This document shows, piece after piece, positions 1 through 43,546 of a DNA stretch of 43,546 bases. Origin of the DNA: Spirochaetota bacterium. Its GTDB lineage: Bacteria > Spirochaetota > JAHITG01 > JAFGFC01. The stretch is taken from positions 1 through 43,546 of the forward strand of contig JAFGFC010000013.1 of the NCBI GenBank assembly GCA_016931325.1. Direction: 5' to 3'. The notes below the pieces were generated by a model. That model searched no databases and had not been told where the DNA came from. It saw nothing but the letters and a program-made list of their open reading frames with translations. Position 1 is the first letter of the stretch; each line of letters starts with the position of its first letter. The position numbers and the translations under genes were made by a program.

Positions 1-1
1 A

Positions 2-859
2 ATATTCATTTATAATAACAGTAATAAAAACTTTTCAGAGTTTAAAAAAGGTGTCGAAGGTAAAACATTCGGTACCGACCACTGGTTTGCGGCTTTTTTG
101 GAAAAGAACAAGCAGATACTGGAAAAAGACATGATCTTGTTCGACCCGCAATATACCCATATTAAAAGGAACGGACTGGGTGTCTTTCATCGATTAAAAG
201 CAGAGGTTTGTGTCCCCTTTGTGGTCAATTACCGGCTTGTCGGCTTTATGTTTTTGGGAAAAAAGGTAAACCTGAAACATTATACACTGGAAGACCTGGA
301 TTTCTTGAGGATGCTGTCCAGTCCCATTGCCATCGCGGTCAATAATTCCATTACCTATAATATGGCCATAACGGATTCTTTGACAGGGCTGTATAACAGG
401 AACTTTCTTTTCTTTGTACTGGAGAAAGAGGTCAATAAATGCCAGAGGTACAACAGCCCGTTATCACTTCTTTTTGTTGATCTGGACTATCTCAAAAAAT
501 TGAATGATGTTCACGGACACAAAATAGGTGATGCCTGTCTTCAGGAGCTGGCGGAGCAGATAAAAAAGGCCACACGGGATTCTGATATTGGAGCCAGATA
601 TGGAGGGGATGAATTTGTGGTGGTTATGCCCAACACCGGGATAGAGGGGGCTAAAGCCGCCTCAAACCGGCTTCTCACTTCCATTAAAGAAAGGACTCTT
701 AAATGCAATGGGAAAAAGATAAAATTTTCTGTCAGTATCGGTGTCACCCAGTACAATTTACAGTACCGGGATTACAATCAATTACTGGTGCAGGCTGACA
801 AGGCCCTGTATAAAGCGAAAGCCAGGGGACGGAACAGGATAGAACTTTTAGATATTTAA
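2..859 (+). CDS. GAF-GGDEF diguanylate cyclase, 5' end outside window
   Basis: The reading frame is open from base 2 with no stop upstream of the track's TTG start, so this is the 3' part of a longer gene cut by the window edge. The N-terminal part looks like the end of a GAF sensor domain. A complete GGDEF domain follows: the DSLTGLYNR entry motif, the metal-binding Asp region (LLFVDLDYLK), and an intact GGDEF active-site loop. An RxxD inhibitory site (RDSD) sits exactly five residues before GGDEF, the normal position for product feedback by c-di-GMP. The product should make c-di-GMP from two GTP in the cytoplasm. Two PilZ proteins in this window (5607, 32214) are possible receptors for the same messenger. 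Confidence 0.93.
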   Translation: MFIYNNSNKNFSEFKKGVEGKTFGTDHWFAAFLEKNKQILEKDMILFDPQYTHIKRNGLGVFHRLKAEVCVPFVVNYRLVGFMFLGKKVNLKHYTLEDLDFLRMLSSPIAIAVNNSITYNMAITDSLTGLYNRNFLFFVLEKEVNKCQRYNSPLSLLFVDLDYLKKLNDVHGHKIGDACLQELAEQIKKATRDSDIGARYGGDEFVVVMPNTGIEGAKAASNRLLTSIKERTLKCNGKKIKFSVSIGVTQYNLQYRDYNQLLVQADKALYKAKARGRNRIELLDI

Positions 860-870
860 GGGACAGTGAT

Positions 871-1014
871 ATGAAAATGGTAATAGCCTGCCTTGTCTGT
901 ATCGGATTAGCTCTCAGCGTGGCTCTTATTATAAATTCAGGTAAAATGGATAATAAACGTTCGACGTTCTCGATGAAAGGAGGTTTTTATGAAAAAGAAT
1001 GTAGGTCCGGTTGA
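871..1014 (+). CDS. possible 47-residue single-span membrane peptide
   Basis: A short ATG frame starts 11 bases after the GGDEF gene and is preceded by AAGGGA. It encodes a hydrophobic segment of about 20 residues (VIACLVCIGLALSVALII) and then a short polar tail. It overlaps the start of the DUF2892 gene by 26 bases in another frame. The hydrophobic run supports a small membrane protein, but the overlap and weak ribosome site leave it doubtful. Confidence 0.28.
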   Translation: MKMVIACLVCIGLALSVALIINSGKMDNKRSTFSMKGGFYEKECRSG

Positions 1015-1201
1015 CCGTATCATCAGATTGATCCTGGCTTTGATATTCGGGATCCTTTACTTTACAGGTTCAGTAACAGGGATAGGGGGTCTTGTTTTAC
1101 TTGTGCTGGGGATCATCTTCCTTTTCACGTCCATTGTAAATTCGTGTCTGATCTATACGCTTTTGGGGATATCGACTGCTAAAAAATCAAAGAAAAAGTA
1201 G
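989..1201 (+). CDS. DUF2892 (YgaP-like) inner-membrane protein
   Basis: Seventy residues with the DUF2892 pattern: N-terminal NVGPVDRIIRLI, two membrane spans (about residues 13-28 and 33-50), and a closing CLIYTLLGIST before a basic tail. Members are small inner-membrane proteins, alone or fused to rhodanese domains; their role is unclear. A strong AAAGGAGG site lies 5 bases before the ATG. The stop codon is one base from the stop of the converging WD40-caspase gene. Confidence 0.85.
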   Translation: MKKNVGPVDRIIRLILALIFGILYFTGSVTGIGGLVLLVLGIIFLFTSIVNSCLIYTLLGISTAKKSKKK

Positions 1202-1202
1202 A

Positions 1203-4200
1203 TCATTTGCTTTTTACAAGAGGAAAGTGGAACCTTAAATAGATATTATCCCTGTCCACTGTGGGATGCTGAAGATCATGACTGAACCGGCTTACCGCAT
1301 GAGAGACATAATCCCGTATCTCATCGATGGACAGTATATTGTCATTATTTATATCACCAATATCACTGGTCAGACATCTTATGATCTCTTCTGTAAAAAG
1401 ACCATTTTGCAGCTCATCACTTTCAAAGGATAGTTCCTGACCCCTGGAAGAAGAAAAAACAATGGCACCGGACCTTCGAACAAGGTCATTATAGATAAAC
1501 CGGTCTTTCTGTATCGAATACCCCTGTGATGTTTTTTTCAATGAGCCCAAGGCTATCGAACGGGCCTGTAAACCCCGGCTCCCGGCGCGGGTATAGTATA
1601 TTTTTTGCATGTCGTCTTCCATCTCACCCGATTCACAGGTATCCATAAGGAAGAGCTTGTTACGAGGGGTAATGTTATACAACAGGTCTTCAATAAAATC
1701 AAATCGGGCTCCTTTTGCAAGGTTGCTCAGGGTCGTATCATAGGTAATATAGTAATAGCTGCGAGTGATATCCCTGTCATAAACGCCGTGACCGGCAATG
1801 AAGAGAACGAGTGTATCATCCACCTGAGCGTTATCAAGAAAAGATCTTGCCTTTTTAATATTATCACAGGTCACGTCACTGTTGGTGAACGCTTTGACAT
1901 AAATATTCTTAAAATAGGGTTTCATTTTTAAAAAGATATGAGCCAGGTCCATCACATCCTTATGGGCGTATCGGAGATTTAAAAAAGGATCCTGATAGTG
2001 AGAGGCGCCGAAACCCAGAAAATAAAGACTGTTCTTCTCTTTTTTATCATACTGGGCAAAGGTCAAAGCCCTGAATGATTCGGCTCCTTTCACGTTGATG
2101 CATGAGACCTCGATCTTGTTCTTTCCGTTTGACAGTTCAAAGGTTTCTGAAAGATCGTTCTTTTTCCCCTTTGTTCTTTTCCCGAAAAGCCCGTACAGGG
2201 GGACATCATTGATAAAAATATTATAATTATTGAGATCATATTGACTGTCTTCCAGTTTGAATTCAAGCGTTATGAGTTTTCCTTTCTGTTTTGTATTGAT
2301 GATCCTGGCCCGAGGGATATGTAATTGGCTCAAGAGATTCTTTTCCTGCAACCCCATTTTATTCAGCCTTTTCTTGTAACGGTTATAGAAATGAAAGATC
2401 AATTTTTTATCATGAAAACCTATGGTTTCCAGCAGAATATCCGGGCGATTAAATTTAACGGCAAACTGATCAATGCTGAAAGCCTCCATCCCTTTGACCA
2501 TGGCGATAAGATCTCCACCCCTGGTGGAACAGTCAAAATAACCTTCCTGGTTATAAACGACCCATTCCCGGCCACTGGATAGAAAAATAATATGACGACC
2601 AGTTGAGATGTTCCAGAGCCTGACGGTTGTGTCTTCACTTCCGCTGCACAGATACCGGCCGTCAGGTGAAAAATCAATGGAATTGACCCTGTCAAAATGG
2701 CCCGTGAAGGTCTTTATCAGTTCTCCGTTAATACGGAAGAGTTTAATCACATTCCCGCTTGTAAAAGCGATATAATGACTGTCTGGCGAAAAGCATATTT
2801 TGCCTATGACAAAGACAAAATCAGTTTTAAAAGAGCGGATCAGATTCCCTTTCCTGTCCCACAATTTAACCGTGTTATCATTGCCACCTGTAGCAAAATA
2901 TTTTCCATCAGGGGAGAAGGTGATGTCGTAGATGATGCCATATTTCCCGTGAGCCTGAAAAGCCTTTTTAAGACCACCTTCTTTGTTCCATAATCTTATT
3001 TCTCTGTCATAACCGGCGCTTACAATATATTCTCCCAATGGATCAAAGCAGACATTAGCAATACCGGCTTGATGACCCCTGTAGACTTTGATCAATCTGG
3101 CGTTAATATCCCACAGCTTGATGCTATGGTCATTTCCACCGGTCAAAATATATTGCCCATCATCCGAGATCTTAAGACAGGTGAAATTTTTTTGATCAGG
3201 GACATCAATGATCCTTTCTCCTTCCCTGTTAAATAAAATAAGATGTTCTCCGACAGCGGCAATATATTTCCCATCAGGAGAAAAAGCCATCTGTTTGATG
3301 AAATTTGTATTATCCTCTATCGCATTATCCAATTTTCCATTCACATTCCAGAGATCGATCGTTCTGTTCCAGCCGCCGCATACGATATATTTCCCGTCAG
3401 GTGAAAAGCTGACACTATGTATGCCTTCCCTTTTTCTTTTCCTGATATCAATGGATTTAACCAGGTGGCCTTTCCTATCCCAGATCCTGATGGCGCGATG
3501 TGTCGGAGAATCATCACCCATGGTGATCAGGTGCCGGCCATCATGAGAGAAACTGGCATTGAAAGCAATATCCTCATAGGCTTTAAAGGAAAGGACAAGC
3601 GAGCCGTCAACCGTATAGAGCATAACATGATTCTGACTTATTCCCATGAGGTATTGGCTGTCTTTTGAGAACCGGATGATCCAGATCGATCGTTCTGTAG
3701 GTATGGTCCTTACGAGTTCGCCTTTCCTGTCCCAGACTTTGATCAATTTGCCCCCTGTTTCTGTTACCAGTCTGGGTTTGAGATTGGAAAAGATCAACGT
3801 TCCCGGCATATGTTCCCTTTCACTGGAGGCGATATACTTTCCATCCGGTGAGAAAGCCAGGGAAGTGATAACACCGGTATGCGCCTGGATCTTTTTCAAA
3901 CTGTCTTCTTCAATATCATAGAGACCTATCGTGTTATCGCTGGCATAGATGAAAGCCCGCGTCATGCCGCCGCCGCTGGGTACGGCCAACTGCTTATTAT
4001 CCGGTGAAACAGCGATCTCTCTGACAAAGTAGTAAGGATTCTGAAACGCGGTCTCATCAATGATTATTTTTTTCAAAAGTTTACCTTGAAGGTCCCATTT
4101 CTTGATACTGCGGCTGGCCGTAAAGATATATTTCCCGTCGAAGGAAAAGAGAACGCGCGTTACTTTGTTATTATCATACGCTTTAAAGGTCCTTATGAGA

Positions 4201-4547
4201 TCCCCATAAACATTCCACAGTTTTACCTGGCCGTTCAACCCCCCGCAGGCTATTGTTCTGCCATCAGGAGAGATATCAAGGGATTGGACACGCTCTTTCA
4301 TTTCCAGTGTACGGATCAGTTTTCCGTCAAGCGACCAGATTTTGACAGTATTATCATAACTCCCTGTGACAATAAATTTATTGTTAAAAGCGAATTTCGT
4401 GGAAATGATCCAATCGTTGTGACCGTTCTGGATCACGCATTTAAAAGGATAGTCCTTGCCTTCCTGCGCCTCCGTATGAACAGACTGAATAGAAAAGACA
4501 ACAAACGGCAGGATAAAAACAATGATGCAAGTGATTCTTTTTCTCAT
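1203..4547 (-). CDS. exported WD40-repeat caspase-family protease with EF-hand-like tail
   Basis: 1114 residues. A Sec signal peptide (about residues 1-27) is followed by about 14 WD40-type repeats, most containing FSPDGKY or a variant and a closing LWD/IWD, enough for two seven-bladed propellers. A linker with the REWVVYNQEGYFDCS pattern typical of bacterial WD40-caspase proteins leads into an Ig-like stretch. The C14 caspase/metacaspase domain has both catalytic residues: His in FIAGHGV (about 919) and Cys in MDTCESGE (about 970). Near residue 1070 lies an EF-hand-like loop (DINNDNILSIDEI), which may bind calcium as in metacaspases. An AAAGGA site precedes the ATG. Predicted periplasmic or surface; the substrate is unknown. 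It is divergent from the lipoprotein gene at 4695. Confidence 0.9.
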   Translation of the reverse strand: MRKRITCIIVFILPFVVFSIQSVHTEAQEGKDYPFKCVIQNGHNDWIISTKFAFNNKFIVTGSYDNTVKIWSLDGKLIRTLEMKERVQSLDISPDGRTIACGGLNGQVKLWNVYGDLIRTFKAYDNNKVTRVLFSFDGKYIFTASRSIKKWDLQGKLLKKIIIDETAFQNPYYFVREIAVSPDNKQLAVPSGGGMTRAFIYASDNTIGLYDIEEDSLKKIQAHTGVITSLAFSPDGKYIASSEREHMPGTLIFSNLKPRLVTETGGKLIKVWDRKGELVRTIPTERSIWIIRFSKDSQYLMGISQNHVMLYTVDGSLVLSFKAYEDIAFNASFSHDGRHLITMGDDSPTHRAIRIWDRKGHLVKSIDIRKRKREGIHSVSFSPDGKYIVCGGWNRTIDLWNVNGKLDNAIEDNTNFIKQMAFSPDGKYIAAVGEHLILFNREGERIIDVPDQKNFTCLKISDDGQYILTGGNDHSIKLWDINARLIKVYRGHQAGIANVCFDPLGEYIVSAGYDREIRLWNKEGGLKKAFQAHGKYGIIYDITFSPDGKYFATGGNDNTVKLWDRKGNLIRSFKTDFVFVIGKICFSPDSHYIAFTSGNVIKLFRINGELIKTFTGHFDRVNSIDFSPDGRYLCSGSEDTTVRLWNISTGRHIIFLSSGREWVVYNQEGYFDCSTRGGDLIAMVKGMEAFSIDQFAVKFNRPDILLETIGFHDKKLIFHFYNRYKKRLNKMGLQEKNLLSQLHIPRARIINTKQKGKLITLEFKLEDSQYDLNNYNIFINDVPLYGLFGKRTKGKKNDLSETFELSNGKNKIEVSCINVKGAESFRALTFAQYDKKEKNSLYFLGFGASHYQDPFLNLRYAHKDVMDLAHIFLKMKPYFKNIYVKAFTNSDVTCDNIKKARSFLDNAQVDDTLVLFIAGHGVYDRDITRSYYYITYDTTLSNLAKGARFDFIEDLLYNITPRNKLFLMDTCESGEMEDDMQKIYYTRAGSRGLQARSIALGSLKKTSQGYSIQKDRFIYNDLVRRSGAIVFSSSRGQELSFESDELQNGLFTEEIIRCLTSDIGDINNDNILSIDEIRDYVSHAVSRFSHDLQHPTVDRDNIYLRFHFPLVKSK

Positions 4548-4566
4548 GGATCAGTCCTTTTGTAAT

Positions 4567-4594
4567 AGTATACCAAAAAATTGTGATTTATCAA
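4567..4594 (-). promoter_or_regulatory. promoter of the WD40-caspase gene
   Basis: On the minus strand: TTGATA, 16 bp, TATACT. The predicted transcript start is about 13 bases before the ATG. Confidence 0.65.
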
Positions 4595-4613
4595 GCCCCT
4601 TTTAAATAAATAG

Positions 4614-4641
4614 TGGCAAAGAATAATAATTATAGTATATT
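4614..4641 (+). promoter_or_regulatory. candidate promoter of the lipoprotein gene at 4695
   Basis: TGGCAA, 16 bp, TATATT. The -35 box is weak but the spacing matches the rest of the window. It stands back to back with the minus-strand promoter, 19 bp between the -35 boxes. Confidence 0.42.
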
Positions 4642-4694
4642 ACATAAAACGGTATATCGAGAAAGTATCAAATAGGAGCAAATTGAAAATTTAA

Positions 4695-5528
4695 ATGAAA
4701 ACCAGAGTTATCATTGTACAGACGGCTTTTTTTATTTTGATCACGATTGTCTTGTTCCATTGTGCGACCAGAGAAGGGTCAATGATCAATAATAAGAGAG
4801 ATCCCCGGAAGGCCGCTCTTTTATATTCTGAATCACAAAAGTTATTTGCCAGAATGAACAGCTGGACAGGCGGGCCTCTTGTTTATGAGCAAAAAGTCCT
4901 GGACCTTCAAGCGATTATAAATGAGAACGTGATGGATTGTGAACTGATCTCCGAAGAGGATATCCAAAAAGGAGAATTAACCCGATACAGGGCTTTATAT
5001 ATTGTTGATACTCTGGCGTTAATGCAAAAGAGTGTTGATAAGATCATAGAGTTTGTTCAGAACGGTGGATTTCTCGTGGCCCTGGGGGATTTTGGGAGAA
5101 ATATTGACGGGTTCTGGAAACAGCCCTGGGATTTTCAGAGTGTTTTTGGCCTGACCCCTCTGGCTATAGACAGGTGGGGAACCAGTGTGTCTGATAATAC
5201 AAATATTTTTCAAAAGGCAGATTTAAAAAAGAATGAGCCCCTCATCCAGGGTCTGAAAGACATTATCCATTTCGGCAGAGGTACAAAAGTATGCTGGGTC
5301 ACTGTTCCTGACAAAGCCGTCTCAGTAGCCTTTTTCCCTTCCTATTTATCCACCGTGTCAGAAAAAACGCAATTAATAAAAGAACAGATCTCTGCCCTGT
5401 CCTTGAATCAATTCGGCAAAGGGTCAGCTGTCTTTTTTTCTGCTCTGCCGGGTGGCAGAAGGGAACCGTTTACGGATGATATAAAAAAAGTCATCAGCAA
5501 TACGAGGTATTACATTATTGAGCCTTAG
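4695..5528 (+). CDS. lipoprotein with class I glutamine-amidotransferase-like fold
   Basis: 277 residues. The N-terminus is a hydrophobic signal ending at Cys (IVLFHC), a loose lipobox, so probably a lipoprotein. The body has segments like the beta-galactosidase trimerisation / GATase1-like fold: RALYIVDTLALM, IIEFVQNGGFLVALGDFGRN, and a late GKGSAVFFSALPGG strand. I see no clear Cys-His-Glu catalytic triad, so it is more likely binding or structural than an amidotransferase. An AGGAG sits 15 bases before the ATG, further than usual; the in-frame TTG nearer to it leads straight to a stop. The family assignment is from memory of fold patterns and is moderate. Confidence 0.6.
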   Translation: MKTRVIIVQTAFFILITIVLFHCATREGSMINNKRDPRKAALLYSESQKLFARMNSWTGGPLVYEQKVLDLQAIINENVMDCELISEEDIQKGELTRYRALYIVDTLALMQKSVDKIIEFVQNGGFLVALGDFGRNIDGFWKQPWDFQSVFGLTPLAIDRWGTSVSDNTNIFQKADLKKNEPLIQGLKDIIHFGRGTKVCWVTVPDKAVSVAFFPSYLSTVSEKTQLIKEQISALSLNQFGKGSAVFFSALPGGRREPFTDDIKKVISNTRYYIIEP

Positions 5529-5550
5529 ATCGTTTGCCTTAAAAATGTCG

Positions 5551-5578
5551 TTGACTTTTAGATGATTTTATATAATAT
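5551..5578 (+). promoter_or_regulatory. promoter of the PilZ gene at 5607
   Basis: TTGACT, 16 bp, TAATAT. The overlapping TATAAT at 5571 would need a 14-bp spacer, so TAATAT is preferred. Confidence 0.65.
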
Positions 5579-5606
5579 AGAAAGAAATTTTTATTAGAGG
5601 TCAAAT

Positions 5607-5957
5607 ATGAGTGAAGAGCAGCACGCAGAAAAACGCAAGTACATTCGACTTCCCGGTGATTTTCCGGTATGGTACCAGACGATTCAGGAAGATGATATCT
5701 CTTTCGGTAAACCTCCTTCAAAGAATATCAGCGCAGGGGGTATATGCCTTCAAATGGAGGAAGGGGAGCCTGTAGGAACACGTATCCATCTCAAATTCAA
5801 TATTCCGGGATATGAGAAAAAGATTGAAGCCAAGGGAAAAGTGGTATGGATGAAAAGAGTGGAAACAGGCAAGTTTGAACTGGGCATTGAATTTTATGAA
5901 ATAAACCAGGAAGATATGGATGCTATCAATCAGCTGGCCAAAAGCATGGATTTATAG
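5607..5957 (+). CDS. single-domain PilZ protein
   Basis: 116 residues, almost entirely one PilZ domain. Both c-di-GMP-contacting motifs are intact: RKYIR (RxxxR) near residue 12 and NISAGGI (N/DxSxxG) near residue 42, followed by the usual beta strands (VVWMKR, FELGIEFYEI). It should be a cytoplasmic c-di-GMP receptor with no attached output domain, so it would act by binding a partner. AGAGGT precedes the ATG. Its 3' end overlaps the end of the converging MBL-cNMP gene by 6 bases. Confidence 0.92.
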   Translation: MSEEQHAEKRKYIRLPGDFPVWYQTIQEDDISFGKPPSKNISAGGICLQMEEGEPVGTRIHLKFNIPGYEKKIEAKGKVVWMKRVETGKFELGIEFYEINQEDMDAINQLAKSMDL

Positions 5958-8387
5958 TCTTTCTTTCGTGATCCTGTGATACATATTTTTTATCATTTCC
6001 AATCCCATGGCAATACCGGGATATTCTGAAACGATCTGCTGAAATATATCTTTTTCAATACTGATAATGTCAGCATAATCCGATTTGACGATTACATCGG
6101 CTGTTCTTTTTGTTTTTTCGATCAAGGCGATTTCACCAAAGGGATCACCGGAGCCTATCTCATTGATCAATTTTTCCCTGCCGTCTTTATCACGGGCTAT
6201 GATATCCAGAACGCCGTACTTTGTGATATGAAATTTATCACCTATTTCACCATGGCGGATGATATAGTCGCCTTTTTTATATCGTTTCTGTACAAATAGG
6301 GAAGAAAGGGCATTGATCTCCCGTTCTTTTAACATTTTAAAGAAGGAGATTTTCGAAAGCAAAGGCCGGTTGTCAACGATATTCTGGAATACATCCAGGA
6401 TCTGGTCTTTGTATTGATCGAATTTATTTTCTGATAAAGATAATAGTTCGACATTGGTCCTGGCGTAGGCCGTCGCATTTCGGGTTTTATTTTTATTAAA
6501 GAAAGCCATCTCTCCGAAATAGTCCCCTTTCCCCAGATATATCTTTCTGCCGTCAGGGATCTGGATCTCCACTTCACCCGTGTGGATGATATAGAATTTT
6601 CTGGCTGTATCACCCATGCTGAGAATGACCTGTCCTTCCATGAATTGTTCTTTTTTTGATCCTTCCATGATCTCCAGTTTCTGTTCCTGAGTTAATTTCC
6701 TGAAAAGCGGAACATCGTCCAGCTGCTTGGCCAGCCTTCTATATTGTTCAACCTGATCGGTTTTGACAAAAATGATCTCCTCGCCTTTTTGGGCCTGGTG
6801 TATAGGGGTGCCTTCAGGTAATTCATGTGTATGGATAGCGATGATCTTTTTTTGCGTCTCTTCCGGTAATTGTAAAAGATTTTTTACATCCGTGTGGATA
6901 CCTCCGCCGGCATCATGGATAATGCAGTCACTCTCCCATATAAAATGAAGAATGGAATCAGCCCTTTTTCTGGACAGCTTTCGCTCGCTGACGAGTTGTT
7001 CAATATAATTCGGGTTATAATTTGTATCCCCTGAATAAGCGATCGATCTTTTAATCCCTTTTTCTTTATCAATATAGGTCACTATAAATTGAAGTGTGGG
7101 AATGGCATGAAACGCATAATCTATCTGTATCCTGGTTTTTGCGTTCAAAAAGAATTCCTTGCCCAATTTTAATTCTTTAAACTGGATCATTTTCTCGATC
7201 TGTTTTTCCTCCCATCCCGTAATGGCTTTGACCTTTTTTAAAAAGCAGTTAAAAATGATCCGGGAGGTCAATACGGTAATGACCCGTCCGCTCAGTATCT
7301 GTTCCAGGATGCCGTCGTCATGATCGGAATGAACATGGGTCAATAAGATATACTTTATATCATCGCGGTTGATCCTTTTCCGGTCGAGATACTGGGGAAG
7401 ATTCGTCAGAGGATCGACCACCATCCCGGTTCCCTCCCCAATCCAGATAATAAAGCTGGATGTCAGCCGCTCCGGATCAAATCCAGTACTGGGATCAAAA
7501 AAATAAACCCCGAACTCGGCCTCTTTACCGGGTTCCTGAAGGCTGAATGATTCATCGATATCAATGGGTTCCCATTCTGTGAGATCGATATACCCCAGTT
7601 TTTTATTATTTTCCTTGATAACAAAATATTCAAGATCTTTTTTGGCGGTTATTTCAACACCCTTGATCTGGATCCTGTTATCCTTGAATACGTGGATTTC
7701 AATATAATCAGCAAGAACCGCAGGTCTTGTACGACCGTCTTTTCCCTTTATCGGGACGGAGAAAAGTTTCAACTCATTATAGAATTCCATGGCTCTTTTC
7801 TCTTCCCAGCCGGAGGCTTTAAACTGCTCCAGAGTCGGGCCAAATATCTCCTCGGAAGCAATGGTTTGAACTCTCTGTTCAAGATCTTTATTCATACACA
7901 GGAAGGTGGTTTTCTGACCCCTATGGAGGAAAAAATTTTCAAAAACAGGAAAGGCAATGTCAATATAATTGATGCCATTATAGAATGTCGTGGGGGTTAT
8001 CACATAATACTGGGCGGCAGGTTGTTTATTCCTGGCAGCGGCTTTAACGGTATGAGGAGGTACCCTGAACTGGATCATCCCGCAGGATTTTGTGTTGATC
8101 CGAAGGCTATTCGGTTCTATCTTGAAAATAGGCTGTCTGGACATACGGAATGTATCTTTCTCTTCTGCGGTACACTGGATATTAAAATCCAGGCCAATGT
8201 TTCTCAGCCACATATCCAGCTCAAAATCTTTAAAAGGAGAGTCTGATTTCAGGATAGAATCAAGGTTCTTTATGGCGGCTTCTGAGAGAGACCGATTGTT
8301 TATTATTTTTTCCTGGATAACAGGCAAAACATCGGCATCGATCTTTATGTTTTTTATTGATTCTATGTATCGAAGAAAATCGTCCAT
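5952..8387 (-). CDS. metallo-beta-lactamase-fold protein with two C-terminal cyclic-nucleotide-binding domains
   Basis: 811 residues, no signal peptide, so cytoplasmic. The first 300 or so residues are of unknown fold. An MBL-fold hydrolase follows with HVHSDH (HxHxDH, about 349-354), an Asp in YSGDTNYN and a late His in IHTHELPEG, so the dinuclear metal site looks complete. Two cNMP-binding domains follow (about 560-670 and 680-800), with phosphate-binding cassettes YFGEMAFFNKNKTRNATAY and PFGEIALIEKTKRTADVI, both retaining the Glu and Arg that hold cAMP or cGMP. The likely role is a hydrolase, of unknown substrate, gated by cyclic nucleotide. It is divergent from an adenylate cyclase. There is no SD site before the ATG, and the promoter places the transcript start about 3 bases upstream. 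Confidence 0.92.
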   Translation of the reverse strand: MDDFLRYIESIKNIKIDADVLPVIQEKIINNRSLSEAAIKNLDSILKSDSPFKDFELDMWLRNIGLDFNIQCTAEEKDTFRMSRQPIFKIEPNSLRINTKSCGMIQFRVPPHTVKAAARNKQPAAQYYVITPTTFYNGINYIDIAFPVFENFFLHRGQKTTFLCMNKDLEQRVQTIASEEIFGPTLEQFKASGWEEKRAMEFYNELKLFSVPIKGKDGRTRPAVLADYIEIHVFKDNRIQIKGVEITAKKDLEYFVIKENNKKLGYIDLTEWEPIDIDESFSLQEPGKEAEFGVYFFDPSTGFDPERLTSSFIIWIGEGTGMVVDPLTNLPQYLDRKRINRDDIKYILLTHVHSDHDDGILEQILSGRVITVLTSRIIFNCFLKKVKAITGWEEKQIEKMIQFKELKLGKEFFLNAKTRIQIDYAFHAIPTLQFIVTYIDKEKGIKRSIAYSGDTNYNPNYIEQLVSERKLSRKRADSILHFIWESDCIIHDAGGGIHTDVKNLLQLPEETQKKIIAIHTHELPEGTPIHQAQKGEEIIFVKTDQVEQYRRLAKQLDDVPLFRKLTQEQKLEIMEGSKKEQFMEGQVILSMGDTARKFYIIHTGEVEIQIPDGRKIYLGKGDYFGEMAFFNKNKTRNATAYARTNVELLSLSENKFDQYKDQILDVFQNIVDNRPLLSKISFFKMLKEREINALSSLFVQKRYKKGDYIIRHGEIGDKFHITKYGVLDIIARDKDGREKLINEIGSGDPFGEIALIEKTKRTADVIVKSDYADIISIEKDIFQQIVSEYPGIAMGLEMIKNMYHRITKERL

Positions 8388-8396
8388 GGTTTATTA

Positions 8397-8424
8397 ATAT
8401 TACCCTGTCAGCCGAAAAAGTCAA
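8397..8424 (-). promoter_or_regulatory. promoter of the MBL-cNMP gene, leaderless type
   Basis: Minus strand: TTGACT, 16 bp, TAATAT. The -10 box ends 9 bases before the ATG, so the expected transcript start is almost at the start codon. Confidence 0.68.
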
Positions 8425-8433
8425 GATTTTCCT

Positions 8434-8461
8434 TTGACTTGAAATATTATACATGTATATT
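8434..8461 (+). promoter_or_regulatory. promoter of the adenylate cyclase gene
   Basis: TTGACT, 16 bp, TATATT. Its -35 box is 9 bp from the -35 box of the divergent promoter. Confidence 0.7.
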
Positions 8462-8517
8462 TTCTTATATCCATCCAACCCGTAAGAATCTTACAAATCT
8501 TAACACAGGAGTGTGGT

Positions 8518-10071
8518 ATGAAGGAGTTCAAAAAGAAGCATAATGAAAATGGACCCTCGCAATTAAAACGCAAAGAACTGGAATTGGCATCTGTCTGCCG
8601 TATTGATGATATCAGGGACGCGACAACTGATATGAGATATTTTTTTCAATTACTGGTACGTGAATTAAAAAAGATATTTCAATGTAAAACCGGGGCTTTG
8701 TTCTACAAAGATGAGATCACAAAAAAGATCGAGATCAGTGTTATCTCTTCTCAAAAGAAAGTAGATACCAAAGCCCTGGAGAAAGTAGCCTGGCAGTCCA
8801 TGCTTAAAAAGAAGATGATCAAAAATCCCGGGGTCAGGGGATTAGGTCATTCGATCTGCCTCCCGGTGGTCTTCCATAACCGTTCCAACGGGTCCATTAT
8901 TTTAGGGGACAGAAAAAAAGGATTTACCGGGGAAGACATTTCCCTTCTGGAACTGCTAGAGTCACAGATCGATTCCGCTCTGGAGCACAAGATCGTTATC
9001 CGGAGATTGGAACAGAGGAATAACGAACTGACGGTACTTTACCGTATTGACAGGATAAGGGACACCATCGGAAATTTTGAAATCATGCTGAATCAGATCC
9101 TTACGGAGATATTAAAGGTGGTGCCGGCCAGGACCGGGTTTATCATGGTCTATAATGAAAGGAAGAAACGACTGGAATTAAAAGCGGTCAATCGCCTGAA
9201 AGTGAATCGGTCGTTTTTAAAAATAATAGCCCAGGAAGCCATTGATCAGGCTGAACTTGTGAAAACTGATAAATATATTACTCTGCCTCTGCTTTTGAAG
9301 AACAGGGTTATCGGCGTCTTTGGTGTGATAGACAGTCCTAAGGGAAAATTTGATATCTATGACGAAAGACTGTTGCGTGCCATCGGTTCACAGGCGGATA
9401 CGGCTATCTTTGAGGATCTTTCCAGGCAGAAAATAAAGGATATCTTCAAGCGGTATGTGGCTGAAGATGTTGTTGAAAAGATGCTGAAGGAAGACAAGGA
9501 TTTTCTGAAAGGATCAAAGGAGAATCTCTCCGTTCTGTTTTGTGATATGCGGGGTTTTACTTCGATGTCGGAAAAGATAGGCGATCCTGAAAAGCTTGTC
9601 ATTATCATTAATGAGTATCTGGGGACGATGGCTTCCGCCGTGTTGAACAATAAGGGGACACTGGACAAGTTTGTGGGAGATGAAGTGATGGCGATCTTTG
9701 GGGCTCCCATGCCCAACAGGGATCATGCCCGTATAGCGGTACAGACAGCCATCGATATGCAAAAGGCCATGAAGAGTTTGAATAAAAAGTGGGCGAAAGA
9801 AAAAAAGCCCACCAACAGCGTTGGTATAGGGATCAATTCGGGGGATATGATCGTGGGGAACATCGGGTGTGAGATCATGACAGACTATACGGTTATGGGA
9901 GATAAGGTTAATCTGGCTTCAAGACTCTGCGGTGCGGCGGCGCCGGGCCAGATACTTGTAACGGAATATACGTTTAAAAAAAGCAACAAATATTTCAGGT
10001 TCAAAAAACTGAGCCCCATTAAAGTAAAAGGCAAATCCAGGCCGGTCGACATTTATGAAGTCTGTTATTGA
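8518..10071 (+). CDS. GAF-GAF class III adenylate cyclase
   Basis: 517 residues, soluble. Two GAF-like sensor domains (about 25-160 and 165-300) each begin with a similar SVCRIDDIRD / VLYRIDRIRD segment, a sign of internal duplication. A class III nucleotide cyclase domain follows (about 330-517). Metal-binding Asp residues are in FCDMRGFT and KFVGDEVM. The purine-selecting positions are Lys (LDKFVGDE) and Asp (TDYTVMGD), the adenylate rather than guanylate pattern. The transition-state Asn and Arg are in VNLASRL. It should make cAMP in response to a small ligand bound by the GAF domains. A good AGGAG precedes the ATG. The divergent neighbour carries two cNMP-binding domains. Confidence 0.93.
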   Translation: MKEFKKKHNENGPSQLKRKELELASVCRIDDIRDATTDMRYFFQLLVRELKKIFQCKTGALFYKDEITKKIEISVISSQKKVDTKALEKVAWQSMLKKKMIKNPGVRGLGHSICLPVVFHNRSNGSIILGDRKKGFTGEDISLLELLESQIDSALEHKIVIRRLEQRNNELTVLYRIDRIRDTIGNFEIMLNQILTEILKVVPARTGFIMVYNERKKRLELKAVNRLKVNRSFLKIIAQEAIDQAELVKTDKYITLPLLLKNRVIGVFGVIDSPKGKFDIYDERLLRAIGSQADTAIFEDLSRQKIKDIFKRYVAEDVVEKMLKEDKDFLKGSKENLSVLFCDMRGFTSMSEKIGDPEKLVIIINEYLGTMASAVLNNKGTLDKFVGDEVMAIFGAPMPNRDHARIAVQTAIDMQKAMKSLNKKWAKEKKPTNSVGIGINSGDMIVGNIGCEIMTDYTVMGDKVNLASRLCGAAAPGQILVTEYTFKKSNKYFRFKKLSPIKVKGKSRPVDIYEVCY

Positions 10072-10091
10072 ATAAAACAAAAAATAGTTCC

Positions 10092-10120
10092 TTGTGTTTC
10101 ATGTCGTTTGGGTGTATAAT
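10092..10120 (+). promoter_or_regulatory. promoter of the unknown gene at 10139
   Basis: TTGTGT, 17 bp, consensus TATAAT. This is one of the few 17-bp spacers among the promoters seen here. Confidence 0.5.
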
Positions 10121-10138
10121 TACACATAAGGTGACAGC

Positions 10139-10426
10139 ATGGTAAGAAAGGTAGAAGAATGCAAGTTGCGGCTTATCCGAAAAGCCAGCGGCCTTTTAGA
10201 TGAGATAAGACAGCAAAAAGAGGATTTCAGGAAATTGTTTGTGGAGAAATTTCACAGACAGGACGGGTATATCCTGAAGGAGAATCTGGCCACCTACGAT
10301 GCCGAGTGCGAATCCATCGAATGTATCCTGGTATGGCTTGAGGGTCTGGAGATGCGGTATCATACTTGTAAAAGACTGGGAGCCGGGATCAGGATGATCA
10401 TAGACTGTATCGAAGATACTGTCTGA
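10139..10426 (+). CDS. small cytoplasmic helical protein of unknown function
   Basis: 95 residues, highly charged and predicted mostly helical, with a coiled-coil-like first half (KLRLIRKASGLLDEIRQQKE). It has three Cys residues and no recognisable motif. An AAGGTGA ribosome site lies 5 bases before the ATG and a TATAAT promoter just upstream, which supports a real gene. The next gene begins 38 bases later on the same strand and may be co-transcribed. I do not recognise the family. Confidence 0.62.
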   Translation: MVRKVEECKLRLIRKASGLLDEIRQQKEDFRKLFVEKFHRQDGYILKENLATYDAECESIECILVWLEGLEMRYHTCKRLGAGIRMIIDCIEDTV

Positions 10427-10464
10427 AGGGCTTTTTTGTTCCGGGTGTTTTCGGCTTGCATGAC

Positions 10465-12255
10465 ATGAAAAAATCTTTTTATAAAATTCCGTTTTTATTT
10501 TTTATTTTTCTTGTCCCGTTCATGCTTTCCGGCAGGACTATCCGCGGGTATTATGATGATTACAAGTCTATCGAAGATCAAAAAAAATGGGCTGAAGGGG
10601 AAACAATATTTTCCAGAGCCGTAAGGGAATATCCCGAAGAAGTGGGATTCTATACGATACTGAACCGCTGTTTGAGAGAACAGAAAAAGAACAGGCAAGC
10701 CCTGGAGCAGATCACAAAGACCTATGAACAATATCCCGATAATGAATACGTCCGGGACAGCTATATGTACAGTCTCCTTGGTTATGCCTGGCATCTGAAT
10801 GATCATGATAAAAAAACAGAGGCTTTTGTTTTATTTGAAAAAGCCTTTAACATGGACCCTGAGAACGAATGGAACATCAACGGGTACGGTTATATTTTAA
10901 AAGAGCAGGGGCGATTGAGTGATTCTATCGCTGTTCTTGAAAAGGGTTTGAAGAAATATGAAAAGAACGAGTACATCAGGGTTGGACTGTCCTGGGCTTA
11001 TTATGCAAGGGCTAACCTTTACAGGGACACAGGGGAACCTGAGAAGGCTGAGAACTTTTATAATCAAGCTCTGGCCTTGAATGACGATCAGTGGATTAAT
11101 TTGAATTATGGCATTCATCTGAGGAAAAAGAAAGATTATCAATCTGCCCTGAAAATTTTTGAAAAGGGCCAGGCGAAATTTATCTCCAATCAATATTTTA
11201 CAACTAACCTTATCATAACGTATTATGAATTCGAACGGGATCTTAAAGACAAGGGCCATGGTGACCGGGCGATCGCTGTGAGCCGAAAAGCAGCGGGGAT
11301 ATTTCCTGATGAACCCTGGTTCAAGACAGACCTTTCGGATTATTTTATGGAGAAAGGCGACTATGTAAGATCCGCTGAATATATCATCCGATCAGCCAAA
11401 GTAAAAAATAGAACAAGCATAGAAAAGAAAAGCGGGATCGATCTGGTCAATAATATGTTCAACCGCATGAAAGAACTGGTGTTTAAATTGTCTTCTGAAG
11501 AGAAATTTAAAGAAGGGTTTAACCTTATCAATAATATTGATCAATATTTTCCTGGCCATTATTCTTACCCGGCTTTAAAAGGGGAATTGTTGTATCATTC
11601 AGGTGAGAAAGAGAAAGGATTGGACCTTGTGTATAAGGCTTATGATATATATATCAAAGAATATCCGCAGCACGAAAAGAGCGTTGTGATCAAAATACCC
11701 TTAAAGGGAATGTTTCTTGTTTATGGGAACAGCCGCAGAGACACGATAACCCATGCCGGCATGAACCGGTTCTGTTTTGATTTCATGGGATGCAATGAAA
11801 AAGGGGAGATCAAAAAAAATGACCAGGCAGATTTAGGCACCAATGAAGAGTATTATGGATTCGGCTTGTCCATTTTTTCTCCTGTTGATGGCATCGTGGA
11901 AAGGGTAGTTGATGATAAAAAGGATCTGGCCCCATCCCGTGAATACAGATTATGGGATGGCAATATGATCTCGATAAGAGATAAGGATGGTCTACATTAT
12001 TATTTTGCCCATCATAAATTTCATTCTGCCAGGGTACAGGCAGGTGAGAAAGTCAAAGCCGGACAGATCATCGCTGAATTGGGAAATACCGGCATGACCA
12101 CTATCCCCCATCTCCATTTCGGGATTTACAGTGCTGACTGGGTCGTGTCTCTTCCGGTCCAATTCACAGATTACAGATTTGTAGGGAAGGATGGTTCAAT
12201 CAAACAGATAAAAAAAGGGGTTCCTCAAACCGAACAGATCATTCTTGTTGAATGA
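10465..12255 (+). CDS. exported TPR-repeat protein with C-terminal M23 peptidase domain
   Basis: 596 residues from the ATG at 10465; the track begins three codons earlier at a TTG. A signal peptide (FLFFIFLVPFMLSGR) is followed by TPR-like helical repeats to about residue 400, with motifs such as AFVLFEKAFNMDPEN and AENFYNQALALNDD. The C-terminal 180 residues are an M23/LytM domain: first zinc His in THAGMNRF with the Asp in CFDF, YFAHHKF in the middle, and the HLHFG signature near 549. Both ends of the zinc site are present, so it may be an active peptidoglycan endopeptidase, with the TPR region for partner docking. Likely periplasmic. The fusion with a long TPR array is uncommon in my experience. 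Confidence 0.87.
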   Translation: MKKSFYKIPFLFFIFLVPFMLSGRTIRGYYDDYKSIEDQKKWAEGETIFSRAVREYPEEVGFYTILNRCLREQKKNRQALEQITKTYEQYPDNEYVRDSYMYSLLGYAWHLNDHDKKTEAFVLFEKAFNMDPENEWNINGYGYILKEQGRLSDSIAVLEKGLKKYEKNEYIRVGLSWAYYARANLYRDTGEPEKAENFYNQALALNDDQWINLNYGIHLRKKKDYQSALKIFEKGQAKFISNQYFTTNLIITYYEFERDLKDKGHGDRAIAVSRKAAGIFPDEPWFKTDLSDYFMEKGDYVRSAEYIIRSAKVKNRTSIEKKSGIDLVNNMFNRMKELVFKLSSEEKFKEGFNLINNIDQYFPGHYSYPALKGELLYHSGEKEKGLDLVYKAYDIYIKEYPQHEKSVVIKIPLKGMFLVYGNSRRDTITHAGMNRFCFDFMGCNEKGEIKKNDQADLGTNEEYYGFGLSIFSPVDGIVERVVDDKKDLAPSREYRLWDGNMISIRDKDGLHYYFAHHKFHSARVQAGEKVKAGQIIAELGNTGMTTIPHLHFGIYSADWVVSLPVQFTDYRFVGKDGSIKQIKKGVPQTEQIILVE

Positions 12256-12330
12256 TCTTTCCCTGTTGAGGGGAGCGGGTTTTCGATCTTCCCATAAATT
12301 GGGCTTTCTCTCTCTCTCTTTTAATAATTG

Positions 12331-12358
12331 TTGATTTATCTTCAGGATCAATTAATTT
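12331..12358 (+). promoter_or_regulatory. candidate promoter of the gene at 12384
   Basis: TTGATT, 16 bp, TAATTT. A CT-rich run (CTCTCTCTCTC) lies just upstream at about 12308-12320. Confidence 0.42.
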
Positions 12359-12383
12359 AGTGTATCCTGTTCAAGGAGATATA

Positions 12384-12824
12384 ATGAAAGTAAGAACGAG
12401 TATGGCATTGGATATGTCTATTGAGAAAGCCTTTCTGGAGATCCAGAAAATGTCTCACCTGATGAAGGTCTCTTCTCCTTTGATCGTATTCAGGCCGTTT
12501 CAAGATAATCCCCTTCCTCAAACAATGCGCGAAGGAAAAACGTATATTGTTTCCTTGAGGTTTTTAGGATTTATTCCTCTGGGAAAGCATGTTTTTACGA
12601 TCATGAAAATTGACAGGAAGAACAGGATCATGACAACTGATGAAAAAGGGTCTTTTATCAGGGTATGGAAACACAGGATGTCATTAAACAAGCAAAAAAA
12701 CAATTCAATTCTCTATACAGATGAGATCGAGATCAAAGCAGGGTTTTTAACCTTTTTGGTATGGGTGTTTACCCAAATCCTTTACAGGCACAGGCAAAGA
12801 AAATGGAAAAAGATGATACATTAA
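12384..12824 (+). CDS. SRPBCC/START-like small protein
   Basis: 146 residues from the ATG at 12384, which has an AAGGAG site; the track's GTG start is 8 codons upstream and overlaps the promoter. The beginning (MKVRTSMALDMSIEKAFLEIQ) and the end (LYTDEIEIKAGFLTF...LYRHRQRKWKKM) resemble SRPBCC-superfamily proteins, where a closing helix with HRQxRW is common. These bind hydrophobic ligands in a deep cavity. No signal peptide. It sits between two peptidoglycan hydrolase genes, but nothing in the sequence ties it to them. The superfamily call is by pattern only. Confidence 0.62.
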   Translation: MKVRTSMALDMSIEKAFLEIQKMSHLMKVSSPLIVFRPFQDNPLPQTMREGKTYIVSLRFLGFIPLGKHVFTIMKIDRKNRIMTTDEKGSFIRVWKHRMSLNKQKNNSILYTDEIEIKAGFLTFLVWVFTQILYRHRQRKWKKMIH

Positions 12825-12890
12825 GCGTTTCAGATCGATAGCCCCTTCTTTTAAGAATTATTTTTATCCCCCGATTTTAATAACAGGGTC

Positions 12891-14243
12891 ATGAAACTCG
12901 ATATATTTACAGGAAAGAGACAATATGGCATGGTATTGCTTGTTCTTATCGGTGTTTCCTGCTTTGCCATCAAATCAGGCAAAAAAAACTATTATTCAGA
13001 GGATATCCCGGCTGAGAAGCCCGGTTTCTGGCTGGATCATATGGATGATCCTGACAGGGTGATCCTGATCCCTGAGCAGATCAAAGAGATGAACGCGAAG
13101 ATCTTTAAAAAAGCGTATATCGATCATCCCTTTAACGAGATCAACCGCAAAAAGGGCTCTGTTATACGATCTCATCTTTTGCATCATCTGAAATGGGTCG
13201 GCCGATTTAAAAAATATAACCGGTATAACCAAAGGATCAACGGGATGAAATTTGTGCGAACCATGGAGCAATTGATGGATATTGACCGGATTCCGGAAAA
13301 TATAAACGTCAGATTCGGGCTTGTTGTTCATCCCACATATCTAAGGATCTTTCCCACTGATCAGATGGTCATGCAGAAAAAGAACGATCATCCTTTTGAT
13401 ATCCTCCAGCTTTCTTTTCTCGATACAGGTGAACCCCTTGCCCTTTACCATATTTCAAATGATAGAAAATGGGGTTATATTCTATCCACCCACAATACCG
13501 GTTGGGTGAAACTGGAGGATATCGCTCTGAGTTTTGAGAAAAAAAAGATCAGACGGTTTATTGAATGCGAGCCCTTTGTCATGGCCATAGATTGGGAAGT
13601 TCCGATCTACAAGAAGAGATCACTGGATATCATCTTTAATACTGTTCATATGGGGTCTAAATTACTACTTTTAGAGGAAAAGCCAGAATATTTTCAGGTC
13701 CTTTTACCCGAGAGGGACTTTAAGGGGAATTTAACCTTTCAGTATGGGTATGTGAAAAATAATGATCAGGTATCCTGTCATTATCTGAAGATGACCCCTC
13801 GCACCATTGCCCGTCAATCTTTCAGGATGCTTGGAGAACCTTACAGCTGGGGCGGTAAAAAGTTCAATACGGACTGTTCTTCCTTTATTAAAGTCGTATT
13901 CAGGACCATGGGCCTGGAACTGCCGCGTAATTCTTATGCGCAGGTCAGATCACTGAAGAATTACAGGGTGTCCGGAAAAAACCGTAAAAAAGTCATGGAT
14001 ACGTTAAAACCTTTTCAAACCCTTCTCTATGCCTCTGATCCCGGTCATATCATGCTTTACATCGGTGAATATCTGGGTCAGTATTATGTGATCCACAACA
14101 AATGGTCCTTCAAGGCCATGGTGAACCAGGAGGAAGAGGAGATCTTTATTAAAAGGACGATCGTCTCGGATCTGGCCCTGGGACAAGATTCTTCAGACGG
14201 CTCTCTTTTTGAAAGGATCAGGCGCATAGGATTTTTTCAATAA
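12891..14243 (+). CDS. SH3-NlpC/P60 cell-wall hydrolase
   Basis: 450 residues. A hydrophobic N-terminus (MVLLVLIGVSCFA) gives a signal peptide, possibly lipidated at the Cys. The middle (about 140-225) has the SH3b1-type pattern found in NlpC/P60 proteins: RFGLVVHPTYLRIFPT, then LQLSFLDTGEPLALYH, then GWVKLEDIAL. The C-terminal NlpC/P60 domain has Cys in NTDCSSF (about 328), His in PGHIMLYIG (about 385), and a third polar residue in VIHNKWS. The product should cut peptide stems of peptidoglycan in the periplasm. The ribosome site is weak (AGGG). A hairpin just after the stop may end the transcript. Confidence 0.9.
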   Translation: MKLDIFTGKRQYGMVLLVLIGVSCFAIKSGKKNYYSEDIPAEKPGFWLDHMDDPDRVILIPEQIKEMNAKIFKKAYIDHPFNEINRKKGSVIRSHLLHHLKWVGRFKKYNRYNQRINGMKFVRTMEQLMDIDRIPENINVRFGLVVHPTYLRIFPTDQMVMQKKNDHPFDILQLSFLDTGEPLALYHISNDRKWGYILSTHNTGWVKLEDIALSFEKKKIRRFIECEPFVMAIDWEVPIYKKRSLDIIFNTVHMGSKLLLLEEKPEYFQVLLPERDFKGNLTFQYGYVKNNDQVSCHYLKMTPRTIARQSFRMLGEPYSWGGKKFNTDCSSFIKVVFRTMGLELPRNSYAQVRSLKNYRVSGKNRKKVMDTLKPFQTLLYASDPGHIMLYIGEYLGQYYVIHNKWSFKAMVNQEEEEIFIKRTIVSDLALGQDSSDGSLFERIRRIGFFQ

Positions 14244-14245
14244 TG

Positions 14246-14263
14246 AGCCTGATGAATCAGGCT
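14246..14263 (+). terminator. hairpin after the NlpC/P60 gene
   Basis: A 7-bp perfect stem AGCCTGA/TCAGGCT around TGAA begins 3 bases after the stop codon. The following bases (TCTCTTGACTTTG) are only partly T-rich, so termination is plausible but not textbook. Confidence 0.55.
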
Positions 14264-14267
14264 TCTC

Positions 14268-14295
14268 TTGACTTTGATCTTCAGGGTATTATTTT
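14268..14295 (+). promoter_or_regulatory. promoter of the CsgG-like gene
   Basis: TTGACT, 16 bp, TATTTT, starting 5 bases after the hairpin of the upstream gene. Confidence 0.58.
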
Positions 14296-14325
14296 AATAG
14301 GAATTCTTTTATCAGAGGTATGATC

Positions 14326-15663
14326 ATGTCATTTTCTAAAATTATATTGTTCCTGTTGATCCTCATTACACCCGCTTTTCTTTTATGCGAAAGCGGGTTA
14401 AAACCCCGGATCGCTGTACTGGACCTGGAAGCCAAAGGGGTGACAGAGGATGAAGCCGGCGCGGTTACTGATTTCTTGAGGACAGATCTGGTGAACACCA
14501 AAGAGTTTACGGTGATCGAGCGCGCTCGCATGAAGGATGTTCTAAAGGAACAGCAGATGTCCCTTTCGGGTTTAACTGAAACAGAGAAAGCAGCCCGGGT
14601 CGGAAAGATTCTGAATTGCAGACTGATCATGGTGGGTTCATTGAGTAAACTGGGAGAAAAATATTTTCTCAATGTAAGGGTCGTGGATGTGGAAACCACG
14701 CAGACCAGCCTGGGGAAACGGGAAAGCAGTGACAAACTGGAAGAACTTTCAGATGTGTCCAAAAGTATAGCCTATCAGCTCGCCGGTATGGATTATAAGC
14801 AGGAAGAGATCGAGCAAATAGAAATGAAAGAAAAGATAAGATCTCCGGCCATTGGTTTTGACTTCAGGTTCAATATTACAAGAAGTATCAATCGTGATGA
14901 AGATATTGATGAGCAGATCATCCATGCCTGGCCGGAACCTTATACAACAAACTCCGGCACAACACGTTATAAATCTGAAAAGGATACAGATCCTTCCCTT
15001 TCTGATCTTCGCTTTAATGCTTTCCTGGGAGGATTGTATCTCGGGATAGGGATAAGGACCGTGACGGTCGAGAAAGGGATGGGGTCAGAACTCGTTGAAT
15101 CAGTGAACAATAATCCCTCCCTTTCGCAGAAAATCAATGAAACAAGGGAACATAAAATAAGGATAAAGGATCTGATGCTGGGACTGAGGGGCTGGACCCC
15201 CGGTCGTATCAATCCAAGGATAATCTATTTTACCTGGCGTACCATATCTGAAGAGTATACGGACCCTGTTGTCAAGCAGGAATTTTACGGACCGGGGTTG
15301 GGGATCGTTTTAAGGAATCCGGCTCCCTCCAAGAAAAAAGATGCCCTGGAATTAATCAGCTATCTGGAACTGCATTTTTCTTATCTGTGGCTGAATAAAT
15401 CAGATATTGTTCTGCAGGGAAGCCATTATGGTATTCTCGGCGGGGGAGAATTTGGTCTTGGATTACAGTTGAAACGATTGGGCCTTTACTGTCTTTTAAC
15501 CTATTCGCTTGATGTGTTCTATACAGCCTATGATTATAAGGAAGATATGGTATCCGGAAATATTATTTACAGCCAGTCAAAAGACGGAAGTCGTAAGGAA
15601 GTCTTTAAAGGGATCCTGTTCCGGCTGGGGTACACCTTTGATATGCAGGCTTTGTTCCGATAA
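14326..15663 (+). CDS. CsgG-family protein with C-terminal beta-rich domain
   Basis: 445 residues from the ATG at 14326. The track's ATG at 14320 directly abuts the AGAGGT site, so the second ATG is better placed. After a signal peptide comes a CsgG-type domain (about 28-150): RIAVLDLEAKG, EFTVIERARMKDVLKEQQ, CRLIMVGSLSKLGEKYFLNVRVVDVET. The rest (about 180-445) is beta-rich with alternating hydrophobics, for example GGLYLGIGIRTVTV, FGLGLQLKRLGLYCLLTYSL and GILFRLGYTFDMQALFR, like a small outer-membrane barrel. CsgG proteins form outer-membrane secretion pores or act in envelope assembly. No curli-like genes are nearby, so the cargo is unknown. Confidence 0.85.
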   Translation: MSFSKIILFLLILITPAFLLCESGLKPRIAVLDLEAKGVTEDEAGAVTDFLRTDLVNTKEFTVIERARMKDVLKEQQMSLSGLTETEKAARVGKILNCRLIMVGSLSKLGEKYFLNVRVVDVETTQTSLGKRESSDKLEELSDVSKSIAYQLAGMDYKQEEIEQIEMKEKIRSPAIGFDFRFNITRSINRDEDIDEQIIHAWPEPYTTNSGTTRYKSEKDTDPSLSDLRFNAFLGGLYLGIGIRTVTVEKGMGSELVESVNNNPSLSQKINETREHKIRIKDLMLGLRGWTPGRINPRIIYFTWRTISEEYTDPVVKQEFYGPGLGIVLRNPAPSKKKDALELISYLELHFSYLWLNKSDIVLQGSHYGILGGGEFGLGLQLKRLGLYCLLTYSLDVFYTAYDYKEDMVSGNIIYSQSKDGSRKEVFKGILFRLGYTFDMQALFR

Positions 15664-15666
15664 GTA

Positions 15667-17058
15667 TCAGGTTAATTTTCTGAGTATATCCCAGAAGGCT
15701 CCGCGGTGCCCGGCTTTGATGGCATTGGTCAGGACCGTGTTCTGGTTATAATTGTAATCCCTTTTGTTCTTTCCATAGGAAAATAAGAACCTTTTATCAT
15801 GGGATGTCAGATCTTCCACAAAAGGAAATATCTTTTCCCCTATCTTTGATGAGAGAAAAAAGATCGGTTTTAGGAAATTATCATTATTCTCAATAACTCC
15901 GTAAAGATCCCTGTTCTGACTGATTATACCCTGTTCTTTTATCATATCAGCCAGCCCGGTATGATTATAGATCCTCACTCCCATGGCTGTTCCCACTACA
16001 TCCGGTTTGATCTCTTTCATAAGATCTATGGTCTCGCGGCAGGTCTTTTCGTCTTCCCCCGGTCCTCCCAAGAGAAGATCGAACATAAAGGTCAGGCCGG
16101 CTTTTTTGCAGTCCTTCCCTGTCCGGATGAGATCATTGGCTGTAAAATCCCGTTTATAGGTTTTCAGTATTTTATCGCTTCCTGAATCAGCCCCAAAATT
16201 GATACCTGCGCAACCGGCCTCTCTCATAAGATGGGCCAGATCAAGATCGAATGGCCCCGGGCTCATGTAAGCATACCATTTTATTTTTTTACCAAGGTCT
16301 TTTTTGATCATGGCTTCACAGATATGTGAAGCGTGCTCATAGGGGATATTGAATTCACTGTCGCATAGATGAAACGTATGGATATTTTGTTTTAAAAGAG
16401 ATTGGAACTCATCACAGACACTTTCCGGATCCCTTAACCTTATCCGGCAGCCTTTAGAGACAGGATCAGCGCAGTAGATACAGGCTTTGTTACAACCGCG
16501 TTTTGTTTCAAGGGAACCCTGGCCGCCTTCCCGGAAGTATCTGATATTGTTGAAAAGAACTCTTTTAGGATTGAGCCGGGACAAATCAGAGTATTGAACC
16601 TTATTTGTAATAAGGGTTCCCTCTTTTCTGTAGATCAGATTGGGAACGTTTTCAATGGCGGGATAATTTTTGATAAATTGATAGAAAGCTTCTCCATCTC
16701 CACAAATGCCATGATCCAGTTCGAGAAATTCCAGGATTTCACCGGGCATGACGGAAAATCCCACACCCCCGGCCACGATGGGGGAAGAGGTTGATTTTTT
16801 TATCTCTTCAAGGATCTTTTTCAAGTCCGGCAAAAAGAACCCCTTACCCGGAAAGGTGCAGTCATCCGTGTTCCTTATGGTAACACCGATAACATCAGGT
16901 CGTGTCTTTTGGATACTGTTTTTTATATCATTTTCAAAATTGAGGTCGAGGGTGAAAACATCGATCTTGTTTTTTATCAGATACTCTCCTACGTACTCCA
17001 GTCCGATAGGCGCAATGACCGGTTTGATCGTGTTGGTGTTGATCAGCAGAACTTTCAT
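15667..17058 (-). CDS. B12-binding radical SAM enzyme
   Basis: 463 residues. The N-terminal 150 residues resemble a cobalamin-binding domain of the kind found in class B radical SAM methyltransferases (APIGLEYVGEYL, DVIGVTIRN, SPIVAGGVGFSVMPGE). The [4Fe-4S] motif CNKACIYC (CxxxCxxC) is near residue 190, followed by a radical SAM barrel with SDKILKTYKRDFT and FDLLLGGPGEDEKT. Substrates of this class include lipids, cofactors and natural products; nothing here selects one. No strong SD site precedes the ATG. The 3' end is 3 bases from the converging CsgG-like gene. Confidence 0.9.
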   Translation of the reverse strand: MKVLLINTNTIKPVIAPIGLEYVGEYLIKNKIDVFTLDLNFENDIKNSIQKTRPDVIGVTIRNTDDCTFPGKGFFLPDLKKILEEIKKSTSSPIVAGGVGFSVMPGEILEFLELDHGICGDGEAFYQFIKNYPAIENVPNLIYRKEGTLITNKVQYSDLSRLNPKRVLFNNIRYFREGGQGSLETKRGCNKACIYCADPVSKGCRIRLRDPESVCDEFQSLLKQNIHTFHLCDSEFNIPYEHASHICEAMIKKDLGKKIKWYAYMSPGPFDLDLAHLMREAGCAGINFGADSGSDKILKTYKRDFTANDLIRTGKDCKKAGLTFMFDLLLGGPGEDEKTCRETIDLMKEIKPDVVGTAMGVRIYNHTGLADMIKEQGIISQNRDLYGVIENNDNFLKPIFFLSSKIGEKIFPFVEDLTSHDKRFLFSYGKNKRDYNYNQNTVLTNAIKAGHRGAFWDILRKLT

Positions 17059-17102
17059 TATGTCTTTAATTTTTATTAGATTTCTGTATTTTGCCTGGTA
17101 TT

Positions 17103-17131
17103 AATATACAATCCGGGAAAGGATGTGTCAA
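17103..17131 (-). promoter_or_regulatory. promoter of the B12 radical SAM gene
   Basis: Minus strand: consensus TTGACA, 17 bp, TATATT. Its -35 box is 9 bp from that of the divergent plus-strand promoter. Confidence 0.6.
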
Positions 17132-17140
17132 TGAAAGCCG

Positions 17141-17168
17141 TTGAAATTCAATTTTATTTTAGTATAAT
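17141..17168 (+). promoter_or_regulatory. promoter of the SBBP propeller gene
   Basis: TTGAAA, 16 bp, consensus TATAAT. The leader would be only about 8 bases long, with AAGGA near its start. Confidence 0.62.
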
Positions 17169-17182
17169 GGTCTGTAAGGAAA

Positions 17183-18871
17183 ATGGCCGGGTATATCAAA
17201 ACATTCTCTTTTCTCCTTTTATGGATTATCGCTTGTCCTGTTCTTCCTCTGTTCTCTCAGGTCGTGGTCTGGACCCAGCAGTGGGATTCAAGCGTGAATG
17301 ACTATGGTATGGATATTGCCGTTGACAGGGATTTTAACGTGTATTTGGCCGCTCAAAAAAGCAATTCTCCTATTGATGATGCCTTTATTATGAAATATAA
17401 TGTTTCAGGCACGCTGATATGGACCCAGCAGTATGCCGGAACCGGAGACGATACGGCGGAATGTATTACCCTTGATGAGGCAGGTGTCATTTACGTGGGA
17501 GGAAGGAAGAACGCCAGGCATTTTCTGAAAAAAATTGATCCTTCAGGGAATACGGTCTGGACACAGTCTTATGCCGGAGCCAATACCATTTTTGATATTG
17601 CTGTTGATGCCAACAAATCCGTTTATGTTACGGGAGAAAAGAATAACGGATCAAATATGGACTATTTTACGGTGAAGTATGATTCCCTGGCCAATTCCAT
17701 CTGGTCACAACAATATAACGCGACTGATGACGGCAATGGCGACCATGCTCTGGGGATCGTGGTCGATCCTGACGGGAATGTTTATATCACGGGTTATGTC
17801 TATAACGGTTTGTCCGAGCTGTGGGATTTTTTCACCATTAAATATAGTCCAGGCGGCAGTACAATCTGGACCCAGGTCTATGACAGCGGTAATGGGAGTG
17901 ACGGAGCCTGGAGCATAGCCCTGGACTCAGAAAAGAATGTTTATGTTACCGGGTACAGGGCCAATGGTCTTAACAGCGACTATTTCCTTGTAAAATATGA
18001 TGCGGGTGGGAACACTGTCTGGACCCAGATTTTTGACAAAGGGGTCCAGGATCAACCCCAGGCCATTACGGTCGATACCTATGATAATATTTATGTGACA
18101 GGCGTGATACATAATGGCATTGACCGCGATTTTTTTACTGTGAAATATGATCCTTCCGGCAATACCATTTGGACCCAGCAATATGGAAGCGGGAACGGGG
18201 ACCATGTGGCCAATGGTATTGCTGTTGATCACGAGCATAACGTCTATGTGACAGGGTATAAAGACCGAGGGGGTCCCAATTATGACATCTTTACCGTAAA
18301 ATATCAGCAGCCGCCTTACACGCCTTCTCTTGCGTCAGCCTCTTTTACTTCAAAACACTCCATACGGCTATCCTGGCCTGATGCGGTGAATGAGAATGAA
18401 TATCTGGTGTATCGCAGCACGGACAGCAATGCGTTCACCCTGGTGGGCACCCTGCCAAAGAACACCACCTCCTTTGCGGACAGCCAATCGATCGATCCGG
18501 CTTTGAAATATTTCTACAGGCTTGAAACGACCAATGCCGCCGGGCGGTCAGTGCCCTCCAATATCATGACAGCCCGGTCATGGTTCTCTGATACCCTGCA
18601 TAACGTCGTTGTTGGACCCAATCCTTTCAAGCCCCACGAGCAGCATCAGGATTTTGTCACATTCTATAATTTAACAGAGGAATTTGAACTGTCTGTCTAT
18701 GATATGTCTGGTAACAAAGTAGCCAGTATTATATCTGTTTCACCTGACGGACGGTTTTCGTGGCATCCCAGAAATAGTGAAGGGAAATATCTGGACAGCG
18801 GTATTTATATCTGTTATATTAAAGATACAAACGGGCATGAGAAGAAGCTGAAACTGATGATCATTCGTTAG
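17183..18871 (+). CDS. exported SBBP-repeat beta-propeller with FN3-like and FlgD/Ig-like domains
   Basis: 562 residues. A signal peptide (about 1-26) is followed by seven repeats of about 50 residues, each with a NVYVTGY-type strand and a following FTVKYD and TIWTQQY strand, the SBBP pattern; seven units would make one propeller. An FN3-like domain follows (SIRLSWPDAVNENEYLVYRS). The last 90 residues (LSVYDMSGNKVASI, SGIYICYIKD) are a FlgD/Ig-like domain ending KKLKLMIIR. Proteins of this layout are surface or secreted. The tail resembles that of the NHL protein at 26742. Confidence 0.88.
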   Translation: MAGYIKTFSFLLLWIIACPVLPLFSQVVVWTQQWDSSVNDYGMDIAVDRDFNVYLAAQKSNSPIDDAFIMKYNVSGTLIWTQQYAGTGDDTAECITLDEAGVIYVGGRKNARHFLKKIDPSGNTVWTQSYAGANTIFDIAVDANKSVYVTGEKNNGSNMDYFTVKYDSLANSIWSQQYNATDDGNGDHALGIVVDPDGNVYITGYVYNGLSELWDFFTIKYSPGGSTIWTQVYDSGNGSDGAWSIALDSEKNVYVTGYRANGLNSDYFLVKYDAGGNTVWTQIFDKGVQDQPQAITVDTYDNIYVTGVIHNGIDRDFFTVKYDPSGNTIWTQQYGSGNGDHVANGIAVDHEHNVYVTGYKDRGGPNYDIFTVKYQQPPYTPSLASASFTSKHSIRLSWPDAVNENEYLVYRSTDSNAFTLVGTLPKNTTSFADSQSIDPALKYFYRLETTNAAGRSVPSNIMTARSWFSDTLHNVVVGPNPFKPHEQHQDFVTFYNLTEEFELSVYDMSGNKVASIISVSPDGRFSWHPRNSEGKYLDSGIYICYIKDTNGHEKKLKLMIIR

Positions 18872-18959
18872 TATTTTATTGATCATATCAGGTTATGATT
18901 CTCAGATATTTGTTGACCTTTTGGGAATTGTTTAATACTTTGCTTACAAGGAAAGCGCC

Positions 18960-19142
18960 ATGGGTCTTATGATCGGTTTCCCGGCAGGGATCCGTATCAA
19001 TCTTACAGAGCATTTCGGCCTGTTGGGGGAAGGAAGATGGTTTTATAATTCGTTTTCTTTTATGCGAAATATTGAGAACGAAAAGGATAGCGCTTCCCTC
19101 ACCATGACTCAGGTATTGGCCGGATTAAGTTTCTCTTTTTAA
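18960..19142 (+). CDS. 60-residue outer-membrane-barrel-like fragment
   Basis: The peptide looks like the last strands of a small outer-membrane beta-barrel: alternating hydrophobics (FPAGIRINLTEHFGLLGEGRWFY) and a C-terminal Phe after VLAGLSFSF, the usual barrel-assembly signal. It has an ATG with AAGGA upstream, but no signal peptide and no other barrel strands in the 88 bases before it. It may be the decayed 3' end of a deleted barrel gene, or a short gene of its own. TTGACC lies at 18913, without a well-placed -10 box. Confidence 0.45.
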   Translation: MGLMIGFPAGIRINLTEHFGLLGEGRWFYNSFSFMRNIENEKDSASLTMTQVLAGLSFSF

Positions 19143-19185
19143 GTGTTGAAACACCATTTTGTGGTTCGTTATCGGGAGGATGAGA

Positions 19186-19833
19186 ATGAAAAGTTATAAT
19201 CTTAATTCAATTTTGTGTCTTAGCTTGCTGTTTCTCACGTTCATAATACCATCGGAAACACGCTGTGAGTTCCAGTACTACGAAAAAGTGGATGACAACA
19301 CCGTCTTCATCCATATTGATAAACTTCCCGGGAATGTGACAGAGTTTGTCGAGCTCAGGGACAAGGTGGCTGTAACGGCCGAAGGCGGGGTCGTGATGTT
19401 CATCCTGGCGGCGAGGATCTATTCAAAGGATAAAGAGGAAGGGATGAAATGCTTTACCGTGGCGCTGGCCAGGAACAATCTTCAGAAGAATTACAAGGGG
19501 TATAAAGGGTGGTGGCCTGATTCCAGTTTCCGCTGGAAACTGAAATACCTTGACCAGATGCCCTGGGCCGCCAATACCTATTTTCAAGGCACCTCACCTG
19601 AGAAAGGGTATGCCTTACCCAAAGGGCCCTGGAAATTCGTGGTACTGACCAACAAGTATTCAAAAAAGAAGGATGGGATGAGGCTTTTAATTGAAACATC
19701 CGGCGCTGACCTTCCCAGACCTTTTTTTGTCAGTAAGAACGAGAAGGGTATATGGAAGGTCTCAGGTAATGCCTCTAGTTTTTTTACCGGTATGAAAAAG
19801 CCTGCCGTGGCAGAAGAAGAGGATGATCTTTGA
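19186..19833 (+). CDS. exported protein resembling DUF6935
   Basis: 215 residues from the ATG at 19186, which is 6 bases after GGAGG; the track start is 9 codons upstream. A signal peptide is followed by one domain with the conserved look of DUF6935 proteins as I remember them: WKLKYLDQMPWAANTYFQGT, EKGYALPKGPWKFVV, LLIETSGADLPRPFFV, GIWKVSGNASSFFTGMKKP. Function unknown for the family. The C-terminus is acidic (AEEEDDL). It follows the barrel-like fragment by 43 bases on the same strand and may share a transcript with it. Confidence 0.72.
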   Translation: MKSYNLNSILCLSLLFLTFIIPSETRCEFQYYEKVDDNTVFIHIDKLPGNVTEFVELRDKVAVTAEGGVVMFILAARIYSKDKEEGMKCFTVALARNNLQKNYKGYKGWWPDSSFRWKLKYLDQMPWAANTYFQGTSPEKGYALPKGPWKFVVLTNKYSKKKDGMRLLIETSGADLPRPFFVSKNEKGIWKVSGNASSFFTGMKKPAVAEEEDDL

Positions 19834-19908
19834 GTCTGGCCATCTTTACGAACTTTAAACATACTCACCTGCTGCCTTGCTGATGAGCTGGCTTCGCTCA
19901 GAAAGGTG

Positions 19909-19936
19909 TTGACAGGAACATTTATTATATTATATT
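19909..19936 (+). promoter_or_regulatory. promoter of the HATPase gene
   Basis: TTGACA, 16 bp, TATATT, close to consensus. The predicted transcript start leaves a leader of about 17 bases without a clear ribosome site. Confidence 0.72.
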
Positions 19937-19959
19937 GTTTTTAAATCAAATCCTGAACT

Positions 19960-20949
19960 ATGAAAATCAAAGATTCAGAAAATTTTATTAAGGAAAATCT
20001 TGTCGAATTATACAAGATCGTGGAACAGTATGTGTATTTTCTTGAAAAAAATCATGAGTTTATTGTTTACTTGAAGAAAAGATACAATATCCAGGATAAA
20101 TTCATTCTTGATGTAGAGGAAAATGCCAAAAGGATATATCAATTTATCCCGGCTTTAAGGCAAGAGTCCGAAGAGGATTTTTTCAAGAGCCTGAGAGATT
20201 TTTTATATAATGATTACAGTGTTTTTCTGGCTCTTTTAAAGATGCTGTTCTATCAGGTCATGTTCTATGACAATAAAGAGAATGTGATGGATCTGATCTC
20301 TTCCTCCGACGATCCGGCATTCGATTCACTGGTAGGAAATTATTTTCTCCTGACCATGAACTTTAAAAAGATCAGGAACGTGATCAATCAGTTCCATTTC
20401 AAGGACATTGAACTGAAGGATGAACTGGTCGTGGATAATAACACAGAACTGTGGCTGGTAACGGACATGGAACATGATATTTTTCCCAGTGATATCCATA
20501 GAGTACAGGAATATACGGATGTCATTATTTCTGTAGCCAAAGAACATATCTCAGAAGAGGATTATAAGCTATTGCAGCATGAAGTCAGTGAATTGATCAT
20601 TAATGCCATCAAGCACGGAAATAAAAATGATGCCGCCAGGATTATCCGGGTCTGGTACAAGTTTCAGGATGACCTTTTTAAATTTATCATTGAGGATCAG
20701 GGAGAGGGATTTAAGGACCTGGAAAAATGGAATGAATTCAACAGAAAAAGGAATCAGGCTATCAGGAACAAGAATTTTGAAATGTTAGAACAATATGCAT
20801 TCTATAAAAGCAATGATTTTGAAGAAGAAGAGGCTAAAGGCGGAAGCACTCTTTTCGGGGCATTAGAATATTGGGATTCAGGATTGATATTTAACAGCAA
20901 AAGAAATAAAATTGTGGCTGTCAAGTATTTTTACAGAAAATCATCATAA
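19960..20949 (+). CDS. HATPase-domain protein (anti-sigma/histidine-kinase-like ATPase)
   Basis: 329 residues, no membrane span. The first 170 are helical and unrecognised. The C-terminal half is a GHKL ATPase domain: N-box HEVSELIINAIKHGN, G1-box IEDQGEGF, and G2-type GGSTLFGA. There is no phospho-acceptor His domain, so it is closer to the serine-kinase/anti-sigma type (RsbW/SpoIIAB-like) than to a full sensor kinase. It may phosphorylate an anti-sigma antagonist or a partner elsewhere in the genome; no STAS gene is nearby. Start by ATG close to a strong promoter, with no SD site. It ends 7 bases from the converging YkgJ gene. Confidence 0.82.
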   Translation: MKIKDSENFIKENLVELYKIVEQYVYFLEKNHEFIVYLKKRYNIQDKFILDVEENAKRIYQFIPALRQESEEDFFKSLRDFLYNDYSVFLALLKMLFYQVMFYDNKENVMDLISSSDDPAFDSLVGNYFLLTMNFKKIRNVINQFHFKDIELKDELVVDNNTELWLVTDMEHDIFPSDIHRVQEYTDVIISVAKEHISEEDYKLLQHEVSELIINAIKHGNKNDAARIIRVWYKFQDDLFKFIIEDQGEGFKDLEKWNEFNRKRNQAIRNKNFEMLEQYAFYKSNDFEEEEAKGGSTLFGALEYWDSGLIFNSKRNKIVAVKYFYRKSS

Positions 20950-20956
20950 AGCGGCC

Positions 20957-21553
20957 TCAGGAAGCCATCTTTCGAAAGAAAAATTTTGATCGCATTAGGA
21001 CAGTCTCAAGGGCTATTTTAAAAGCCATATTAATGGGATAATACTTTGATCCCAGATGAACATTAATATTAAAGATCCTCATGGCATAGATGTTCATCTT
21101 GGGAACATCTAACCCATTGTCTATCATTTCCTGCGCTTTTATCACTTTTTCTGATGATGAGTCCTTTAATCTTTTGCATGAGACAAGGAGCCATCGGTCC
21201 TTTTTATTTTTAATCGCCGAAAAGTTGAACAGCCGGCATATCAGGGCTCTTTTATTATAAAAAAGGCATTGCCCGTGATGGGGTGTATCAGGACTATTCT
21301 GGAAAAAAATGCATTTTGTGTTTGACTCTCTTTCATATATCCTGTCCAGCCAGAATTCAGCCTGACCGGTTCCCAGTAGATGCAAACTCAAAGGCAGCAT
21401 TTCCAGTATCGTCGCTTCAACATGGGGATTGAGACAACATTGGCCGCATGGATCCAGGCATTCCAGTCCTGTCGCGCGTTTAAAACTTTCGATTTGCCTG
21501 TCGAGCTGGCTATAGATTTTGTGGACCTTTTTTGCGTACTGTCGATAGATCAT
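20957..21553 (-). CDS. YkgJ-family cysteine-cluster protein
   Basis: 198 residues from the ATG at 21553, which has AAGGTGA 5 bases upstream; the track start at 21601 lies inside a terminator hairpin and is unlikely. The motif CLDPCGQCC near residue 34, then TKCIFF, GQCLFYNKRALICRLF and LVSCKRL, match the zinc/iron-chelating cysteine cluster of the YkgJ family (CxxCC ... C ... C..Y..R...CR). Members bind a metal, and their role is poorly known. Located in the cytoplasm by lack of a signal. Confidence 0.85.
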   Translation of the reverse strand: MIYRQYAKKVHKIYSQLDRQIESFKRATGLECLDPCGQCCLNPHVEATILEMLPLSLHLLGTGQAEFWLDRIYERESNTKCIFFQNSPDTPHHGQCLFYNKRALICRLFNFSAIKNKKDRWLLVSCKRLKDSSSEKVIKAQEMIDNGLDVPKMNIYAMRIFNINVHLGSKYYPINMAFKIALETVLMRSKFFFRKMAS

Positions 21554-21574
21554 TTTTATCACCTTGAAAATATA

Positions 21575-21609
21575 AATCCTCCATGTGGATAAAATCCCCA
21601 TGGAGGATT
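21575..21609 (-). terminator. terminator of the Lys/Glu-rich protein gene
   Basis: An 11-bp perfect stem AATCCTCCATG/CATGGAGGATT, with an inner GGAT/ATCC pairing, lies 18 bases after the stop codon on the minus strand. It is followed on that strand by TATATTTTC. Confidence 0.72.
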
Positions 21610-21626
21610 ATTTAAAAACCAAAAAA

Positions 21627-21959
21627 TTATTCTTCTGTTGTTTCTTCTTCCATTTCTTCTTTTTCTTTCTTTTCCTCTTTCTTTTTCTTCATCTCTTTTT
21701 TGCCTTTTTTAGCTTCTTTCTTCATCTCTTTTTTTTCTTTTTTAGCTTCTTTTTTCATCTCTTTTTTTTCTTTTTTAGCCTCTTTCTTGGCTTCTTTTTT
21801 CTCTTTCTTGGCCTCTTTGACCGCTTTGCCTTTTTCAGCTTTTTTGGCCTTCATGACCTTTTTGGTGCTTTTTTCTTTTTCTCCAGCCAAAGCCAGATCG
21901 CTGGCTGCAAAAGAAAATAAACAAATGAGAGCAAAAATAAAAGTTAGGATCTTCTTCAT
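21627..21959 (-). CDS. exported Lys/Glu/Ala repeat protein
   Basis: 110 residues from the ATG at 21959 (strong AGGAGGTGA); the track start is 7 codons upstream. A clear signal peptide (ILTFIFALICLFSFAASDLALA) is followed by an 85-residue segment made almost only of Lys, Glu and Ala, with an 11-residue repeat around AKKEKKEMKKE, then an acidic tail (EEMEEETTEE). Such i/i+4 Lys-Glu patterns form stable single alpha helices. The pattern is too regular and too well placed behind a signal peptide and ribosome site to be a chance frame. Function unknown: a rigid periplasmic spacer or polyanion binder would fit. It lies downstream of the ArsR unit, beyond a terminator. Confidence 0.78.
   Translation of the reverse strand: MKKILTFIFALICLFSFAASDLALAGEKEKSTKKVMKAKKAEKGKAVKEAKKEKKEAKKEAKKEKKEMKKEAKKEKKEMKKEAKKGKKEMKKKKEEKKEKEEMEEETTEE
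21695..21795. repeat. 33-bp tandem repeat inside the Lys/Glu-rich gene
   Basis: About three copies of a T-rich 33-base unit (plus strand, containing TTTTTTAGCTTCTTT) match the 11-codon protein repeat. The copies are nearly identical, so copy number could vary by slippage. Confidence 0.7.
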
Positions 21960-22002
21960 TGTATTCACCTCCTTTGGCAAAAAATGAACGTATCATTGAA
22001 AA

Positions 22003-22032
22003 AAGCCTCAGGTGTATTTTCACCTGAGGCTT
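22003..22032 (-). terminator. strong intrinsic terminator after the DUF5666-like gene
   Basis: A 12-bp perfect stem AAGCCTCAGGTG/CACCTGAGGCTT with a 6-base loop, followed on the minus strand by a run of T. It stands between the DUF5666-like gene and the Lys/Glu-rich gene. Confidence 0.9.
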
Positions 22033-22069
22033 GATTTTCATTCATAAAAAACCGCAAAGGCAAATAACG

Positions 22070-22417
22070 CTATTCTTCAGATTCGTCTTCGCCCCAGTTC
22101 TCTTCTTCTACTTCAACCGTTATTGATACCGCTATGTTCTTTTTGTTTTTAATAACAAATTCGATTTCAACATTCTGACCGACCTTGAGGTCTTTCCAGG
22201 TGGAAGCATTGACAAATTTTGTGTTCTTGTCGATCTGATACATGACCTGGATCGTTTCCCCCTCGTCGTTTTCCTGATTCAGGGTGATCTGACCTGCCGA
22301 GGTCTTGAATACTGTACCTGATGCATACTCTGTATCTTCCTCAGCTCCAAAGGCCAGAGAGGACAGTATACAGACAAAAAGGCTTATAGCCATCATTGTA
22401 AAAAGATTCTTTTTCAT
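22070..22417 (-). CDS. exported DUF5666-like small beta protein
   Basis: 115 residues. A signal peptide (about 1-24) is followed by a small beta-rich domain: ASGTVFKTSAGQITL, IQVMYQIDKNTKFV, LKVGQNVEIEFVIKNKKNIAVSITV. That order of strands, with a "time-constant" T in NTKF and a GQxVEIEF strand, resembles DUF5666-type OB-fold periplasmic proteins. The tail is very acidic (EEENWGEDESEE), which could bind cations. AAAGGAGG precedes the ATG. It follows the ArsR-like regulator by 12 bases, so the two are one operon. Confidence 0.68.
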   Translation of the reverse strand: MKKNLFTMMAISLFVCILSSLAFGAEEDTEYASGTVFKTSAGQITLNQENDEGETIQVMYQIDKNTKFVNASTWKDLKVGQNVEIEFVIKNKKNIAVSITVEVEEENWGEDESEE

Positions 22418-22429
22418 TGTTTTCCTCCT

Positions 22430-22753
22430 TTATATTTTATTTAATTTTTCAGCGTCTTTTACAAAGGCATTGATATCGGATATTCCTGATGTGACGGCAT
22501 CCAGAAGTATCCTGCTGTACTTATTACCGGGTTTTTTCAAGTAATAATAAACATTTAAACCTTCCCTTCTGTCTTCTACAATATCTGTAAGTCTCAGGCG
22601 GGTGAGATGCTTGGAAATATTGGATTGATTCTTTTTCAAAACATTGCAGAGATCATTCACGGTCAATTCCTTTCTGGACAGAATGTTAATGATCCTGAGA
22701 CGAGTATCATCAGCAAAGGTTTTTAAGATACGCCGGACATTCTTCAGGTCCAT
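22430..22753 (-). CDS. ArsR-family transcriptional regulator
   Basis: 107 residues, one winged helix-turn-helix: FADDTRLRIINILSRKELTVNDLCNVLKKNQSNISKHLTRLRL and the wing VEDRREGLNVYYYL. The ELTVNDLC segment keeps only one Cys and lacks the CxC of arsenic- or cadmium-sensing ArsR proteins, so it may sense something else or act without metal. AAAGGAGG precedes the ATG. The operator-like inverted repeat at 22780-22803 lies between its own -10 box and the start codon, pointing to autoregulation. The next gene in the operon is the DUF5666-like protein. Confidence 0.9.
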   Translation of the reverse strand: MDLKNVRRILKTFADDTRLRIINILSRKELTVNDLCNVLKKNQSNISKHLTRLRLTDIVEDRREGLNVYYYLKKPGNKYSRILLDAVTSGISDINAFVKDAEKLNKI

Positions 22754-22779
22754 AGAACGACCTCCTTTATAATAAAATA

Positions 22780-22803
22780 CTATATGAACTTATGGTCATA
22801 TAG
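22780..22803. promoter_or_regulatory. ArsR-type operator
   Basis: Perfect inverted arms CTATATGA and TCATATAG around 8 bases, similar to ArsR/SmtB sites such as ATATGAAC...GTTCATAT. It covers the predicted transcript start. TGGTCATAT, one half-site, recurs at 22888-22896 upstream. Confidence 0.65.
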
Positions 22804-22812
22804 ACATAAAGT

Positions 22813-22840
22813 AATATACTTCTGTTTTATTAATTGTCAA
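22813..22840 (-). promoter_or_regulatory. promoter of the ArsR operon
   Basis: Minus strand: TTGACA, 16 bp, TATATT. The operator lies directly downstream. Confidence 0.75.
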
Positions 22841-22967
22841 GTATTTTTTAAAATATTTTTATCCATTAAATATATTTCAAAAAAAAGTGGTCATATGTTT
22901 TTTCAAGATATATTTTTACTTTCGTATGATATAAACCAGGATCAGATTGTTTTTAAAGGAGGAAATA

Positions 22968-23558
22968 ATGGATTGGGCTATTCTGGATACGCAGGTCTTT
23001 AAATGGATTATACTGCCGCTTCTGATATTTATGGCCAGGATCATTGATGTTTCCCTGGGTACCATGAGGATCATCTTTGTTAACAAAGGTAAGAAACTTC
23101 TGGTCCCCCTTTTGGCGTTTGCGGAGATCATAATATGGCTTCTGGCCATAGGCCAGATCATGCGTAATTTGAACAATATTGTCTGTTATCTTGCCTATGC
23201 CGGAGGTTTTGCGATGGGTAATTTTATAGGGCTTTTAATTGAAGAAAAACTGGCGATGGGCAATCTGATCATACGGGTGATCACAAGAAAGAATGCCGGG
23301 CAATTGATCAGGTCGTTCAAAAAGGCCCTTTTTGGAGTGACCATACTTGATGCCAGGGGAGTCAGAGGAAAGGTCAATGTTGTTTATTCCGTAATCCGCA
23401 GAGCGGACCTGGAGCATGTGATCCGTATTATAAAAAAATTCAATCCCCAGGCCTTTTATTCGGTGGAGGATGTCAGGTTTGTAAGCCGGGGTGTGTTTCC
23501 TGTCAAAAGGCCTTTATTAAAGAGAATCCTGGGAGATGGGAAAAGAAAGGGGAAATGA
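22968..23558 (+). CDS. UPF0316 membrane protein (DUF5698-DUF2179)
   Basis: 196 residues from the ATG at 22968 with AAAGGAGG upstream; the track start is 7 codons earlier. The N-terminal half has three membrane spans with the family pattern MARIIDVSLGTMRIIFVNKG, EIIIWLLAIGQI and YLAYAGGFAMGNFIGLLIEEKLAMG. The C-terminal cytoplasmic DUF2179 part follows (LFGVTILDARGVRGKVNVVYSVIRRADL). DUF2179 is a putative ligand-binding domain; the cellular role is unknown. It is divergent from the ArsR operon and could be under the same operator, though I see no good -35 box for it. Confidence 0.9.
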   Translation: MDWAILDTQVFKWIILPLLIFMARIIDVSLGTMRIIFVNKGKKLLVPLLAFAEIIIWLLAIGQIMRNLNNIVCYLAYAGGFAMGNFIGLLIEEKLAMGNLIIRVITRKNAGQLIRSFKKALFGVTILDARGVRGKVNVVYSVIRRADLEHVIRIIKKFNPQAFYSVEDVRFVSRGVFPVKRPLLKRILGDGKRKGK

Positions 23559-23572
23559 TCCTGATATTTTAT

Positions 23573-23588
23573 TGACAAATTTGTCAAG
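23573..23588. promoter_or_regulatory. 16-bp perfect palindrome over the -35 box
   Basis: TTGACAAATTTGTCAA is self-complementary and includes the -35 hexamer of the alpha/beta hydrolase promoter. It is a good candidate repressor site. Confidence 0.55.
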
Positions 23589-23600
23589 AATGATTACATT
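23573..23600 (+). promoter_or_regulatory. promoter of the alpha/beta hydrolase gene
   Basis: TTGACA, 16 bp, TACATT. The transcript would begin near 23607. Confidence 0.62.
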
Positions 23601-23627
23601 GTCGCCAGATTCATAACGGGAAAAAAG

Positions 23628-24305
23628 ATGAAGGTCGAACAACGGGTTTTCAGAGAAAAGATAGAATTCAAGCCGGATCTGAATTATTTGCTTTACTTGC
23701 CAACGGATTATCAAAAGGATCCCCATAAAAAATGGCCTTTGATGCTTTTTTTGCATGGCTCTGAAGAACGTGGCGATGAGGTTACAAAAGTAAAAAGAAA
23801 CGGGTTGCCAAAAATAATAGAACAAGGCATGGAACTGCCTTTTGTTGTTGTGGCCCCCCAGTGCCCTAAAAATAAGGTCTGGGATCTTTTGATCAGGGAA
23901 CTGGACGCTTTATTGCATTATATTGAAAAGAAATATGCAATTGATCATAAACGTGTCTGCCTGACGGGCTTGAGTATGGGCGGTACGGGTTGCTGGCATT
24001 TTTCAGTCCTTTACCCTGACAGGTTCGCGGCGATCATCCCTATCTGCGGAAGTACCTCTGGCATGCTGGGGTTCCCGGAACGCGCCGGTGTTTTAAAGCA
24101 TGTTCCCATTTGGGTCTTTCACGGTCAAAAAGACGATGTCGTCCCGGTCAATGAATCAAGAATGCTGGTCAATACCCTGCGGCAATGTAAAGGCAAAGTG
24201 AAATTCACCATTTACAGCAATGCCTATCATGATTCATGGAGCCGGACCTATAAGAATAAAAAATTATACGAATGGCTTTTGGACCAGATATCAAAATCAT
24301 CCTGA
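23628..24305 (+). CDS. alpha/beta hydrolase, phospholipase/carboxylesterase type
   Basis: 225 residues, no signal peptide. The layout matches the short esterase/dienelactone-hydrolase-like group: LMLFLHGSEERGDE (oxyanion region), nucleophile elbow GLSMGG with Ser near 116, Asp in HGQKDDVVP near 168, and His in NAYHDSW near 200, so the triad is complete. It should cut an ester of unknown kind in the cytoplasm. It has its own promoter with a palindromic site and is followed by the promoter of the ATP-grasp pair, so it is probably a separate transcript. Confidence 0.88.
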   Translation: MKVEQRVFREKIEFKPDLNYLLYLPTDYQKDPHKKWPLMLFLHGSEERGDEVTKVKRNGLPKIIEQGMELPFVVVAPQCPKNKVWDLLIRELDALLHYIEKKYAIDHKRVCLTGLSMGGTGCWHFSVLYPDRFAAIIPICGSTSGMLGFPERAGVLKHVPIWVFHGQKDDVVPVNESRMLVNTLRQCKGKVKFTIYSNAYHDSWSRTYKNKKLYEWLLDQISKSS

Positions 24306-24322
24306 TTATTTATTAAAAAATC

Positions 24323-24350
24323 TTGACGAAAGAAATTTATTCTTTATTAT
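24323..24350 (+). promoter_or_regulatory. promoter of the ATP-grasp operon
   Basis: TTGACG, 16 bp, TATTAT. It lies downstream of the track's start for the next ORF (24220), which supports the later ATG at 24409. Confidence 0.62.
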
Positions 24351-24408
24351 TTGTATAATAAACGAAGTATGTGGATCATCAGATAGATCTTTAAAAAGAA
24401 AGGATATT

Positions 24409-25377
24409 ATGGGGAGAACAAAAAAGTTTGATTTTGCTCTGGCCTGGCCGGAGGAACGCGAGGAAGCTTTTATTTCTTTTATAAAATCCGAATGCCATCT
24501 TTATAAAATGAGCTTTTTCTGGATCAATGATAACAATATCGATCACACCATCAATCACCTTGAATCCGGAAAGATCAAAATTAAATTCCTGTTCGATATG
24601 AATGCCACCTATTCTGTCCCGGATGATAAATACGCCCGCCTCTGTTATGCGGTCAAGGATTCAGGGGGAAAGGTATTGAATGACCCTGATGATGCCAAAG
24701 AAGCGACTGATAAATCCATTGCTCATTATGACCTTTTAGAAGAGGGTGTCAATGTTCCTTTTACGGTGGTCGTACGAAAATGGGAGTCTGATAAATTCAA
24801 GTTGACCGAAGCCGAACGCAAGAATCTGGGAAAACCTTTTGTTATTAAACCGGCCTGCGGATATGGCTGGTCAGGTGTTATCACCGATGCCAAAAGTCTG
24901 GCAAAAATGGCCAAGGCAAAAAAATATGCCAATGGAGATAATTTTCTCCTTCAGGAGAAAATCCAGGCCATCAGCTTTCATGATAAACTGGCCTACTACC
25001 GGGTCTTTCATGTCATGGGAGAATATATTCCCTGCTGGTGGGATCCCAGGACCAGTATTTATGAGCATGTCAAGTTCCATGAAATGTATGAATATAATCT
25101 TTTTTCTATTGTTATCCTGGCCATGAGATTGTCCAGCATTACCGGCATGGGGTTCTTTTCCACAGAGATCGCTATTGCCAGGAAGGGCGAAGTGGAGATC
25201 CCCATAACCATAGATTACATCAATGACCAGTGTGACCTGGCTATAAAGTCCCTGGAGAGGTCAGCTCCCCCGGATGATGTGGTCAAGCATATTATTCACC
25301 GGATCGTTCAAAAAGCATGGGAGTTAAATCAGGGGAATGTGAGAGATTCAGGATATTCGATATATTTAGGAAGGTAG
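24409..25377 (+). CDS. ATP-grasp ligase-like protein A
   Basis: 322 residues from the ATG at 24409 with AAAGGA 5 bases upstream. The ATP-grasp core is visible: the KSIAHYDLLEEGVNVPFTVV lead-in, the nucleotide-binding FVIKPACGYGWSGVI with its Lys, FLLQEKIQ, and late metal-binding acidic residues in STEIAI and ITIDYINDQCDL. The region before residue 110 is the pre-ATP-grasp domain. Such enzymes join a carboxylate to an amine or thiol through an acyl phosphate. The acceptor is unknown. The next gene, 50 bases on, is a second, dissimilar ATP-grasp protein. Confidence 0.8.
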   Translation: MGRTKKFDFALAWPEEREEAFISFIKSECHLYKMSFFWINDNNIDHTINHLESGKIKIKFLFDMNATYSVPDDKYARLCYAVKDSGGKVLNDPDDAKEATDKSIAHYDLLEEGVNVPFTVVVRKWESDKFKLTEAERKNLGKPFVIKPACGYGWSGVITDAKSLAKMAKAKKYANGDNFLLQEKIQAISFHDKLAYYRVFHVMGEYIPCWWDPRTSIYEHVKFHEMYEYNLFSIVILAMRLSSITGMGFFSTEIAIARKGEVEIPITIDYINDQCDLAIKSLERSAPPDDVVKHIIHRIVQKAWELNQGNVRDSGYSIYLGR

Positions 25378-25427
25378 TTCATGTTTGGAATATTATTCGT
25401 CAGGGAATCAAAGGCAGGTAAACAATA

Positions 25428-26717
25428 ATGGAACCAAAAAATTTCCTTTTCATATCCATCGATGCGTTACTTGTGGATATTGCATGGCAGATTAAAAAAG
25501 AAGGCCATAATGTCAAATTTTATATTGAATCAAAAGAAGAAAAAGAGGTTGGCGACGGTTTTATTGAAAAAGTGGATGACTGGCAGGCTGAAGTGGACTG
25601 GGCTGACATTATTATTTTTGATGATGTGTTAGGACAGGGAACAAAAGCTGATAAATTACGCAAGCAGGGAAAATTGGTCATTGGCGGAACTCCCTATACG
25701 GATAGACTGGAAGATGACCGCGCTTTTGGCCAGGAAGAACTTAAAAAGTATGGTGTGAATATCATCCCCTATGCGGAATTTGTCTCTTTTGATGAAGCCA
25801 TCCAATATGTTCAAACTAACCCGGCCAAGTATGTGCTTAAACCAAGCGGTCAGTTGCAGAATCCCAAGGGAATGCTGTTTATCGGTGAAGAAGATGATGG
25901 CCGTGATGTTATTCAGGTATTGAATGATTATAAGAAAGGCTGGCGTGAGAAAAAAGCCTGGTTTCAGCTGCAGAAAAGAATGTCAGGAGTGGAAGTCGCT
26001 GTGGGTGCTTTTTTTAATGGCAAAGAATTTATTTACCCCATCAATGTCAATTTTGAACACAAGAAATTGTTTCCAGGTGATTTGGGCCCTTCAACAGGTG
26101 AGATGGGAACCACCATGTTCTGGAGCCCGCCCAATAAGTTGTTCAATACCACATTGAAGAAATTCGAGTCAAAGCTGGGTGAAGAAGGATATATCGGGTA
26201 TATCGATATAAATTGCATTGTGAATAATAATGGGATCTATCCGCTGGAATGGACATCCCGTTTCGGATACCCTACTATCTCCATTCAGCAGGAAGGCATG
26301 TTGAATCCCATAGCAGAATTTTTCTACGAGCTGGCTCAGGGTAATGCGCCCAAGCTGAGGGTAAAAAGCGGCTTTCAGATCGGGATCAGGATCGTTGTTC
26401 CTCCTTTTCCCTTCAGAGATAAACAGACTTTTGAGATGAAATCCCTGGATTCTGTTATTTATTTTAAGAAACCTGTAGAGGGGGTCCACATTGAAGATGT
26501 AAAACTCGTGAATGATGAATGGCTTATCACGGGCACGGCCGGTGTTGTGCTTATTGTATGCGCCACAGGTTCTACCATGAAACAGGCTATTAATCAGGTC
26601 TATAATAAGATCAAATACATCAATGTCCCTCATATGTATTACCGGGATGACATTGGAGAAAGATGGTTCGAGGACAGTGATAAACTTCATGCCTGGGGAT
26701 TTTTACGGGAAGGATAA
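25428..26717 (+). CDS. ATP-grasp ligase-like protein B (PurD/GARS-like)
   Basis: 429 residues. A Rossmann-like N-terminal domain (FLFISIDALLVDIAWQIKKEGHNVKFYIE, ADIIIFDDVLGQG) and an ATP-grasp domain (KYVLKPSGQLQNPKGMLFIGEEDDG, FQLQKRMSGVEVAVGAFFNG, GYIDINCIVNNNGIYPLEWTSRFGYPT) resemble phosphoribosylamine-glycine ligase, but purine genes are absent here and the substrate may differ. The metal-binding E-x-x-x-R and N residues are present. AGGT precedes the ATG, and a 15-codon frame ending in TAATG overlaps it. It shares a promoter with protein A, and the NHL protein follows 24 bases later. Confidence 0.82.
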   Translation: MEPKNFLFISIDALLVDIAWQIKKEGHNVKFYIESKEEKEVGDGFIEKVDDWQAEVDWADIIIFDDVLGQGTKADKLRKQGKLVIGGTPYTDRLEDDRAFGQEELKKYGVNIIPYAEFVSFDEAIQYVQTNPAKYVLKPSGQLQNPKGMLFIGEEDDGRDVIQVLNDYKKGWREKKAWFQLQKRMSGVEVAVGAFFNGKEFIYPINVNFEHKKLFPGDLGPSTGEMGTTMFWSPPNKLFNTTLKKFESKLGEEGYIGYIDINCIVNNNGIYPLEWTSRFGYPTISIQQEGMLNPIAEFFYELAQGNAPKLRVKSGFQIGIRIVVPPFPFRDKQTFEMKSLDSVIYFKKPVEGVHIEDVKLVNDEWLITGTAGVVLIVCATGSTMKQAINQVYNKIKYINVPHMYYRDDIGERWFEDSDKLHAWGFLREG

Positions 26718-26741
26718 TCTGTAAGAAAAGAGTCTCGCAAG

Positions 26742-28808
26742 TTGAATATTAAAATTTCTTGTTTTATCATTATTCTTATTATTTCCTCTGCTTTGCTTCT
26801 GGCCGGTGAAGTCTTTCAATTTGACAGACTCTGGCCTGATCTGCCCGGCCAGTGGTATTTTTATTTTGCCGAAGCCGTGGCTGTGGACCCGTCCGGTTAT
26901 GTTTATGTTTGCGATAATTGGAACCACAGGGTTCAAAAGTTTTCTACAAACGGAACCTTTATCACAAAATGGGGCAGGGAAGGCACAGGTAACGGAGAGT
27001 TCAAAGCCCCTCATGGAGTGGATGTTGACGCTTCCGGAAATGTCTATGTGGTGGACCTGATGAACTGTAACGTTCAGGTCTTTACCGCTGATGGTACATT
27101 TATCAGAAAATGGGGCAGTTTGGGGACGAATGACTACGAGTTCCAGTATCCTGCTGATCTGGCGGTGGACAAGATCACAGGTCATGTCTATGTTATGGTC
27201 AGGAACAGCGCCCGCGTTAAGAAATATACATCTGACGGCACGTTCTTGTTAAAATGGGGAGGGCCCGGAGGAGGGAATGGCCAGTTCAATGCCCCGGAAG
27301 GAATTGCCGTGAATAATAGAGGGGATGTATTCGTGGCTGATTCCCAGAACCACAGGATCCAGAAGTTTTCCACTAACGGGACCTATATCCTGCAGTGGGG
27401 GAGCCTGGGGGCGGGTAATGGCCAGTTCAACCAGGTTTTTGGCGTGTCAGCTGATTCAAATTATGTCTATACGTCTGAATTCAACGGTTATCGTATTCAA
27501 AAATTTACCACTAATGGCAATTATATCAGAAAATGGGGGTCAACGGGATCCGGTGATGGTGAATTCTGGGGGCCTGTTGATGTGGAGGTCAATCCTGTGG
27601 GAGATGTTTACGTGGCTGATATTAATAATCATCGTGTTCAACAGTTCAAGACCAATGGCGCCTTTGTGGCCTCCTGGGGAAGTTACAGCACCAACCCGGG
27701 CCACTTTAATCGCCCTATCGGGATCGTGGTTGATTCGACAAATATTTATGTAACAGAATGCAATAATGACCGGATACAGCGATTTAATCTGAGCGGAGAT
27801 TTTTTATTACAGTGGGGCAGCCAGGGTTCCGCCAGTAATCAATTTCAGTGCCCGCATGACGTTTGTGTTGACCCTGAAGGGAATACGTATGTAATAGACT
27901 TCGGGAATCACAGGGTCCAGAGATTTTCTCATGATGGCCTTTTTCTCACAACATGGGGCACGAATGGGACCAATAACGGACAATTCAAATATCCCAGGGG
28001 GATCGGTTCTGATATCTGGGGACATATCTATGTAACCGATACGGATAATGACCGTATCCAGAGATTCAACACCAACGGTTCTTATCTGGGACAATGGGGG
28101 ACAACCGGTTCAGGAGACGGTGATCTCATCTCTCCCATTGATATCTGCGTGGACCATCTTGGCTATGCGTATGTTGTGGATGAAGGAAATGACCGTATCC
28201 AGAAATTCACGACCAATGGAACCTATGTGCTGCAATGGGGGACCACCGGTTCAGGGACCGGTCAATTCCAGAGTCCCTCCGGTATATCCGTTGATTCAAA
28301 AGGAGACATATATGTGACTGACAACTGGAACAATAATGTCCAGAAATTTTCTTCCACAGGGAGTTTCCTGACAAAATGGGGGAGCTGGGGAACCGGACCG
28401 GGTCAGTTCAATTCCGCTGATGATGTTTCAGTTGATGCTCAGGGACAGGCTTATGTGGTGGATAATGTCTTGAATCGCGTGCAAAAGTTTTACAGCACGT
28501 TTATTTCCGATCAGACGAATCTATTACCCTCCCATGAAACCGCGGTTTATCCCAATTTACTGGATCTCTCTTCATCCATCAAGGCCAGGATCGTTTTGGG
28601 TGAATCAGACACGGTTGCCATTAAGATATATAACCTGGCCGGTGTTATGGTTCAATCATTTTCAAAACGATCCTATAACAAAGGCGATTCGGTGGAATGG
28701 GACGGGACTTTTGAGAAGACGGGTCAAAAGGTCGGGGCAGGTATTTATTTGATCGTGGTAGAGGGAGAAAAGATCAAGAAAAAACTGAAACTTTTAATAA
28801 AGAAATGA
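26742..28808 (+). CDS. exported 12-repeat NHL protein with FlgD/Ig-like tail
   Basis: 688 residues from a TTG start; no ATG is available nearby in this frame. A signal peptide is followed by 12 repeats of 45-47 residues with a constant pattern (GNVYVxD..NHRVQKFxTNGTFxxxWGxxGxGxGQF), enough for two six-bladed propellers. The last 85 residues are a FlgD/Ig-like domain (VAIKIYNLAGVMVQSF, VEWDGTFEKTGQKVGAGIYLIVV) ending KKKLKLLIKK, like the tail of the SBBP protein at 17183. Likely secreted or surface-anchored. It follows the ATP-grasp genes by 24 bases, but a link in function is not shown. Confidence 0.87.
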   Translation: MNIKISCFIIILIISSALLLAGEVFQFDRLWPDLPGQWYFYFAEAVAVDPSGYVYVCDNWNHRVQKFSTNGTFITKWGREGTGNGEFKAPHGVDVDASGNVYVVDLMNCNVQVFTADGTFIRKWGSLGTNDYEFQYPADLAVDKITGHVYVMVRNSARVKKYTSDGTFLLKWGGPGGGNGQFNAPEGIAVNNRGDVFVADSQNHRIQKFSTNGTYILQWGSLGAGNGQFNQVFGVSADSNYVYTSEFNGYRIQKFTTNGNYIRKWGSTGSGDGEFWGPVDVEVNPVGDVYVADINNHRVQQFKTNGAFVASWGSYSTNPGHFNRPIGIVVDSTNIYVTECNNDRIQRFNLSGDFLLQWGSQGSASNQFQCPHDVCVDPEGNTYVIDFGNHRVQRFSHDGLFLTTWGTNGTNNGQFKYPRGIGSDIWGHIYVTDTDNDRIQRFNTNGSYLGQWGTTGSGDGDLISPIDICVDHLGYAYVVDEGNDRIQKFTTNGTYVLQWGTTGSGTGQFQSPSGISVDSKGDIYVTDNWNNNVQKFSSTGSFLTKWGSWGTGPGQFNSADDVSVDAQGQAYVVDNVLNRVQKFYSTFISDQTNLLPSHETAVYPNLLDLSSSIKARIVLGESDTVAIKIYNLAGVMVQSFSKRSYNKGDSVEWDGTFEKTGQKVGAGIYLIVVEGEKIKKKLKLLIKK

Positions 28809-28811
28809 GGA

Positions 28812-28848
28812 GTTGATAGGGATTTGTCTTTTGCAAATCCCTATCAAC
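28812..28848 (+). terminator. 15-bp perfect hairpin after the NHL gene
   Basis: GTTGATAGGGATTTG pairs perfectly with CAAATCCCTATCAAC around a 7-base loop. The following bases are not T-rich on either strand, so it may stabilise the mRNA end or be a factor-assisted terminator between the converging genes. Confidence 0.6.
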
Positions 28849-28882
28849 CACCCGGCGATCCGTATAGCCCTGCTGAGAATGA

Positions 28883-29314
28883 TCATTTTTTCTTTGAACT
28901 GCTTTTTTCCATCCGTTCAAGGTAATTTTCAAAGGCTTTTTTGCCTTCTTCTTTCCAGTAATTTTCATAATACTTCCAGTTCCTGTAATCTCCCCCGGGT
29001 GCCCACACCTCTTTCGGTCCTGTTCCTTTTTTCCATCTGTCATGAGCCTGATAAATATGGTCATGCTGGTCATGAAACCTCCCGAATCCTCCGAAAATGA
29101 GTTTGCCCAGAATGACAATACCAAAGGCCTGCCAGTATGTAATGGTTCCCAGGCCGAAGAGGGTTGGCATGAGCCAGTTCCAGAGCAGCTTGACAAAGTA
29201 TCCGAACAAAAGCCCAAATACACCGGCCAGGATCACACCTCCGATGGCTATTCCAATAATACGGAACACCTTGATATAGGCTCTTGGATGGCAATGATTG
29301 TTTGCACCACACAT
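28883..29314 (-). CDS. membrane protein paired with an ECF sigma factor
   Basis: 143 residues. A Cys/His-rich start (MCGANNHCH) precedes two membrane spans (IIGIAIGGVILAGVFGLLFGYFVKLLW and a second near YWQAFGIVILGKLIFGGFG), then a hydrophilic tail with His and charged residues. The central motif LWNWLMPTLFGLGTITYWQAFG is shared with small membrane proteins I remember next to sigma-factor genes in other phyla. The ribosome site GGAGGT lies inside the last codons of the sigma gene, and the two genes are 4 bases apart, so they are translated together. It could act as an anti-sigma factor, but no known anti-sigma domain is visible. Confidence 0.72.
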   Translation of the reverse strand: MCGANNHCHPRAYIKVFRIIGIAIGGVILAGVFGLLFGYFVKLLWNWLMPTLFGLGTITYWQAFGIVILGKLIFGGFGRFHDQHDHIYQAHDRWKKGTGPKEVWAPGGDYRNWKYYENYWKEEGKKAFENYLERMEKSSSKKK

Positions 29315-29318
29315 AATC

Positions 29319-29876
29319 TTATACCTCCATCAATAGATTTTTATTATTCAAAAGCGCTTTTTGAATCTTTTTCAAGGCCCGGGATTTCCGGGATAGCAGA
29401 GTCCCCAGGGGGATGTTCCATTCTGCAGACATTTCCTGAAACGAACGGTTTTCAAATTCAGTGGCAATGATAATCGCTTTCTCTTCCTTTTCCAGGGAAT
29501 CGATGGCTTTATAGAGATAACGGCAGATCTCTTTGGTTTCCCATTCTTTCTCAATATTGATCCGGGGATCTTGAAGAACGTCTTTAAGGGTTTGATGGCT
29601 GTTTTTTGAAACAGCTTGGTCTAAAGAGATCACGTTCTTCTTTTTTCTGAAAAGGTCAACGATCTTATTTTTTAATGATTGATAGATATAGGAGGCCAGA
29701 TTTTCAATGGGAAGGGTGATGTCAGCCGTATCAAAAATTCCTGCCATGACGTCCTGCACCACGTCCTCGGCATCCCTCGAGGCTTCATCATCGATCCTCT
29801 TTCTTACAAAACCTACCAGTTTATGATATTCCCTGATAAAAAAAAGTCCTATGGTTTCCTTGCTTTTGTCACGCAT
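29319..29876 (-). CDS. ECF-type RNA polymerase sigma factor
   Basis: 185 residues with the sigma70 region 2 pattern (RDAEDVVQDVMAGIFD, NLASYIYQSLKNKIVDLFRKKK) and a region 4 helix-turn-helix (SLEKEEKAIIIATEFENRSFQEMSAEWNIPLGTLLSRKSRALKKI). It should direct RNA polymerase to a small regulon. No SD site precedes the ATG. A weak TTGGAT, 17 bp, TAAAAT pair on the minus strand (29897-29925) could be its promoter. The partner membrane gene follows immediately. Confidence 0.9.
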   Translation of the reverse strand: MRDKSKETIGLFFIREYHKLVGFVRKRIDDEASRDAEDVVQDVMAGIFDTADITLPIENLASYIYQSLKNKIVDLFRKKKNVISLDQAVSKNSHQTLKDVLQDPRINIEKEWETKEICRYLYKAIDSLEKEEKAIIIATEFENRSFQEMSAEWNIPLGTLLSRKSRALKKIQKALLNNKNLLMEV

Positions 29877-29962
29877 ATGTATTAAGACGAAAAAGTATTT
29901 TATTTATTGCGCTATTTTAATCCAAGCACATAATATCAAAAAGAAAGATATTTAAATCATCA

Positions 29963-31033
29963 TCAATCTTTTTTAAACAGTTTCTTATATTTCCCGTACC
30001 CTTCTTTTTCCAGATCTTCTTTCGATATAAAACGCAGGGCTGCCGAATTGATGCAATACCTCAATCCGGTCGGCTGGGGGCCGTCATTGAACTTATGGCC
30101 CAGATGAGAATCCCCGTTTTTGCTTCTCACCTCTATTCTTTCCATCAAGAGGCTTTTATCTTTTTTCTCAATAATATTGTCCTTTTCCAGGGGCTTGGTG
30201 AAACTGGGCCAGCCTGTCCCTGAATCGAACTTATCAAAAGAGGCAAACAGAGGCTCTCCGGAGACGACATCCACATAGATCCCTTCCTTTTTATTATTCC
30301 AGAATTGGTTGTCAAATGGTTTTTCGGTCGCTTTTTCCTGTGTTACTTTGTACTGAAGAGGTGTCAAACATGTTTTTAATTCTTTTTCTGAAGGTTTTTT
30401 AAAGTTTTTATCATCTTTTGTCCCGGAAATTTTCATTTTATCACCCCGGCTCTTTTCCAGGAATTCGTCACGCCCGGAATTTATACGATAAATATTATAT
30501 TTTAAGGGACATTTTTTATAATAGTTTTGATGATATTCTTCAGCCTTATAGAACTCACCGGCCTTGATTATCTTTGTTGCGATCTTGCTTTTAAATAGGC
30601 CTGACCGTTCTAGTTCTTTTTTTGAGCTCCGGGCCTGTTCTTTCTGTTTCTCATTGTGATAAAATATAGCGGTCTTGTATCGCTCGCCTCGATCAACGAA
30701 CTGTCCGCCGGAGTCTGTCGGGTCTATCATTTTCCAGAAATGGGATAAAAGTTCCTTATAACTGATGATAGAAGGATCAAAGATAACCTGAACCGCTTCC
30801 AGATGGCCAGTCTTGCCGGAAGAGACACTGTCATAAGTCGGGTTTTTTTCCATGCCGCCGGTATATCCTGATGTGACCTTTGCCACACCTTTGATCTTTT
30901 CAAAATCAGACTCCACACACCAGAAGCAACCTCCGGCAAATGTGGCTTTTTCAAGTTTTTTTGAAGCACCGCTCACGCTCATCGTCAATCCCGCCAATAG
31001 CCATAGCAATAGAACAAAATACATTTTATCCAT
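29963..31033 (-). CDS. msrAB: exported methionine sulfoxide reductase MsrA-MsrB fusion
   Basis: 356 residues from the ATG at 31033, which has AGGAGG upstream; the track adds 21 codons that overlap the promoter. A signal peptide ([17 protein letters not shown]) is followed by MsrA with catalytic GGCFWC near residue 37, then MsrB (about 215-350) with GTGWPSF, the His residues of GDSHLGHKF and the catalytic Cys in RYCINS. MsrB lacks the zinc-binding Cys pairs ([10 protein letters not shown] instead of CxxC), the zinc-free form common in fused enzymes. It repairs both isomers of oxidised Met in exported proteins. Confidence 0.93.
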
Positions 31034-31068
31034 TATGTGCCCTCCTGTTAAAATATCATAACAATAGT

Positions 31069-31096
31069 GATATAATAACAGAAAATGATTTGTCAA
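31069..31096 (-). promoter_or_regulatory. promoter of the msrAB gene
   Basis: Minus strand: TTGACA, 16 bp, TATATC. Confidence 0.65.
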
Positions 31097-31108
31097 GAGA
31101 AAAAAATA

Positions 31109-31143
31109 GTTTTTAGTTCTTGGTTCTTAGTTCTTGGTTTATT
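31109..31143. repeat. heptamer tandem repeat GTTCTTR
   Basis: Five degenerate 7-base units (GTTTTTA, GTTCTTG, GTTCTTA, GTTCTTG, GTTTATT) follow each other in phase between two minus-strand genes. A related array is at 40282-40309. Confidence 0.7.
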
Positions 31144-31164
31144 TCTTTAAACGAAAAACTATTT

Positions 31165-31197
31165 GGTCAAATCCAAACCATCCTTGTGGATTTGACC
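31165..31197 (-). terminator. 10-bp inverted repeat after the PilZ-TPR gene
   Basis: GGTCAAATCC pairs with GGATTTGACC around 13 bases, 37 bases beyond the stop of the PilZ-TPR gene. No strong T run follows on the minus strand, so termination is uncertain. It may belong to the heptamer-repeat element. Confidence 0.42.
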
Positions 31198-31233
31198 CGA
31201 AGCACTTCCTGTGCATCGAACGAAGAACTATAT

Positions 31234-32214
31234 TTATTTCGTGTAGACCTGTTTTTTCAGGATATGAACATATTTTTTAAAGACCTTTTCAGCCCGGGCA
31301 ATATCCCCTTGCCGGTAATAGGCTCTGATAAGCATACGGTATCCCATAAGGGAATCAGGATATTTTTTTATCAGATCGTTCAGAAGGAGGATGGCCTGAT
31401 CATATTTCTTCTCATCCAGGGCCTGCTTGCCTTTTTTATATAATTGTTCAAAAAGGATCAGCTCCGAGCGGGTATCATAGTTCCATTCCTTGTATATCTC
31501 CTGCAGCATGAATTCGGAATTTTTAAGGTGGATCTGATTTTTATCAACGATGTCCTTTAATTTTTTTATCATATAATTCTGTTCAGAGATCAAAGACTGG
31601 TTCTTGTCGACCTGAGTTTTTATGGTATCCCTTTTTTTAATCAGCTGCTCGATCTGGTTGACAAGATCATGACGGGCGGCTTCGGATATGATCAGTTTTT
31701 TTTTCACCTTTTCTTTTGTCTGATAGGATCCCAGACCCCACAGGCCTGTCAGGAAAAGTCCAAGGATTAAAATAATAAGGCTGGCTTTGAAAAAAAATTT
31801 CTTTCGGATCTGCCTTAAAGAATAAGAGAGTATATCGATCTTGTCATTATTGATGATCTTGAAGAAACTGACTCCTATCCGATAATGCAATCGATCGATC
31901 TTTCTGAACCATTGTATTTTTCCTGTAAATTCGATCAGATCCCGTTTCCCGGGTATGTCTATTTTTAATTGAAGAAACTGCTTTAATTTCAGCAGCTTTT
32001 GCTGAAGAGCCAGAGGGGCTTCAATGATATCAATGGCAATTCCCCCTGATGAGATATTCAGTGTATGGGATTGATAAAAATCAAAAGTGTCTTTCCGGAA
32101 TTCGGAGAAAGAATAAAGCACAGGTATAGCCGCAGGTAATCTCATATATTTTCTGGCCTCACCCTTTGCGGCCTGAACCTTTAAATAATGTTCCCATTTA
32201 AGAAACTGAAACAT
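31234..32214 (-). CDS. PilZ domain, membrane span, coiled coil and TPR protein
   Basis: 326 residues. PilZ domain (about 20-130) with RKYMR (RxxxR) and NISSGGI, both c-di-GMP motifs intact. A single membrane span (SLIILILGLFLTGLWGLGSY, about 147-166) divides it from a coiled coil (about 170-240) and TPR-like helices (YDQAILLLNDLIKKYPDSLMGYRMLIRAYYRQGD). The PilZ part should be cytoplasmic and the TPR part periplasmic, so it could pass a c-di-GMP signal across the inner membrane. No ribosome site precedes the ATG; the promoter implies a transcript starting at or one base before it. Confidence 0.88.
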   Translation of the reverse strand: MFQFLKWEHYLKVQAAKGEARKYMRLPAAIPVLYSFSEFRKDTFDFYQSHTLNISSGGIAIDIIEAPLALQQKLLKLKQFLQLKIDIPGKRDLIEFTGKIQWFRKIDRLHYRIGVSFFKIINNDKIDILSYSLRQIRKKFFFKASLIILILGLFLTGLWGLGSYQTKEKVKKKLIISEAARHDLVNQIEQLIKKRDTIKTQVDKNQSLISEQNYMIKKLKDIVDKNQIHLKNSEFMLQEIYKEWNYDTRSELILFEQLYKKGKQALDEKKYDQAILLLNDLIKKYPDSLMGYRMLIRAYYRQGDIARAEKVFKKYVHILKKQVYTK

Positions 32215-32221
32215 TTCTTGA

Positions 32222-32249
32222 AATATAGTGCTAAAAATCAGGATAGCAA
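32222..32249 (-). promoter_or_regulatory. promoter of the PilZ-TPR gene, leaderless type
   Basis: Minus strand: TTGCTA, 16 bp, TATATT. The -10 box ends 8 bases before the ATG. Confidence 0.58.
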
Positions 32250-32315
32250 CCTTTTTAATGATATTTTATTTCATTTTCATATCAGGAATAGCCGACAATG
32301 GAATTGGAGGGTCTT

Positions 32316-33818
32316 ATGCGGATCATTCTCGTTTTATTAAATATCTTTATCTTATCCCGTGTAATGTTTTCTCAATCCAATATTCCTAAAGGTTTTCAAA
32401 GTATTAAGGAAATTAATACCGTGTACCATGAATTTTCTCCCAGTATCAGCCCTGACGGAAGTTTCATGGTCTTTTCCAGTGACAGGCCGCAAGGCCTGGG
32501 TGACAATGATCTCTGGATCAGCTATTTCAAAGACGGCCAATGGAGTCAACCTGAGAATCTGTCTGTGCTTAATTCGCGCTTTCACGACCATGAACCTTTC
32601 CTAACCTATGACGGCAATGCCATCCTTTTTTCTTCTGACAGGGATGGAGGTTTAGGGGTGGGAGACCTTTATATCTCATACCGCCAGGGTAAATATTTCA
32701 GCCAGCCGATCAATCTGGGTCCTTCGATCAATACGAAAGACTCAGAGAAGATGCCATCGGTTTCTATGGATAATCAGGAACTTTTCTTTGCCAGGATCCC
32801 TGTTGATTATTTCAGCCGGATGTTAGAAAAAAATAAAATACAGATCTGGGTATCGCAGAAAAAAGGAAATATCTGGGGTGCTCCCGAACTATTACAGGAA
32901 CCGGTGAATCAATTGACCTATGATTTTGCCCCCCGTATTATGCCCGATGGGCACAGTTTGCTTTTCTGTTCCGGGCGAGAAGGCGGAAAAGGAGGGCTGG
33001 ATATCTGGCGTGTCAGGCGCAAAAGCCGGTCTTTTGGCTGGAGTGGATTGACCAATCTTTCTTTCCTTAATACCAAGGGAAATGAATCACACTATGCTTT
33101 CACGATCGATCAAAAACGTTTATATATGGCCGCGCAATGGGGTGGGAAAAAAGATTATGATATTTATGAATATAAAGTGGAAGAGATGATAACAGAACCC
33201 ACCATCACCCTTCAGGGCCGGATCACGAATAAAAAGAATGGGGATCCGGTGAAGGGAACCCTTACCGTGGAGCTTTTTTCTAATGCCAGGGAAATCTTCA
33301 GTATTGAAAGTGACAGAAACGGACAGTACAGTATTACTCTTCCCAAGGGAGGTAACTATTCGCTAACTGTCGAAGCCCCCGGTTTTATGTTTTTCAGTCA
33401 GAGACTTGATCTGACAGAACTGCTTCATTCCTCTGTTACCAATGTGGACATTGGTCTTCACCCTCTTCAAAAGGGAGAAAATATTATCATACGCACCATT
33501 TATTTTGATCCCGGACAATACAGGCTCAGGGCCGAATCCATGATCGCTCTTGACCGTGTTGTTAAGATCCTGAAAGATCATCCAAACATCAGGCTTTTGA
33601 TCAAGGGTCATGTCGCCGAGATCATAGGAGACAAAATGGATTCCATGTGGCTTTCTGAGATGCGGACAAAAGAAGTAAAGAAATATATGGTGGAAAAGGG
33701 TATTGACCCTGATCGGCTTCAGACAAAGGGTTTTGGGGGTACAATGCCAATAGGGGATAATGATACAGAAGAAGGCCGAAAATTGAACCGGAGGACAGAG
33801 TTCGAAATCCTTGAATAA
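32316..33818 (+). CDS. PD40-repeat, carboxypeptidase-regulatory-like and OmpA-domain protein
   Basis: 500 residues from the ATG at 32316 (GGAGG 5 bases upstream); the track start is 6 codons earlier. A signal peptide precedes WD40-like PD40 strands (FSPSISPDGSFMVFSSDRP, ILFSSDRDGG, PRIMPDGHSLLFCSGREGG). A carboxypeptidase-regulatory-like domain follows (TLQGRITNKKNGDPVKGTL, YSLTVEAPGFMF). The C-terminal OmpA domain (IIIRTIYFDPGQYRL to LNRRTEFEIL) would anchor to peptidoglycan, but the usual GHTD is GHVAE, with the acidic residue shifted by one; the conserved Arg in LSEMRTKEV is kept. Layouts like this are typical of periplasmic or outer-membrane proteins in diderms. Confidence 0.9.
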   Translation: MRIILVLLNIFILSRVMFSQSNIPKGFQSIKEINTVYHEFSPSISPDGSFMVFSSDRPQGLGDNDLWISYFKDGQWSQPENLSVLNSRFHDHEPFLTYDGNAILFSSDRDGGLGVGDLYISYRQGKYFSQPINLGPSINTKDSEKMPSVSMDNQELFFARIPVDYFSRMLEKNKIQIWVSQKKGNIWGAPELLQEPVNQLTYDFAPRIMPDGHSLLFCSGREGGKGGLDIWRVRRKSRSFGWSGLTNLSFLNTKGNESHYAFTIDQKRLYMAAQWGGKKDYDIYEYKVEEMITEPTITLQGRITNKKNGDPVKGTLTVELFSNAREIFSIESDRNGQYSITLPKGGNYSLTVEAPGFMFFSQRLDLTELLHSSVTNVDIGLHPLQKGENIIIRTIYFDPGQYRLRAESMIALDRVVKILKDHPNIRLLIKGHVAEIIGDKMDSMWLSEMRTKEVKKYMVEKGIDPDRLQTKGFGGTMPIGDNDTEEGRKLNRRTEFEILE

Positions 33819-33832
33819 ATCCTCGCTTTTTC

Positions 33833-33860
33833 TTGACTTTTAAAGGATATTCAATATGAT
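33833..33860 (+). promoter_or_regulatory. promoter of the HPr-kinase-like gene
   Basis: TTGACT, 16 bp, TATGAT. It lies over the track's GTG start, which supports the ATG at 33890. Confidence 0.65.
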
Positions 33861-33889
33861 GGGTGAAATCATTATCAGGAGCGACAGAT

Positions 33890-35641
33890 ATGGATTTGGG
33901 ATCATTTGAAGTGCTGGAAAACAAAGTGATCATCAGGATCAAAGATTCTATTTGTGAAAATTCTGAGGATCTGCTGACCAGTCGCTTGTTGAAAGAGATC
34001 GTCAAACGTTCCGTTAAAAAATTAATACGCAAGAATTCTCTGCTATTGAAGATCTTTGGTCCCAAAGAACCAACAGAGTCGATAGACCTGCTGGTAAGAA
34101 CCATGCAGTTCCTGGTTAAAATGCCGGGTGAACTAGTGCCCAATGTGGTTAAGGGCTCGGAAATATTTTTTAAACAGAAAGATTTGTTCAATCAATTCAT
34201 CGAGTATCTTTATAATTACTGGCGAAGTTTTGACCGGTTCATTCTCTGTGACTCAACAGGGGATACCCTTGATAAAAGACCTTACCGGACGTTTAACCTT
34301 ACGATTGAGCATCTTACCCATCTTATTAGAGCGACATACCGTGACCTGGAGGAAAATCTTACCGGGGATCATCCCCGTGTGTACAGACAGGTGGCGGCCG
34401 GGGCAGAAATTGCGACGATATCCGTACCCAAAACGATATCATATCCCGAAAAAAAGTATTTCAAACTTAACGCGATTCCTGTTATCCGTCAGGTATTGTT
34501 AAATCCGCCTTTGATCCTTAATCCCCCTATGAATAAAAGAAGCGGTAGATTTGAGAAAGTAACAACGAATCCTATTGACCATCTTGATATTAACACCCAT
34601 GATTGGCTTGGCTATCCTGCTATGGTGGGGGATCTGATCATTATGGTATATTTTCATAAGAAATTCTTTGAACTCGGATTTTCCTTGTCCAATCTTTTTG
34701 AACTGGCCAGCGACAGGGACCTGGAAAAAAGTCCTGATGCCGTCTATCTTTTTGGTGTGCCCGACAGTCTTATGAAGCCTTATCCCTCTCCCACAATTTT
34801 TTATGACGATGAGAAAAACAATATACTGTTGGCTGCTGTTCCCCGGGATGATGAATTTGGATATTTCGGTTATCTGAAAAAAATGATACTGACCCTTCAT
34901 AATATCAAGGTCATGAAAAGAGGCAAATTGCCCTTTCACGGAGCCATGGCAAAGATCATTTTAAAGGGAGATAAAGAAGCCACGATCCTTATGATCGGTG
35001 ATACAGCAGCCGGAAAATCCGAGACCCTGGAGGCTTTAAGGCAATTGGGTGATGCATATATCCAGGATATGATAATTATTGCTGATGATATGGGATCTAT
35101 GGAAATTGACAAAAAAGGGAATATACTGGGTTATGGTACTGAAATAGGCGCTTTTTTAAGACTGGATGACCTTAAACCAGGTTATGCGTTCGGACAGATG
35201 GACAGGGCGATCATCATGAGCCCTCATAAGGTCAATGCCAGGATCGTTTTGCCTGTAACCACTCTGGAGAATATTCTGAAAGGGTACAGGATCGATCTTG
35301 TCCTTTATGCCAATAATTATGAAGAGATCGATGAAGAACGAGATCTGATCGAAAGATTTTCCACTTATCAGGAAGCCTTAAAGGTATTTAAAGAAGGGGC
35401 TGTCATGAGCAAAGGGACAACATCCTCAAGGGGTATTGTTCATTCCTATTTCGCCAATATTTTCGGCCCGCCCCAGTATAAAAATATACATGACAAATTA
35501 GCTGAAAAATATTTCAAGGCCATGTTCGATAGGAATATTTTTGTAGGTCAGATGAGGACTCGCCTTGGTATACCGGGTTTCGAGCAATCCGGACCGCGTG
35601 AACTGGCCGAACAATTATTAAAAACTCTTCTGACCTTATGA
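33890..35641 (+). CDS. HPr-kinase/PEPCK-like P-loop protein
   Basis: 583 residues from the ATG at 33890 with AGGAG 8 bases upstream. The first 300 residues are unrecognised. The C-terminal 270 hold a P-loop IGDTAAGKSETLEAL (about 369-383) that resembles the HPr kinase GxSGxGKSE motif and the PEPCK kinase loop, followed by a Walker-B-like IIIADDMGSMEI and a closing FVGQMRTRLGIPG...GPRELAEQLL segment of the PEPCK-like type. No PTS components or HPr gene is visible in the window. It may be a protein kinase or nucleotide-dependent enzyme of a new subgroup. The next gene overlaps by ATGA. Confidence 0.72.
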   Translation: MDLGSFEVLENKVIIRIKDSICENSEDLLTSRLLKEIVKRSVKKLIRKNSLLLKIFGPKEPTESIDLLVRTMQFLVKMPGELVPNVVKGSEIFFKQKDLFNQFIEYLYNYWRSFDRFILCDSTGDTLDKRPYRTFNLTIEHLTHLIRATYRDLEENLTGDHPRVYRQVAAGAEIATISVPKTISYPEKKYFKLNAIPVIRQVLLNPPLILNPPMNKRSGRFEKVTTNPIDHLDINTHDWLGYPAMVGDLIIMVYFHKKFFELGFSLSNLFELASDRDLEKSPDAVYLFGVPDSLMKPYPSPTIFYDDEKNNILLAAVPRDDEFGYFGYLKKMILTLHNIKVMKRGKLPFHGAMAKIILKGDKEATILMIGDTAAGKSETLEALRQLGDAYIQDMIIIADDMGSMEIDKKGNILGYGTEIGAFLRLDDLKPGYAFGQMDRAIIMSPHKVNARIVLPVTTLENILKGYRIDLVLYANNYEEIDEERDLIERFSTYQEALKVFKEGAVMSKGTTSSRGIVHSYFANIFGPPQYKNIHDKLAEKYFKAMFDRNIFVGQMRTRLGIPGFEQSGPRELAEQLLKTLLTL

Positions 35642-35871
35642 TCGGGGGTGTGGTCGTTATCCTGTCTGAGAAAAAAGCCTTACAACACGCTGTTGCCCTG
35701 CTTGAAAAAATGTCCTGCGCCGAGAAATATGATCTTTCCCGTCCTCAGGTAAAAGAAAAATTCGATTCATATGAATTTTCTTTTAGACGAAAGATCCCTT
35801 CCAGGCCCCAATATGGCGTGGTGAAGGTAAATAAAAGAACAGGAGAGGCGCAATATATTCCGCAGAGATAA
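35638..35871 (+). CDS. small protein coupled to the HPr-kinase-like gene
   Basis: 77 residues, starting in an ATGA overlap with the upstream stop, so translation is probably coupled. It contains YEFSFRRKIPSRPQYGVVKVNKRTGEAQYI, a beta hairpin like the VxVNKxTGE strand of PepSY-type or small NTF2-like domains, but it is too short to assign. The first 12 residues (MIGGVVVILSEK) could be skipped if an inner GTG is used. The strict coupling suggests a partner of the kinase-like protein. Confidence 0.6.
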   Translation: MIGGVVVILSEKKALQHAVALLEKMSCAEKYDLSRPQVKEKFDSYEFSFRRKIPSRPQYGVVKVNKRTGEAQYIPQR

Positions 35872-35909
35872 AGGCGTTAATGGATACCTTTCCCTCTTGT
35901 ACCATATAT

Positions 35910-37379
35910 TTATTTTGATCTTGAATATACCAGCAGCTTTCCATCCGGAGACAATGAGTAATCGAATTCAAAAAAACTGCGGTCTATCTTCCATGGCGCG
36001 TATTTCAGATTTTTTCGTGATAAAAGATAAAGGTTGAATTTAAAGCTGGTTCCCTTGGCTTCCCGGGCGGCTATGATAAGGATACCGGGCTGGGTGGGAT
36101 GAGGGATCAGGGCTTTCAGGTTACTCAGGCCTTCCAGAAGGATTTCGTCTTTTACGTTGCCCTGTCTGTCCATCAGAACAATGGAGTTAAAGCTATGATA
36201 GGCGATGTCCCCGGAATAAGGTAACAATACAGGATACTCCACCTTTTCCAGCAGGCTCTGCACATCTGTCAAACGCTTTTTCTTTCCTCCGCGAGCCGGC
36301 ATGATATAGATGTTCTGTTTTTTATTTTCATCCTTTTGAAGAAATAAGATCCATTGGCCATCAGGGGAATAGGACATCTCACTCTCTTCCCCGGGATCAT
36401 GAGTAAGGCGTTTCTTGATCTTGTTCTTCATATCAAAAATAAACAGATCAACCTGATCGTCCCTGGTCGACCGGTAAAGGATAGACCGGCCCAGGGGATG
36501 AGGCGTTGGGTAAATATTGGAATGATCATCTTCCAGGATGGTTGTCTCTTTTTTGTCAGTCAGCGAGTACATCTTGATAACACCTTTTTTATCATCACCT
36601 GATTTAATAAAATAATGAAACAGGATATTTTTCCCGTCATGAGAAAAACGGGGATGAGCATGCAAGCCTTCCTCAGCTATAAGAACCGCCTGGCCGCTTT
36701 TTAGATCTTCAACCAAGATGCTCATGTTCTCTATACGGTCAATGAAATACCTGACACCCTTGGCAATGCCGGATATTCCCAATCCTATGACAATAATAAG
36801 AACAGCAAAGACCTGTACTCCGGTGGATATTTTTGGCTCTCTTTCAAGATTCTGATCACCCCGGGAGGCTCGAAAAAATATCAGACCGAGAAAGATATAC
36901 CAGAGAATAGAGAAAAGGAGGCTGATAGTATTAAAGATCTGGATAATAGACAAAAAAGCCAGGGCCATTAAAAAATAGGACAGGGGTTTGATATAACCGT
37001 ATAAAAAGAAGGGTAATCGTAATAATTTTACAGCCAGTACCAGAAGGAAAAATCCGATCAGAATGTTAGCCATATAGATAATCCCGGTAGGTTCGCTAAA
37101 AGCTTTTATCAAAGTAAAAATCTGGATACAGACCAGGGCAAGGTCAAGGCCCATTACAATAAAGATATAAATATCAGCTTTTTTAAAATCAAGGCTGTTC
37201 AACAGATTTTTCAGGGAAAATAATATATAGATCATAAGAGAAAGATTTAATACCTTTATTATCTGAAGGATGTTCTCTTTAAAATCCAGGAAAAAGCCTA
37301 GTAATAGAATGAAGGATAGACCGACATTAATGATACACGCTGTCCCGGCATACTGAAAATTCTTTTTACTCTGTTCCAT
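35910..37379 (-). CDS. multi-span membrane protein with C-terminal PD40/TolB-like propeller
   Basis: 489 residues from the ATG at 37379 with AAGGAGA 7 bases upstream; the track start overlaps the upstream gene. The N-terminal 220 residues have about seven membrane spans. A TolB/PD40-like region follows (about 230-489): HAHPRFSHDGKNILFHYF, YPTPHPLGRSILYRSTRDDQVDLFIFDM, SEMSYSPDGQWILFLQ, NIYIMPARGGKKKRLTD. The propeller should face the periplasm or cytoplasm depending on the number of spans. Function unknown. It follows a four-span membrane gene by 10 bases as one operon. Confidence 0.8.
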   Translation of the reverse strand: MEQSKKNFQYAGTACIINVGLSFILLLGFFLDFKENILQIIKVLNLSLMIYILFSLKNLLNSLDFKKADIYIFIVMGLDLALVCIQIFTLIKAFSEPTGIIYMANILIGFFLLVLAVKLLRLPFFLYGYIKPLSYFLMALAFLSIIQIFNTISLLFSILWYIFLGLIFFRASRGDQNLEREPKISTGVQVFAVLIIVIGLGISGIAKGVRYFIDRIENMSILVEDLKSGQAVLIAEEGLHAHPRFSHDGKNILFHYFIKSGDDKKGVIKMYSLTDKKETTILEDDHSNIYPTPHPLGRSILYRSTRDDQVDLFIFDMKNKIKKRLTHDPGEESEMSYSPDGQWILFLQKDENKKQNIYIMPARGGKKKRLTDVQSLLEKVEYPVLLPYSGDIAYHSFNSIVLMDRQGNVKDEILLEGLSNLKALIPHPTQPGILIIAAREAKGTSFKFNLYLLSRKNLKYAPWKIDRSFFEFDYSLSPDGKLLVYSRSK

Positions 37380-37389
37380 GACACTCTCC

Positions 37390-37773
37390 TTATCGCGCGG
37401 CAGGTTTAAATACCAGAAAGGATACACAGAAAAATGTTGTGAAAAAAACAGAGATCCAGAGGAAAGGGCTTATCCCCGTTGTAAAACCAAGGAAAAGAAG
37501 GGTCAGGGTCATTAATCCATTTTCAAAGATGCCTACTTTCACGATATCTTTGTTCTTCAACGGGTCTTTATAAGCATAGATATAGGCTACTCCCAGAGAC
37601 GTTTGCAAAGCGCCGAAAAGCCTCAAAAATATGGGATTATCGGGCCAGGGTATACCTAAAAGTTTTAGAAATTCAGGCCAGGCGATCAGAGCCGGCGCCC
37701 AGGCCGTGAAAATTAGAATTACTTTTAATAACAATACTCGTTTTAACCAGATCAATTTTTTTGATTTTTCCAT
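37390..37773 (-). CDS. four-span small membrane protein
   Basis: 127 residues with four hydrophobic spans (LLLKVILIFTAWAPALIAW, LFGALQTSLGVAYIYAY, IFENGLMTLTLLFLGFTTG, LWISVFFTTFFCVSFLVF). GGGAGA precedes the ATG. The layout resembles small DUF4345-like or DoxX-neighbour membrane proteins, but I cannot assign a family. First gene of an operon with the PD40 membrane protein. Confidence 0.7.
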   Translation of the reverse strand: MEKSKKLIWLKRVLLLKVILIFTAWAPALIAWPEFLKLLGIPWPDNPIFLRLFGALQTSLGVAYIYAYKDPLKNKDIVKVGIFENGLMTLTLLFLGFTTGISPFLWISVFFTTFFCVSFLVFKPAAR

Positions 37774-37798
37774 ATGAATTCTCCCGGGGTTTATTAAA

Positions 37799-37826
37799 AA
37801 TATATTGATTGTATTTTTACTGTCAA
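37799..37826 (-). promoter_or_regulatory. promoter of the membrane-protein operon
   Basis: Minus strand: TTGACA, 16 bp, TATATT, identical in both boxes to the ArsR promoter. Confidence 0.72.
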
Positions 37827-37832
37827 ATAAAA

Positions 37833-37868
37833 AAGGGTGACACTTTTTATTTCAAAAATTTCACCCTT
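37833..37868 (-). terminator. intrinsic terminator of the lipoprotein gene at 37898
   Basis: Stem AAGGGTGA/TCACCCTT with an inner TTTTT/AAAAA pairing, followed on the minus strand by TTTTTATTT. It lies just upstream of the next promoter. Confidence 0.82.
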
Positions 37869-37897
37869 CTTCTATGTGTATTAACAATTCTCTTTCC

Positions 37898-39004
37898 CTA
37901 TGGAAAAATTAAAAATCCATTATCGGTTGTGCCATCACGATAATTTTCATTTATCCTGGTTAAACACTCGGACATCTGAGCCGGAGTATAAGAAGTTCTT
38001 TCGCCGCCAAGGACACGATTGGCCTGCCACAGCACCTCTCCCATGGCCCAGCCATAAAAAGGGCTGGCAGGATCCGCAACAAGCTGATCGATCAGATGAT
38101 ATTCACTTTTTCCGAAATTCTGGTCACACAGGTCAAAATAGACATTCAACGTTACAGCCGCCAGCTGGCCGGCCAGAGACCCGAGCTCGTCGGCCTGAAC
38201 CGGATCAATATAGCTCTGTCTGAGGGCTCTGGGTGTGCCGGTTTGCGGTAAAAAGTTTTTCACAGACTGTGAGCTGGTAAGAAGGATAGTATACCTGTCA
38301 CTTGATCCGATCCTCAATCCTGAAGGGAAACAGGAAACAAAGTTGGCATCACAATAACAACCGGAATTATGATTATTACATATTTCACTCCAATCGTCCA
38401 TTGTCTGTGTTCGGAAATCACTCAAAGTTAGGCAGTCCTGGATATCAAAAGTAAAATAGGTCGCTTTTGTCTTTCCGGGAAAATCATATCCATCTCCCCA
38501 GACGCTTTTTATCTTTTTAAAGCAATGCTTTTTTTTATGCTTTGCCAGAATGGCGTGAGCCGCCAGATAAAGTTTTGTTCCTGCAGACCACGAAAGGGGA
38601 ATAACATAAGTGTCCTCTGTTATTGGTTTATTATATTTTCTTTTATAGGGGAACTTGCGAGGACGGGGATTCCCCTTCTTCTGTGGGATCCCGTCGAGAG
38701 AAACAGCGACAGACAGATGAGTTTTTTTCATCATCCAGCCGTCAATAGTAGTATATTGGACATAGAGATTGTTCTCATCATTCCAGACCTTGACCGATCC
38801 GACATTAATATGCCGGCCTGAATAAAGGATCACCTCTATGGGTTCGCCACAGATGGCGGGATTGTCCCCCGGGTCACCTGGAACGACTTTCCTGGTCAGA
38901 CTATCTTCCAGATCAACATTAAACGGATTAGTATCTTTGCCGCAACCGGTAAAGAAAAGCCCCAGGGCCACTATGGATACTACGAAAAGAAATGCTCTTT
39001 TCAT
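37898..39004 (-). CDS. large lipoprotein of unknown function
   Basis: 368 residues. A clear lipoprotein signal (VVSIVALGLFFTGC). Residues about 50-150 contain a segment (EPIEVILYSGRHINVGSVKVWNDENNLYVQYTT... KKTHLSVAVSLDGIPQ... NPRPRKFPY) of a beta domain I have seen in surface proteins of several phyla, with the GxVxVxNDxxNLYVxY pattern; it has no assigned function. The second half has several Cys pairs (NNHNSGCYCDANFVSC) and no known motif. GAGGAGG precedes the ATG. Probably attached to the outer membrane. Confidence 0.75.
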   Translation of the reverse strand: MKRAFLFVVSIVALGLFFTGCGKDTNPFNVDLEDSLTRKVVPGDPGDNPAICGEPIEVILYSGRHINVGSVKVWNDENNLYVQYTTIDGWMMKKTHLSVAVSLDGIPQKKGNPRPRKFPYKRKYNKPITEDTYVIPLSWSAGTKLYLAAHAILAKHKKKHCFKKIKSVWGDGYDFPGKTKATYFTFDIQDCLTLSDFRTQTMDDWSEICNNHNSGCYCDANFVSCFPSGLRIGSSDRYTILLTSSQSVKNFLPQTGTPRALRQSYIDPVQADELGSLAGQLAAVTLNVYFDLCDQNFGKSEYHLIDQLVADPASPFYGWAMGEVLWQANRVLGGERTSYTPAQMSECLTRINENYRDGTTDNGFLIFP

Positions 39005-39035
39005 GGCCTCCTCATGTTTGGTGATTTATTTGACA

Positions 39036-39063
39036 AAAATAAGTATTATTACTGAAAAGTCAA
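39036..39063 (-). promoter_or_regulatory. promoter of the lipoprotein gene at 39004
   Basis: Minus strand: TTGACT, 16 bp, TATTTT. The -35 box overlaps the last codons of the upstream radical SAM gene. Confidence 0.6.
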
Positions 39064-40205
39064 GTAGTTTGCTGATCTTTCAAATTAAGAAGTTTTTCAT
39101 AATATTTTGAAGATCCGGTCTGCAGGATCTCAATGATAATCTTTTCTGTTACAGGCCCGATCCCTTTTAATGACCTGAGCTCCTTGACCGAGGTTAGGGG
39201 TTTGTCAAGTTTTGATAGAGAGTAGGCGGCATATCCAAAAAGCGAAGGTTTTCCCAGCAGTTTTAAAAGATAATCAATATGCTCCAATAAAACAATGACA
39301 CGATCATTCTCATCAAGAACGTTTTGAAATAAGACCGGCGGTATGCGGACAGGGACCTGCCATTTTTGAACGATATCTTTAAACGTGTCATGGATGGATT
39401 CGTAATACTTTTTATTTGCTTCGCCCCAGGGAGTGTGGTCATTATAGATCCGGTCATAGTGAGGAATGAGACCCGGATAATGCTCTTTCAGGGTCTCGTA
39501 AAAAAATTCTTTTTGTCTGCCCGGCTTTAAAGTCATGCCGCCAAAGATGATAAAATCAACCCCGGCCTCCTTTGCCTTTTTAATGGATTCTTCGAGCAAA
39601 GCCGGCGTATCCGTAATAAAAGGGATAACCGGCATCAGGAACATACCGCAGGAGAATCCCCGGGCTTTGAAAAAACTGATCGCTTCCAATCTTTTCTCAG
39701 GATCAGGCACACCCGGCTCAAATATACGGCTTATTTTACTATTCACCGAAGAAAAACTGAAACTGAGGATGACCTTTTTTTTCTTGTTGATCTGTTTTAA
39801 AATGTCAATGTCTCTTTTTACAAGTGTGGATTTGGTCAGGATGTGAACCGGGAAGTCACGGTCATGGATCAGTTCCAGTGCCCTCCGCGTCAATCCGTAT
39901 TTTTCTTCAGCGGGATTATAACTGTCGCCGATGCCACCCCCAAGCATAATATATCCGGATCGCAAGGGTTTCCGTTTTCGGGAAGGATCCAACTCGTGTT
40001 TTAATATATCGATGGCGTTTATCTTGATAAAAACATCTTTACCAAATTCACCTTCTGTCTGGTATTTTTCATATCGGCCGTCACAATAAATACAGTTATG
40101 AGGGCAGCTTCTGTAAAGGTTCATTCCGTAACGGGACAGGAACCAGGAGTCTATCTTTTTATGCTTGCGCAGGATCGATCGGGCCTGTATTTCGTGAATT
40201 CTCAT
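39060..40205 (-). CDS. SPL-like radical SAM protein with C-terminal helix-hairpin-helix
   Basis: 381 residues from the ATG at 40205; the track start is 12 codons upstream. The motif SCPHNCIYCDGR near residue 32 is that of the SplB/Rv2578c-like radical SAM group, with further family segments IMLGGGIGDSYNPAEE, VHILTKSTLVKRDIDIL, LSFSFSS and FFKARGFSCGMFLMPVIPFITD. The last 50 residues carry a helix-hairpin-helix (TSVKELRSLKGIGPVTEKIIIEIL), a common nonspecific DNA-binding module. A DNA-related role, as in spore photoproduct lyase, is possible, but the group is functionally open. No ribosome site precedes either start. Confidence 0.85.
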   Translation of the reverse strand: MRIHEIQARSILRKHKKIDSWFLSRYGMNLYRSCPHNCIYCDGRYEKYQTEGEFGKDVFIKINAIDILKHELDPSRKRKPLRSGYIMLGGGIGDSYNPAEEKYGLTRRALELIHDRDFPVHILTKSTLVKRDIDILKQINKKKKVILSFSFSSVNSKISRIFEPGVPDPEKRLEAISFFKARGFSCGMFLMPVIPFITDTPALLEESIKKAKEAGVDFIIFGGMTLKPGRQKEFFYETLKEHYPGLIPHYDRIYNDHTPWGEANKKYYESIHDTFKDIVQKWQVPVRIPPVLFQNVLDENDRVIVLLEHIDYLLKLLGKPSLFGYAAYSLSKLDKPLTSVKELRSLKGIGPVTEKIIIEILQTGSSKYYEKLLNLKDQQTT

Positions 40206-40212
40206 TTTATTA

Positions 40213-40241
40213 ATGTTAGAACAAAATAAAACAATTTTCAA
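40213..40241 (-). promoter_or_regulatory. candidate promoter of the SPL-like gene, leaderless type
   Basis: Minus strand: TTGAAA, 17 bp, TAACAT. The -10 box ends 8 bases before the ATG at 40205. Confidence 0.45.
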
Positions 40242-40281
40242 GAGATAAAAATATTTCAGCCACAGAGAACACAGAAATTTC

Positions 40282-40309
40282 GTTCATCGTTCATAGTTCT
40301 TAGTTCTTG
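40282..40309. repeat. heptamer tandem repeat GTTCWTN
   Basis: Four in-phase units GTTCATC, GTTCATA, GTTCTTA, GTTCTTG. An 11-bp inverted repeat (GTTCATAGTTC at 40289, GAACTATGAAC at 40317) overlaps it. Upstream at about 40259 is CCACAGAGAACACAGA, a motif often seen dispersed in other bacteria. Confidence 0.7.
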
Positions 40310-40350
40310 GATTTTGGAACTATGAACTAATTTTATCAGTGTTAAAAATC

Positions 40351-40378
40351 TTGATTTTTAAAAAAAGCCTGTTATTTT
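40351..40378 (+). promoter_or_regulatory. promoter of the unknown gene at 40412
   Basis: TTGATT, 16 bp, TATTTT. Confidence 0.5.
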
Positions 40379-40411
40379 CAAAAAAAGGGTTGTTATCCCG
40401 GGGAGGACATG

Positions 40412-40822
40412 ATGCATCCGGAAGATACTGTCTTTATCCAGAGACTTTGTCAGATCATTGATGAAATGAATGAAAAAGCCCAGGCCTGCCGTGCTTTTGA
40501 CCCTCTCTGTGAGGCTACTTACAGGATCAAAATATTTTATCCGACGGGTGAAGAATACGGTGAAGAAAAAAGTACAGAGGGGTATCATGTCGGACTTGAT
40601 GTTTTTTATTCTTCAGGAGGAAGTATTGAAACGGCCATCGCCTTGAATGATAAATTTTCCTTTATCCTGGGAAAGGAAAAGATCACCCATATTGTTATTG
40701 AGTTTGAACATCAGCAGGAAGAGTTAGAGGATATGGAAAAAGGAGAGAAGGGATATGAGAATCTGGTTAAAAAAATATATAAATTCTGTGTTCGCGTTCT
40801 GCCTCAGGAACCAGAGATATAA
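40412..40822 (+). CDS. unknown cytoplasmic protein
   Basis: 136 residues from the second ATG of an ATGATG pair; GGGGAGG is 5 bases before it and only 2 before the first. Alpha/beta with a charged composition; visible segments are YRIKIFYPTGEEYGEE, GYHVGLDVFYSSGGSIETAIAL and ITHIVIEFEHQQEELED. No catalytic motif. The next gene starts 3 bases later, so they form a unit. I do not recognise the family. Confidence 0.65.
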   Translation: MHPEDTVFIQRLCQIIDEMNEKAQACRAFDPLCEATYRIKIFYPTGEEYGEEKSTEGYHVGLDVFYSSGGSIETAIALNDKFSFILGKEKITHIVIEFEHQQEELEDMEKGEKGYENLVKKIYKFCVRVLPQEPEI

Positions 40823-40825
40823 GGG

Positions 40826-41509
40826 ATGTTCTTATCAAAAAGGAAGCGATATACCTTAATTTTATTGGTCCTGGCGTGTGTCATCCTTTATTTTATCAGG
40901 GTTCATACTAAAAAACCTTACCGGATAATCTCCAGTGAACAAGGAACCAAGACTCTGGAACTAAAAGAGATTATAACGGTCAAGTTCCCTTTTTATGTTT
41001 TTTCCGGCAAACAGAGTGATTCTTCTTTTTTCCTTTCCGGATACATGGGAGATATACATGACCTGCAGGTCTTAAAAACAAAGGATCCTGAAACAGGGGG
41101 AAAAAGACTGAAAGTGATCTATAAAAGGGTCAGGAAGGACGGTGGAGGTTGGTGCGGTCTGTACTGGCAGTATCCTCCAAACAATTGGGGTGATGATGTG
41201 AAAGGGGGATATGATCTTCGCCAGGCCAGGTATTTATATTTCACAGCCCGGGGCGAAAGGGGTACAGAAAGAGCGGAATTCAAGATAGGGGGCATTCCCG
41301 GAAGATGGGGAGACTCGGATGAGGCTACCACAGGCATTATACAGCTTTCCAACAAAGCCAGGACTTATAGAATCGATCTAAGAAAAAAAGATCTAAAAAA
41401 TATTATTGGCGGGTTCTGCTTTATGATAATGGAAAAATTTAATCCTGAAGGAGCGGTCTTTTACATACATGATATTTATTACTCGGATAGAACCTGCATA
41501 AAGAGATAA
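40826..41509 (+). CDS. membrane-anchored protein with carbohydrate-binding-like jelly-roll domain
   Basis: 227 residues. An N-terminal span (YTLILLVLACVILYFI) is either an uncleaved anchor or a signal. The outside part has the pattern of a CBM-like beta-sandwich: LKVIYKRVRKDGGGWCGLYWQYP, DLRQARYLYFTARGERGTERAEFKIGG, TYRIDLRKKDLKNIIGGFCFM, GAVFYIHDIYYSD, typical of CBM11-type or related domains. No catalytic domain. It probably binds a sugar or polymer at the cell surface. It follows the unknown gene by 3 bases and converges on the gene at 41512. Confidence 0.65.
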   Translation: MFLSKRKRYTLILLVLACVILYFIRVHTKKPYRIISSEQGTKTLELKEIITVKFPFYVFSGKQSDSSFFLSGYMGDIHDLQVLKTKDPETGGKRLKVIYKRVRKDGGGWCGLYWQYPPNNWGDDVKGGYDLRQARYLYFTARGERGTERAEFKIGGIPGRWGDSDEATTGIIQLSNKARTYRIDLRKKDLKNIIGGFCFMIMEKFNPEGAVFYIHDIYYSDRTCIKR

Positions 41510-41511
41510 AA

Positions 41512-41898
41512 TCACTTATTATTTTTTTCCGTGATCATGATTCCCACATATCCCTTTAATTCTCTGGCCACAGCCTTTAAGTGTTCCAGGGTACCCGGCT
41601 TCAAGGTGGTGGCCTGGGTCTCAAACCGGTCATCCACCTGCATCCCCTTTTTGGATGAAAATGGTGACCGCAGGATTTTTTTCAGATCCGGATCTACAAT
41701 GTCCATTTTGTATTTCCCCTTTTCCCACTCCGCTGTTCCTGCATACTTTTCAGCACTCAAGGTAGAGCGGTCCAACTTGTAGAATTTTACTTTTAAATAA
41801 TCCATTTCCCCCACGTTTTTTAAAACTCCGCTGACATATAAGAACAGACCTGTGGTGGCAAGCAGAAGAGTGATAAAAAATAATATATTTTTTTTCAT
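41512..41898 (-). CDS. small single-span exported protein of unknown function
   Basis: 128 residues with an N-terminal hydrophobic segment (ILFFITLLLATTGLFLYVSGVL) and a mixed alpha/beta outside part (MDYLKVKFYKLDRSTLSAEKYAGTAEWEKGKYKMDIVD ... LKAVARELKGYVGIMI). No motif recognised. It follows the HExxH protein gene by 25 bases on the same strand, so it may be its partner. It ends 2 bases from the converging gene. Confidence 0.65.
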   Translation of the reverse strand: MKKNILFFITLLLATTGLFLYVSGVLKNVGEMDYLKVKFYKLDRSTLSAEKYAGTAEWEKGKYKMDIVDPDLKKILRSPFSSKKGMQVDDRFETQATTLKPGTLEHLKAVARELKGYVGIMITEKNNK

Positions 41899-41923
41899 AA
41901 ATGTCCCATCCTGGTATTAAGAA

Positions 41924-43096
41924 TCAGTCTTTCTGTAATATCTCCAGTTCCTTATTGATGATCACCTCTTTAGGAAGCCTTCGCATAAAAACAGGAGCCT
42001 GGCCTGTATAGGTGATGGAAGAGGCATCCGGAAGAACATATTCTTTACTTTGTATTTTATATGTTTTTAACGGGATTTCTTTTTTGGTGATCTTTCCATC
42101 ATGAGTCGTATCATAAATATATGTATATTCTTTACCCTCTCTGGTGTATTTATATATGTCAGAGATCAATTCAAGTTTTTTCAAAAGGATATCACTTTTT
42201 CCTTCATTAAATTGCATCAGGGCTCTGGCATAAAAGTCTATTGTGTCAGAAGTATATCTGGCAAATGTTTCAGCCAGGTCTTCTTTGCGGCTTGTTTCAG
42301 CATAACTGGAGATGAAATCTCCCGTTCCTTTTTCAGATGCGTCCCAGAGACGGTCACGTTTAGCCAGCTGCTGTTTGTTGATAAAACCTGTATGCTCAAG
42401 AACATGAGCTGTCTCATGCATAAAAGTATTTATATATGATTCTTTATTCTTGTTATGATATTTATCAAGGTCATTGATGCATATAATACCTGAATCATCT
42501 TCCCATGTCCATCCTGACTGTTCCCCTTTTGGATCATAACCTTTTTCATCCATACTGATCACAGCGCGAACCGAAGAAGATATTTCTGAAGGGAAAACGT
42601 CAAGGCTTCGTCTGATCAATTCACTCTCATCAGGAGTCATTTGTTTATTTCCTGATACAATGAGAATCCCTTTTTCCATCCACAGGTTCCTGTTCTGTCC
42701 TGATAAATTCAATTTTATTGATACGGTGCTTTTTGACCCATCAATATCTTCACTTGCCTCTACAATATTCATGATATCATTCAGGACCATTTTAAAATCC
42801 ACACCCTTATACCCGTGTTTTTTCATGGTCAAATAGATATCACAATATGAATCCAGATCATTCACATCACCATGTTCAGGGGTGATCGATCTGTAATCAC
42901 CCCTTTTGGATACACTATCCTCCCTGGATTTTCTTTCCCTGATCTTCATTTCCTTGCCATGAAAGACTTCGTCTTCCACGTCTTTCAGGCTGGGAAAATC
43001 CTGTGATAAGAGCCTGTAAGGTGGCAGAGATGACAAGGGACTGAAAACTAAAATAAATAGTGACAGAGTAAACGTAAGGATGATTTTTCTATTCAT
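41924..43096 (-). CDS. secreted HExxH zinc metallopeptidase-like protein
   Basis: 390 residues. A signal peptide (about 1-26) is followed by an unrecognised region. The zincin-type motif HETAHVLEH near residue 226 gives HExxH; EDLAETFARY, about 45 residues later, supplies a Glu that could be the third zinc ligand, the spacing seen in ATLF-like and related secreted zincins. The rest has conserved-looking YVLPDASSITYTG and ITKKEIPL strands. It would be a periplasmic or secreted protease of unknown substrate. A TATAAT box lies 8 bases before the ATG, so it may be leaderless; the -35 region is poor. Confidence 0.75.
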   Translation of the reverse strand: MNRKIILTFTLSLFILVFSPLSSLPPYRLLSQDFPSLKDVEDEVFHGKEMKIRERKSREDSVSKRGDYRSITPEHGDVNDLDSYCDIYLTMKKHGYKGVDFKMVLNDIMNIVEASEDIDGSKSTVSIKLNLSGQNRNLWMEKGILIVSGNKQMTPDESELIRRSLDVFPSEISSSVRAVISMDEKGYDPKGEQSGWTWEDDSGIICINDLDKYHNKNKESYINTFMHETAHVLEHTGFINKQQLAKRDRLWDASEKGTGDFISSYAETSRKEDLAETFARYTSDTIDFYARALMQFNEGKSDILLKKLELISDIYKYTREGKEYTYIYDTTHDGKITKKEIPLKTYKIQSKEYVLPDASSITYTGQAPVFMRRLPKEVIINKELEILQKD

Positions 43097-43118
43097 GTAT
43101 ATATATTATACCTCATTA

Positions 43119-43538
43119 TCATTTCTTTATCATGGAAAAATAGCCCAAAAAAATCAATTTACCAGATAAAAGATAATGAAATCTTCCAAGATATAACCGT
43201 CCTTTTTTAATGCACCTGATCTGATCCCTGATCTGTTTTAAGAAAAATCTGTTCTTTTTTTGATCATAATTGATAACAAGGACATCAAGATCTTTGAATT
43301 TTTTGCATTTCCCCCTTTCAAGAAAAAAGTATCCCCATTTCGTTTTAGAAAAAAGGATATTATAACCCGTGACCCTGTCCTTGTTATGGATAAAAGTTTT
43401 TCTGTGATCAAATCGCCTCAGGGAAGGGATAACGGTGAGCATGTCAACATAATATTCCCCGTGGATATCCCTGGAATGCGCTTTCCCGGCTTTTAGAAAT
43501 AATTGGTCCAGATCTTTATTGTCTCTGGGAAATTCCAT
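43119..43538 (-). CDS. unknown protein near the window edge
   Basis: 139 residues from an ATG 8 bases from the window end; the start may lie outside. It contains a run of well-conserved-looking strands: HGEYYVDMLTVIPSLRRFDHRK, GYNILFSKTKWGYFFLERG, INYDQKKNRFFLKQIRDQIR, LYLGRFHYLLSGKLIFLGYF. This is a compact beta-rich domain, perhaps lipid- or ligand-binding. No signal peptide or membrane span is certain. I do not recognise the family. The next gene on the same strand begins 22 bases after it. Confidence 0.6.
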   Translation of the reverse strand: MEFPRDNKDLDQLFLKAGKAHSRDIHGEYYVDMLTVIPSLRRFDHRKTFIHNKDRVTGYNILFSKTKWGYFFLERGKCKKFKDLDVLVINYDQKKNRFFLKQIRDQIRCIKKGRLYLGRFHYLLSGKLIFLGYFSMIKK

Positions 43539-43546
43539 AATTTTGT

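Follow-up and report, generated by a model that had tools for sequence, protein, structure and literature searches.

The gene at 5952–8387 of the DNA analysed here (the window, a stretch of 43 546 nucleotides from a Spirochaetota bacterium) probably encodes a soluble class II, metallo-beta-lactamase (MBL)-type cyclic nucleotide (cNMP) phosphodiesterase, which would be controlled by its own cyclic nucleotide-binding (CNB) domains, would contain an internal pseudo-dimer and would act in negative feedback, with a cyclase next to it that is not dedicated to it. The architecture is a known one, represented here by an unusual subfamily with a plausible new structural detail. This gene and the divergent cyclase gene are both real, with exactly the ends given to them in the first-pass annotation. 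The features of the MBL-CNB-CNB gene are as follows.

5952–8387, (−) strand: gene for the MBL-CNB-CNB protein, 811 aa, ATG start; proposed cNMP-stimulated cNMP phosphodiesterase
8184–8387, (−) strand: N-terminal helical extension, residues 1–68; gaps in the alignment, helices in the models
7563–8180, (−) strand: predicted degenerate MBL-fold domain without HxHxDH, residues ~70–275; conserved in the family, assigned from the model and fold matches
6753–7520, (−) strand: active-type MBL domain, residues ~290–545; Pfam, Apyc1 profile matches, conservation
7340–7311, (−) strand: HxHxDH of the MBL domain
7115–7095, (−) strand: segment with MBL residue H427
7034–7017, (−) strand: segment with MBL residue D454
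6905–6888, (−) strand: segment with MBL residue H498
6842–6822, (−) strand: segment with MBL residue H519
6372–6752, (−) strand: CNB-A domain, residues ~546–672; Pfam, conservation
6521–6468, (−) strand: CNB-A phosphate cassette, FGEMAFFNKNKTRNATA, intact
5988–6368, (−) strand: CNB-B domain, residues ~674–800; Pfam, conservation
6143–6093, (−) strand: CNB-B phosphate cassette, FGEIALIEKTKRTAD, intact here and degenerate in the wider family

The joining of a complete HxHxDH MBL fold to two intact CNB domains in one protein, as first described, is borne out by the Pfam matches (cNMP_binding in two copies at 138 bits, cut-off 27.5, with E 1e-40; Lactamase_B at 36.9 bits, cut-off 22.7) and by the presence of the expected residues. 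Pfam and the structural model agree on the domain order, with the MBL domain followed by the two CNB domains. The model of the whole protein is of good quality (mean pLDDT 84.9, pTM 0.82), no membrane segment is apparent, and the protein is the only full-length one of its kind in the source genome.

The metal site of the MBL domain is complete (H351, H353, D355, H356, H427, D454 and H519). These seven ligands, together with H498, are invariant across the alignment of 41 homologues, and the seven are kept in 93 of 93 non-redundant homologues. When an MBL-domain profile built from ten diverse family members was searched against the PDB, the three structures of Apyc1 (7t28, 7u2r and 7u2s; PMC9117128) ranked first, with E-values of 2.8e-12, 3.9e-8 and 7.3e-8, the next match having 3.9e-5. 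The alignment to 7u2r covers nearly the whole MBL domain, including the segment HTxxxLxxLPxEIQxxIxxxH, and in the alignments to 7u2r and 7u2s the HxHxDH motif and the further ligands match their Apyc1 counterparts. The cut-off of the Apyc1 Pfam family PF23023 (50 bits) was missed, with 17.5 bits for the whole protein and 21.5 bits for the MBL domain. With Apyc1 as the best solved match, the substrate, to which the first-pass annotation had assigned no identity, is most likely a 3',5'-cyclic mononucleotide, judging from these sequence comparisons.

Both CNB cassettes contain the Glu and Arg residues (FGEMAFFNKNKTRNATA in CNB-A, FGEIALIEKTKRTAD in CNB-B) and appear by sequence to be binding-competent; they are of different types, R-N-A in CNB-A and R-T-A in CNB-B, and the tandem is like the regulatory tandems of PKA and PKG in sequence and fold. 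The CNB-A cassette is intact in 92 of the 93 non-redundant homologues. The exception is a Desulfobacterales protein (L163), the sole homologue in which the cassette Arg of CNB-A is gone as well (FGEKCIFSDAPKTATA), with its metal site intact. In the same set, an intact CNB-B cassette is confined to three proteins, that of the window and its two close relatives from the same order, so that two intact nucleotide-binding domains are a property of the window protein and not a rule of the family. Taken with the metal ligands, the near-universal CNB-A cassette indicates that metal and cNMP sites are retained together across the family. Because the window protein has two intact sites with different cassettes, the enzyme could be under the joint control of two different cyclic nucleotides; that its subfamily is a dual-input device of this kind, in which both nucleotides act on one phosphodiesterase partnered by an internal dead MBL domain, is a tentative proposal that we consider unlikely.

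The first 300 residues, which had been left without an assignment, now have a likely one. The N-terminal 288 residues modelled alone fold confidently (pLDDT 88.3, pTM 0.84), and the best 16 matches of this model in a Foldseek search of the PDB are all MBL-fold proteins, among them PqqB, Apyc1, ELAC1, RNase Z, ELAC2, PhnP and relatives. The first six have probabilities of 0.98–1.00, only one E-value is below 0.001, and the TM-scores are low (0.26–0.36 by query length, at most 0.42 by target length). Sequence searches with this domain found no Pfam family and no solved PDB relative, hhalign comparison of its profile with that of the active MBL domain found no sequence similarity, and a viral fold library gave no match at E ≤ 0.001. 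Residues ~70–275 are therefore predicted, from the model and its fold matches, to be a degenerate, metal-less MBL half. The combination of a dead N-terminal half with an active MBL domain suggests, at the level of predicted fold, an internal pseudo-dimer, i.e. a one-chain version of the dimer of Apyc1 or RNase Z. The helical extension that precedes it (residues 1–68) is limited, as shown by alignment gaps, to the window subfamily and the homologues L040 and L041.

The invariant zinc site and the near-invariant CNB-A cassette argue for a cNMP-regulated enzyme, and the architecture of Dictyostelium GbpA/GbpB, together with the cNMP phosphodiesterase activity of those characterised catalytic domains that come closest, makes self-limiting cNMP clearance the simplest model. 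When cAMP (or cGMP) rises, CNB-A would bind the nucleotide, and in the window subfamily CNB-B probably would as well; the nucleotide-bound CNB domains would release or raise the activity of the zinc site, which would hydrolyse the cNMP to the 5'-NMP and so close a negative feedback loop. The degenerate N-terminal MBL domain would pair with the active one within the chain, in a dimer-like manner as in Apyc1 and RNase Z. Any cellular cyclase could supply the nucleotide, the GAF-GAF neighbour being one of seven. We infer stimulation, as opposed to inhibition, by analogy with the Dictyostelium enzymes.

MBL-CNB-CNB homologues were found in 96 of the 296 sampled Spirochaetota genomes. The family is mainly one of Spirochaetota, other labels among the named records being Syntrophaceae, Smithella, Desulfobacterales, Labilithrix, Hydrogenedentota and Cloacimonetes; phage records gave no match, and plasmid records gave partial matches, chiefly to the CNB domains and none with 80% coverage. 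In a midpoint-rooted FastTree phylogeny built with no outgroup, the window protein, its two order relatives and L040/L041 form a deep, separate subfamily, and one relative (G012) carries both subfamilies. The gated-phosphodiesterase design is most likely frequent among spirochaetes and allied groups. The number of class III cyclases per Spirochaetota genome ranges from 4 to 71 (25 genomes), and a putative feedback-controlled MBL phosphodiesterase present in about a third of the sampled genomes is a good candidate for the removal of cAMP and cGMP. Some spirochaete genomes contain proteins annotated as 'cAMP/cGMP-dependent 3',5'-cyclic-AMP/GMP phosphodiesterase'. In the open literature, outside which most subscription journals lie, we found no study of, or biochemical datum for, a bacterial member.

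The divergent neighbour and the DNA between the two genes have the following features.

8388–8517, no strand: intergenic region with back-to-back promoters, 130 bp
8424–8397, (−) strand: promoter of the MBL gene, -35/-10, TTGACT-16-TAATAT
8434–8461, (+) strand: promoter of the cyclase gene, -35/-10, TTGACT-16-TATATT; consensus match only
8518–10071, (+) strand: gene for a GAF-GAF-class III adenylate cyclase, 517 aa, ATG start; Pfam, residues
9514–10041, (+) strand: class III cyclase catalytic domain with the adenine-type pair K384/T458; Pfam, alignment

The neighbour is a complete GAF-GAF adenylate cyclase, as had been proposed. Its Pfam domains are above cut-off (Guanylate_cyc, PF00211, 93.8 bits against 21.9; GAF_2 twice, 57.5 bits against 28.6), and all class III residues are present, namely the two metal-binding Asp (D343, D388), the Lys/Thr pair (K384, T458) and the Asn and Arg (N465, R469) of the transition state, with roles assigned from the alignment to Pseudomonas aeruginosa CyaB (3r5g) and general knowledge of the family. 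The full NKFDE motif is not evident by eye in either GAF domain. The best Spirochaetota matches cover the catalytic domain only (residues about 277/299–515, 45–48% identity); the GAF half had no homologue at E ≤ 1e-55 in the 296 Spirochaetota genomes, and hence no full-length homologue was found there. A foreign origin of the gene was considered and rejected, its GC3 of 0.523 being the highest among the 20 genes compared by a small margin only. It is one of seven class III cyclases in the source genome.

The 130-base gap with back-to-back promoters holds as well, with support from conservation for the MBL side alone: the 8-mer TTGACTTT at the MBL-side -35 box is invariant in both close relatives, in otherwise poorly conserved flanking DNA. 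With 9 bp between them, the two -35 boxes make up an inverted repeat of 7 bp. Because the MBL promoter lies a few bases from the ATG, the mRNA may be almost leaderless. A perfect 12-bp palindrome, TATACATGTATA (8448–8459), present as a single copy in the window, extends into the -10 region of the cyclase promoter. As a 17-mer it has just two relatives genome-wide, each with two mismatches, and it was rejected as an operator because it is missing upstream of the MBL genes of both relatives.

The divergent pair is not conserved. Among 92 other non-redundant homologues of the MBL-CNB-CNB protein, 63 have at least 3 kb of sequence on both sides, and none of these 63 neighbourhoods has an adjacent cyclase. 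The two homologues with 62% identity, related at the level of the order, have different upstream genes and no cyclase nearby. A cyclase lies within 3 kb in 4 of the 63 neighbourhoods, against roughly 1.6–2 expected from cyclase density by our own estimate (394 cyclases in about 91 Mb), which is no clear enrichment of cyclases near the MBL gene. At four loci (L121, L131, L043 and L074; two of Syntrophaceae type, two from Spirochaetota) the MBL-CNB-CNB gene is followed, after roughly 2–3 kb, by a class III cyclase gene on the other strand; cyclase and MBL-CNB-CNB protein are possibly in loose association in some lineages. The cyclase in the window is an accidental local neighbour and no conserved or dedicated partner. 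Of the hydrolase switched by cAMP made next door, as envisaged in the first-pass annotation, what stands is the anatomy of cNMP control beside a cAMP maker; the arrangement as the mark of a system fails the annotation's own test of adjacency, and the GAF half of the cyclase has no homologue at the cut-off applied to the 296 genomes.

Gene order around the MBL gene has been reshuffled between relatives, as is indicated by a sigma-factor-like gene with a small partner (3360–4381) which at locus L038 is directly upstream of the MBL gene, and whose counterpart in the window (28883–29876; orthology judged by eye) is 20 kb from it. Other genes in the window include, at the window's edge, one for a GGDEF protein with a partial GAF domain (98–859, (+)) and two PilZ genes (5607–5957, (+), and 31234–32214, (−)), of cyclic-di-GMP type like the GGDEF gene; the first PilZ gene and the 3' end of the MBL gene overlap tail to tail by 6 bases. 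The gene at 1203–4547 (−) encodes a secreted-looking protein of 1114 aa, with confirmed WD40 repeats and a C-terminal part that by eye is like a caspase/C14 peptidase (GHGVYD ... DTCESG), and the gene at 29963–31096 (−) encodes, by eye from the translation, an MsrA-MsrB fusion-like methionine sulfoxide reductase.

The MBL fold is also found in nucleases and in hydrolases acting on other substrates. If the MBL domain were an RNase Z-like nuclease, processing tRNA or other RNA and gated by cAMP through the CNB domains, this would agree with the presence of an SGDT motif, with weaker hits, by profile or by fold, to RNase Z, ELAC1/ELAC2, RNase J and Integrator 11, and with the combination of an inactive and an active MBL half, which is the layout of ELAC2. 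However, Apyc1 is a far better match than any nuclease (E 2.8e-12 vs 3.6e-4), and the window protein scores 23.1 bits with the NCBIfam RNase Z model, whose cut-off is 292.95, so that we regard a nuclease as improbable.

We see about as little prospect for the original model in the form of a new, dedicated hydrolase that acts on something other than a cyclic nucleotide and is supplied with cAMP by the cyclase next door. The two genes are indeed adjacent and divergent, with back-to-back promoters, but this adjacency is absent from all 63 other neighbourhoods and likewise from both closest relatives, the genome has seven cyclases, and the cyclase is without a full-length homologue in 296 genomes in which the MBL protein is widespread. 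The same layout of a cyclase beside a cNMP-binding protein recalls Pycsar-like phage defence, with a cyclase that answers infection and the MBL protein as toxic effector, and in PADLOC the cyclase domain is hit by PycC models (E 7.5e-20), the CNB domains by PycTIR effector models (E 4.7e-22). What these models recognise, however, are the cyclase and CNB folds as such; a TIR or membrane effector domain is missing, the K/T pair of the cyclase is of the ATP type, the MBL gene occurs widely in Spirochaetota and is unlinked to cyclases, and no known type of defence gene is among the neighbours examined; phage defence is therefore very improbable. A CNB-controlled cNMP phosphodiesterase remains our preferred reading.

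In its GAF-GAF sensory part and its class III catalytic residues, the window cyclase is like the cyanobacterial cyclases of CyaB1/CyaB2 type, and its catalytic domain also resembles that of P. aeruginosa CyaB; it differs from the CyaB1/CyaB2 type in that its GAF half is without a homologue in the sampled genomes. The long form of RNase Z, ELAC2, combines a degenerate N-terminal MBL half and an active half in one chain, a two-half layout that the window protein shares by predicted fold; unlike the window protein, it is a tRNA 3' endonuclease without CNB domains.

For the active MBL domain, the nearest characterised relative is Apyc1, a homodimeric phosphodiesterase with broad activity on 3',5'-cyclic mononucleotides, whose relatives in Bacillus subtilis prefer cAMP and cGMP (PMC9117128). 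Apyc1 and B. subtilis YhfI have in common with the window domain the HxHxDH motif, the further His/Asp/His ligands and the HTxxxLxxLPxEIQ segment, but they are short, single-domain homodimers of phages and bacteria without CNB domains, and the window domain is below the Pfam Apyc1 cut-off. The atypical class II phosphodiesterases of Rv1339 type, modelled on YhfI, are bacterial MBL-fold cAMP enzymes, as is proposed for the window protein; the parts of their description consulted here do not mention CNB domains (PMC9293780).

The closest parallel for the whole protein is provided by GbpA and GbpB of Dictyostelium, class IIb MBL phosphodiesterases whose activity is raised by cNMP bound at two downstream CNB domains (PMC11988041). 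An MBL domain followed by two CNB domains had therefore already been described, and 'undescribed', the word of the first-pass annotation, does not hold for the architecture; the likeness is one of domain order, taken from the published description. GbpA and GbpB are cytosolic (PMC11988041), and the window protein likewise has no apparent membrane segment. They are, however, eukaryotic proteins with measured activity and measured activation by cNMP, whereas the window protein is known from its sequence, and in most bacterial homologues the CNB-B cassette has been lost. If our reading is correct, the window protein would be a bacterial counterpart of GbpA/GbpB, a simple soluble protein in which their mechanism, possibly with a dead MBL half as one element, could be studied.
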